From a virus: a stretch of 36,478 nucleotides of DNA. Positions 1-36,478 of this stretch are shown piece after piece. The stretch covers positions 1-36,478 of IMG/VR virus record IMGVR_UViG_3300031788_001721, one strand, 5' to 3'. Within the stretch, counting starts at the first letter, position 1; each line of letters starts with the position of its first letter. The position numbers were made by a program, and so were the translations under genes. The notes under the pieces are model-generated. The model was given only the letters and a program-made list of their open reading frames with translations, made no database searches and was not told where the DNA came from.

Positions 1-264
1 AAAGATCGAATCTTGACCGAACTGGACTCCGCCGGTGCCCAGCTTGCATCGCTGGCCGCCGACTTGAAAGCCAGCCGCGCGGTGCTACAGGCGCGGCTGA
101 AGAGGCCGCCGCCATTCATGCCGTTGGAAGAATACGATTGTCATTTTGCCAACGCCTTCACGTGCATCGAGAAAGCAAAAATGGCAATCCGGGCGCTACA
201 CCCCGTCTGCCATCAAGCCGACTTCCTCAAGAAGAAGACCGAAAAGATAGGACACCGCCGATGA
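1..264 (+). CDS. Hypothetical protein, probably 5' partial
   Basis: The reading frame is open to the left edge of the window. The first possible start is TTG at position 13, and no ribosome binding site is visible in the 12 bases before it, so the real start is probably outside the window. The visible protein (about 87 residues) is helical and basic at its C-terminus, with Ala/Leu-rich heptad-like spacing in the first 35 residues. I recognise no family. Its stop overlaps the next start as ATGA, so it is the first visible member of a coupled plus-strand chain. Confidence 0.6.
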   Translation, partial: KDRILTELDSAGAQLASLAADLKASRAVLQARLKRPPPFMPLEEYDCHFANAFTCIEKAKMAIRALHPVCHQADFLKKKTEKIGHRR

Positions 265-623
265 ACACAGCCCGGACCTGGAAATGCCCGCAATGCGGGC
301 TCTCTCTGGAAATCCGCTACGACTGGCTGGCCGAGCACGGCGGGCAGGTCTGCGAACACTGCGATTGCGACATGGATCTTCAGCCCGCCGAGGCCGACAA
401 CGAGAAACTGGTGGCCAAGTTGGTGGACAGGGCGGACGCCGCGGGCCTGGAGCCGGAAGACTTGGACGAAATGGTCCACGAATTCGCGGCCAGCATCGCC
501 GCCGACATAAACAACGGCGGATTGGATGACCAGATCCGATACCTGGTCGATGGGTTGGGTGCCCAAGACACCGAGAGGCAAATCGAAGACCTGATCGAAA
601 GCCAACCAAGAGAAGGAGAGTAA
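261..623 (+). CDS. Small acidic zinc-ribbon protein
   Basis: 120 residues. ATG at 261 is chosen because it overlaps the upstream stop (ATGA); an in-frame upstream extension would run through the previous gene. The N-terminus carries two Cys pairs, CPQC near residue 9 and CEHC near residue 32, spaced like a treble-clef or zinc-ribbon knuckle, so Zn binding is likely. The remaining two thirds is acidic (many Asp/Glu) and predicted helical, without a recognisable catalytic motif. It sits in a run of overlapping small genes, so a role in accessory functions of the mobile element is inferred. The exact function is unknown. Confidence 0.75.
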   Translation: MNTARTWKCPQCGLSLEIRYDWLAEHGGQVCEHCDCDMDLQPAEADNEKLVAKLVDRADAAGLEPEDLDEMVHEFAASIAADINNGGLDDQIRYLVDGLGAQDTERQIEDLIESQPREGE

Positions 624-625
624 CG

Positions 626-1147
626 GTGGCAGACAACTACCTGCAATTCTCGGAAGTCGTTGCGAACCTTACCGCGCAAGAGGAGGCGTGGCTGAAGGAC
701 CAGCTTCAACCTGTCCGCGCCATTGGTGAGAAGGAATACCCCGAAGACGCCGTGCCGGCCGACCTGGTCGACGCAGATGCGGATTGGTCCGGCGTTCGTT
801 TCTTACGTGACAAGCCGGACCACGATGCCCAATGGGATGCGCTGGGTTTTGAGTATGGCTTCCATGAAGATCACGATACGGGAGGTTGGGGCCGCCACTT
901 GTGGTTGTACGCGGAAGACTGGGGAGACGCCAGCAACGTCGCTTGGCTGGTGCAGAAGTTTCTCAAGCAGTTCCGGCCCGACCAGTGTTGGTCGCTCACC
1001 TACTCCGCCACGTGCTCAAAACCCCGCGTGGGCGAGTTCGGTGGTGGGGCGGTATTCGTCACTGCCGACACGACTCAATGGCAGAACGCCCATGACTTCA
1101 TCGAAGACCAGCGGGCAGCGTTCGGCCGGAAGGAGGAGCGAACATGA
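626..1147 (+). CDS. Conserved hypothetical protein of the accessory chain
   Basis: 173 residues starting with GTG at 626, preceded by a good ribosome binding site (GGAG about 8 bases upstream) and only 2 bases after the previous stop. The protein is acidic and rich in Trp and Asp. A segment around residues 70-110 contains GFEYGFHEDHD and WLYAEDWGD stretches, and a later VFVTADTTQW segment looks like a beta strand. No membrane segment or signal peptide is seen. Acidic, Trp-rich cytosolic proteins of this kind are common on mobile elements, and some act as DNA mimics, but nothing specific supports that here. It overlaps the next gene by 4 bases. Confidence 0.75.
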   Translation: MADNYLQFSEVVANLTAQEEAWLKDQLQPVRAIGEKEYPEDAVPADLVDADADWSGVRFLRDKPDHDAQWDALGFEYGFHEDHDTGGWGRHLWLYAEDWGDASNVAWLVQKFLKQFRPDQCWSLTYSATCSKPRVGEFGGGAVFVTADTTQWQNAHDFIEDQRAAFGRKEERT

Positions 1148-1512
1148 GCAGCTTTTACGAGATGAGCGTAGAGGTGTCGGGGTACGACCCGGCAAAGGTG
1201 GCCGAAATCCAAGCGGCGGCAGAACAGGAGTGGCCGTTTGATGACTGGTGGCGTACTGGCGACGAGAACGACAGCGCGGCAACGATGCACGCATCTGCGC
1301 AGAACTCACTGTGCGGAGGCGAAAGCGAAGAAGAGTTCACCGAGCGGCTGTCCCTGGCAATTTGGCGCGCCAACGGCGGGTATTGCCACGTTTCTGTTGA
1401 CGCCACTTACCTGGAAAATCTCCCCTACGAAACGCACGAGCTGGACGAAGCAAATTACGCCCGCCTGATCCAGGACGATCGCAATTCAAGCACAGGGGAC
1501 GCTCAAACGTGA
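1144..1512 (+). CDS. Small acidic hypothetical protein
   Basis: 122 residues. ATG at 1144 overlaps the upstream stop (ATGA) and has AAGGAGG just upstream at about 1130-1137. The protein has a ferredoxin-like feel: an initial strand (SFYEMSVEVSGY), a helix with an alternating Ala/Glu pattern, a Trp-rich middle (WPFDDWW), and a central strand GGYCHVSVDATYLE before an acidic tail. This looks like a compact alpha/beta domain, but I do not recognise a family. Its position in the coupled chain suggests expression with 626-1147 and 1509-1778. Confidence 0.72.
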   Translation: MSSFYEMSVEVSGYDPAKVAEIQAAAEQEWPFDDWWRTGDENDSAATMHASAQNSLCGGESEEEFTERLSLAIWRANGGYCHVSVDATYLENLPYETHELDEANYARLIQDDRNSSTGDAQT

Positions 1513-1778
1513 AAACGACATTGACTTACGAGATTGAACAATACGAACTTCATGCAATGAAGTACCGAGTCGAAGCGACCAGTGAGGCCGAGGCTATTGC
1601 CAAGCTGTTTCAAGGTGAAGCAGAGCCAGTGTGCCAGAGCATGGATTACATCGAAGTCGCCGAAGACTTCGGCTTGCCCACCGATGAGTACCCAGAACTT
1701 GCTGAGGCTCTGCGAAAATTGGGCGTGTCGGTGGGCGACACAGTGATTCCGTCCATCCGTAGCATAGAAGAGGTCTGA
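1509..1778 (+). CDS. Small hypothetical protein
   Basis: 89 residues, GTG start at 1509 overlapping the preceding stop as GTGA. The first 40 residues (KTTLTYEIEQYELH... followed by an Ala/Glu helix with SEAEAIAKLFQGE) resemble a small strand-helix module in which a repeated AEA pattern follows a beta hairpin, as in many small proteins of mobile elements. The C-terminal half is acidic. No catalytic residues are evident. The next gene starts 38 bases downstream with its own ribosome binding site. Confidence 0.68.
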   Translation: MKTTLTYEIEQYELHAMKYRVEATSEAEAIAKLFQGEAEPVCQSMDYIEVAEDFGLPTDEYPELAEALRKLGVSVGDTVIPSIRSIEEV

Positions 1779-1816
1779 CGCGGCCTCTCAACAGCGCCCA
1801 ACCGCAAGAGGATCAA

Positions 1817-2338
1817 ATGGCAAAGATCAAAAAGACTAAGAAGACCACGTTGACCGTCGAGGTCGAATACAATCCGCGGAAAACCGACCCGGAAGGCTTG
1901 GCATGCGCGATGGACCGGCTCCTGGAGACCGTCCTTTCCACGCCCGGCATCATGGACGAATACGGGAACCCGGCCATCAGGGAATTCTTCGTCGCCAAGG
2001 AAACGGAAACCGAAGCGGCGCTGAAGGTGGCCGGACTGGCGTTGACGCTACCAGCCGATTCTGACCGAACGGTTGGTCGCAAGATTCAACTCCCCTGCTA
2101 CGGGATCACCGTGACGTTGGCGAGAGAGAACGGGGTGGAAGAGCCGGGTAGCGGCTCCATCGTCAGTGACCTCCGCGAACACAAGACGGCCGCGAATCGA
2201 CAGTACAACGCGGCTATCGACGGCCTTGAATCGCTGATTCTCGCCCATGCCTGCGCGGGAGTGGACGTGGAATCGCCGGCCTATGTTGAGGGTATTGAAA
2301 CCGCCGTCGACGCCATCGCCAACCGCACGATTCCATGA
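1817..2338 (+). CDS. Conserved hypothetical protein of the accessory chain
   Basis: 173 residues from ATG 1817, preceded by AGAGGAT about 5 bases upstream. The N-terminus is Lys-rich (KIKKTKKTT) and leads into a strand (LTVEVEYNP). The next section contains DPEGLACAMDRLLETVLSTPGI and DEYGNPAIREFFV, consistent with a mixed alpha/beta fold. The C-terminal half is helical and includes a paired-Asn/Gln stretch. The N-terminal module (strand followed by a helix ending in a small loop) is a recurring arrangement in planctomycete mobile-element proteins, but I cannot name a domain. It is co-directional with neighbours and probably part of the same transcript. Confidence 0.72.
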   Translation: MAKIKKTKKTTLTVEVEYNPRKTDPEGLACAMDRLLETVLSTPGIMDEYGNPAIREFFVAKETETEAALKVAGLALTLPADSDRTVGRKIQLPCYGITVTLARENGVEEPGSGSIVSDLREHKTAANRQYNAAIDGLESLILAHACAGVDVESPAYVEGIETAVDAIANRTIP

Positions 2339-2366
2339 CGCACGACCAGCCAAACAGGAGCACACC

Positions 2367-2666
2367 ATGAGCAGCACCTTTGACCCTGTTGTGATTCGTG
2401 TTTGGAAGGGCGACGATAGCGACGTGTTCGCGCTCTTCCCCGTCTTGCCGGCCGACAACTACGGCTACCTTTGTACCAGCTATCAACACGTCGGGCAGCA
2501 CGCCGCGGCGGACTTCGGGCTGTGCATCCGCAACAGCCGGCCCGCCAGCGAAGCGGAAGCCGCCGATCTGCTAGCCGAGTTGCGAAGCATCGGCTACAAC
2601 CCCCGACCGATCAAGCGAGTCGCCCCTACCATGCACCGCGCTTGCCGCGAACTGGCAAGAGCCTAA
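2367..2666 (+). CDS. Small hypothetical protein, DUF-like
   Basis: 99 residues. ATG 2367 is preferred over upstream in-frame starts because CAGGAG lies 7-12 bases before it and the longer frame overlaps the previous gene. The protein contains FDPVVIRVWKGDDSDVFALFPVLP followed by a short YGYLCTSYQHVGQHAAADF segment and a helix (EAEAADLLAELRSIGYN). This pattern is typical of a small plasmid and phage-associated protein family with a beta-sheet start and a C-terminal helix, though I cannot give it a verified name. It is the seventh gene of the left-hand chain. Confidence 0.72.
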   Translation: MSSTFDPVVIRVWKGDDSDVFALFPVLPADNYGYLCTSYQHVGQHAAADFGLCIRNSRPASEAEAADLLAELRSIGYNPRPIKRVAPTMHRACRELARA

Positions 2667-2761
2667 GCGTTGCGTAGCTCCCCGCCGGGCGGCCCGCCCT
2701 CACCGGGCCGCCCGGCTTCCCGAATCGTGAGGCAACCGGAGCAACAGGCCGGTGCAACGCT

Positions 2762-2935
2762 ATGCCCAATCACCTGAAATTCTGTAGCTGCAAGACCTGC
2801 AAAGCCGGACGTCACCGGCCCGGTGCCAAGACCACAATCAAGCGCGCCAGCCGCCGCTTGCGCCATGGCGCAAAGGCCGCCCTTGCCAAGGGGAAAGAGC
2901 CGCCGGACAAGACCGGAGTAAGCTACACGGATTGA
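2762..2935 (+). CDS. Very small basic Cys-rich protein
   Basis: 57 residues, too short for usual gene-length cut-offs. ATG at 2762 begins MPNHLKFCSCKTCKAGRH, giving Cys at residues 8, 10 and 13, followed by an Arg/Lys-rich helix (RASRRLRHGAKAAL). The clustered Cys and the basic helix suggest a metal-binding nucleic-acid-associated peptide. The ribosome binding site is weak. The sequence downstream turns into GC-rich non-coding DNA. It is probably real because the Cys cluster and the amphipathic basic helix are unlikely to arise by chance in this composition. Confidence 0.55.
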   Translation: MPNHLKFCSCKTCKAGRHRPGAKTTIKRASRRLRHGAKAALAKGKEPPDKTGVSYTD

Positions 2936-3715
2936 ACCACCCCGGCCGCCCGCCATAAGGATTCTGGGAGGGTCCGAAACAGGGCCATAAGGATTTTCGA
3001 CGCCTCACTCTTCCGCCAGCCGGTGGCCCGCCATCCGGCCGCTTCCGATTCCCACCGGCGCTGCCTAACCGTTTCACGCCTGCCTGTGGCCCGGCTGCAG
3101 TGCCTTCCGCCGGCCGGGGCGCATGATCGGGCGCATGATGGGGCGCATGATCGGCAAAGGGGACGCCGCCGCTGTCTTTTCGCCGATCGCGCGGGACCGA
3201 TCGGGCCGGCCCAATCACTTTCGCGCGTTTACACGCTACAAGGCCGCCGCCCGGCCGCCCGATAGCTTCCCGGCCGCCAGCGCGCCCGCCGCCCGTCAAG
3301 CCACAATAGGCTGCGTGCCGCCGCGTAGGCCGATCGGGAGCCGGCCGCCAGCCGCTTTGACGGTCACCCCGCCGTCAATGGCCGCCTCGGCTCGGTCCAC
3401 AGGCGGCTTGAAGGTCGAGCTGCCAGCCGGCCCCATCAAGCTGGCCCGGTCAAGCCGGCTTGACTACCGCGGCTTTCAGCAAGGCGGGAAGTTCAAAAGA
3501 AACTTGCGGGTCGCCGAGGATCGCGCCGGCCTTCGAGAAGGGTCGGCAACAAGATTGCGCCGACCGCGAGAAAGTGAAGCCGCGCCGGCGCGCTAGCACT
3601 TTCCGGCGCGCCATGAAACCGGATTTTGATTTTCTGTAGCCACTTCAGCCTACGGTTAGGGGCAACCTGGTGCGGCCGTTTCTGCGTCAGTTCGTGCATC
3701 GCAAAGGAGGGTTGT
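2936..3715. other. GC-rich intergenic region with short repeats
   Basis: This 780-bp stretch is dominated by GCCGGC and GGCCG motifs. Apparent ORFs on both strands have low-complexity Arg/Pro/Ala translations and I consider them compositional artefacts. A 12-base direct repeat, GCCATAAGGATT, occurs at 2952-2963 and 2984-2995. A tandem 12-mer is listed separately. No convincing gene is seen until the ribosome binding site at 3703. Confidence 0.55.
3117..3152. repeat. Tandem 12-bp repeat, three copies
   Basis: GGGCGCATGATC occurs three times head to tail (3117-3128, 3129-3140 with a final G, 3141-3152) inside the GC-rich intergenic region. The unit is a multiple of three and would encode an MIGR/MMGR peptide on the plus strand, but no plausible gene contains it. 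It may be a protein-binding array or a slippage product. Confidence 0.7.
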
Positions 3716-3841
3716 TTGTCGGCGCGCTTTGTCGAAAACCCCCGTGTTTTCCGGGGAAAATCGCGTGACTTCTTCGCCCGACATGGCAGAAGAGTTGATG
3801 TCGCAAACATCACTTTTCAACCCTTGGAGTGGCAACAATGA
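3716..3841 (+). CDS. 41-residue protein with TTG start, coupled to next gene
   Basis: TTG at 3716 follows a near-perfect Shine-Dalgarno (AAAGGAGG at 3703-3710, 5-base spacing). The 41-residue product contains RFVENPRVFRGKSRDFFARH and ends NITFQPLEWQQ. Its TGA stop overlaps the ATG at 3838 as ATGA, which is the coupling style used throughout this element. Its GC usage is less extreme than in the flanking non-coding DNA. No family is recognised. The strong binding site could instead serve a leader peptide controlling the downstream gene. Confidence 0.5.
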   Translation: MSARFVENPRVFRGKSRDFFARHGRRVDVANITFQPLEWQQ

Positions 3842-4071
3842 ACGATGCAACGTTGGAATTCCTCCTTGACCCGATTGCTCCATGTGACAAGCCGGCAATG
3901 CGGGAATTGGTCCGCAACGGGGTACGCCCCCATAGCGGTTTGCTTTACCGTTTGCGGAATCTCCCCCGCTATGCGGAGTGTTTCGATTCGATTCTCCATG
4001 AGCTAAGCAAGCAAGTCAAACACAAGTTCCCTCCGAAGAATTGGAAACCCTCTTCCCGCAAGGCAAGCTAG
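3838..4071 (+). CDS. Small hypothetical protein
   Basis: 77 residues. ATG 3838 is chosen over the in-frame GTG at 3829 because it overlaps the preceding stop (ATGA) and has GGAG at about 3827. The protein is helical with a basic C-terminal tail (KHKFPPKNWKPSSRKAS). The central PHSGLLYRLRNLPRYAECFDSIL segment looks like a compact helical domain. A strong terminator begins 25 bases after the stop, supporting this as the last gene of a short transcript. No function can be assigned. Confidence 0.65.
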   Translation: MNDATLEFLLDPIAPCDKPAMRELVRNGVRPHSGLLYRLRNLPRYAECFDSILHELSKQVKHKFPPKNWKPSSRKAS

Positions 4072-4095
4072 CAAGCAACCCGGCCGAACGATTAC

Positions 4096-4126
4096 GGGCA
4101 AGGGAAAAGACCCTTGCCCATTTTTT
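4096..4126 (+). terminator. Rho-independent terminator
   Basis: A perfect 9-bp stem, GGGCAAGGG (4096-4104) paired with CCCTTGCCC (4111-4119), has a 6-base loop AAAAGA and is followed by ATTTTTT to 4126. It closes the short plus-strand transcript containing 3716-4071. Confidence 0.9.
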
Positions 4127-4150
4127 GCGCCCCGTGCAATCGCCCGAGCG

Positions 4151-4382
4151 CAAGCGCCGGCCCCTTCCCGCGGCGCGTACAAGCGCAGCCGGGTGGGCGG
4201 ACCCGCGGCCCGTTGTCTGCCCGGGAGCAAGCGCCGGCCCCTTCCCGCGGCGCGTACAAGCGCAGCCGGGTGGGCGGACCCGCGGCCCGTTGTCTGCCCG
4301 GGAGCAAGCGCCGGCCCCTTCCCGCGGCGCGTACAAGCGCGGCCGGGTGAGCGGACCCGCGGCCCGCTGTTTGCCCCGGGGG
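4151..4382. repeat. 77-bp tandem direct repeat, three copies
   Basis: Units begin at 4151, 4228 and 4305, each starting CAAGCGCCGG. The first two are nearly identical over 77 bp. The third is diverged at several positions and one base longer. Because 77 is not a multiple of three, all frames stay open across the array, which explains the long low-complexity ORFs here. There are no spacers, so this is not a CRISPR array. A 25-base segment of the third unit (4338-4362) recurs exactly at 7208-7232, on the other side of the minus-strand gene block. Confidence 0.92.
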
Positions 4383-4395
4383 CAAGCCCCGGCCG

Positions 4396-4809
4396 CTATA
4401 TGCCACTCCCTGCCCGTTGAAAATGAACCGCTGTTGCCGTTTCAATAGCCGATTCCATCAAGTCGGGAATGTACCAATTCTCCAAGGGGTCCAAGGGGTT
4501 CGCGTAGACACACATGCTGATGGAATCGGCTACTTGCCACGTGCCGCGGGTGTCAAGGTATTCGGCAAGGCAGCAATAGCAACCCCATAGGTCAAGGTAG
4601 CGCTCGATTTCTGCCCGTTCCTTCGCGCTGTCCGGTTCCCCGTAAACGTCGAAATAGCCCTCTTGCTCCCCCTCCGCCCGCAATCGGACAAGCCCCGCGG
4701 ATTCCAAGTTGTCCCACTCCCGGACAATCCGCGCAGTGCGCAGGGATTCCCGGGCGGAGTAACCCGCCTTGCGCGCTTGCGCATACTCACGTTGCAGTGT
4801 TAGCGTCAT
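4396..4809 (-). CDS. Hypothetical protein, last gene of minus-strand block
   Basis: 137 residues with start at 4809, favoured over an in-frame ATG at 4824 because GAGGA lies about 8 bases upstream on the minus strand, while the upstream ATG has none. The N-terminal part (LTLQREYAQARKAGYSARESLRTARI) is a basic helical segment, followed by an acidic section (EGEQEGYFDVYGEPDSAKERAEIERYLD cut by a turn) and a Cys-containing CYCC motif. It overlaps the upstream gene by 23 bases. No family is recognised. The downstream side is the 77-bp repeat array, which is highly structured and may end transcription. Confidence 0.72.
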   Translation of the reverse strand: MTLTLQREYAQARKAGYSARESLRTARIVREWDNLESAGLVRLRAEGEQEGYFDVYGEPDSAKERAEIERYLDLWGCYCCLAEYLDTRGTWQVADSISMCVYANPLDPLENWYIPDLMESAIETATAVHFQRAGSGI

Positions 4810-5539
4810 TGTTGTTTTCCTCATAAGTCGGCAATTGTTCGCAGTAGGTCGCGCCTAGAACTCCGTCGGCGCGCAGCGCTTCGCAGCGCTCTTGCGCTTC
4901 CGATTCTTCGCGGTACTCTTCCCTAACCTCTCCTGTATCGACGTAGGAAACCACCCACAGAATCCGATACCCCAGCGCGTCCAGCGCTTCGCCTATCTCT
5001 TCTTTAGTGGCATAGCCCCCGTTTCCATCGCGGTTTTCAACGGCGCTTTGGTTGTGGTCCCACAACCACGAAAAGACTTCCCCGGCCCACTCCTCCGGTG
5101 GCGCGTAGCAATCAGCGAAACCCTCATTGCGGAGATTCTCTAGCGTTGCCTCATATTCCCGCCGGGAGTGGTCTTCTTCGTCCAAGATGGGGTAATCCGC
5201 AAGCCGCGCCGCTAGCTCATGGTAGGCGCGAAATGCTTCGGTAATCTGGCCGTTGCGGTAGACGCGAATGGCGTAACCGTCAATCCACCCACAAGCCCAA
5301 TGCCCGTGATGTTCCGCCCGGACATCGGGGTTGTCCCCTTCGGTAAACGGCGCTAGCGCCTTGTCGATCGCATCGGCGTTGCTTTGGTCCAATAAGTCGG
5401 AATCCCGGTTGTGAGTGTAGACAATCGCCCACTCCTCCGAATCTTCCGGCCTATCGTGCCAAGCAAAGCAGTCAAACTTCTGCCAATTGCCCCGCGCCTC
5501 CCTTGCTGCCGTTTCCAGGTCCATTTCCCCTAGTTGCAT
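4787..5539 (-). CDS. Acidic hypothetical protein, largest of the minus-strand block
   Basis: 250 residues. The start at 5539 has AGGAG followed by CAACTAC directly before the ATG; the longer form from 5560 lacks a binding site and overlaps the upstream gene. The protein is strongly acidic and Trp-rich. A central segment (WACGWIDGYAIRVYRNGQITEAF) looks like a beta-rich domain and is followed by long acidic helices (DEEDHSRREYEATLENL). A C-terminal YRILWVVSYVDTGEVREEY segment precedes an Asn-rich tail. The domain with HGHWACGWIDGY resembles conserved proteins of plasmids and phages, but I cannot name it. It is the best candidate for the main effector of this block. Confidence 0.78.
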   Translation of the reverse strand: MQLGEMDLETAAREARGNWQKFDCFAWHDRPEDSEEWAIVYTHNRDSDLLDQSNADAIDKALAPFTEGDNPDVRAEHHGHWACGWIDGYAIRVYRNGQITEAFRAYHELAARLADYPILDEEDHSRREYEATLENLRNEGFADCYAPPEEWAGEVFSWLWDHNQSAVENRDGNGGYATKEEIGEALDALGYRILWVVSYVDTGEVREEYREESEAQERCEALRADGVLGATYCEQLPTYEENNNDANTAT

Positions 5540-5550
5540 GGTAGTTGCTC

Positions 5551-6060
5551 CTAGTTGCAAACCCGGTCAAGCGCGCTGGTCAAGTCACCCCGTAAGGATT
5601 CCCACCCCGTTGTACCGATGCGATTGACGGGCCGGTCAAGGTAGAATCCGAAAAGGAATTCGCATTGCCTTGCCTCTTGGCGCGCTTCCCGCATTAGCGC
5701 GCGCCAATTGTTCCCGTCTTTACTCCAGACCGGGGTATGTATCCCGTAGGTATAGAGCGCTTCCACTAGAACCGTATCGCGGTATCCGTTTCCAGTTGCG
5801 GTCTGAAGCATTGCTTCCGTGATTCCGCAACAGTCTAGCGCCGCGCTGATCTTTCCTTGCGCCTCCTGAGGCGAAACGACAGACAGAGAAACGTTGTAGG
5901 TTTCCGGCGGCGCTTCCCGTTCCCCAACCGTTTCCCGCCAGTTGAGCAACTCAATTACAAGGTAGTAATCGAATTCCCCGTTATTCTGGCGGGTCGAAAT
6001 CCACTTGCCCCCGTAGGTCAGAAAATCCCTATCCCCCGTCAACCATCGAAACCGAATCAT
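5551..6060 (-). CDS. Hypothetical protein of minus-strand block
   Basis: 169 residues, start at 6060 with GGGAG and CAACTACC immediately before the ATG, nearly the same leader as the downstream gene. The N-terminal half is beta-rich (MIRFRWLTGDRDFLTYGGKWI, YYLVIELLNW), followed by a helical region around residues 60-130 and a short C-terminal DLTSALDRVCN tail. Only 11 bases separate its stop from the start of the following gene. No family recognised and no signal peptide or membrane segment. Confidence 0.75.
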   Translation of the reverse strand: MIRFRWLTGDRDFLTYGGKWISTRQNNGEFDYYLVIELLNWRETVGEREAPPETYNVSLSVVSPQEAQGKISAALDCCGITEAMLQTATGNGYRDTVLVEALYTYGIHTPVWSKDGNNWRALMREARQEARQCEFLFGFYLDRPVNRIGTTGWESLRGDLTSALDRVCN

Positions 6061-6078
6061 GGTAGTTGCTCCCGGTTG

Positions 6079-6438
6079 CTAGTTCGCCTTCTCATTCCAC
6101 CTAATGCCAACGTGGAAATAACACTCTTCCCCGCTATCCGAAACCTCTTCGGTTTCCTCTTCCGACCACCCCAGCGCTTCGGCAACCGTGGTTGTGTCGC
6201 AAGCGCCGTATTCTGCCCGGATGCGTTGCTCCGCCAGTTCGTCGAAATCGAACCCAGCAGATTGCGCCATCATTTCCAAGCAGTCTTCTAACGCCTCCTC
6301 TTCAGTGTCCCCAATGCCGTACGCGCAGAAACGAAACGGGGTAAACGCGGTTCCGTATCCGGGGAAGTAGGAGGGGGAATCAATCCCCAGGAATTGAATT
6401 TCAAAATCGGCCAGAATGGTTTTCTGTGTTGCCAGCAT
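6079..6438 (-). CDS. Acidic hypothetical protein of minus-strand block
   Basis: 119 residues, start at 6438 (GGGGG then TAGCACC before the ATG). The N-terminus is beta-rich (FEIQFLGID, GTAFTPFRFCAYG) and the C-terminal half is highly acidic (LGWSEEETEEVSDSGEE). A strand-strand-helix start in which GDTEEEALEDCLEMMA is the helix resembles small antirestriction or DNA-mimic-like proteins in general character only. It is separated by 4 bases from the preceding small gene, so the two are probably translated from one message. Confidence 0.74.
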   Translation of the reverse strand: MLATQKTILADFEIQFLGIDSPSYFPGYGTAFTPFRFCAYGIGDTEEEALEDCLEMMAQSAGFDFDELAEQRIRAEYGACDTTTVAEALGWSEEETEEVSDSGEECYFHVGIRWNEKAN

Positions 6439-6442
6439 GGTG

Positions 6443-6604
6443 CTACCCCCTTACTCCACAAGCCGCGCGCCACGTATACCAGCAGAAACGGCCATTGCAC
6501 CCGGCGCAGACCGCGCCCACTAACTCGCAAACGCGCTCCCGTTCCGCCTTGTCGGCAATGCTGGAAATTGCATCGGCAAGCGCCCGAAAATGTTTCTTAC
6601 TCAT
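6443..6604 (-). CDS. 53-residue Cys-rich protein
   Basis: Start at 6604 with GGGAG followed by CTAGCACC before the ATG, the same leader type as its neighbours. The product has a basic helical N-terminus (MSKKHFRALADAISSIADK) and a C-terminal Cys cluster (VCELVGAVCAGCNGRFCW, then AACG), suggesting a bound metal. It is too short for normal gene-length cut-offs, but the leader, tight spacing (4 bases before and 4 after) and Cys pattern support it. The function is unknown. Confidence 0.68.
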   Translation of the reverse strand: MSKKHFRALADAISSIADKAERERVCELVGAVCAGCNGRFCWYTWRAACGVRG

Positions 6605-6608
6605 GGTG

Positions 6609-6797
6609 CTAGCTCCCTGTTGCGTTGCTGAAGGAAACCCGACCCGCCTTGACGGTTGCTTGATTCACTTCGTTGCCTTCCGAGTCTTCCACCCCATAAA
6701 CCCCGAATGGCAGACACGCTAAAACGGTTTCCAACCAATGCCCCTCTTCCACTTCTGCCACTCGCTTCCCGGTTGCCTTGCGAATGATGCTTAACAT
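6609..6797 (-). CDS. Small hypothetical protein, first gene of minus-strand block
   Basis: 62 residues, start at 6797 with GAGGG about 6 bases before the ATG, in the leader pattern shared by this block. The sequence (MLSIIRKATGKRVAEVEEG ... GVYGVEDSEGNEVNQATVKAGRVSF) looks like a small beta-barrel or SH3-like domain. It is the promoter-proximal gene of the six-gene minus-strand set. No family is recognised. Confidence 0.68.
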   Translation of the reverse strand: MLSIIRKATGKRVAEVEEGHWLETVLACLPFGVYGVEDSEGNEVNQATVKAGRVSFSNATGS

Positions 6798-6854
6798 GGT
6801 TGACCCTCACTGTTGCAAGTATTCGCGTCTTTTGTGCGATGTCTGATCTATTTA

Positions 6855-6883
6855 ATCATGCACTTCTTTCGTCGCATGTTCAA
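6855..6883 (-). promoter_or_regulatory. Putative promoter of the minus-strand block
   Basis: Reading the minus strand, TTGAAC (6878-6883) is followed after 17 bases by CATGAT (6855-6860), a reasonable sigma70-like arrangement about 60 bases upstream of the start at 6797. A second possible -35 (TTGACG) lies just upstream. Moderate matches only. Confidence 0.4.
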
Positions 6884-6940
6884 ATGTCGTCAACCAAACT
6901 TGAGCGGAATCCGCGCAGAAAGCGCCGGAGAAGAGAGAAT

Positions 6941-7110
6941 CTTGCGGGTTGCAAGAGTTATCGGGGCAAGGTGAGCAAGCGCCGAATTCGCGCCGGAGTT
7001 GCGCCGTATATATATTGTCTGCGCGGCCGATTCTCTGCCCTATGCTCGCGGGGCAACGTGCCGAAGTAGCTTGCGGGTGGGAACTAAGATCGTAAGTTGC
7101 TTGCGGGTAA
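6941..7110. repeat. Three direct copies of CTTGCGGGT
   Basis: CTTGCGGGT occurs at 6941, 7070 and 7100. The first copy is part of the short palindrome CTTGCGGGTTGCAAG. The last two are 30 bp apart (about three helical turns). They lie upstream of the minus-strand gene block and could be operators or iterons. Confidence 0.5.
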
Positions 7111-7142
7111 TATGTTACGTCACGAGGCCACGTAAATCTCAC

Positions 7143-7168
7143 GCGCGGTTAGAAGCGCGCGGTTAGAA
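7143..7168. repeat. Direct repeat GCGCGGTTAGAA, two copies
   Basis: GCGCGGTTAGAA occurs at 7143-7154 and 7157-7168, a near-tandem arrangement in the intergenic control region. Possible binding sites for a regulator or replication protein. Confidence 0.5.
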
Positions 7169-7207
7169 AATGCGCTTCAGCCTCCCCACCAGGTCGACCC
7201 CGCGGCC

Positions 7208-7232
7208 CGCGGCCGGGTGAGCGGACCCGCGG
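7208..7232. repeat. Partial copy of the 77-bp repeat
   Basis: A 25-base stretch identical to 4338-4362 within the third unit of the tandem array, in the same orientation. Together the two sites bracket the minus-strand gene block, which could have been inserted or mobilised between them. Confidence 0.75.
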
Positions 7233-7254
7233 GCCGTTGCCTTGCCCTAGTTCG

Positions 7255-7282
7255 GTTTGCTTGAACCACCGTTCAAGCAAAC
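7255..7282. repeat. Perfect 12-bp inverted repeat (hairpin)
   Basis: GTTTGCTTGAAC (7255-7266) is followed by CACC and its exact reverse complement (7271-7282). A second small palindrome, CGCAACCGTTGCG, follows directly. No T-run follows, so a recombination, replication or operator site is more likely than a terminator. Confidence 0.75.
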
Positions 7283-7616
7283 GCAACCGTTGCGATTGTA
7301 GGGGTCGTAGCGATGTGGCCGGCCTTGCCCGCGGACACTTCCCCCAGTAAGGGTGGTGGAGGGTCAGTCTATTTGGGAAAACCGACACAATCGGAACGGC
7401 GAGCGCGCGGGCTTGCTCCTCTGACTGTGCTCGCACGCACAAAGGGAGGTCTGACGCGGCACTGTAAACAGACGGCCCGATTAGGGCCTGTCGAAAGCCG
7501 GCCGAAAACTCATGCCGGCTACTGGAGGGGACGAGCGCGGACGGACAACGTGTGTTTACACGCGGGACGAGGGCGAGGGAGGCGGTAAGAGCGATCGAAA
7601 CATCGTGGCTGAAAGC

Positions 7617-7914
7617 GTCACCCGCCCAGGCAAATGAGTCACCAAACTAACCCATTGCTCGACAACGAGTTGCTGCCAGAAACCTGCGTTTTCTCCTCGT
7701 TTGGTGTCCCTTTTTCCCCAATCGTTGTTAAGAAACATAGATCAGAAGTAGTAACACATATACATAGAGTGGTAATGGGAAAAAAGGCTCACCATGAGTC
7801 ACCAGTCACCATGACCCGCAGGCCACTGGCGTCACAACCGCTTGCCCGCGAGAGGCTTATTGCAGTATTGCGGCGTCCACGGGCGGGTGACTGATGGTGA
7901 CGCATCACTCACCC
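7617..7914. other. Origin-like or control region with iterated TGAGTCACC motifs
   Basis: TGAGTCACCA occurs at 7635-7644 and 7795-7804, with GTCACCATGA directly after the second copy. GTCACCCGCCC (7617-7627) has its exact reverse complement at 7881-7891. A hairpin with one mismatch, GGGTGACTGATG against GCATCACTCACCC, lies at 7885-7914. Between the repeats is an unusually AT-rich stretch (about 7730-7790). This arrangement suits a replication origin or a complex operator. A plus-strand ORF spanning 7634-7894 has no family signal and I treat it as incidental. Confidence 0.4.
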
Positions 7915-7952
7915 GTCCTCCAAGAACAAAGGAGGGGTGGTGAGGCCGGCCG

Positions 7953-8372
7953 TTACCGGTCGCCTGCGGGTGCGGGGATTGCGTCGTCGTACTCTTTCGG
8001 CGGCAGCATGCCGTGGCGATCCGTCACGGCGGGCAGCTTGCCGTCATAGTCGGCCGGCAGGCGGGCGTAGAACGATTCCAGTTCGTGGTAGTCGCCGAAG
8101 CCGGCGTTCGAGGCGAGAAAAGCCAAAGCCGCCGGGTTCCGCAAGCCGAGCGCAACGTATTGTTCGCCCGTGGCGAACTGGATCAAGATTCGGGAGAGTC
8201 CCTTCCGCGCCCAGATCTCCTGAATCACCAGTCCGAGCTGCTTCAAGTTTTCCAGCGACGCCTGCGGATCGCCGTCTTCGGGTTGAAGCGATTTTGAGGG
8301 ATGAAGCGGTTGATAGGAAGGTTCGTCGGAACGGAAAAGCGTCAGCATCGGCGTGACCACATTTGCGTCCAT
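7953..8372 (-). CDS. Hypothetical protein divergent from the recombinase
   Basis: 139 residues, start at 8372 with TCCAAGGGAAAGTCAA upstream (weak AGGGA). The central region (ENLKQLGLVIQEIWARKGLSRILIQFATGEQY) is a helix-strand unit, and a following stretch contains LRNPAALAFLASNAGFGDYHELESFYARLP, probably helical. No signal peptide. It is transcribed away from the serine recombinase-like gene, with 63 bases between the starts that must contain both promoters. The function is unknown. Confidence 0.68.
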   Translation of the reverse strand: MDANVVTPMLTLFRSDEPSYQPLHPSKSLQPEDGDPQASLENLKQLGLVIQEIWARKGLSRILIQFATGEQYVALGLRNPAALAFLASNAGFGDYHELESFYARLPADYDGKLPAVTDRHGMLPPKEYDDAIPAPAGDR

Positions 8373-8435
8373 TTGACTTTCCCTTGGAGGTGGTGTAAGC
8401 TTGCGCTACAGGCCAGAAATAAAGCGGGGTTGATT

Positions 8436-9170
8436 ATGAATATCCATACGACAAAAGTCAAGTATGTCTCTTACCACTATCGGCAGACCGACCGCTCGGC
8501 TGTGGCGGAGTTCGTCAAGTTCAACAACGGCGCGTTGATCGCCGAATTCGTGGAAGGAAAGCGGCAGTGGCCCCGATTGGTGGAAGCCCTTGAGCAGTGC
8601 CGCCGCGACGAGGCGGTCCTGGTCATCGCGAAACTCGGCCGCCTTGGGCGAAACGCCAGGTTTCTCGCGATCTTGCTTGAGAGTCGCGTGGACTTCGCGT
8701 GTCTCGATAACGAGCAGTGCAACAAGTTCACGGTCCACATCCTGGTCGCCTCGGCCGAGGAGGAGTCGCGGCGGATCAGCGAGCGGACGAAGCGGACCCT
8801 GGCCGAGGCCGTCAAGAGGAAGGGAATCAAGCTGGGGTCGGCACGGCCTGGCCATTGGGAAGGTCGGGAGCACTTGCGGGGGACGAAGAAAGCGATCGCC
8901 CAGTCGGCAAAGTTGCGGCGGCAGCGCACCGAAGAGACTTACCGCTTCATCATGCCGACCTTGAAGGAAATGCGGGAAGCCGGCAAGACGATGGACGAGA
9001 TCGCCGAATGGTTGAACAACAATGGGCATACGACTACGGCTGGCCATCCATTCAATCAGGTGTCGGTGTGGCGGTTGCTGAAACGCTACCTCGGTGACGG
9101 TTTTCTGGGCAAAGTCAAGGATCGCGGCGGCAAGCCGCAAATCATCCCGTGCATGGAGAAGACGGCGTGA
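8436..9170 (+). CDS. Serine recombinase homologue, probably catalytically inactive
   Basis: 244 residues from ATG 8436; the longer frame reads into the divergent promoter. It aligns with the recombinase at 10740 over most of its length: the segment VLVIAKLGRLGRN, the helix region ILVASAEEESRRISERTKRTLAEA, the shared KLGSAR..W.GREHLRG stretch and a C-terminal HTH-like region (MDEIAEWLNNNGHTTTAG). The N-terminal catalytic motif is altered. Where the paralogue has YRVSTKRQ, this protein has HYRQTDRS, placing Gln where the nucleophilic Ser should be. The conserved KLDRL becomes KLGRL. It probably binds DNA without cutting it, perhaps as a regulator or architectural partner. GTGA overlap couples it to the next gene. 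Confidence 0.85.
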   Translation: MNIHTTKVKYVSYHYRQTDRSAVAEFVKFNNGALIAEFVEGKRQWPRLVEALEQCRRDEAVLVIAKLGRLGRNARFLAILLESRVDFACLDNEQCNKFTVHILVASAEEESRRISERTKRTLAEAVKRKGIKLGSARPGHWEGREHLRGTKKAIAQSAKLRRQRTEETYRFIMPTLKEMREAGKTMDEIAEWLNNNGHTTTAGHPFNQVSVWRLLKRYLGDGFLGKVKDRGGKPQIIPCMEKTA

Positions 9171-9613
9171 CGGCTGCAAAACAAAGGGCGAAGCCCCGCG
9201 ACAGCGGCGAGCAGCCGACGGCCGTCGAATATCCGCTGGCCAACGGGTATCCGTTCCGTGCCGGCCCGTACATGCCGCCGAGCGTCAAGGTCGGTTCGAC
9301 GGTCCACGACGAGTATTACGGGGATGTCACGGTGGAAGGCATGACTGAGGCGCCGATTCCCTGGCCGGGCTTCCACTGCAAGCGTGGCCGGCACAAGGGC
9401 CTCATGCCGATTCTGTTCGCCGGCCTGGTCCGCGCCGTGGCAGAAGAAGACGAGGTGGCCGTAGCACACTTCTGGGGCGTGACCCGATACATGGTCAACG
9501 AGTGGAAGCGCGCCCTGGCTGGCTGCGAAGAGTCCAACGCCGTGTTCACGGCCTTGGCGATCAAACGAGCCGATCCCGCCTTTCGCTGGAAGTACGGCTA
9601 TCCGCAGGTCTGA
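9167..9613 (+). CDS. Small HTH-like DNA-binding protein
   Basis: 148 residues from GTG 9167, which overlaps the recombinase-like stop as GTGA. The N-terminal half contains VKVGSTVHDEYYGDVTVEGM, a beta-rich segment, and HCKRGRHKGLMPIL. The section around residues 95-125 (DEVAVAHFWGVTRYMVNEWKRALAG) fits a helix-turn-helix in which WGVTRYMVNEWK is the recognition helix, as in phage and plasmid regulators. Translational coupling suggests it works with the inactive recombinase, possibly as its regulator partner. The convergent gene 9561-9812 overlaps its 3' end by 53 bases. Confidence 0.7.
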   Translation: MTAAKQRAKPRDSGEQPTAVEYPLANGYPFRAGPYMPPSVKVGSTVHDEYYGDVTVEGMTEAPIPWPGFHCKRGRHKGLMPILFAGLVRAVAEEDEVAVAHFWGVTRYMVNEWKRALAGCEESNAVFTALAIKRADPAFRWKYGYPQV

Positions 9614-9812
9614 TTGCGGGTTCCGGCCTCTTGGTTTCATCCGGGCTCACCTCGTGTTCATCTTCAAGCGTTTCAAGTTGCCGCTCTAGTTCGACTAATT
9701 CCGCATCCTCGGTCTCCAATTGCGATTCGAGCCGCTTGACGGCCTCGGTCTTCCGCGCGACAAGCTGGCGCAGGTCGTCTATTTTTATGCCTGTTGCGAT
9801 TGGGTGGGTCAT
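9561..9812 (-). CDS. Short coiled-coil protein
   Basis: 83 residues. Residues 10-52 form a clear heptad-patterned acidic coiled coil (IDDLRQLVARKTEAVKRLES then LVELERQLETLEDE). The C-terminal tail is charged and disordered. The ATG overlaps the upstream stop (9809-10021) as ATGA. The 3' end overlaps the convergent gene ending at 9613. It is probably a small structural or regulatory protein, and no family is recognised. Confidence 0.6.
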   Translation of the reverse strand: MTHPIATGIKIDDLRQLVARKTEAVKRLESQLETEDAELVELERQLETLEDEHEVSPDETKRPEPAIRPADSRTSSERRDRLV

Positions 9813-10021
9813 AGAGGGTTCACCAGGCCGTTGCGTGTAAGCTTCATCGCCATCGAGCAGGCAAGTGACCAGGTTTCTGAGCGGCTGTCAGCAAGGGCGA
9901 CGATGGTGTGCCCACAACTCTGGGCACTCAACCACCAGCTACCATCGTAGGCTTGCTGCGCGTCGTCCAGGGGCTTCCAGCCGAGGCATCGCAGCCGACA
10001 CCGCATTTCCGCGATCAACAT
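9809..10021 (-). CDS. Small hypothetical protein
   Basis: 70 residues, ATG at 10021 overlapping the upstream stop by 7 bases and preceded by CAGGTG. It contains MRCRLRCLGWKPLDDAQQAYDGSWWLSAQSCGHTIVALADSR, with a Cys/Trp-rich core and an ADSRSETW motif. Such small proteins are often found beside recombinases on planctomycete elements. It couples at its end to the coiled-coil gene. Translation overlap on both sides supports it as real. Confidence 0.55.
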   Translation of the reverse strand: MLIAEMRCRLRCLGWKPLDDAQQAYDGSWWLSAQSCGHTIVALADSRSETWSLACSMAMKLTRNGLVNPL

Positions 10022-10155
10022 GATGCACCTGTGAGATCGATGTCGGCAACAAGGCCCACCTGTGGCAGACCGGGCCAGCTCATGACTGTGGACAGAGCGC
10101 GAACCCTATCGCGTAATTCGTCGAACTGTTGAGCAAGACGATCGCGTGCGGTCAT
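10015..10155 (-). CDS. 46-residue helical protein
   Basis: ATG at 10155 gives MTARDRLAQQFDELRDRVRA followed by LSTVMSWPGLPQVGLVADIDLTGASC. The longer in-frame extension upstream to 10290 reads through a structured region and looks compositional. The first 20 residues form an amphipathic helix. It overlaps the next gene by 7 bases, making the first of three overlapping minus-strand genes. No clear binding site is present, which lowers confidence. Confidence 0.45.
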   Translation of the reverse strand: MTARDRLAQQFDELRDRVRALSTVMSWPGLPQVGLVADIDLTGASC

Positions 10156-10689
10156 GCAGGCCCCGAAAAAAGACAGGGGAGCGTCAAACCAGACTGCTCC
10201 CAACGCCCCGACCAAGGGGCAACGTGAAACAGTGCCGGCCGACGCTCCCCCTTTCGGGGAAGCGCGGTCAAGCACTGCCTTCACGTTCAAGGGCTCGGAA
10301 GCCCAGGTTGGTCGTTCGTTGGGAAGCAGTGACTCGACGCTTGCGCGTCAATTTCAAATTGTCGATTCAATCCTACCTCATCCCACCCCCCGGTGCAAAC
10401 CCCGGCACAAGGGCCACAAGGGTTGCGGCGAGCATCGGTCCGGAAACGGAGAGCCGAGCAGCGACTGGATTGGCCCTCCGGTAGGAAAACGTTCACCGGG
10501 CCGCACAAGCCTCGCGCACCCAGCTCCGCATGACGATAGGTTGGGCCACCGCGCTGGTGTTCCTCGCTGGGTGCCCCCGCTTGGATCGTGAGGCGTGGGA
10601 TGGCGCCCCGGAATGCCATCTCGACGTTCGTGGATGTCGCGCCTTGCTGAAAAGCCGTCCCCGCCACTCCGAAAATCTCGTTTGGCGAT
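10156..10689. other. Non-coding region rich in predicted hairpins
   Basis: GGGGAGCGTC (10176-10185) pairs with GACGCTCCCC (10241-10250), enclosing a second stem GCCCC/GGGGC (10205-10209 with 10216-10220). Further along are GGGCT/AGCCC (10291-10304), GACGC/GCGTC (10336-10349), CAATTTCAAATTG (10349-10361) and GCACCCAGC (10516-10524) with GCTGGGTGC (10566-10574). This density suggests a structured RNA or a recombination/control region between the minus-strand genes and the active recombinase. ORFs across it have no protein-like character. Confidence 0.4.
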
Positions 10690-10717
10690 TTGACATTCAG
10701 CCATTTCGTGGTATGAT
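10690..10717 (+). promoter_or_regulatory. Strong sigma70-like promoter of the recombinase gene
   Basis: A perfect TTGACA (10690-10695), a 16-base spacer and TATGAT (10712-10717), within TATGATAAT. The transcript would begin just before the ribosome binding site AAGGA (10726-10730) and the ATG at 10740. Confidence 0.75.
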
Positions 10718-10739
10718 AATACTAGAAGGACACACCACG

Positions 10740-11489
10740 ATGACCGCACGCTTCATTCCGTACTACCGCGTCAGCACCAAGCGTCAGGGCAGGTCGGGCT
10801 TGGGTCTTGAGGCCCAACAAATGGATGTCTTGAAGCTGATTGCTGAGTCGGGTGGCAGCGAGATCGCCCACTACACCGAAATCGAGACAGGAACGACCCC
10901 CGATCGACCGGAGCTGGCGAAGGCCCTCGCCCATGCGAAGCTCTCCAACGCCACGCTGGTGGTCGCCAAACTGGATCGGCTTGCCCGCAACGTCGCCTTC
11001 ACGGCAGCCTTGATGGAGTCGAAGGTGGACTTCGTATGCTGCGATTGCAAGGGGGCCAACACCCTGACGCTACACATCTTGGCTGCCGTGGCCCAAGAGG
11101 AGGCGCGACTTATCGGCGAGCGGACGAGAAAGGCCCTGGCCGCCGCCAGGGCCCGTGGCGTCAAGCTGGGCTCGGCCCGCGAGGGTGCGTGGCAGGGCCG
11201 CGAGCACCTGCGAGGGTTCAGGAAGGCGACGCAGCGGTCGGCCGCGAAACGTCGCGCCGAAACCGACAGGAAGTACGCCCACCTGGTCCCGACGATAAAG
11301 GAACTGCGGGCCGACGGACGCACGCTGGACGAGATCGCCCAGTGGCTCAACGAAAACGGCCACTTCACCCGCGATGGCAAGGCTTACACCAAACCGGCTG
11401 TATGGCGACTGTTCCAGCGTCACGCATCCGAGTGTTTGGGTAGGATCAATCGCTTTCGCACCCTGGAAGGTGCTTTGCCGGCACATTGA
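10740..11489 (+). CDS. Serine recombinase (resolvase family), catalytically complete
   Basis: 249 residues from ATG 10740, with AAGGA 9 bases upstream and a strong promoter. The catalytic domain contains YYRVSTKRQ near residues 8-16 (nucleophile Ser of the RVS motif), a TGTTPDRPELAKAL segment, KLDRLARN with the conserved Asp/Arg residues, and the QEEARLIGERTRKAL helix. A C-terminal region (LDEIAQWLNENGHFTRDGKAYT) resembles the HTH DNA-binding domain. The length is short for a large serine integrase, so it is a resolvase/invertase-size enzyme likely to mobilise, resolve or invert element DNA. It is paralogous to the inactive copy at 8436. Confidence 0.92.
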   Translation: MTARFIPYYRVSTKRQGRSGLGLEAQQMDVLKLIAESGGSEIAHYTEIETGTTPDRPELAKALAHAKLSNATLVVAKLDRLARNVAFTAALMESKVDFVCCDCKGANTLTLHILAAVAQEEARLIGERTRKALAAARARGVKLGSAREGAWQGREHLRGFRKATQRSAAKRRAETDRKYAHLVPTIKELRADGRTLDEIAQWLNENGHFTRDGKAYTKPAVWRLFQRHASECLGRINRFRTLEGALPAH

Positions 11490-11555
11490 CATGCACCCAT
11501 TTCGATGCATGGCTACACTATAGCCAACGTTTACACAACTCTTGGAGACGCACCC

Positions 11556-12152
11556 GTGATCCGCGAAGACTGGCTGCAACAGATGATCGACTTGCTCCGA
11601 CCCGATTTCGAGCAGATCGGGGCGCCCCTGCCCGAGAAGATTCGCGTTTCGTGCGGTTTTCCTTCGAAGTCCGCCTTGGCGAACAAGGCCCGCCGCATCG
11701 GCGAGTGCTGGGGCGTCGAGAGCAGCGAAGACAAGTCGTTCCAGGTCTTTATTTCCCCGCTGCTCAAGGAGAGCATCGAAGTCACCGCCACCCTGGTTCA
11801 CGAGTTGGTTCATACGGCCGTGGGGATCGACTGCAAACACCGTGGGCCGTTCCGGCGAGTCGCCAAGGCCATTGGGCTGGAGGGCAAAATGACGGCCACG
11901 GTCGCGGGCGAGGCGTTGCAGACCCGGCTCAAAGAACTAATCGAACAGCTTGGCGACTACCCACACGCCCGCCTGGTGGCCAGCAACCGGCCGAAGACGC
12001 AGACCACGCGGATGCTCAAAGTCACGTGCCAACAGTGCGGTTGCGTGGTGCGCATGACCCGCAAGTGGTTGGACGAAGCCGGCCTGCCGACCTGCGGCTG
12101 CGGTGGCGAAATGGTGGAGGAAGAGGGCAGTGAAGAAGGGGGCGACGAATGA
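11556..12152 (+). CDS. SprT-like zinc metalloprotein
   Basis: 198 residues from GTG 11556, which has GGAG 8-9 bases upstream; an in-frame ATG at 11505 would add 17 residues but has no binding site. The HELVH motif (H82, E83, H86) and a further His in the DCKHRGPF segment (H95) give the SprT/Spartan-type zinc site. A C-terminal zinc ribbon has Cys at 158, 161, 180 and 182. SprT-family proteins bind DNA, and some cleave DNA-crosslinked proteins; a similar role in element maintenance is inferred. The tail is acidic. An ATGA overlap leads to the next gene. Confidence 0.88.
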   Translation: MIREDWLQQMIDLLRPDFEQIGAPLPEKIRVSCGFPSKSALANKARRIGECWGVESSEDKSFQVFISPLLKESIEVTATLVHELVHTAVGIDCKHRGPFRRVAKAIGLEGKMTATVAGEALQTRLKELIEQLGDYPHARLVASNRPKTQTTRMLKVTCQQCGCVVRMTRKWLDEAGLPTCGCGGEMVEEEGSEEGGDE

Positions 12153-12283
12153 ACGGCACCGAGTTGACCAGCGCCAAGACCTTCGGCCGGCGCGATACGG
12201 GACGCGAGCAGTTGAGCACGGTATCCCGGTGGTGGCAATCTGTGGTCGAGTACCTGGGCAACGGCAATGGAGAAAGCCAATGA
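12149..12283 (+). CDS. 44-residue protein between SprT and the next small gene
   Basis: ATG 12149 overlaps the SprT stop (ATGA) and its own TGA overlaps the next ATG at 12280 (ATGA). The product contains a polar N-terminus and SRWWQSVVEYLGNG. It is too short for fold recognition. The double overlap and a GGAG upstream of the following gene make translation plausible. Confidence 0.5.
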   Translation: MNGTELTSAKTFGRRDTGREQLSTVSRWWQSVVEYLGNGNGESQ

Positions 12284-12459
12284 GCAGCAATCTCGACAAA
12301 CTGCGTGGCGTGTTGGGCATCGTCGGTGGCCGGGAATCCGAAGTCCTGGGCATCGCCATCAAACGCATCAAGGAATTGGAAGGAACAGTTGAGCAACTCG
12401 AAGGCCAACTGACCGAGCAGGGTCAGCAATTGGAAAGGACTCGCGACAAGACCGACTGA
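12280..12459 (+). CDS. Small coiled-coil protein
   Basis: 59 residues, ATG 12280 with GGAG 9-12 bases before it. The N-terminus (NLDKLRGVLGIVGGRESEVLGIAIKRI) is followed by a heptad-patterned coiled coil (KELEGTVEQLEGQLTEQGQQ). It may oligomerise or act as an adaptor to neighbouring gene products. No family is recognised. Confidence 0.58.
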   Translation: MSSNLDKLRGVLGIVGGRESEVLGIAIKRIKELEGTVEQLEGQLTEQGQQLERTRDKTD

Positions 12460-12540
12460 CCGCGGCCGAAAATCGGAACTGGCGGCTGCCGCCATCCGGG
12501 CAAATTCAATCCATGACGTTACATCTTTGAGGTACAACCC

Positions 12541-13995
12541 ATGTTTCTTCTCGTCCAGAATCCCGGCGTGGCTCCCGTGGAAGGCTTCACTTTGCTTGGC
12601 GTCAGCACGACCCGCGATTGCGGCGTGGAAGGCGCGATCGGCCAGTTTGGCAGCGGCAACAAGCACGCGATTAACGTGCTCTTGCGGGCCGGGCTCAAGG
12701 TTATCGTTTACTGTGGCAAAACCCGCCTGGACTTCCAGACCCGTGACGACGAGATCGACGACGGCCTGACTCGCAAGCTGGTCAAGCGGGTCATGTGCAA
12801 ATTGGGCGGCACGTCCACTCGGACCATCGATCTGGGTTGGGTGCTCGACTTCGGCGCGATCGACTGGACCGACCTGGGCATGGCGATGCGCGAGTTCATT
12901 AGCAACGCCATCGACCGCACGCTCCGCGAAGAGAACGGCGAGTTCATTCCGGCGCTTTCGGATGCACGGCTGTGCGTTATGCCAGTCGAAGACGAGAAGG
13001 TCAAGGCGAAGGACGGCTACACCCGCGTGTACGTGGAGCTGAACGAGGAAGTTCGGCGGTATTTGGACGAGTTGCCCAAACGGTTCCTGCATTTTTCCGG
13101 TCGCCCCGAGCAAGTCAAGCAGTCGTTCCTGCCCAAGGCGACCCGGAACCTCAACGGCAAGAAGACCGCCGTGATCTACCGGGCCGGCGTCTGGGTCCGC
13201 GAGATCGAAGAAGCGACCGACGATTCGGTCTATGACTACAACTTCAAACAGGCCGAATTGCAAATCGACGAATGCCGCAACAGCAGCGATTACACCATCA
13301 AGGCGGCGATCGCCAAGTTGTACCGCAAGGCGTCCGCCCCGGAGTTGGTCCCGGTGTTCAAGGCCCTGGTGGACCAGAAGCCGGCCTTCGAGGACACGTT
13401 GGACCCACACTACATCTGCCCGTCGTGGGAGACGCCCCAGCCCGAGCAGCAAAAGAACTGGCAGCAGGCGTGGCAAGCCGTGGCTGGCGATGCGATTCTG
13501 TGCGGCCCATCCGCCACGATCGTCGAGTTTGTGGAGAGGAAGGGCTACGCCGCCAAATCCATCAGGGCCGACAACATCGTGACGGCCGCCGCCCGCTTCG
13601 GTGTCAAGACCGATGCCCAGGTGCTTACGGAGAACGAGAAGCAGGGCCGCGAGAAGCTGCCCGCCACGCCGGCTGCTGTTGAAGCTGTCGATACAGTATG
13701 GGGCTGGCTCGTCAACCTGAGCATGACCAACGACAAGGCGAAGCCAGCGGTCGGGTGCTTTCGCGACGTGATGAATGGCGGAAGCCGGTTGTTGGGCTTC
13801 TGCGACGAAACGGGCGTCTACATCGCCGAGGATCATGCCAGCGGCGTCACGAAGATGGTGCTCAAGACTGCCTTGGAGGAAGTCACTCATTGGGTCACGG
13901 GTGCGACCGACACCAGCCGCGACTTTCAGGACTTTCTGCTTCGGGTGGTGGTAGAGATGGCAAGCGAAAGTGCCGTGGTGTCGGCAGCCCAATAG
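12541..13995 (+). CDS. GHKL-type ATPase-like protein with unusual motif order
   Basis: 484 residues, ATG 12541 preceded by GAGGTACAACCC. A glycine-rich motif (GQFGSGNKHAINVLL, residues 34-48) resembles the G2 box/ATP lid of GHKL ATPases. An N-box-like EFISNAID (E118, N122, D125) follows it, the reverse of the usual N-then-G order, suggesting circular permutation. Toward the C-terminus, LEEVTHW (about residues 445-451) with a following DTSRDFQDFL resembles a degenerate zinc-metalloprotease helix or an interaction motif. The middle is helical and unassigned. Related proteins occur on plasmids and phages of environmental bacteria. A role in element maintenance or defence is inferred. ATP binding is likely, and catalysis at the C-terminus is uncertain. 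Confidence 0.75.
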   Translation: MFLLVQNPGVAPVEGFTLLGVSTTRDCGVEGAIGQFGSGNKHAINVLLRAGLKVIVYCGKTRLDFQTRDDEIDDGLTRKLVKRVMCKLGGTSTRTIDLGWVLDFGAIDWTDLGMAMREFISNAIDRTLREENGEFIPALSDARLCVMPVEDEKVKAKDGYTRVYVELNEEVRRYLDELPKRFLHFSGRPEQVKQSFLPKATRNLNGKKTAVIYRAGVWVREIEEATDDSVYDYNFKQAELQIDECRNSSDYTIKAAIAKLYRKASAPELVPVFKALVDQKPAFEDTLDPHYICPSWETPQPEQQKNWQQAWQAVAGDAILCGPSATIVEFVERKGYAAKSIRADNIVTAAARFGVKTDAQVLTENEKQGREKLPATPAAVEAVDTVWGWLVNLSMTNDKAKPAVGCFRDVMNGGSRLLGFCDETGVYIAEDHASGVTKMVLKTALEEVTHWVTGATDTSRDFQDFLLRVVVEMASESAVVSAAQ

Positions 13996-14014
13996 CGAGA
14001 GGCACGCAGATTCG

Positions 14015-14037
14015 GTCGGGTGTAAGCCCCGCCCGAC
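14015..14037 (+). terminator. Possible weak terminator
   Basis: GTCGGG (14015-14020) pairs with CCCGAC (14032-14037) over an 11-base loop, 20 bases after the ATPase-like gene. A U-rich stretch follows only partly (TTTGCCCTTCATTTT), so termination is plausible but weak. Confidence 0.35.
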
Positions 14038-14075
14038 ACGTTTGCCCTTCATTTTATCTACGGCATCATTGAACC

Positions 14076-14393
14076 ATGACTCCTGCTGAAGACACACTTG
14101 CAAGGATCAAGGCCCGGCGCGAAGAGCAGGCCCGGCTCTACCGCATTCTCGACCTTTGGGCCGCAGTTCAGGCCCAGGGAACCGAGCCGGAAGAAGTCGA
14201 ATCGTTCGGCTTCGACCCGAAGCTGCTCACGCCGACGCTGGAACGTGAACGCCGGCAAGGGATGGCGCGGGGCCATGATCCCTACGTCGAGCGGCTGCCG
14301 ACTGGTCAGCACCGGCCCTTGATCTTCAATTACGTCAGGCTCAAGGCCGGCGACATCCGACCCCTGCATCCCGTCTTGGAGGCCGTGTACTGA
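14076..14393 (+). CDS. Small hypothetical protein
   Basis: 105 residues from ATG 14076. The first 40 residues form a basic-acidic helix (DTLARIKARREEQARLYRIL), followed by a segment LWAAVQAQGTEPEEVESFGFDPKL and a C-terminal beta-rich part. The last base of its TGA stop... overlaps the next gene's ATG region (stop ends at 14393, where the next gene starts). No family is recognised. It probably acts with the papain-like protein that follows. Confidence 0.62.
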   Translation: MTPAEDTLARIKARREEQARLYRILDLWAAVQAQGTEPEEVESFGFDPKLLTPTLERERRQGMARGHDPYVERLPTGQHRPLIFNYVRLKAGDIRPLHPVLEAVY

Positions 14394-14911
14394 TGGGAAA
14401 ACGAGGCAAAATCATCGCCGAAATCGAGCGGCAGATCGGCCGGCTGGAAGACCAGCCGGGTCAGTGCCTCTATTACGCCCACCACACGGCTGCGGTCTTG
14501 TGTCAGCACGGGCTGCCGGCGGTGATTCAAGCTGGCTCGCTTCAATGGCCGCGCGTCCGTCGTGTGGAAGACGATGGCCAAATCGACACTCATTTTGCCT
14601 ACATGTGGACGCCGACTTCGTCAGAAAGCGCCTTATCGGTCGCCTTGGGCAACCTGCCGGAGATCCACGTCTGGGTCGGAATTCTGAACAGCCAAGAAAT
14701 CGTGGACTTCACGACGCGCCACTTGCGGTCAGCGGCCGAAGCCCGCGGAATGGCCTGGACTGCCGCCGATCCGCCACGCTACCTGTGGTGCCCAGCGGCC
14801 GGCGCGCCGGATTGGGTGGTCTACCGGCCGGATCGTGATGCCTCGATCTATGCTTGCACGCTGCTGAAACGCCTGTTCGATCCGGCCTACTTGAAGCGAG
14901 GTCGGCGATGA
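14393..14911 (+). CDS. Papain/transglutaminase-like fold protein
   Basis: 172 residues, ATG 14393 with a one-base overlap with the previous stop. A Cys-His-Asp order is visible: C25 in GQCLYYAHHTA at the start of a helix, H92 in EIHVWVG and D105 in IVDFTTRHL. HVWVG followed by VDFTT is the pattern of transglutaminase-like and related cysteine peptidase domains. It lacks a signal peptide, so it would act in the cytoplasm, possibly in peptide processing or amide-bond chemistry. The assignment is by motif only. It sits among small unknown genes of the element. Confidence 0.62.
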   Translation: MGKRGKIIAEIERQIGRLEDQPGQCLYYAHHTAAVLCQHGLPAVIQAGSLQWPRVRRVEDDGQIDTHFAYMWTPTSSESALSVALGNLPEIHVWVGILNSQEIVDFTTRHLRSAAEARGMAWTAADPPRYLWCPAAGAPDWVVYRPDRDASIYACTLLKRLFDPAYLKRGRR

Positions 14912-14933
14912 ACTTGAACGCTGGACTCTAACT

Positions 14934-15215
14934 ATGAGCGACCGACCGATGTTCGCGTTAGGCCAGTTGGTGGTGACCCCTGGGGCGTTGGCGCAGTTCG
15001 AGGAAGCCGGGCAGCGGCCGACGGAATTCCTGGCTCGCCAAGTGTCCGGCGACTGGGGCGACCTGGGCGTGGAAGACCGGCGGGCCAATGACGACGCCAT
15101 TGCCCAATGTGCCCGGATTCTCAGCGCCTACCATCTTGACACGGGCGTGAAAATCTGGATCATAACCGAGGCTGACCGGTCTTCAACGTGCATCCTGCTT
15201 CCCGAGGAATACTGA
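14934..15215 (+). CDS. Conserved plasmid/element-associated protein
   Basis: 93 residues from ATG 14934. The sequence (FALGQLVVTPGALAQFEEAGQ, then SGDWGDLGVEDRRANDDAI and GVKIWIITEADRS, ending ILLPEEY) matches from memory a widespread small protein family found on plasmids and integrative elements of Proteobacteria and other phyla. Its function is unknown to me. It is a good marker that this segment is mobile DNA. The following gene starts 1 base after its stop. Confidence 0.8.
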   Translation: MSDRPMFALGQLVVTPGALAQFEEAGQRPTEFLARQVSGDWGDLGVEDRRANDDAIAQCARILSAYHLDTGVKIWIITEADRSSTCILLPEEY

Positions 15216-15216
15216 C

Positions 15217-15504
15217 ATGGCTGTCGAACGCGAGATTCTGGACTGGGGCGTGCGATTGACGGTCCGCCCCTACACGGGTGCAAATGCCTCACTGATAATC
15301 AAGTCAGAGATTGCCGCCTACAAGTCGGGGAAGGGCTCTGAAGTGCGGATCACCTTTCCCGGCACCTCTTTGGCAAGCCCGCTTCGCTTGCTTGACGCCC
15401 AAGCGTGGAACGAGGGCATGACTGCCATCATCAACGAGACCCGCCGCATCGTCGCCGACATGAAGGCCGAGGCGACCAAGGGCGAATCGAAGAAGAAGCG
15501 CTAG
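15217..15504 (+). CDS. Small hypothetical protein
   Basis: 95 residues from ATG 15217, one base after the previous stop. N-terminal half: beta-rich (REILDWGVRLTVRPYTG, SEVRITFPGTS). C-terminal half: helical, with a basic tail ending KGESKKKR. A nucleic-acid contact is possible but not shown. It is the last gene of the 14076-15504 set, and non-coding DNA follows. Confidence 0.68.
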   Translation: MAVEREILDWGVRLTVRPYTGANASLIIKSEIAAYKSGKGSEVRITFPGTSLASPLRLLDAQAWNEGMTAIINETRRIVADMKAEATKGESKKKR

Positions 15505-16088
15505 CTGTCAGCCGGCCAGCGTGTTGTCGGGCGGGAATTTCGGAGCGCCATGGCTTTGGGGAATGCTGCCCCCAGGGCCATCGTTACGATTGCCGGTCAA
15601 AAGAAAGACCCTACCAGGCGACGACACCGCAACGCCGAGCGTCTCATTTATTGGTCGATGGTCTGTTTCACGCGTCACGGGTAGTTGGGACGGTCAATCT
15701 CCGCTCGACGGCAACGCGTTTCCCAGTGCGCGTCGGTGTGTCGCAACTGGCGCGCGATGACTTTCTCCCCATCCGTGGCACGACGCGGCATTGCATCCGC
15801 CCGTTTCCTTGACGAAGGGGGGGTGGCGGTTACGCTCAAATACCGTCAGAGAGTTTAGCGAGGAGGGGCGCGGATGGAGGATTTTTGGTGGCGACTGGAG
15901 GCTCTCCTAGGCCGGCACGCGCCCGCAGTTTACTACGCCTGCATGAACCCCCGGCCTCGGGGCGGAGATGATTCTCTCTTCCGTTCTGGGTCGTGTTACC
16001 CCGTGGCTATTTCCGGGAGTGTGCCGCCGTCAGTGGCGGTTGGTCCTGCTGCGATTCACTGATCACACGGGTAGTTGAGAAGATTGAT
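15505..16088. other. Intergenic region before the ADP-ribosyltransferase-like gene
   Basis: Mostly without convincing genes except a weak candidate at 15874. A 12-base sequence, CACGGGTAGTTG, occurs at 15676-15687 and 16066-16077, the second copy just upstream of the next gene. This is too short to call an attachment site. Confidence 0.4.
15874..16062 (+). CDS. Possible small protein
   Basis: 62 residues from ATG 15874 with a good ribosome binding site (GAGGAGGGG about 7 bases upstream). The N-terminal MEDFWWRLEALLGRHAPAVYY looks protein-like, but the rest is Gly/Pro/Ser-rich and could be chance. It is listed because of the binding site, with low confidence. Confidence 0.3.
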   Translation: MEDFWWRLEALLGRHAPAVYYACMNPRPRGGDDSLFRSGSCYPVAISGSVPPSVAVGPAAIH

Positions 16089-16805
16089 ATGCCGCCGTTG
16101 ACCGCCTTTCAGCATGAAGAGGCTCGTAATCTCGCGTATTCTCTCTCGTTGAAGCGAGGGAACGGGAAGATTCCGCCCTACGAGCCAGCGATGGCGCGTG
16201 GCGACTTCTTCGAGGCTGCCGGCCATGCAGCTCTTTATGAGCCAGATCCGGCCGATGAAGCTGCCGATCGACTAGTCCCAGTCGCTCTGCGACACCACTC
16301 GCAGTACGAATCTGTTGACACGAACACGGCCGCGAACTTCGAGGCTACCTGTAATGCCCTAAGCGATGACGAGTATTGGACTATCCTAGGTCACATCTGG
16401 GTTCATGCTCCTAAGAAGAACACCGAATTCAAGCACGAGCACTCCCAGAGATACCGGCGGCTGTTTGCAAGTCCCCGCCTAGGGTTGGTGAAGTTGATGA
16501 CCCCGGCAGAGCGATCTTTTCTATTGACTCGTAGCGACCCTCTGAGGGTTTATCGCGGCTGCCAAGAGAACCTTAACAAGCGCGGCTTGAGCTGGACCTT
16601 TGAGCTGCCGGTCGCGATCGACTTTGCGTATGAATACTACAAAGCCCACAAAGTCTACCTGACTGGGGAATGCGCGGTCACCGATGTCATTGCATATTTC
16701 AACTTCTCGAAAGAGTTCGAGGTCATTATCCCAGGCGAGAAGGTCAATGTAACTTCGACCGACCCAATTCCCTGCCCAATACCGAACCACCTTTTGAGGC
16801 AATAA
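16089..16805 (+). CDS. ADP-ribosyltransferase-like protein
   Basis: 238 residues from ATG 16089, preceded by GAGAAG. The N-terminal half is helical and unassigned. The C-terminal half shows the arginine-serine-glutamate pattern of the R-S-E class of ADP-ribosyltransferases: RVYRG, then the GLSWTFELPVAIDFA stretch (S-W-T), and KEFEVIIPGE with the catalytic-type Glu. The spacing between motifs fits a compact ART fold. Substrate and target cannot be read from the sequence. It stands alone between two non-coding gaps beside a defence-like operon, so an abortive-infection toxin or phage-modifying role is possible. It has no signal peptide. The base composition is less GC-rich than the flanks, consistent with transfer. 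Confidence 0.68.
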   Translation: MPPLTAFQHEEARNLAYSLSLKRGNGKIPPYEPAMARGDFFEAAGHAALYEPDPADEAADRLVPVALRHHSQYESVDTNTAANFEATCNALSDDEYWTILGHIWVHAPKKNTEFKHEHSQRYRRLFASPRLGLVKLMTPAERSFLLTRSDPLRVYRGCQENLNKRGLSWTFELPVAIDFAYEYYKAHKVYLTGECAVTDVIAYFNFSKEFEVIIPGEKVNVTSTDPIPCPIPNHLLRQ

Positions 16806-17101
16806 TCAACACCGCCCGCACTTACAGGGTCTGACGAAGACCCCATGCCCTCTTACGCGGTGCGAAACCACGCTCATCTGCCCCTTTTCTTGGGCGCTTC
16901 CGACCTTCGGGCCGAGGCGGTGTCGCTACCGACGTGCGCTGCGGTTCGTTTCGCTGGCCATTCGGCCGTCCAACTGTGGAATGGTCGTCGACGATAGCCT
17001 GCCCGACTTGCGTGGCCGGCGGTGCCGCTGATTGGCAACAGTGGTAATATGGGGGGGTGGAAGCCGCTGCTCGGTTTTGACTCGTCGCCAGTCGCCAGGT
17101 G
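16806..17101. other. Intergenic region upstream of the defence-like operon
   Basis: No convincing gene is seen. A minus-strand ORF at 16822-17106 is basic and Pro/Arg-rich, which I attribute to composition. A G-run (GGGGGGG) occurs near 17051. The promoter for the downstream operon lies at the right end. Confidence 0.4.
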
Positions 17102-17129
17102 TTCACATTTTGCCCAAATCGGTTATAAT
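17102..17129 (+). promoter_or_regulatory. Promoter of the defence-like operon
   Basis: TTCACA (17102-17107), a 16-base spacer and a perfect TATAAT (17124-17129). The hairpin CGGGG/CCCCG (17131-17145) directly follows, at or near the transcription start, leaving a leader of about 95 bases before the ATG at 17231. A short ORF beginning at 17197 overlaps the HD gene start and could be a leader peptide. Confidence 0.7.
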
Positions 17130-17230
17130 TCGGGGTTTCACCCCGTCTAAACAGTGTATCCGTTTGCCTCTGTCGGGTTATTTCCGAGCGCCGGTGATGC
17201 TCTCAACGTTGCAAACGTGGGCGAGTGAGC

Positions 17231-18253
17231 ATGAAAGACACGCCGAGCCTTGAGCGGGAACTTGAGCGACGCGCTGCGAAAGACGCGAACGCTGAGAATC
17301 TGTGGCATCGGTACGAGACGATGCGACAGTACTTGGAAACCGAGTACTACGAGTGGGTGCAAACCGCATGCCCGTACTACACGGATCATGGCAAGCCGCA
17401 CATCCAGTCGGTCATCCAGACTGCCGGCTACCTGCTCGCACCGCGGTTGAAGAGCAAATCGGATCTCACGACGATGGATTTGTTCCTCATGCTCGCCGCC
17501 ATCATCTGGCACGACGTGGGCATGGTCTATGGTCGTTCGAATCATGCCGATCGGGTGCTCAAGTTGATGGAGAGCATCCGCACGCTTGGCTTCCCATGCC
17601 CTACGACACAGCGCCTCGTCAACGAGATCGTCCGTGCGCATGCGGGCGACAGGGGGTTGAGCGTCCCGAAACCCGACGAAGATTGCGCGATGGGCTCCGT
17701 CACGTACCAGGTGTATCCCCGAACACTCGCCGCCGTCTTGAAGTTCGCCGATGAGGTGTCCGAGAACCGTTCACGCATTAGTCTTGCACTGCTTCCCGAC
17801 GTACCGGAAGGCCAACAGATCTACTGGCAGTACGCCAGGGCGGTCGTGAGCGCCCGGCCGGAACCGGAGCGTGAGAGAATCGTCGTGACGATCGAACTCG
17901 ACACGGATGCGATTCTGCGTCGGTGCCCCTGCAGAGACTTCCACGGGCGCTGCGATGGTGAGGGAAAAATCTCCGTGCTGGAGTACGTCCTGTGCCGACT
18001 GGAGAAAATGAATAACGAACGGATTTACTGTGGCACGAGCCTGGCGAGATACGCATCTATCCGGGAGATCGAGGCCCGGCTGACGCTCGTCCGAGGAGCC
18101 GAACGCCACGGCGGCTATGACACCCTGACGCTGCCCATCGGCGATTGCGGCCTGGACCACACGTCATATCCGGGCGTCGGACTGTTCCAACCGTTCTTCG
18201 AGCGCCACCCGCAGTGGCGTCCGGAGACCCTTGCCGAGGCGCTGAAGCCATGA
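17231..18253 (+). CDS. HD-domain phosphohydrolase-like protein
   Basis: 340 residues from ATG 17231; a GTG two codons earlier is the alternative. Metal-site residues of the HD superfamily are visible: H53/H57 in DHGKPHIQS, the HD pair H94-D95 in IIWHDVGMVYG, H105 in SNHADR, H137 in VRAHAGD and D174 in LKFADEVSE. HD proteins hydrolyse phosphate esters, such as nucleotides or second messengers. The segment after residue 190 is unassigned, with Cys residues near CPCRDFHGRC that might bind a metal. The ATG of the ATPase gene overlaps its stop. In this operon it could be an effector or regulator of nucleotide signals (inference). Confidence 0.85.
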   Translation: MKDTPSLERELERRAAKDANAENLWHRYETMRQYLETEYYEWVQTACPYYTDHGKPHIQSVIQTAGYLLAPRLKSKSDLTTMDLFLMLAAIIWHDVGMVYGRSNHADRVLKLMESIRTLGFPCPTTQRLVNEIVRAHAGDRGLSVPKPDEDCAMGSVTYQVYPRTLAAVLKFADEVSENRSRISLALLPDVPEGQQIYWQYARAVVSARPEPERERIVVTIELDTDAILRRCPCRDFHGRCDGEGKISVLEYVLCRLEKMNNERIYCGTSLARYASIREIEARLTLVRGAERHGGYDTLTLPIGDCGLDHTSYPGVGLFQPFFERHPQWRPETLAEALKP

Positions 18254-20079
18254 CCGATATGAATACACTTGCGACTCCCGGCCTGTTACCCGGTAACCCT
18301 TTCGTGGTCGAGAGCCCGGAGAAGTTGCCCCCGGAGCAACTCGTCGGCCTTTTCATCGAGCAGTACACGCAGATCGAAACGGTCCGCCAGCGTCGGCACA
18401 CGTTCATTTGGGGGTCGAGAGGCTCCGGCAAGAGCATGATGCTGCGGTACTTGGAGCCACAGTGCCAGGGCATCGTGCATGGCGGGATCGAGAAGGTCTT
18501 CAGCACGTCCGAACCATTCCTCGGCGTGTACTGCCCCTGCAAGGAAGGGCAGTTGAACAAGACGGAATTCGAGACGCTCGATGAGTCGGCGACGGCGATC
18601 TTGAGCGAGCACCTCCTGAACATCACCATTGCGGATCGGCTGATTGTGTGTTTGCGCGATCAGTTCGCGGCCGGCGTGATCGGCGTATGTGAGCTGACGG
18701 CGTTCGCGAAGAAGGTGATCATGCTCTTCGAGCCGGCATCGATTGCCGCATCGGGGCGAGGAGCGACGGAATCGAACGACATTGCCGTTGATCCGCTGGG
18801 CTGGCTGCACCGATTGTTCAGCCTGGAGAATCTGAAGATCGGAGGATTCTTGCGCTGGCGGTGCCTCGGCCGCGGCGAGACGCAGTACGAGGGGGCGACC
18901 AGCGGCTACCATGATTTCCTGTTGCCGTTCATGCAGTTGGTAGGCGACCTTCCGGTGATCCGTGGTGCGTCCGTGTATGTGCTCCTCGATGATGCGGACC
19001 GCCTAAACCGAGTGCAACAGAGGATCGTCAACAGTTGGGTCGCGAACCGAGATAACCAATGGCTTTGCGTGAAAGTCTCGGCACAACGGGAGAAGTACGA
19101 CACGCTCCTGACGCTACGGGGCGGCCTGATTGAGCAACCGCATGACTACTCGGAAGTCAACGTGGAGGAGTTGTACACCCAATCGAAGTCCGACTACGCC
19201 AACAAAGTACGACTCATCGCCGAGCGCCGCCTGACGTTGTCCCCGCTCCCGGAGAAGAACATCGACCAGTTCCTCCCGGTGAATGACACGGAACGGCAGC
19301 GCTTCGACGACATCAAGAAAGAGACGGCAGAGGAGTGGCACAAGGCGGGAGAGCCGGGGAGGCAGGGCGACTACGTCACGCGCTACGCGACGGCGCGGCT
19401 GTTTCAGGAACTGAAACGAAAGAAGCAGCGCAAGAGCTATGCTGGATTCCAGAACCTGGTGCATCTTTCGTCGGGCATCGTGCGGGACTTCCTGGAACCA
19501 TGCTATCTCATGGTGGACGCATGCGTGAAGAAAGGGGCGAAGCTGGGTGAACTGCGCGCAGTACCGCCGAGCGTGCAGGATGAAGTCTGCTACCGGTACT
19601 CGGAAGAGTTCCTGGACGTGAAGCTCCAGGATATCCGGAAGGATCTTCCGCCGGAGAATTGGAGCCAATTGGACGCGTTGCGCACGTTGATCGAGTCCCT
19701 GGGGCGTCTCTTCTACGAACGGCTGCATGATCCATCGGCGCGCGAGGCTCGCGTGTTCTCCTTCACTGTGCGCGAGTCGCTCTCGTCGAACCTGGAGGAA
19801 ATCCTGCGACTCGGCGTGCAACATCGGTACTTCCAACGTCGCACCTACAGCACGAAAGAAGGCGGTGGACGCCAGCCCTGGTACATCTTGAATCGTCGCC
19901 TGTGCCCGGTCTTCAAGCTCGATCCAACGGGCTTTGAAGGACGTATCCAATTGAGCTCCGACCATTTGGAGCTTGCTTGCAGCGATCCTCCTCGGTTCGT
20001 CCGGATGCGTCTCGGCGTGGTGGAGGACGACGAGAACAGACCACTATTCCCGAGCGACCCTGGGGAGGAGAAGGAATGA
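18250..20079 (+). CDS. ORC/Cdc6-like P-loop ATPase
   Basis: 609 residues from ATG 18250, overlapping the HD gene stop (ATGA). Walker A is GSRGSGKS (residues 55-62) and a Walker B-like VYVLLDDADRL has D247/D248. This is the arrangement of an AAA+/STAND-related ATPase, of the type I recall being described as ORC-Cdc6-like in predicted conflict systems. The C-terminal third is predicted helical and includes a winged-helix-like segment near residues 500-560. It probably senses a signal or DNA and drives the activity of the HD and neighbouring proteins. It overlaps the next gene by 4 bases. Confidence 0.82.
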   Translation: MTDMNTLATPGLLPGNPFVVESPEKLPPEQLVGLFIEQYTQIETVRQRRHTFIWGSRGSGKSMMLRYLEPQCQGIVHGGIEKVFSTSEPFLGVYCPCKEGQLNKTEFETLDESATAILSEHLLNITIADRLIVCLRDQFAAGVIGVCELTAFAKKVIMLFEPASIAASGRGATESNDIAVDPLGWLHRLFSLENLKIGGFLRWRCLGRGETQYEGATSGYHDFLLPFMQLVGDLPVIRGASVYVLLDDADRLNRVQQRIVNSWVANRDNQWLCVKVSAQREKYDTLLTLRGGLIEQPHDYSEVNVEELYTQSKSDYANKVRLIAERRLTLSPLPEKNIDQFLPVNDTERQRFDDIKKETAEEWHKAGEPGRQGDYVTRYATARLFQELKRKKQRKSYAGFQNLVHLSSGIVRDFLEPCYLMVDACVKKGAKLGELRAVPPSVQDEVCYRYSEEFLDVKLQDIRKDLPPENWSQLDALRTLIESLGRLFYERLHDPSAREARVFSFTVRESLSSNLEEILRLGVQHRYFQRRTYSTKEGGGRQPWYILNRRLCPVFKLDPTGFEGRIQLSSDHLELACSDPPRFVRMRLGVVEDDENRPLFPSDPGEEKE

Positions 20080-21059
20080 GTCCCTTCCGATGTACGATTG
20101 CCCAAGCGATTCGGGATCAGGTGCTTCAGCCGGCAATTGTTGGCAAGCCTGACGATCTGTTCCTCGCGTGCGCGAGTTTCGAGCCGCGGAGCGTGAAAGC
20201 CGCGGAGTGCCTGCCGCCGACATACCGGGCTCGCCAGGCGATCATTTACGCCAACAGCGAGTGCCTCGAAGGCTGCCAGGGTGTGGGTACACGGCCGCAC
20301 TTGTACCAGTTGATTACAATTCTCGCGCGACACGCGGATCGGGTGGATGTCGTGGAGGGTTCGCTGTTCGACGCACCGAAGCAACTGGAGACGCTACGGA
20401 AGGCGTTACTGACGGACTGGCAGCCGCAGGATCAGCAACCCACGGTGACGATCGACACGACGACGTTTAATAGGGAATCGCTTCTCATCGCCTCCGCCCT
20501 CCTCCGATCGTTCGAGCCCAAGCCCACGGTGCGCGCAGTCTACGTGTCTCCGGCCGACCATGGATCGTGGCTGAGTCGAGGATTCCGTAGCGTCCGGAAC
20601 GTCGTTGGGTTCTCGGGTGTCCAAGACCCGAGTCAGCCGACGGTCTTGGCTGTCCTCGCTGGGTTCGAGCCTGATCGTGTCTTGAAGGTCATTGATGAGC
20701 ATGAGCCGAAGAAGGTGCTCATGGGCATCGGCGATCCGCCGACGACCGAACGGTTCCTGGCTCGCAATATCGCGGAGCAGGAGTTGGTGTTGTCCCGTCA
20801 GGACGTGGAGGAGTTCCGTTTCGCAACTGCCGACATCCACGAATGTTATACGCAGTTGCGGTGCCTGGTGGAGCCGTGCCTGCGAGAGAGCAACGTCGTA
20901 CTGGCTCCCATGAGCACCAAGCTGTCCACGCTTGCGGTGCTGCTGCTCGTGGAGGAGTTTCCGCAGATACAGGTCACGTACTGTGTGCCCGGCGAATACA
21001 ACGTGCGGGACTACTCGTCGGGAGCCGATACACTGTTCATCGACGGGCTGCCTCCATGA
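20076..21059 (+). CDS. Unrecognised protein of the defence-like operon
   Basis: 327 residues from ATG 20076 (ATGA overlap, GGAG about 9 bases upstream). The N-terminal part has a Rossmann-like strand-turn (DDLFLACASFEPRSVKAAE and AIIYANSECLEG). The C-terminal half contains NVVLAPMSTKLSTLAVLLL followed by VTYCVPGEY, a strand-helix-strand pattern that resembles the nucleotide-sensing CARF/Rossmann type. Neither is a secure assignment. It has no signal peptide or obvious catalytic triad. Its place between the ATPase and the DNA-modifying fusion suggests a specificity, sensor or partner role. This is the least explained gene of the operon. Confidence 0.78.
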   Translation: MSPFRCTIAQAIRDQVLQPAIVGKPDDLFLACASFEPRSVKAAECLPPTYRARQAIIYANSECLEGCQGVGTRPHLYQLITILARHADRVDVVEGSLFDAPKQLETLRKALLTDWQPQDQQPTVTIDTTTFNRESLLIASALLRSFEPKPTVRAVYVSPADHGSWLSRGFRSVRNVVGFSGVQDPSQPTVLAVLAGFEPDRVLKVIDEHEPKKVLMGIGDPPTTERFLARNIAEQELVLSRQDVEEFRFATADIHECYTQLRCLVEPCLRESNVVLAPMSTKLSTLAVLLLVEEFPQIQVTYCVPGEYNVRDYSSGADTLFIDGLPP

Positions 21060-22849
21060 AGACGGCCAAGACTCGGAATGTGAATCGCGTGAAGCGCCTG
21101 ACGGCGCTTCTGCTGCAAGAGTACGGCTTGCCGAAGCTGGGGAACAAACGGAATGCCCTCGACGAGCTGGTCTTCATCCTCCTCTCGGAGAAGACTGATG
21201 AGAAGAAATACCGTAAGGCGTACGCGAACCTGAAGGCGAGTTTCGGAACATGGAATGCGGTACGGACGGCGACATTGGCCGAGATCCGTAAGACTATCGC
21301 CTGTGCCGGTATGGGACAACGCCGGGCGAAACTGATCCGCGACATGCTGCGAAGCATCGTGGCACGCCACGGCAAGCTGACGCTCTCCTGGCTAAAAGGG
21401 ATGGAGCCTGACGAGGCCGAGCGTGCGCTCGTGGCGCTACCGGGCGTAGGCAAGAAGGCGGCACGCTGCGTGCTCCTATACTGCTTCGACATGCCGGTGC
21501 TTCCGGTAGACATCCACACCTTTCGCTTGGGCGTCCGGTTGGGATTCGTGTCGCGTCGCCTGTCGTACGACGCGGCGCACGCGGCATTGCAGGATGCCGT
21601 GCCTGCGGAGTCTCGCCATGGATTCCACGTGGCCGCGGTCGCACATGGACGCGCGCGCTGCCATGCGATCGAGCCCCAGTGTGATGGGTGCTGTCTCCGG
21701 CGCTCCTGTTCACACGGCCGTGCGGAAAAACCGTTGCCGGTCGCCGTTCGGCCGAAGCCACTTGCGGTCGATCTGTTCGCGGGGGCGGGTGGCATGAGTG
21801 TCGGGTTCCAAGAAGCGGGGTTCTCAATCGTGCAGGCCGTCGAGGAGGATCTGCGCGTCGCGACGACCTACCGGCACAATCACCGAAACACGGATGTGGT
21901 CCAAGAAGATATTCGGACTGTCGATCCAAAGGCGATCATGCGGAAGCTCGCGCTGCGACCGGGCGACCTGACGGCGATCATCGGCGGGCCGCCTTGTCAA
22001 GGCTTTTCTGAATCGAACCGGCGGACGCGGACGCTCGATAATCCCCGCAATCATCTGTACCAACAGTTCTTGGATGTCGTGGACGTAATGCGACCGGCTT
22101 GGTTCGTCTTGGAGAATGTGGCCGGCCTTCGCACGCTCGGCGGCGGCGAAGTACTGCAAGCGATCATCGGGGGTGCCAAGGATTTCGGCTACAAGGCGGA
22201 GTGTCGCGAATTGAATTCGGCAGAGTTCGGCGTCCCGCAGGTGCGCCGACGAGTGTTCGTCATCGGGAATCGCCTGGGAATCTCCATCCCGTTTCTCGAA
22301 GCGACGCACGGGCCGGAGAAACAACCGCTCGTGTCCGTCTGGGCGGCGATCGGGGATCTGCCGCTCCTGCGGAATGGAGATGAGACCGATGTCCTGCCGT
22401 ATAGAGCGGACGCTACGCTGTCCGCGTACCAGGTGATGATGCGATCGAAAACGAACGGCGTCGTGCAGGGGAACCTCGTGACGTGCAACGCGGACTACGT
22501 TCTCCAACGGTACAAATGCATCAAGCCAGGACAGAACTGGGAGGCGATACCGCACAAGCTGCTGAGGAACTACAAGGACTACACCCGTTGCCACACGGGC
22601 ATTTACTTCCGCCTGAAGCGAAATGAGCCATCGAAGGTGATCGGGAACTTCCGGAAGAACATGCTGATTCACCCGACGCAGAGCCGCGGTCTGTCAGTCC
22701 GGGAAGCGGCGAGATTGCAGTCATTCCCGGACTCGTACGAGTTCTTGGGATCGATCGGTTTCCAGCAGCAGCAGGTGGCGGACGCGGTGCCGCCGCTCCT
22801 TGCGGCTGCGGTGGCGCGGGCGATCCTCCGTGCCGATAGGCAGCAATAG
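21056..22849 (+). CDS. Fusion of endonuclease III-type DNA glycosylase and DNA cytosine-5 methyltransferase
   Basis: 597 residues from ATG 21056 (ATGA overlap). Residues about 1-220 form a helix-hairpin-helix glycosylase with LPGVGKKAARC (catalytic-type Lys134) and VDIHTF (Asp152). The 18-residue separation equals that of Lys120 and Asp138 in E. coli Nth. An intact 4Fe-4S pattern, Cys 202, 209, 212 and 218 (C-x6-C-x2-C-x5-C), follows. Residues about 235-597 form a C5-methyltransferase: motif I DLFAGAGG, motif IV PPCQGFS with nucleophile Cys314, ENVAGL, QVRRRVFVIG and a motif-X-like end (QQQVADAVPPL). The target recognition region is short. Separate glycosylases near C5-methyltransferases are known to repair G:T mismatches, but a fusion in a defence-like operon is unusual. 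Confidence 0.95.
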   Translation: MKTAKTRNVNRVKRLTALLLQEYGLPKLGNKRNALDELVFILLSEKTDEKKYRKAYANLKASFGTWNAVRTATLAEIRKTIACAGMGQRRAKLIRDMLRSIVARHGKLTLSWLKGMEPDEAERALVALPGVGKKAARCVLLYCFDMPVLPVDIHTFRLGVRLGFVSRRLSYDAAHAALQDAVPAESRHGFHVAAVAHGRARCHAIEPQCDGCCLRRSCSHGRAEKPLPVAVRPKPLAVDLFAGAGGMSVGFQEAGFSIVQAVEEDLRVATTYRHNHRNTDVVQEDIRTVDPKAIMRKLALRPGDLTAIIGGPPCQGFSESNRRTRTLDNPRNHLYQQFLDVVDVMRPAWFVLENVAGLRTLGGGEVLQAIIGGAKDFGYKAECRELNSAEFGVPQVRRRVFVIGNRLGISIPFLEATHGPEKQPLVSVWAAIGDLPLLRNGDETDVLPYRADATLSAYQVMMRSKTNGVVQGNLVTCNADYVLQRYKCIKPGQNWEAIPHKLLRNYKDYTRCHTGIYFRLKRNEPSKVIGNFRKNMLIHPTQSRGLSVREAARLQSFPDSYEFLGSIGFQQQQVADAVPPLLAAAVARAILRADRQQ

Positions 22850-22869
22850 TTGGGAGGAGTCGAAGAACC

Positions 22870-23802
22870 ATGGAAAAAGAATGGGAGAAGTTGAGCCGGC
22901 CGCGGGTGGAGGCGTTGGATGAGATCCTCGGTGTGCCGTTCAAAGTCCTCGATGATGGCTTCGTGCGCGTCATCGACTACATGGGATCGGACGAATCCAT
23001 CGTGCAGGCGGCGCGCGTCTCGTACGGCACGGGAACCAAGAAAGTACGGGAAGACCAGGGGCTGATACGCTACTTACTGCGGCATCGCCATACGACGCCC
23101 TTCGAGATGTGCGAAATCAAGCTGCATGTGCGCGTCCCGATGGATACGTGGCGACAGTGGATTCGGCACAGGACGGCGAATGTGAACGAGTACTCGACAC
23201 GGTACTCGGTGGCAATCGACGCGGCGCAACGGACGACCCCAGGAGAATGGCGGAAGCAGTCCCAGACGAACCAGCAAGGGAGTAGCGGTACCGTCGATGC
23301 GGAAGTCGGGGCACATCTCTCCGATCGCGAGAAGGCTGTACAGGTACTGGCACGTGACGTCTACGAAGAGCGCCTTCGACTGGGCATTGCAAGGGAGCAG
23401 GCGAGAAAGGATTTACCTCTAGCGACGTACACGGAGGCGTACTGGAAGATCGATCTGCACAACCTGTTGCATTTTCTCCTGCTCCGCATGGACGCACACG
23501 CGCAGCAGGAAATTCGCAGCTACACGAATATCATTGGGCAAACGATCGTCAGCAAATGGTGCCCCCTCACCTGGCAAGCATTCCTGGATTTTCAGTTGCA
23601 AGCAGTTTCATTCTCCCGCCTGGAATTGGAAATCATCCGCGCACTGCATAGTGGCGATATCGCGATGGCCGTGCGGCGGGCCGAAGAGGAAGGATTGCTC
23701 GTGCGGGAGGAGCAAGGCTTTCGGCGGAGCAGGGAGCGCGATGAGTTGGAGGAGAAGCTGAGCGTAATAGGCTTAGAGGTGCCGTGGCGCGAAACGCGCT
23801 GA
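22870..23802 (+). CDS. thyX: Flavin-dependent thymidylate synthase
   Basis: 310 residues from ATG 22870, 20 bases after the fusion gene, with GGAGGAG about 10 bases upstream. The ThyX signature RHR-x7-S is present (RHRTANVNEYS), along with a WRQWIRHR helix and the typical all-helical second half (LLHFLLLRMDAHAQQEIRSY). The enzyme makes dTMP from dUMP using FAD, NADPH and methylene-tetrahydrofolate in the cytoplasm. Presence in a defence-type operon is unusual. It may support nucleotide supply or metabolism during the immune response, may alter nucleobases, or may be a host-like gene picked up by the element. Confidence 0.93.
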   Translation: MEKEWEKLSRPRVEALDEILGVPFKVLDDGFVRVIDYMGSDESIVQAARVSYGTGTKKVREDQGLIRYLLRHRHTTPFEMCEIKLHVRVPMDTWRQWIRHRTANVNEYSTRYSVAIDAAQRTTPGEWRKQSQTNQQGSSGTVDAEVGAHLSDREKAVQVLARDVYEERLRLGIAREQARKDLPLATYTEAYWKIDLHNLLHFLLLRMDAHAQQEIRSYTNIIGQTIVSKWCPLTWQAFLDFQLQAVSFSRLELEIIRALHSGDIAMAVRRAEEEGLLVREEQGFRRSRERDELEEKLSVIGLEVPWRETR

Positions 23803-23839
23803 CGGCACCTTCGCCCCACAGCCGAAGTTAGAAACAACC

Positions 23840-25168
23840 ATGGGACTCCCTGCAATTGGCGAGATAATCGACGGCCTTTTCAAGATAGAACGGAAGCTCG
23901 GCAGCGGAGCCACCGGGACGGTCTTCGAGGTTCAGCTCAGTGTTCCGTGGACATCGTTCCGAGCAGGTGAACGATTCTGCTTGAAATGGTACGCCCCCGC
24001 GATTTTCGAACGCGAAGAGGCGCGGATAATAATCGCGCGGCGAATTAGAGAGTCGATGGTCGGCAGTTACCTGGCACACCCGAACCTCGTGAAGGTCCAC
24101 GATACAGCCGCCTTCTGGAAGGATGGCTTGCCGCGGTACGTGGTGATGAGCCTTATTACAGGCGAGACTCTGGAAAGCCTGACCAGCCGTGGACCTGTGC
24201 CCACGGATTTGGCTCGGAATCTGCTCCTCGGAACCGCCAATGGACTGAAAGCGCTGCACGATCACGGTATTCTCCATAGAGATGTGAAATCCGCGAACGT
24301 AATGCGCGACAGTGGCGGCCAAGCGGTGTTGCTCGACCTGGGCGTCGTGCGACTTCAGAGCGAAGCGACCGTTACCAATTCACAGAGTTTCTTGGGAACT
24401 CTTCGGTTCGCAGCGCCCGAATGGCTGTTCCGGGAGGAATGCAGCACTTCTTCGGATGTCTATTCGTTGGGCACAATAGGCTATCAGCTTCTTACCGGGC
24501 AGCCGATTTTTTCCGATATTGGTCTCTATTCTCGGCTGGTGATGGCCGTCCGAAACCAACCCATAGAGATCGAGGATTCCGGCTGGTCGCCTGAGCGGAG
24601 ATACCTCGGCAACGTTGTGCGGCGAATGCTCGCAAAGGAGCCCGAAAGCCGACCGAGTCTCGATGTGGTAATCGAGTGCTTGAGCAATTACCGCCGCCGC
24701 GACGCGTGGTCGTGGCTTGAACGCAATGGCATCTTTCGGAAGTTGGGAAGCGACCTCGGTTCGGATAGCCCTCGGCAGCGACGATTCGTTCAGGCAGTCC
24801 TAGAACTTTACGGTGAAGAGACTCTCCGTCGCCTCATGCGAGAAAACCACACGGACCAGGTTGTGTCCGACCCACGGCTGCGGCGGATGTTCTATTTGAT
24901 GAGCACGGGAGAAGCCGTGAAAGACTACTTGTCGACGCCAGCCGAAGGGCGCAAGGTGTGGGTTGAGGCGATCCTAGGAGCTTACGATGATACGCACTAT
25001 GCTGGCGCGTGTGCAGAACTCGAGGGGCGATCAGATCTTCTCGACGAAGTGTATCAGAGCGAATCCTCCGAAGAGATCAGGGCGCAGATCAAGCCGATGG
25101 TTGATGCTGCACGAGCCGAATTTGACGAGGAGTTCGACGCTGCCATGCTTGAAGGTGGCGGCGATTAG
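23840..25168 (+). CDS. Hanks-type Ser/Thr protein kinase
   Basis: 442 residues from ATG 23840, 37 bases after thyX, with only a weak binding site. Kinase motifs are complete: glycine loop GSGATGTV (residues 21-28), Lys49 in FCLKWY, HRDVKSAN with Asp148, Lys150 and Asn153, DLG with Asp166 in place of DFG, and APE (192-194). The kinase domain ends about residue 270. The C-terminal 170 residues are helical and unassigned, with no membrane segment, so the protein is probably cytosolic. It may regulate the operon or act as a separate defence kinase. It is less GC-rich in places than the flanks. Confidence 0.93.
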   Translation: MGLPAIGEIIDGLFKIERKLGSGATGTVFEVQLSVPWTSFRAGERFCLKWYAPAIFEREEARIIIARRIRESMVGSYLAHPNLVKVHDTAAFWKDGLPRYVVMSLITGETLESLTSRGPVPTDLARNLLLGTANGLKALHDHGILHRDVKSANVMRDSGGQAVLLDLGVVRLQSEATVTNSQSFLGTLRFAAPEWLFREECSTSSDVYSLGTIGYQLLTGQPIFSDIGLYSRLVMAVRNQPIEIEDSGWSPERRYLGNVVRRMLAKEPESRPSLDVVIECLSNYRRRDAWSWLERNGIFRKLGSDLGSDSPRQRRFVQAVLELYGEETLRRLMRENHTDQVVSDPRLRRMFYLMSTGEAVKDYLSTPAEGRKVWVEAILGAYDDTHYAGACAELEGRSDLLDEVYQSESSEEIRAQIKPMVDAARAEFDEEFDAAMLEGGGD

Positions 25169-25435
25169 GGCTCCTCACAATCTTCGCAGCCTACCAGACT
25201 GATTGATGCTTCAAAGGCAAGCACGCTTTCCGGCGGCAACAAGAACGCTGGGACGGAGAGTCTGATGGCAGGATCCGCTTGGAAATGGTCGCCTAACATG
25301 CCGTTGCAGCAGACGAACGTGGGGCGCTTGCGTCCGAACGCTACGAAGTTGCGCCGAGCGATGAGCCCATATGCTCAGATGGTTCCTGGCTTGCTTCAGA
25401 ATGGAACCGATTACCGAAACATCGCAGGTCCACTA
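25169..25435. other. Intergenic region downstream of the kinase, with an attC-like half-site
   Basis: No convincing gene is present. The sequence GCCTAAC at 25291-25297, followed by ATGCCGTTGCAGCAGAC, resembles the left half of an integron attC site. I cannot find a clear matching right half nearby; GTTGAGC at 25486 is the only nearby fit to GTTRRRY. It could be an integron-cassette remnant or a chance match. Confidence 0.35.
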
Positions 25436-25460
25436 CCGGCCGCGGCGTGTGAGCGGCCGG
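25436..25460 (-). terminator. Strong hairpin at the 3' end of the minus-strand gene
   Basis: CCGGCCGC (25436-25443) pairs with GCGGCCGG (25453-25460) over a 9-base loop, immediately beyond the stop of the minus-strand gene at 25462. There is no U-run, so it might be a bidirectional structural element rather than a classical terminator. Confidence 0.45.
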
Positions 25461-25461
25461 C

Positions 25462-25980
25462 TCATTTCTGCTCGCGTTGAGCATCCAAGACCGCCTTGTC
25501 CATCTGCGCTGCCAGTTGTGTAAACGCGCGGTTGCTGCGGTGCTGCCGCTTGAACTCTGCGCACCGTGGATGGTTGGGATCGCCCGTCTCGATCAACAAG
25601 GTCCGGTAGACCTGGCCGGGCGGTGGCGCGGGGTGCGTGTCGATGGTGTACCGCCCGGCCGGGATAAAGCCGTCCAGGCAGAGTACGTTTAGGATCAGGC
25701 CCACGTTGCGGGTTCGGCGGCCTTGGCGGATGCGGTCGGCCTCCTGCCGGGCGCTCATTGCCGGTGGCAGCGCCGGACTGACCAGGTATTCCGGACACAT
25801 TCCGGGCGTGACCCCAGCCGCCAACAGGAAGTCGAAGCCGTCCATCCGGTACACCCTCGCCAGGAAAGCTTCCAGGTGCCGCTGTTTGACGCGGTAGATC
25901 GGAAGCTGAACCATCGGCAAGACGGGCTTGGGGGCGTTCTGACGCGGCGGGCCTGATGGCCTGCGCTCGTGGTGTCGCAT
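25462..25980 (-). CDS. Hypothetical protein between defence island and packaging module
   Basis: 172 residues from ATG 25980 with AAGGAG about 8 bases upstream; a longer frame to 26070 lacks a binding site. The basic N-terminus (MRHHERRPSGPPRQ) precedes VQLPIYRVKQRHLEAFLARVYRMDGFDFLLAAG and a PPAMSARQEADRIRQGRRTRN segment. No fold assignment. The gene reads toward the kinase, opposite to its neighbours, so it marks a boundary between modules. The style suggests a planctomycete phage-associated hypothetical. Confidence 0.68.
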   Translation of the reverse strand: MRHHERRPSGPPRQNAPKPVLPMVQLPIYRVKQRHLEAFLARVYRMDGFDFLLAAGVTPGMCPEYLVSPALPPAMSARQEADRIRQGRRTRNVGLILNVLCLDGFIPAGRYTIDTHPAPPPGQVYRTLLIETGDPNHPRCAEFKRQHRSNRAFTQLAAQMDKAVLDAQREQK

Positions 25981-26127
25981 GTTGATCTCCTTCACCGGTT
26001 GAATCAGCAACCAGGGACGGGTATTAGAGCGCGTGGCAGAGAGATTTCGAGTTCTGTCCGAAAAAAACACCGTTTTCGGTATCTGGTAATAGCGTAGGAA
26101 CTCTCGTGGCCGCGGTTGAGGCGAATC

Positions 26128-26697
26128 ATGGAGCGAGTGACGGACCTAGCGGATCCCCGCCGCTGCAAGGCGTCGGTCGGCACCGGGCAGTGCATGACGG
26201 TTGCCGAGGAAGGGTCGGATTATTGCCGGGTCCACGCTGGCTCGTACCAGCCGCCAGAAAAGGGGTTGCGGCAATACCTCTTGGCACGAGCCCAGGATCG
26301 TGCCCGATTGGCGGCCTTTGCCGAACACGACGACATCAAATCGCTCCGTGACGAGATCGCCCTGACTCGCATGATGGTCGAGGGACTGTGGAATTCGGCC
26401 CACTCGGACGTAGAACGGTTGGCGATCTACGGGCGTGTAAACAGCCATATCCTCACGCTCGAAAAGCTGGTCAAGACGTGCAACCAGATCGAAGAGCGGC
26501 TGGGCAGTCTGCTGGCAAAGCCGACGCTCTTGCGTGTCGGGCAGCAGATATGCCAGAAGCTCGTGGCTCGCCTCGAAGGCTTGCCCAATTACGATCAGCT
26601 TGTGGACACGTTGATCCGCGACGTGATAACCACAATCCAAGAAGCCCGCAACGACGCGGCCACCGTGCCCACCCTTTCGGCCCTGGCGGAGTCCTAA
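26128..26697 (+). CDS. Zinc-binding phage protein in the small-terminase position
   Basis: 189 residues from ATG 26128 with GAGG about 7 bases upstream; TTG 26116 is an in-frame alternative. The N-terminal CKASVGTGQC..DYCRVHAG pattern (Cys and His) looks like a zinc finger. The rest is helical, as in many small terminase-like DNA-binding proteins. Its location a few genes upstream of the large terminase supports a DNA-recognition role in packaging, but I cannot assign it as a small terminase from sequence alone. It overlaps the next start by 1 base (TAATG). Confidence 0.62.
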   Translation: MERVTDLADPRRCKASVGTGQCMTVAEEGSDYCRVHAGSYQPPEKGLRQYLLARAQDRARLAAFAEHDDIKSLRDEIALTRMMVEGLWNSAHSDVERLAIYGRVNSHILTLEKLVKTCNQIEERLGSLLAKPTLLRVGQQICQKLVARLEGLPNYDQLVDTLIRDVITTIQEARNDAATVPTLSALAES

Positions 26698-26966
26698 TGC
26701 AATTGCCCGTCTGGTGTGAGTGCGGTCGCATTGTCACCTATGGCGGCGAGGACCGCTGCGAGGACTGCTGGGCCGACGAGCAAAAACGCCTCGGCATTCG
26801 CCGCAACGGCACGTCCAAGTACATCGACAACATCTGCATGGCGCGGATCCCCGGACCTGAGGTGCAACATGTTCCCCTTCCTGTCAATGTGCCGCCAACC
26901 GCCCACCTCACCAACGCTGAAAGCGTTGTCGCGGTACGACCTGGGCCTGATCGTCAACCCGAATGA
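26697..26966 (+). CDS. Small Cys-rich protein overlapping the next gene
   Basis: 89 residues from ATG 26697 (TAATG overlap with the previous stop). WCECGRIVTYGG and CEDCW (Cys pairs) suggest a zinc ribbon. Its 3' end overlaps the following gene by 98 bases in a different frame, unusually long. Possibly the true coding part ends earlier, or the overlap is real as in compact phage genomes. Confidence 0.58.
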   Translation: MQLPVWCECGRIVTYGGEDRCEDCWADEQKRLGIRRNGTSKYIDNICMARIPGPEVQHVPLPVNVPPTAHLTNAESVVAVRPGPDRQPE

Positions 26967-27531
26967 CCTCAAGGCTGGGGACGTGATCGGCTTCTCGGGC
27001 AACAGTTGGATCAGTGCGCTTATCAATCTTGGCACCTACGGGATTCCGTTTTGGGGCATCAGCCACGTCGGGGTCATGGCCCACGCCGCAGACGGCCGGT
27101 TGCTGTTGTTCGAGAGCACGACGCTGGAGAACATGCCCTGCGAACTCTCGGGCGAATGCTTCAATGGCACCCAGGCCCACGACCTCACCAAGATTCTCCA
27201 GGCTTACCCAGGCAAAGTCTGGCACTATCCACTCTATCGGCCGCTCTATGCGCATGAAGACAGCCGGCTGAGCGACTTTGTGATGGCAACGATCCACACG
27301 CCTTATGACGCGATGGGGGCGTTTCGCGCGGCCGGCGTCGGGTTGTCTTTTGTGGAATCGTTGTTCCGCGAACAAGACCTGCACATGATCTTTTGTTCGG
27401 AGTGGGTGGCCGCCGCCTATGCGGACCTCGGCCTCATGCCAACGGTGAGCGCCGCCCGCTGGAACCCCAACCACCTGTGCCGGATGCTTCAGTACAAGGA
27501 ACTGGTCTTCAAACCACGGAGGCTGCGATGA
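26869..27531 (+). CDS. Permuted NlpC/P60-like (YiiX-type) papain-fold protein
   Basis: 220 residues. ATG 26869 has GAGG 7 bases upstream and gives a protein starting just before the conserved domain. The His-then-Cys order is that of permuted papain-like hydrolases: GDVIGFSG, ISHVGVM with His66, FESTT with Glu82, and FCSEWVAAAYADLGL with Cys176. Members of this superfamily act on peptidoglycan or lipids or have amidase activity. No signal peptide is visible. In a phage packaging module it might be a lysis or ejection component, though this is inference. Confidence 0.8.
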   Translation: MFPFLSMCRQPPTSPTLKALSRYDLGLIVNPNDLKAGDVIGFSGNSWISALINLGTYGIPFWGISHVGVMAHAADGRLLLFESTTLENMPCELSGECFNGTQAHDLTKILQAYPGKVWHYPLYRPLYAHEDSRLSDFVMATIHTPYDAMGAFRAAGVGLSFVESLFREQDLHMIFCSEWVAAAYADLGLMPTVSAARWNPNHLCRMLQYKELVFKPRRLR

Positions 27532-28097
27532 AGCGGATTGTCCTGGCAGTGTTGTTGCTGGTGGTGGTTGCCGGTTGCGAGTCGCCCGGCATCGTGGCCC
27601 CGCCGGTGCGGAAGGGACGCCCTGTGGTGGAGCGTCCCACGGTCAACTTGCCGCTCGCCCTGCGGCAGAGCAATTGGTGGGGAGAGGGTGGTCAAGGTTC
27701 TTGCACCTGGGCCACAATGGTTTCCCTGTTGCGTTGGCAGGGCCGCTACCGCACTGCCAATTGGGTCCGACAGAACTGCGGCGACGGCGAGTGGCCGGAC
27801 GACATGGCCCAGCGGCTCGACGAGGCCGGCGTGCGCTACGCCTCCGTCACCAACGGCGACGTGAAGTTCTTGGAGTGGGCGTGCCGCACGCGACGCGGCT
27901 GCGGCATTACGATTCGGGGCGGCCAGCACATGGTTGCCTTGGTCCACCTGGATGAAAAGTGGGCCGCCCTCTTGGACGACAACGCCGTCGAGCAGTACAT
28001 CTGGGTCCCGCGCGAGACGCTGATTGCTGAATGGCAGGCCAGCGACGGGTGGGCCATAACGCCGATCTACACTCCGGCGGCTCCGCTTCCACAATAA
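27528..28097 (+). CDS. C39-like papain-fold lipoprotein
   Basis: 189 residues from ATG 27528 (ATGA overlap). A lipobox (VVVAGC, Cys17) follows a hydrophobic leader, so it is probably a lipoprotein. A Cys-His-Asp order is visible: Cys59 in GQGSCTWATMV, His134 in GQHMVALVHL and Asp150 in ALLDDN. This matches C39-like cysteine peptidases. It is the second papain-like protein in a row. It could be part of a phage-encoded envelope machine or have an unrelated anti-competitor function. Confidence 0.8.
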   Translation: MKRIVLAVLLLVVVAGCESPGIVAPPVRKGRPVVERPTVNLPLALRQSNWWGEGGQGSCTWATMVSLLRWQGRYRTANWVRQNCGDGEWPDDMAQRLDEAGVRYASVTNGDVKFLEWACRTRRGCGITIRGGQHMVALVHLDEKWAALLDDNAVEQYIWVPRETLIAEWQASDGWAITPIYTPAAPLPQ

Positions 28098-28127
28098 CGC
28101 CCAAGTCTGTTTCACGAGAGGAAAGCA

Positions 28128-28829
28128 ATGAACAAGCTGTTGCTATGCGCGATGTGTGCGGTCGCCCTCTTCGCGGTCGTAGTCCCCTGTTTCGCCGACA
28201 CAGTGAACGGCGTCCTGGCCGAAGAGCGCGTGGTCAACCTGCCCAACGACCAGGGCAAGTGGTACATCAGTGTCGTCGGAGACTCCAACGACGCCCGCTA
28301 CAACGAAATCCTGAACTGGTTCGACAACAATCCAAATCTGACCAAACTGAAGGACCAGGTGCAATTCTGCCCTGTGACGAGTGACACGGCGATCTACAAG
28401 GAGCGGTATGCTCCGAACGTCGCGGGGCTACCCACCGTGCGAATGCAGCAACCCGACGCGGTAGTGGTCTACGAGGCGGCGGGGAAGGACCTTCCCATGA
28501 CGGCGGCCGGGCTGAACGGGGCCCTGGCGGGGGCGGTCGGCAAGGCCCAAGGGCTGCGACCTATCTTGCCGTGGCGGCGGGATACCGACAACCGCCTCAA
28601 CAATCTGGAACGTCCGAAACCTCAGCCACAGCCCAATCACGATCCCGAGCCGCAGCCGATTAACGACGGCGGCAAGCCCGAGGTGGTGAACCCCGATCTG
28701 GCGGAGCCCGAGTCCGCACTGCCTGGTTGGCTTGTGGTCCCGATCGGTGGCGCTGGTTTCCTGGTCGGCTTTTGCCTCGGCTACGGTAAGAAACTCAAAG
28801 AGAAGTTGCTGCCGGCCACGCACTGTTGA
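28128..28829 (+). CDS. Exported thioredoxin-fold-like protein with C-terminal membrane segment
   Basis: 233 residues from ATG 28128, GAGAGGAAAGCA before it. A signal peptide (LLLCAMCAVALFAVVVPCFA) is followed by a globular part with a strand-helix pattern (WYISVVGDSNDARYNEILNWF and AGLPTVRM with a cis-Pro-like motif) as in thioredoxin-like domains, but no CxxC is present. A Pro/Gln/Asp-rich linker (PKPQPQPNHDPEPQPINDGG) precedes a C-terminal hydrophobic helix (WLVVPIGGAGFLVGFCLGYG) and a basic tail, suggesting membrane anchoring. A role in a membrane-associated phage process is inferred. Confidence 0.7.
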   Translation: MNKLLLCAMCAVALFAVVVPCFADTVNGVLAEERVVNLPNDQGKWYISVVGDSNDARYNEILNWFDNNPNLTKLKDQVQFCPVTSDTAIYKERYAPNVAGLPTVRMQQPDAVVVYEAAGKDLPMTAAGLNGALAGAVGKAQGLRPILPWRRDTDNRLNNLERPKPQPQPNHDPEPQPINDGGKPEVVNPDLAEPESALPGWLVVPIGGAGFLVGFCLGYGKKLKEKLLPATHC

Positions 28830-28903
28830 TTCCTTAGTGCGACTGCCTTTGTCCGGTGACTGCTACGCCGCGCCTGCGGCATTCCCAAACGCGGAGAAGA
28901 AAG

Positions 28904-29338
28904 ATGAACCCCATTGTTGTGATTTGGATTCTGGCCGCCGTGGCGTGCGTGCTCGTTGGTCGTGAGATCGGCAAGTGGCTCTTCGGCAAGAACGAAGCGC
29001 TGACGACCAAGAAGCGGGATGCTCAAGTCCTGGCCATCAAGCTGCGGGCGGTCGGCCTCAAGCTGTTGCCGGCCCTGCTCGAAGACTTTGCCGTGGGCGA
29101 CGTGAACGATCTGCTCGAAAAGATTCACGATCTCTCCAAGTTGGTGGAGTCCGGCAACGACGCCATCGAGAAGGAACTGGAATCCACCTATGAGAACGTG
29201 CTGGACAAGAAGCTCGCCACGCCCGAGGGCATGGCCCTGGTGAAGGCGAAGATCGCCGTGATCGAGGGAGCGGCTGCCCCGGCCGACGCTCCCGCTTCCG
29301 CGGCTCCGGCCCCCGCCTCTGCTTCGGCCAAGTCCTAA
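28904..29338 (+). CDS. Membrane-anchored helical protein
   Basis: 144 residues from ATG 28904 with GGAGAAGAAAG before it. The N-terminal MNPIVVIWILAAVACVLVG is a membrane segment, followed by a positively charged helix and a long helical middle (LEDFAVGDVNDLLEKIHDLSKLVESG). The C-terminus is Ala/Pro-rich. No family is recognised. It is probably an inner-membrane or virion-associated protein of the same module. Confidence 0.68.
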   Translation: MNPIVVIWILAAVACVLVGREIGKWLFGKNEALTTKKRDAQVLAIKLRAVGLKLLPALLEDFAVGDVNDLLEKIHDLSKLVESGNDAIEKELESTYENVLDKKLATPEGMALVKAKIAVIEGAAAPADAPASAAPAPASASAKS

Positions 29339-29351
29339 TCGCGTCCGAGCA

Positions 29352-29432
29352 ACCTGCCACGCCACTGACGCAAGCGCACTTTGGCAGGTCTTCCCACTCC
29401 CGTGCCCCGGCCGGCGTCGTAACCGGCCGGGG
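29352..29432. terminator. Two successive hairpins in the 29.4 kb intergenic gap
   Basis: ACCTGCCA (29352-29359) pairs with TGGCAGGT (29382-29389). CCCCGGCCGG (29405-29414) then pairs perfectly with CCGGCCGGGG (29423-29432) over an 8-base loop. The second is a very stable stem, but neither is followed by a good U-run. They may attenuate or end transcription of the exported-protein genes. Confidence 0.5.
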
Positions 29433-29507
29433 CCGGTTCTCCAAGGGCTCCCGGATGCGCCGCGAGCCTTTCGAGAACCGCAGTCTTGCCGTGCCAGGAG
29501 ATTCGCC

Positions 29508-29933
29508 GTGAACATGAAGACGCGATCTTTTTGCAAATCCGTGCTGGTGCCGCTGGCTGTGATCTTGACGACCATTTTGATCGCCGGCTGTGAGCCTCCG
29601 ACGCCGGTGGCCCCTTGGCCGACGCCCGACCAACGCCACGAGGCGCAACCGGACAAGCAACACGGCCAGTGTTGCCGGCCGAAGATCATTGCCTTTGGTG
29701 CCGATTGGTGCCCTGCTTGCCAAGCCGGCCAACCGCAGCTAGACGCCTTGGAGCAGATGGGCGTGGATGTCGAACGGATCAACATCGACAAGTGCTCGGA
29801 AATGACCAAGCGGTACTATGGCATCACGAGCATCCCGGTCTACTTCGTGATCCGCTGTGGTCACGATACTGTGCAGACGCAGGACATCGACGAGGCCGTT
29901 CGGCTGATGAACGAAGTCTTCGGGAGGTCGTGA
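29508..29933 (+). CDS. Thioredoxin-like lipoprotein with CPAC
   Basis: 141 residues. GTG 29508 is chosen because AGGAG is 7 bases upstream; ATG at 29514 is an alternative. A lipobox (ILIAGC, Cys28) follows the leader. The active-site motif DWCPAC (Cys68-x-x-Cys71) and TSIPVYFV with the cis-Pro are typical of thioredoxins. It would act at the cell envelope in disulfide exchange. Its stop overlaps the next start as TGATG. Presence in a phage module suggests a role in folding or stabilising envelope or virion proteins, which is inference. Confidence 0.85.
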   Translation: MNMKTRSFCKSVLVPLAVILTTILIAGCEPPTPVAPWPTPDQRHEAQPDKQHGQCCRPKIIAFGADWCPACQAGQPQLDALEQMGVDVERINIDKCSEMTKRYYGITSIPVYFVIRCGHDTVQTQDIDEAVRLMNEVFGRS

Positions 29934-30199
29934 TGGCCGAGCGACGGTGTGCGAACTGCCCGCCGACGCCGGTGAAACCAAAGCTGCCGCCGGTCTCCGG
30001 GCTGATGCTCGAAGACGGCAAACGCCTCTGGCACCACGCGCTGGTCACCTGCAACGCGGCCGTGGAAATGATGCACGTTTACACGCTTCTCGGCGCACCG
30101 GGCGGCGATCCCAGTCATCTTCGACGACTGGCGTCACGCCTGTTGGAAGTCGCCCAAGCCTGCGAGGAAAACAATGCGAGTGCCCGTCCCGCACAATAG
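29933..30199 (+). CDS. Small hypothetical protein
   Basis: 88 residues from ATG 29933 (TGATG overlap). A Cys/Pro-rich start (MAERRCANCPPTPVKPKLPP) may bind zinc and is followed by a long helical region. No signal peptide. It overlaps the next gene by 26 bases. Its function is unknown, and translational coupling to the thioredoxin and the following gene is likely. Confidence 0.65.
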   Translation: MAERRCANCPPTPVKPKLPPVSGLMLEDGKRLWHHALVTCNAAVEMMHVYTLLGAPGGDPSHLRRLASRLLEVAQACEENNASARPAQ

Positions 30200-30593
30200 C
30201 AGTTTGCCGCTGGTGAGCATCATCCTCTACACGCCGAAGGGCGAAGTCACAACGACGGTAGACGACAGCCACTACTGGGTGGACATCCCCCTGCCGGACG
30301 GCGTTCAGGAAGACGAGGTGGACGTGTACTCGTGCTTCCTGGGGCCAGACCACCGGCCGCCCTTCGGCTGCGGCCCGGCCTTGCTCAGGTCCGCCAAGCG
30401 GAAGCCGGCCGACAAGCTTGAGTCTGCTCCAGCTCCGGCCATCGAACCTCCTCCGGTTGTTGAGCCGGCCCCGGTTGCACCGGCCCACGAACCGGAGCCG
30501 GTTGTGGAACCCGAGCCTGCTCCGACCAGTGAACCGGCCCCGGCCGTTGAGTCAGAAATGGACGCAGACGACGAGCCCGTAGCGGCCGGCTGA
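30174..30593 (+). CDS. Small protein with Pro/Glu-rich tail
   Basis: 139 residues from ATG 30174 with GAGG just upstream. The N-terminal 70 residues are beta-rich (SSLPLVSIILYTPKGEV, DVYSCFLGP), and the second half is a low-complexity Pro/Glu/Ala repeat (PAPVAPAHEPEPVVEPEPAP). Such tails occur in phage structural and packaging proteins and in tail-fibre-like proteins. It directly precedes the terminase gene. A virion role is inferred only. Confidence 0.65.
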   Translation: MRVPVPHNSSLPLVSIILYTPKGEVTTTVDDSHYWVDIPLPDGVQEDEVDVYSCFLGPDHRPPFGCGPALLRSAKRKPADKLESAPAPAIEPPPVVEPAPVAPAHEPEPVVEPEPAPTSEPAPAVESEMDADDEPVAAG

Positions 30594-30687
30594 GAAAACA
30601 CGAGGTTGCACAGGATGAACGCAGACTGACCGAGCAAGACGCCAAGCGAACCTGCCATGCAACCTCTGCTACAACGGTGGCTACACA

Positions 30688-32382
30688 ATGGTCGAAGAGC
30701 GCGCTAGCCGCGGCGAGCTGTGGGACGCCTTCCAAGAGGGCGTCACACGCGGCTTGGAGAACTCGTCCTTACAGTCGTGTAGCCGATGGGCTGAGCATCG
30801 CAGGGTGATGGGAGCACCCTTCCCCGGTCCCTACGGCTTCGCACATCACCCCTGGTGCCGCGAGATTCACAACAGCAAGGCGGCCTTCACCGTGGCGATG
30901 AAGGCGGCTCAGTTGGGCATCACTGAAGCTGGGATCAATCGGGCATTCTTTGTGCTTGACCAGTTGAAGCGTGACGTGCTGTACGTGCTTCCCACGACGT
31001 TGAATGCGAGCGACTTTTCCAAGGCCCGCTTCGCCACCGCACTGAAGCTCAGCTCGTATCTCAAGCAACTGTTCGTTGACACCAACACCGTGGGCCTGAA
31101 GTCCACGGGAACCAACGTCCTGTACATCCGCGGAAGCCGTGGTGACTCGAACCTGAAGTCCATTCCGGTTTCGGAACTGGTCCTGGACGAGCTGGACGAA
31201 ATGGACACGAAGGCCATCTGGTTGGCCTTGGAGCGTTTGTCCGGGCAGATCGAGAAGCATGTCCTGGCCATCTCGACGCCCACCGTGCCGAAGTACGGCA
31301 TCCACAAGCTGTTCCTCACCAGCACGCAGGAACACTTCCAGTTCAAATGCCCCTGTTGCGGCCGATGGACGGAGTTCGTCTGGCCCGATTGCGTCGAGAT
31401 CATCGGCGAGACGGTCAGCGATCCCCGCTGCCACGAGTCGTTCATCAAGTGCAAGGACTGCAAACACAGGCTGGACCATCGAGCCAAGCCGGAGTTCCTG
31501 GCCGGGGGCTTGTGGCAGCCGACGAACCTGCAAGTCAGCCCGCAGGAGTCCCGTGGCTTTTACGCCAATCAGCTTTATTCGTCTACGGTCTCTCCCGGTG
31601 AGATCGTCATTGCCCACTTCCGTGGCCTTGGCGACGAGGCGGCCAACAAAGAGTTCCATAACTCGAAGCTGGGCCTGCCATTCATCGGCGAAGGTGCCCA
31701 GGTCTCCGACGCGATGCTGGACGCCGCCGTGCGGAAGCATATTACCGGCGACGTGCGGCCGGGGATCGGCGGTCGGCGCTGCATCACGATGGGTGTGGAC
31801 CAGGGCAAGACCGGCTACATCACCGTAGTGGAGTGGCTGTTTGACGGCGACCGCCGTGTGGACATCAATCTGGCAGCGGTCGGCAAGCTGCTCTGGTACG
31901 GCAAGTTCCGGGAGGAGGACTGGAACTACGTCGGCCAGTTGATGCGGGAATGGCAAGTCCTCGCCTGCGTGGTGGACGCCGATCCGAACATCAACGACGC
32001 GCGGCGGTTTGCCCGCAAGTTTTACGGCTATGTCCACCTCTGCCGTTATCGGCGAGGAATCGCGGCCAAGGAAATAGCGATCACCGAGGAAGACACCGGT
32101 GCCCCTATGGCGACGGTAGACCGCACCAACTGGCTGAGTTGCACGCTGGGCCGCTTCAAGATGAATCCTTCACGGATATTGCTGCCGGCCGATATTTCGC
32201 TGGAGTTCCGCGAGCACGTCAAGAACCTCGTGCGGACCTATGAGAAAGATGAACATGGCAACCCGGAGGCCACCTACGTGAACACCGGACCTGACCACTA
32301 CGCCCATGCCTTGGTCTACGCCGACATCGCTTTGACGTTCGTGCCATCGTCCGGCGGCACCAGCATCAGCAAGGTTCTCTAA
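30688..32382 (+). CDS. Phage terminase large subunit, GpA-like
   Basis: 564 residues from ATG 30688. An ATPase motif of the terminase Q-motif type is in KAAQLGITEAGINR, Walker B is in LVLDELDEMD (near residue 166), a CxxC zinc region CPCCGRW / CKDC lies near residues 221-260, and the nuclease domain starts around MGVDQGKTG (near residue 370) with later acidic residues. This is a DNA-packaging motor of lambda-like phages. It binds DNA ends and the portal. The gene is intact and full length, followed 12 bases later by the portal gene. It is the clearest phage hallmark in the window. Confidence 0.92.
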   Translation: MVEERASRGELWDAFQEGVTRGLENSSLQSCSRWAEHRRVMGAPFPGPYGFAHHPWCREIHNSKAAFTVAMKAAQLGITEAGINRAFFVLDQLKRDVLYVLPTTLNASDFSKARFATALKLSSYLKQLFVDTNTVGLKSTGTNVLYIRGSRGDSNLKSIPVSELVLDELDEMDTKAIWLALERLSGQIEKHVLAISTPTVPKYGIHKLFLTSTQEHFQFKCPCCGRWTEFVWPDCVEIIGETVSDPRCHESFIKCKDCKHRLDHRAKPEFLAGGLWQPTNLQVSPQESRGFYANQLYSSTVSPGEIVIAHFRGLGDEAANKEFHNSKLGLPFIGEGAQVSDAMLDAAVRKHITGDVRPGIGGRRCITMGVDQGKTGYITVVEWLFDGDRRVDINLAAVGKLLWYGKFREEDWNYVGQLMREWQVLACVVDADPNINDARRFARKFYGYVHLCRYRRGIAAKEIAITEEDTGAPMATVDRTNWLSCTLGRFKMNPSRILLPADISLEFREHVKNLVRTYEKDEHGNPEATYVNTGPDHYAHALVYADIALTFVPSSGGTSISKVL

Positions 32383-32394
32383 AGGAGTGCCATC

Positions 32395-33867
32395 TTGGTT
32401 GTTGAGTTCATCACCAACATCGTCGAAGTCAGGCACCCGAGTTACCTCAGCAGCCTGCTGGACTGGCGCAAATGGCGGATTTGCTACAACGGCGGCGAAT
32501 ACTTCCGCAAGCTGTACCTCAAAAAGTTCTCGTCGCGGGAGGATGAACCGGAGTTCCAGGCGCGGCTGGATATGACGCCGATCCCATCGTTTGCTCGGGT
32601 GGCTATCAACGATGTCCGCAATGCCATCTTCCAGCGGCTCAAGGACACGAGCCGGCGCGACGGCAGCAGTGCGTATCAGCGGGCGGTCAACGGCTTGGAC
32701 CTGGGCGTCGATCTCCGCGGCAACACCATGAACGGCTTCTTGGGCATCAAGGTACTGACCGAGTTGCTCATTATGGGCCGCGTGGGCGTGTACGTCGATT
32801 CCCCACTGGTCCCGGGCAACGCCACCTTGGCGGACGTGAAGAATTATCGGCCGTACCTGTACTTCTACCCCATTGAAGACATCCTGAGCTGGACTTGCTC
32901 CAAGCCGGACGAGCCGTCCACGTTCCAGGCGATTCTGCTCCGCGACGTAGTTCTCAACTTCGACCAGCGGACCTACCTGCCAACTACGACCGTCGAGCGG
33001 TTCCGCATGTTGTGGATCGACCGCGACACGGGTCTGGTCAACCTGCAATTTCTGGACACCGCCGGAAATCCCATCGACCGTGAGGGGAACCCGGCCGGGG
33101 CCGTGGAGTTGGAGTTGACGCGCATCCCTTTCGTGTTGCTGGACATCGGCGACTCGATGATTAAGGACGTGGTGGAGCAGGAGAACGAGTCACTACCTAC
33201 AAAACGCGAAAGGCCGTGTCCTACGCTTCACGGCGGCCGATTTGCTGGCGGTGAAGTGAACGGTCGCGGCCATAATCCAGGCGGCACAGGATCGACGATA
33301 GGACGAATCGAGACGCGAGTAGGTGTTTTCACACGGGGTCGGAAAACAGACTCGCCAAGGCCCCTGGCCCGCAATTTCAGGCGTTCCATCCGCAAGAACT
33401 GCTGTCGCGTTGGCACGCCGGCCACGAAGCGTATAAACGCGCTGGCAGAGGCCGGGAAAGCGCGATGTTGTGTTGCGACGCGGGACGGCCGAAATCTGAG
33501 GCTGGGCCTGCGGGCAGCCAGTATCACAGAATCGGCTGCCACAAGGAGCAACATCGGACAGCCTCGACACTATGGTCCCTGGCGGCAGAATGCCCAAACC
33601 AATGATCGCCCCCCCATAATGGGCGTAAGTAAGCAGCCTGCATCACAATGCCAGCCGGGCGTCGTCAATTCTATGTTCCCGATTCACGGCCTCGCCGGGC
33701 CTTTGACAACGGCGTCAAGCTTTCTGGCATTGCCATCGTTATATCGCCCTAGCCTGCCACCGGGGAAAGGCGTGGTGCTCGTGATCGACTGCCAGACCAG
33801 GCAACTTCGGCGGTTCGATTACGAGGAGTTTGTCACCCCGCAGCCGATGGAGAAGAATTGGATTTGA
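32395..33867 (+). CDS. Phage portal protein, truncated and read into unrelated sequence
   Basis: TTG 32395 with AAGGAG about 7 bases upstream. Residues 1 to about 265 (nucleotides to about 33189) look like a portal protein: a basic N-terminus, FARVAINDVRNAIFQRLKD, LLIMGRVGVYVDSP, YRPYLYFYPIEDIL and LTRIPFVLLDIGD. From about 33190 the frame continues by chance through low-complexity Arg/Gly/Pro sequence with a different composition. Normal portal proteins of this type are about 450-500 residues, so roughly half the gene is missing. The function is probably lost. The junction marks the end of the recognisable phage module. Confidence 0.78.
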   Translation: MVVEFITNIVEVRHPSYLSSLLDWRKWRICYNGGEYFRKLYLKKFSSREDEPEFQARLDMTPIPSFARVAINDVRNAIFQRLKDTSRRDGSSAYQRAVNGLDLGVDLRGNTMNGFLGIKVLTELLIMGRVGVYVDSPLVPGNATLADVKNYRPYLYFYPIEDILSWTCSKPDEPSTFQAILLRDVVLNFDQRTYLPTTTVERFRMLWIDRDTGLVNLQFLDTAGNPIDREGNPAGAVELELTRIPFVLLDIGDSMIKDVVEQENESLPTKRERPCPTLHGGRFAGGEVNGRGHNPGGTGSTIGRIETRVGVFTRGRKTDSPRPLARNFRRSIRKNCCRVGTPATKRINALAEAGKARCCVATRDGRNLRLGLRAASITESAATRSNIGQPRHYGPWRQNAQTNDRPPIMGVSKQPASQCQPGVVNSMFPIHGLAGPLTTASSFLALPSLYRPSLPPGKGVVLVIDCQTRQLRRFDYEEFVTPQPMEKNWI

Positions 33868-34397
33868 TCCGAGAGTCGCCCTGGTCGCCCGCTGCTATTG
33901 CCACAAGCAAGCGACCACCAAGGTGCATGGATCGAACGGTATGCCCCCCGTCACCCTGCGGCTATGGTCGGTAAATGAACTACTGCCGCCGCGATTCTGG
34001 GTATCTATTTCGAATTAGCCAAAAGATTTTTTTGGCATCTTGTGCCAAGTTTACTTGGCGCGCGGCTGGACTCACGTCACATTGAGGTCAACTGGCTTTG
34101 TTGACGCCCCGCCGCCGATAGGTAGAATGAGGCCCTGTCGATGAGCCGGTTTCCAATGGTGGCGGTCGCAGCACGGAGGGCGGGACGCTTTCACGCACGG
34201 CGCGCACGCTGCGGTGGGACGTTTGTGTGCGCACCCCGGAGGCAGTAGCCATGAAGGGCGCTGCGGTGGTGGGCCGGACCTTTCTCAATAGCGGCCACGA
34301 TGTCGCGGGCATCGTGACGACCGCGATTCTCTTGCTCGCTGTGGCTTCTAAGCCCCAGCAACTGGCATCCGGGCCGGTCCCGGAAGCGGCCTCCCTT
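33190..34397. other. Junction and intergenic region downstream of the truncated portal
   Basis: About 1.2 kb with no confident gene. Minus-strand ORFs at 33193-33597 and plus-strand ORFs here look compositional. A Gln/Arg-containing stretch at about 33675-33867 (ending EEFVTPQPMEKNWI) looks mildly protein-like. Two hairpins lie around 34018-34034 (GCCAAAA/TTTTGGC) and 34044-34059 (GCCAAG/CTTGGC). No tRNA, integrase or clear attachment repeat was found here. Confidence 0.45.
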
Positions 34398-34427
34398 TTG
34401 CCTCTTGGCCTGCGGTCGCTCTATAAT
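34398..34427 (+). promoter_or_regulatory. Promoter of the gene at 34451
   Basis: TTGCCT (34398-34403) and a perfect TATAAT (34422-34427) with an 18-base spacer, ending 23 bases before the ATG. TTGGCC (34405-34410) is a less likely -35. Confidence 0.65.
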
Positions 34428-34450
34428 CCAATCTGTGGGAGCCTCGTTCC

Positions 34451-35416
34451 ATGATAGTAACCATTGCGGAGCGATTGGCGCAAGCGACTGACGCGAGGAG
34501 ACCAGGCAACGGCGATCGTCCGGCCTCGTGTGAGAATCCTTGCAAGTCGCTCATCAACGGCGAAGCGTGGGATGCCTACCGCCTGGACTCGCTGCTCGCG
34601 TTGAAGGAGACGTACCGGGAAAATACGGAGTTCGGTTTCTTGATGAGGCATTACTGGATTCCGGCGACCGTGCTCACCTTCCGGCAGTCGTCGCAGATGG
34701 CGTTGCCGGATGGGCGCGTGGATCGGCTTGAGTTGAACATTGAGCGGACGATGGCCCGATGCCGGTCCAACGAGTGCCTGTGGCGGGAGAAGATTCGTCC
34801 AGCGGCGGCAGTCAATCGTAGCACTGCAAGCACTGAGGAGATTCCTCTGCTGAGCGAGATGCTCTGCTCTTATGATTGCTACGAGCAGACATATGCCTCC
34901 GACAAACCGATCCTCTTTAAGCCGCCCGGCCCTGACCAGCAGGTGGAGGCTCGTCGCAAGGCACTTTATTGCCTGCCCATGCTTTGCCCACCGGGGCCGG
35001 TGCCGATCGGTTTTCGCTGGTACGGCAAGGTGGGCGACGACTACATGAACTACCACTTGGAGGCTGAGGAGCGGCTCGGCGAGACTTCCGTGCTGGTCAT
35101 TCGTCGCGAGGGGCGGTATACTTCATGGGTCCCCCGCGAGTTGGCGGGCTGCAAGGCGGTTCCCCTAGTTACCCAGCGCCAAGGCGTCACGCTGTTTGCC
35201 TGGAATCGCGGGGCGGTGCTGGAGGACCGATTTCAGGATCGCGTGATCGCGGCAGACCGTTTTTTGGCTTCCAGCGTGGACATAACGACCCAGGTTGTCA
35301 CTCGCTTGGTTCGTTCCTGCCCGGAGAATCTGGCAAAGCCAGTTCTACCCCCACCTGACGAGCGGTATTGTGATGGCAAAGCAGTCCCTTCTCGCGCCGA
35401 GAGCGGGCAAGGGTAA
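34451..35416 (+). CDS. Hypothetical chromosomal protein
   Basis: 321 residues from ATG 34451, with GGGAG 9 bases upstream and a promoter before it. No signal peptide. The N-terminal half includes CENPCKSLINGEAWDAYRLD and a central LLSEMLCSYDCYEQTY segment, suggesting a mixed fold with possible metal-binding Cys residues. The C-terminal half contains RWYGKVGDDYMNYHLEAEER and VLVIRREGRYTSW. I recognise no family. Co-directional with the gene after it, likely host rather than phage-derived because of its planctomycete-like style. Confidence 0.66.
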   Translation: MIVTIAERLAQATDARRPGNGDRPASCENPCKSLINGEAWDAYRLDSLLALKETYRENTEFGFLMRHYWIPATVLTFRQSSQMALPDGRVDRLELNIERTMARCRSNECLWREKIRPAAAVNRSTASTEEIPLLSEMLCSYDCYEQTYASDKPILFKPPGPDQQVEARRKALYCLPMLCPPGPVPIGFRWYGKVGDDYMNYHLEAEERLGETSVLVIRREGRYTSWVPRELAGCKAVPLVTQRQGVTLFAWNRGAVLEDRFQDRVIAADRFLASSVDITTQVVTRLVRSCPENLAKPVLPPPDERYCDGKAVPSRAESGQG

Positions 35417-35479
35417 TGGCCCCGTTGTCGCAGCGGGGTGTTCTCGTTCGAGAGCCACGTTTTATGAAAGGAACGAGTC

Positions 35480-36478
35480 ATGGGATTCAGGGACAACAAA
35501 GTCACCCGACGGGTGGCACTTGGGACGATTGCCGCGGGAATGGCTGGATCGGCATTCGTCATTAAAGCTCTAAAGGCCAAGTATCAGACGCCGATTCCCG
35601 CCTCTCCGCGGTATGAGGAAAAGTTCGTAACGGCGTGGGCGGATAGTTTGAAGCAAATCGCCATTCCGAGCCAGAAAATCGCGGGGCCTTCCTCGTTTTC
35701 CGTCAAGTTGAATGTGCCAGAAGGGAAGGCTTACGACGTTTTCGTGCTGGATTGCAGTTTCACGGAGGGGGAAAACGTCGAAACATTGGACCCGACCGTC
35801 TTCCCCTTAGTTTTCACTAGAGGCCATGGAATAATAAAGGCCAAGCGGCTGGCGGGAAAAGATTCACTCGTGCTGTCTGCGAAAGCCGACCTTTTTGAGG
35901 CACTTGCACGAAATTGCGACCCCGCGAAGGGCCTGGACACCTCCACCGGTGAATATGTTTTTGTTCCAAAGGGCGACCGCATCGGCGATGTGATTCTGAG
36001 CGATGGCTCCACTCGTTCCTTTCCTGGCGGGAACCTGCCGCTCTGCTGCACCTATTTAGCCTCGGCTCTCTGGTACTACTTCCCGGGCGAAGCACACCTC
36101 AAGGCTGGAGCGAATTGGCAAATCCCTCCAGGCATCGATTCGGAATTTGCGCTGCCGTGCGAGGTTGTCGGTTTTGAACGAATGGCAGGTAGAGATACGG
36201 CTGTCATTTCCTGCCGTCGCGAACAGCAGGAGTTTCGGACTAGCAACAACTGTGTGTATGTGAGTGTTGCGAAGGTAAGCAGGACCCACAAAGAGGTGTT
36301 AAAGACAACGTCAAAGGAATTTAAGTCCAGGAACAGTTTTCACCTGACGGCGCACCTCGACTTGGAAACAGGGCTTCCGGTGCGTCAAGAGCTTAGATCG
36401 CGAGGAGAGCTACAGATGCCCAATTCACATGTCCACTCGGTCATGGGGTTCCATCTCAGTCGTATCTTAGACGCGTAG
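35480..36478 (+). CDS. Secreted/anchored hypothetical protein with Tat-like leader
   Basis: 332 residues from ATG 35480, with AAAGGAAC upstream. The leader KVTRRVALGTIAAGMAGSAFVI has a twin-Arg pair followed by a hydrophobic stretch, consistent with a twin-arginine signal or membrane anchor. The mature part is beta-rich with KLNVPEGKAYDVFVLDCSF and GDVILSDGSTRSFPGGN, and a C-terminal HLTAHLDLETGLPVRQE segment. No catalytic motif is visible. The stop codon is the last three bases of the window, so the gene is complete. It shares transcription direction with 34451-35416. Confidence 0.68.
   Translation: MGFRDNKVTRRVALGTIAAGMAGSAFVIKALKAKYQTPIPASPRYEEKFVTAWADSLKQIAIPSQKIAGPSSFSVKLNVPEGKAYDVFVLDCSFTEGENVETLDPTVFPLVFTRGHGIIKAKRLAGKDSLVLSAKADLFEALARNCDPAKGLDTSTGEYVFVPKGDRIGDVILSDGSTRSFPGGNLPLCCTYLASALWYYFPGEAHLKAGANWQIPPGIDSEFALPCEVVGFERMAGRDTAVISCRREQQEFRTSNNCVYVSVAKVSRTHKEVLKTTSKEFKSRNSFHLTAHLDLETGLPVRQELRSRGELQMPNSHVHSVMGFHLSRILDA

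What the first reader, a model, noticed from the sequence alone, without database searches (positions are those of the whole stretch)
21056..22849. DNA glycosylase (Nth type) fused to a cytosine-5 methyltransferase
One protein combines a complete endonuclease III-type glycosylase (Lys134, Asp152, 4Fe-4S cysteines 202/209/212/218) with a full C5-methyltransferase (Cys314). It may both write and excise 5-methylcytosine, repair G:T mismatches made by deaminated 5mC, or attack modified phage bases. Mismatch glycosylases near C5-methyltransferases are known, but a covalent fusion within an operon with an HD protein, ATPase and ThyX is not one I know.
Basis: partly seen in the sequence, partly recalled or inferred. 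Interest (0 to 1): 0.88.

Follow-up and report, generated by a model that had tools for sequence, protein, structure and literature searches.

The report
Glycosylase-fused methyltransferase in phage defence-like cassette
A phage-like genome carries one protein that methylates cytosine in DNA and, most likely, also repairs the mutations such methylation causes; it sits in a conserved, uncharacterised gene cassette that looks like an anti-virus defence system, whose closest relative uses a separate repair enzyme instead.

Summary
The fusion is real. Window 21056-22849 is one 597-residue frame: an EndoIII-like HhH-GPD domain (Lys134, Asp152, four cluster cysteines) joined to a complete C5-cytosine methyltransferase (Cys314). 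A second, non-identical IMG/VR record carries it intact. It is the fourth of four translationally coupled genes (HD-CE, ORC-CDC6-like ATPase, tandem-CARF protein, methyltransferase), then ThyX and a kinase. I collected 17 distinct loci; in 14 the four genes are contiguous. None of the other 16 has the glycosylase. Six have a vsr gene (T:G nickase that repairs deaminated 5mC) nearby, four of them directly beside the module, including the window's sister locus, which has the same five genes in the same order. So the likeliest role is T:G repair in cis: Vsr replaced by a MIG-like solution and welded to the methyltransferase. Erasing 5mC or attacking phage bases is not excluded but found no support. 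ThyX is enriched in the module (5 of 17 against 1 of 75 other viral methyltransferase loci) and unexplained. Haloarchaeal plasmids carry a comparable fusion with an EndoIII-like part lacking the catalytic lysine. New variant of a known kind, inside a module that PADLOC and NCBIfam do not name.

The parts
17225..18253 (+). HD-CE family protein (HD motif HDVG)
   Evidence: Pfam PF24391 63.6 bits, cut-off 27; motif
18250..20079 (+). ORC-CDC6-like P-loop ATPase, Walker A GSRGSGKS; ATGA overlap with HD-CE stop
   Evidence: Pfam PF24389 306 bits, cut-off 27; junction; invariant G58, G60, K61, D247, D248
20076..21059 (+). Tandem CARF/SAVED-like protein (CARF6 type), predicted ligand sensor; ATGA overlap with ATPase stop
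   Evidence: PADLOC PDLC01917 4.9e-68; model pLDDT 89.6; best VIA match Can1 6sce Z 12.9, rmsd 3.7, 229 aligned; junction
21056..22849 (+). Fusion gene, 597 aa: EndoIII-like glycosylase plus C5-cytosine methyltransferase; ATGA overlap with CARF stop
21110..21712 (+). EndoIII-like HhH-GPD domain with 4Fe-4S cysteines, residues 19-219
   Evidence: NF053634 124 bits, residues 19-219; DrEndoIII1 structures 2.3e-28; K134, D152, C202/209/212/218
21761..22834 (+). C5-cytosine methyltransferase domain, about residues 236-593, with the target-recognition region shared by most module loci
   Evidence: TIGR00675 175 bits, cut-off 100.65; PADLOC MTase_II PDLC03234 residues 236-592; alignments
22870..23802 (+). 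ThyX, FAD-dependent thymidylate synthase, RHRx7S motif intact
   Evidence: TIGR02170 175 bits, cut-off 87.9; alignment
23840..25168 (+). Ser/Thr protein kinase, 37 bases after ThyX; found in the module only here
   Evidence: Pfam Pkinase 126 bits

Best explanation
The protein is the self-marking methyltransferase of a conserved four-gene module (HD-CE, ORC-CDC6-like ATPase, tandem-CARF protein, C5 methyltransferase) carried by a tailed phage or prophage. Its methyltransferase half makes 5mC at one sequence (shown: intact motifs; inferred: activity and site). 5mC deaminates spontaneously to T, giving T:G mismatches at exactly the methylated sites. The fused EndoIII-like half patrols those sites, removes the T (or U) opposite G and, with Lys134, may also cut the abasic strand, so that host polymerase restores C (inferred). 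It does the job that a separate Vsr does in sister modules and that MIG does beside M.MthTI. The other three genes are predicted to form a CARF-gated ATPase/HD defence response that spares DNA bearing the mark (inferred from families only).
For: Fusion in one frame in two non-identical records. ATGA overlaps at three junctions. Four genes contiguous in 14 of 17 distinct loci. Closest relative L003 (sister in ATPase tree 98/99, in methyltransferase tree 99/96) has the same five genes in the same order, an unfused methyltransferase, and vsr directly before HD-CE. vsr directly beside the module also in L113, L011 (same strand) and L126 (convergent). Vsr or Nth in 7 of 17 module loci against 11 of 75 other viral methyltransferase loci, Fisher p 0.02. 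Precedent: pFV1 carries mig near a C5 methyltransferase and a restriction gene. Lys46 stands where E. coli-type EndoIII has Gln; MIG and DrEndoIII1 have Arg there (for Arg61). Catalytic Lys134 and Asp152 kept.
Against: No assay; substrate of the glycosylase is not shown. Its nearest kin are DrEndoIII1-like proteins (34-36% identity to L128-L131), not MIG (23%), and MIG has Tyr where it has Lys134. Vsr accompanies C5 methyltransferases in general (11 of 75 controls), and Vsr alone is not significantly enriched here (6 of 17, p 0.08). In L007 and L127 the vsr gene lies beside another methyltransferase and may serve that one. Ten of 17 loci show neither Vsr nor Nth in the stretch held. DrEndoIII1 acts on oxidised pyrimidines (passages), so oxidised-base repair is possible. 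Defence activity rests on family names only.
Confidence: 0.65

Rival explanations
1. The glycosylase half excises 5mC itself (ROS1/DEMETER-like), so that one protein writes and erases the mark, perhaps under control of the CARF/ATPase proteins.
For: ROS1 chains match better than E. coli EndoIII in the PDB sequence search (2.6e-18 against 8.4e-16); Lys and Asp of bifunctional enzymes kept.
Against: Better matches are DrEndoIII1 and DrEndoIII3. Fused to its own writer an unregulated eraser would nick self DNA continuously (inference). Sister modules pair the methyltransferase with Vsr, which repairs T:G.
Confidence: 0.08
2. The glycosylase half is an effector that attacks modified or deaminated bases of invading phage DNA, the methyltransferase half targeting or sparing it.
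For: The module lacks a recognisable restriction nuclease in the operon (Pfam and PADLOC) and looks defence-related (CARF).
Against: The domain is absent from the other 16 module loci, so it is not needed for the module's core action.
Confidence: 0.1
3. The glycosylase half repairs oxidised pyrimidines (thymine glycol, 5-hydroxycytosine, oxidised 5mC) as its DrEndoIII1-like kin do, and is fused for general genome care.
For: Nearest solved kin are DrEndoIII1 (2.3e-28), which acts on thymine glycol and 5-hydroxycytosine, mostly as a monofunctional glycosylase (passages).
Against: Does not explain fusion to a C5 methyltransferase nor the Vsr in the sister locus. The domain scores far below the curated cut-offs of both nth (90.5 of 211.7) and DR2438 (124 of 400) models.
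Confidence: 0.14
4. Artefact: two genes joined by an assembly or sequencing error.
For: Only two closely related records show it.
Against: Two non-identical records with the same frame; linker without stop or shift; start codon overlaps the upstream stop by ATGA.
Confidence: 0.02

Closest known systems
Dcm with Vsr (very-short-patch repair)
   Same: C5 methyltransferase with a dedicated enzyme for T:G from deaminated 5mC; Vsr occurs beside sister modules
   Different: Here an unrelated EndoIII-fold glycosylase takes the place, and it is covalently joined
MIG thymine/uracil-DNA glycosylase beside M.MthTI on plasmid pFV1
   Same: EndoIII-fold T:G glycosylase encoded near a C5 methyltransferase on a mobile element; basic residue at the Gln position
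   Different: Separate genes there; MIG has Tyr for Lys134; 23% identity
DrEndoIII1 (DR2438) group of EndoIII-like proteins
   Same: Best PDB and NCBIfam match; Arg/Lys instead of Gln
   Different: Stand-alone; window domain scores below the curated cut-off
Haloarchaeal plasmid methyltransferases with an EndoIII-like N-terminal region (WP_123078971, WP_255194679)
   Same: N-terminal EndoIII-like region fused to a C5 methyltransferase
   Different: Catalytic Lys missing, no Pfam HhH-GPD match at E up to 1, 22% identity; no HD-CE/ORC/CARF among the features listed
CARF-gated defence proteins (Can1, Can2, Csm6, Cap4/Cap5 SAVED)
   Same: Fold of the third gene
   Different: No nuclease domain attached; paired with an ATPase and an HD protein, no CRISPR or cyclase gene seen in the operon

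Membership tests
C5-cytosine DNA methyltransferase | Catalytic motifs incl. PPCQ, ENV, QRR and curated model score | tested here: met
   TIGR00675 175.2 bits over cut-off 100.65; Cys314 invariant
Endonuclease III (nth equivalog) | Curated TIGR01083 score | tested here: not met
   90.5 bits, cut-off 211.7
HhH-GPD glycosylase superfamily | HhH, catalytic Asp, curated Pfam score | tested here: met
   35.2 bits, cut-off 26.2; Asp152
Bifunctional EndoIII-type glycosylase/lyase | Catalytic Lys after LPGVG | tested here: met
   Lys134 by alignment; activity not tested
DR2438 monofunctional glycosylase | Curated NF053634 score | tested here: not met
   124 bits, cut-off 400
MIG mismatch glycosylase | Tyr at the Lys position; close sequence | tested here: not met
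   Lys134; 23% identity. Working like MIG is not excluded
ThyX | RHRx7S motif and curated score | tested here: met
   TIGR02170 175.4 bits, cut-off 87.9; RHRTANVNEYS
CARF/SAVED sensor | Fold | tested here: met
   CARF and SAVED chains make up most of the top 46 of 50 VIA rows, best Z 12.9. Foldseek's best E-values were cation-chloride cotransporters at TM 0.23-0.29
CARF/SAVED sensor | Binds a cyclic oligonucleotide | not testable with these tools
   -
Type II restriction-modification | Cognate restriction nuclease beside the methyltransferase | tested here: inconclusive
   No nuclease family among the six operon proteins in Pfam or PADLOC; HD-CE could be a hydrolase or nuclease

The most novel reading that the evidence does not exclude
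One polypeptide is a complete mark-or-cut machine: when S-adenosylmethionine is plentiful it methylates its site; when the cofactor runs out (for instance in an infected cell) the methyltransferase half deaminates C to U at the same site and the fused glycosylase/lyase turns it into a strand break, giving restriction without a nuclease, with ThyX tied to the thymidylate economy of the response. Cofactor-starved C5 methyltransferases deaminating C is recalled from the literature, not from a call.
Probability: 0.06. Interest if true: 0.88.

Novelty: new variant of a known kind. Interest (0 to 1): 0.56.

Why it matters
It would show a methyltransferase that carries its own repair of the mutations it causes, in cis, and non-homologous replacement of Vsr by an EndoIII-fold enzyme between sister loci. 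More widely, the fusion points to a recurrent module (C5 methyltransferase, HD-CE, ORC-CDC6-like ATPase, tandem CARF, sometimes ThyX and Vsr) on phages, plasmids and chromosomes that the defence library used here does not name as a system; why thymidylate synthase travels with it is an open and testable question.

Tried and rejected
Rejected: assembly artefact. Rejected as proof of substrate: closeness to ROS1, because DrEndoIII1 and DrEndoIII3 score better. Structure of the fusion: mean pLDDT 67.4, the glycosylase part mostly 30-70 because no homologue lay in the alignment there, so it was not used for fold searches. Search for glycosylase kin in viral contigs found only the second record. 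Of 299 genomes searched with the glycosylase domain 261 had a match, of which 30 loci were fetched; in those 30 the frame ends within about 30 residues after the domain, so none is a fusion.

Against or beside the reading: L014 has a methyltransferase of this group but no other module gene in 17 kb, and groups with L112 in the tree, so the methyltransferase group is not exclusive to the module. L115 shows only ATPase and CARF; L126 begins at a contig edge; L127 has its methyltransferases more than 3.5 kb away. The regular expression for the HD motif failed in 3 of 16 HD-CE frames (L093, L094, L123). The ThyX profile was built from three module ThyX proteins, and the Vsr profile from four module loci, which favours the module set; loci share ancestry and flanks differ in length, so the Fisher values are rough. 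Control: the best 80 of 486 viral methyltransferase relatives (capped list), less 5 with an ATPase or HD-CE match (L013, L015, L016, L017, and L067, which has an ATPase-profile match without HD-CE or CARF and also a Vsr match), leaves 75. Trees: 5 of 13 (ATPase) and 3 of 12 (methyltransferase) inner branches well supported, long-branch warnings; the ATPase tree leaves out L094 (split over the record start), the methyltransferase tree leaves out L115, L126, L127. Genome samples with the ATPase profile: 3 of 398 including the centre, 1 of 48, the centre itself, 2 of 369 including the centre; the samples overlap.

Papers: searches (10 of 10). Searches returned nothing; three plant papers (listing only); one search gave 32 papers, 12 listed, none on this subject; one BREX paper (PMC12839542, passages read, nothing on this module). 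PMC9268735 and PMC9266487: passages read; the passages shown of the latter name no methyltransferase fusion. Subscription journals are mostly not held, so absence from print is not shown.

Full report
Observation. The frame at 21056-22849 encodes 597 residues with an HhH-GPD domain and a C5-cytosine methyltransferase, both above Pfam's curated cut-offs. Catalytic Lys134 and Asp152, the four cysteines of the iron-sulphur cluster and Cys314 are in place. The window is an IMG/VR virus record. A second record, G002, encodes the identical protein but is not a copy of the window: it differs in a repeat near 4.1-4.4 kb and has no match to the window after base 33179. Phage character: terminase, portal and site-specific recombinase genes in the window, major head and tape-measure genes in G002.

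Operon. HD-CE, the ORC-CDC6-like ATPase, a CARF-type protein and the fusion are joined by three ATGA overlaps; ThyX starts 20 bases and a kinase a further 37 bases after the preceding stop (coordinates, junctions). PADLOC and NCBIfam have no family at the thresholds used for HD-CE and the ATPase; the CARF protein matches only PADLOC's CARF6 models. The CARF protein was modelled at pLDDT 89.6 from 10 window and viral or MAG sequences; VIA-align ranks Can1 first (Z 12.9, rmsd 3.7, 229 residues aligned), and most rows above Z 8 are CARF or SAVED proteins. Foldseek's own lowest E-values were cation-chloride cotransporters at TM-scores of 0.23-0.29, which I take for a chance similarity of the Rossmann-like layout.

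Module. By methyltransferase, ATPase and HD-CE queries in viral contigs, plasmids and genomes I gathered 17 distinct loci. In 14 the four genes are contiguous (window, L003, L113, L007, L095, L011, L008, L017, L117, L093, L094, L107, L123, L119); L126 is cut by a contig edge, L127 has its methyltransferases some kilobases away, L115 shows ATPase and CARF only. All 4 plasmid records with an ATPase match are the 4 best methyltransferase records. Two peptide patterns from the methyltransferase target-recognition region found 7 viral relatives, all 7 in module records, which suggests a shared target site; L112 and the lone L014 lie outside that pattern.

Glycosylase or Vsr. The glycosylase domain is found only in the window and G002; the other 16 module loci lack it at E up to 1e-4. 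Six of the 16 carry vsr in the stretch held: L003 (directly before HD-CE), L011 (directly before the methyltransferase), L113 (directly after ThyX), L126 (convergent, after CARF), and, less telling, L007 and L127, where vsr lies beside another methyltransferase. L003 is the window's sister in the ATPase tree (98/99) and the methyltransferase tree (99/96), and alone shares with it the order HD-CE, ATPase, CARF, methyltransferase, ThyX. Vsr or Nth occurs in 7 of 17 module loci against 11 of 75 other viral methyltransferase loci (Fisher p 0.02; viral loci only, 4 of 9, p 0.05; Vsr alone, 6 of 17, p 0.08). The numbers are small; the sister pair is the stronger argument.

Which glycosylase. The best PDB matches are DrEndoIII1 and DrEndoIII3, then ROS1 (2.6e-18), E. 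coli EndoIII (8.4e-16) and MIG (5.2e-7). The domain has Lys46 where E. coli-type proteins have Gln; L128-L131 and MIG have Arg there and DrEndoIII1 has Arg61 (passages of PMC9268735). Lys134 predicts a lyase step that MIG, with Tyr, lacks. It falls short of the curated nth and DR2438 cut-offs. So substrate cannot be read from sequence; T:G is favoured by context.

Precedents for the architecture. Two haloarchaeal plasmid proteins align with the query over 90% in one piece. Their N-terminal region matches the glycosylase domain weakly (22%, E 6e-8), lacks the catalytic Lys and gets no HhH-GPD match; a third plasmid (CP002989) has the same region under features annotated methyltransferase and hypothetical protein. 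No phage record of 1317 with a match covers 80% of the query.

ThyX. It occurs in 5 of 17 module loci (window, L003, L113, L007, L095) against 1 of 75 controls (p 0.0007; viral loci only, 3 of 9, p 0.003); motif intact. I have no convincing explanation: supply of dTMP during a nucleotide-depleting response by the HD protein is a guess.

Verdict. Real, previously undescribed as far as the searches reach, best explained as a methyltransferase with built-in T:G repair inside an uncharacterised CARF-containing module. Confidence 0.65 in the repair reading; the architecture itself is near certain.

Noticed in passing
L003 5641-12080, L113 6743-13214, L007 8262-14704, L095 6793-12784: ThyX travels with the HD-CE/ORC/CARF/methyltransferase module in five loci including the window, on either strand.
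   Followed up: partly
window 33180-36478: The window and the near-identical record G002 part ways after base 33179, just inside the portal gene region; different ends, recombination or misassembly.
   Followed up: no
window 4142-4397: Repeat whose copy number differs between the window and G002.
   Followed up: no
L005 7710-9956, L006 7050-9290: Haloarchaeal plasmid methyltransferases with an EndoIII-like N-terminal region that lacks the catalytic lysine, possibly a non-catalytic reader of 5mC or T:G.
   Followed up: partly
L003 3509-16694: The module sits between a tail-protein gene and a tape-measure-like gene, an unusual place for cargo.
   Followed up: partly
window 23840-25168: Ser/Thr kinase in the operon, absent from the other 16 module loci; PADLOC matches are kinases of PD-T4-6 and MADS type.
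   Followed up: partly
L007 14309-17247: On the Agrobacterium plasmid a vsr gene, a protein with a weak DpnII-like match (E 0.15) and a second C5 methyltransferase follow the module, perhaps a separate restriction system.
   Followed up: partly
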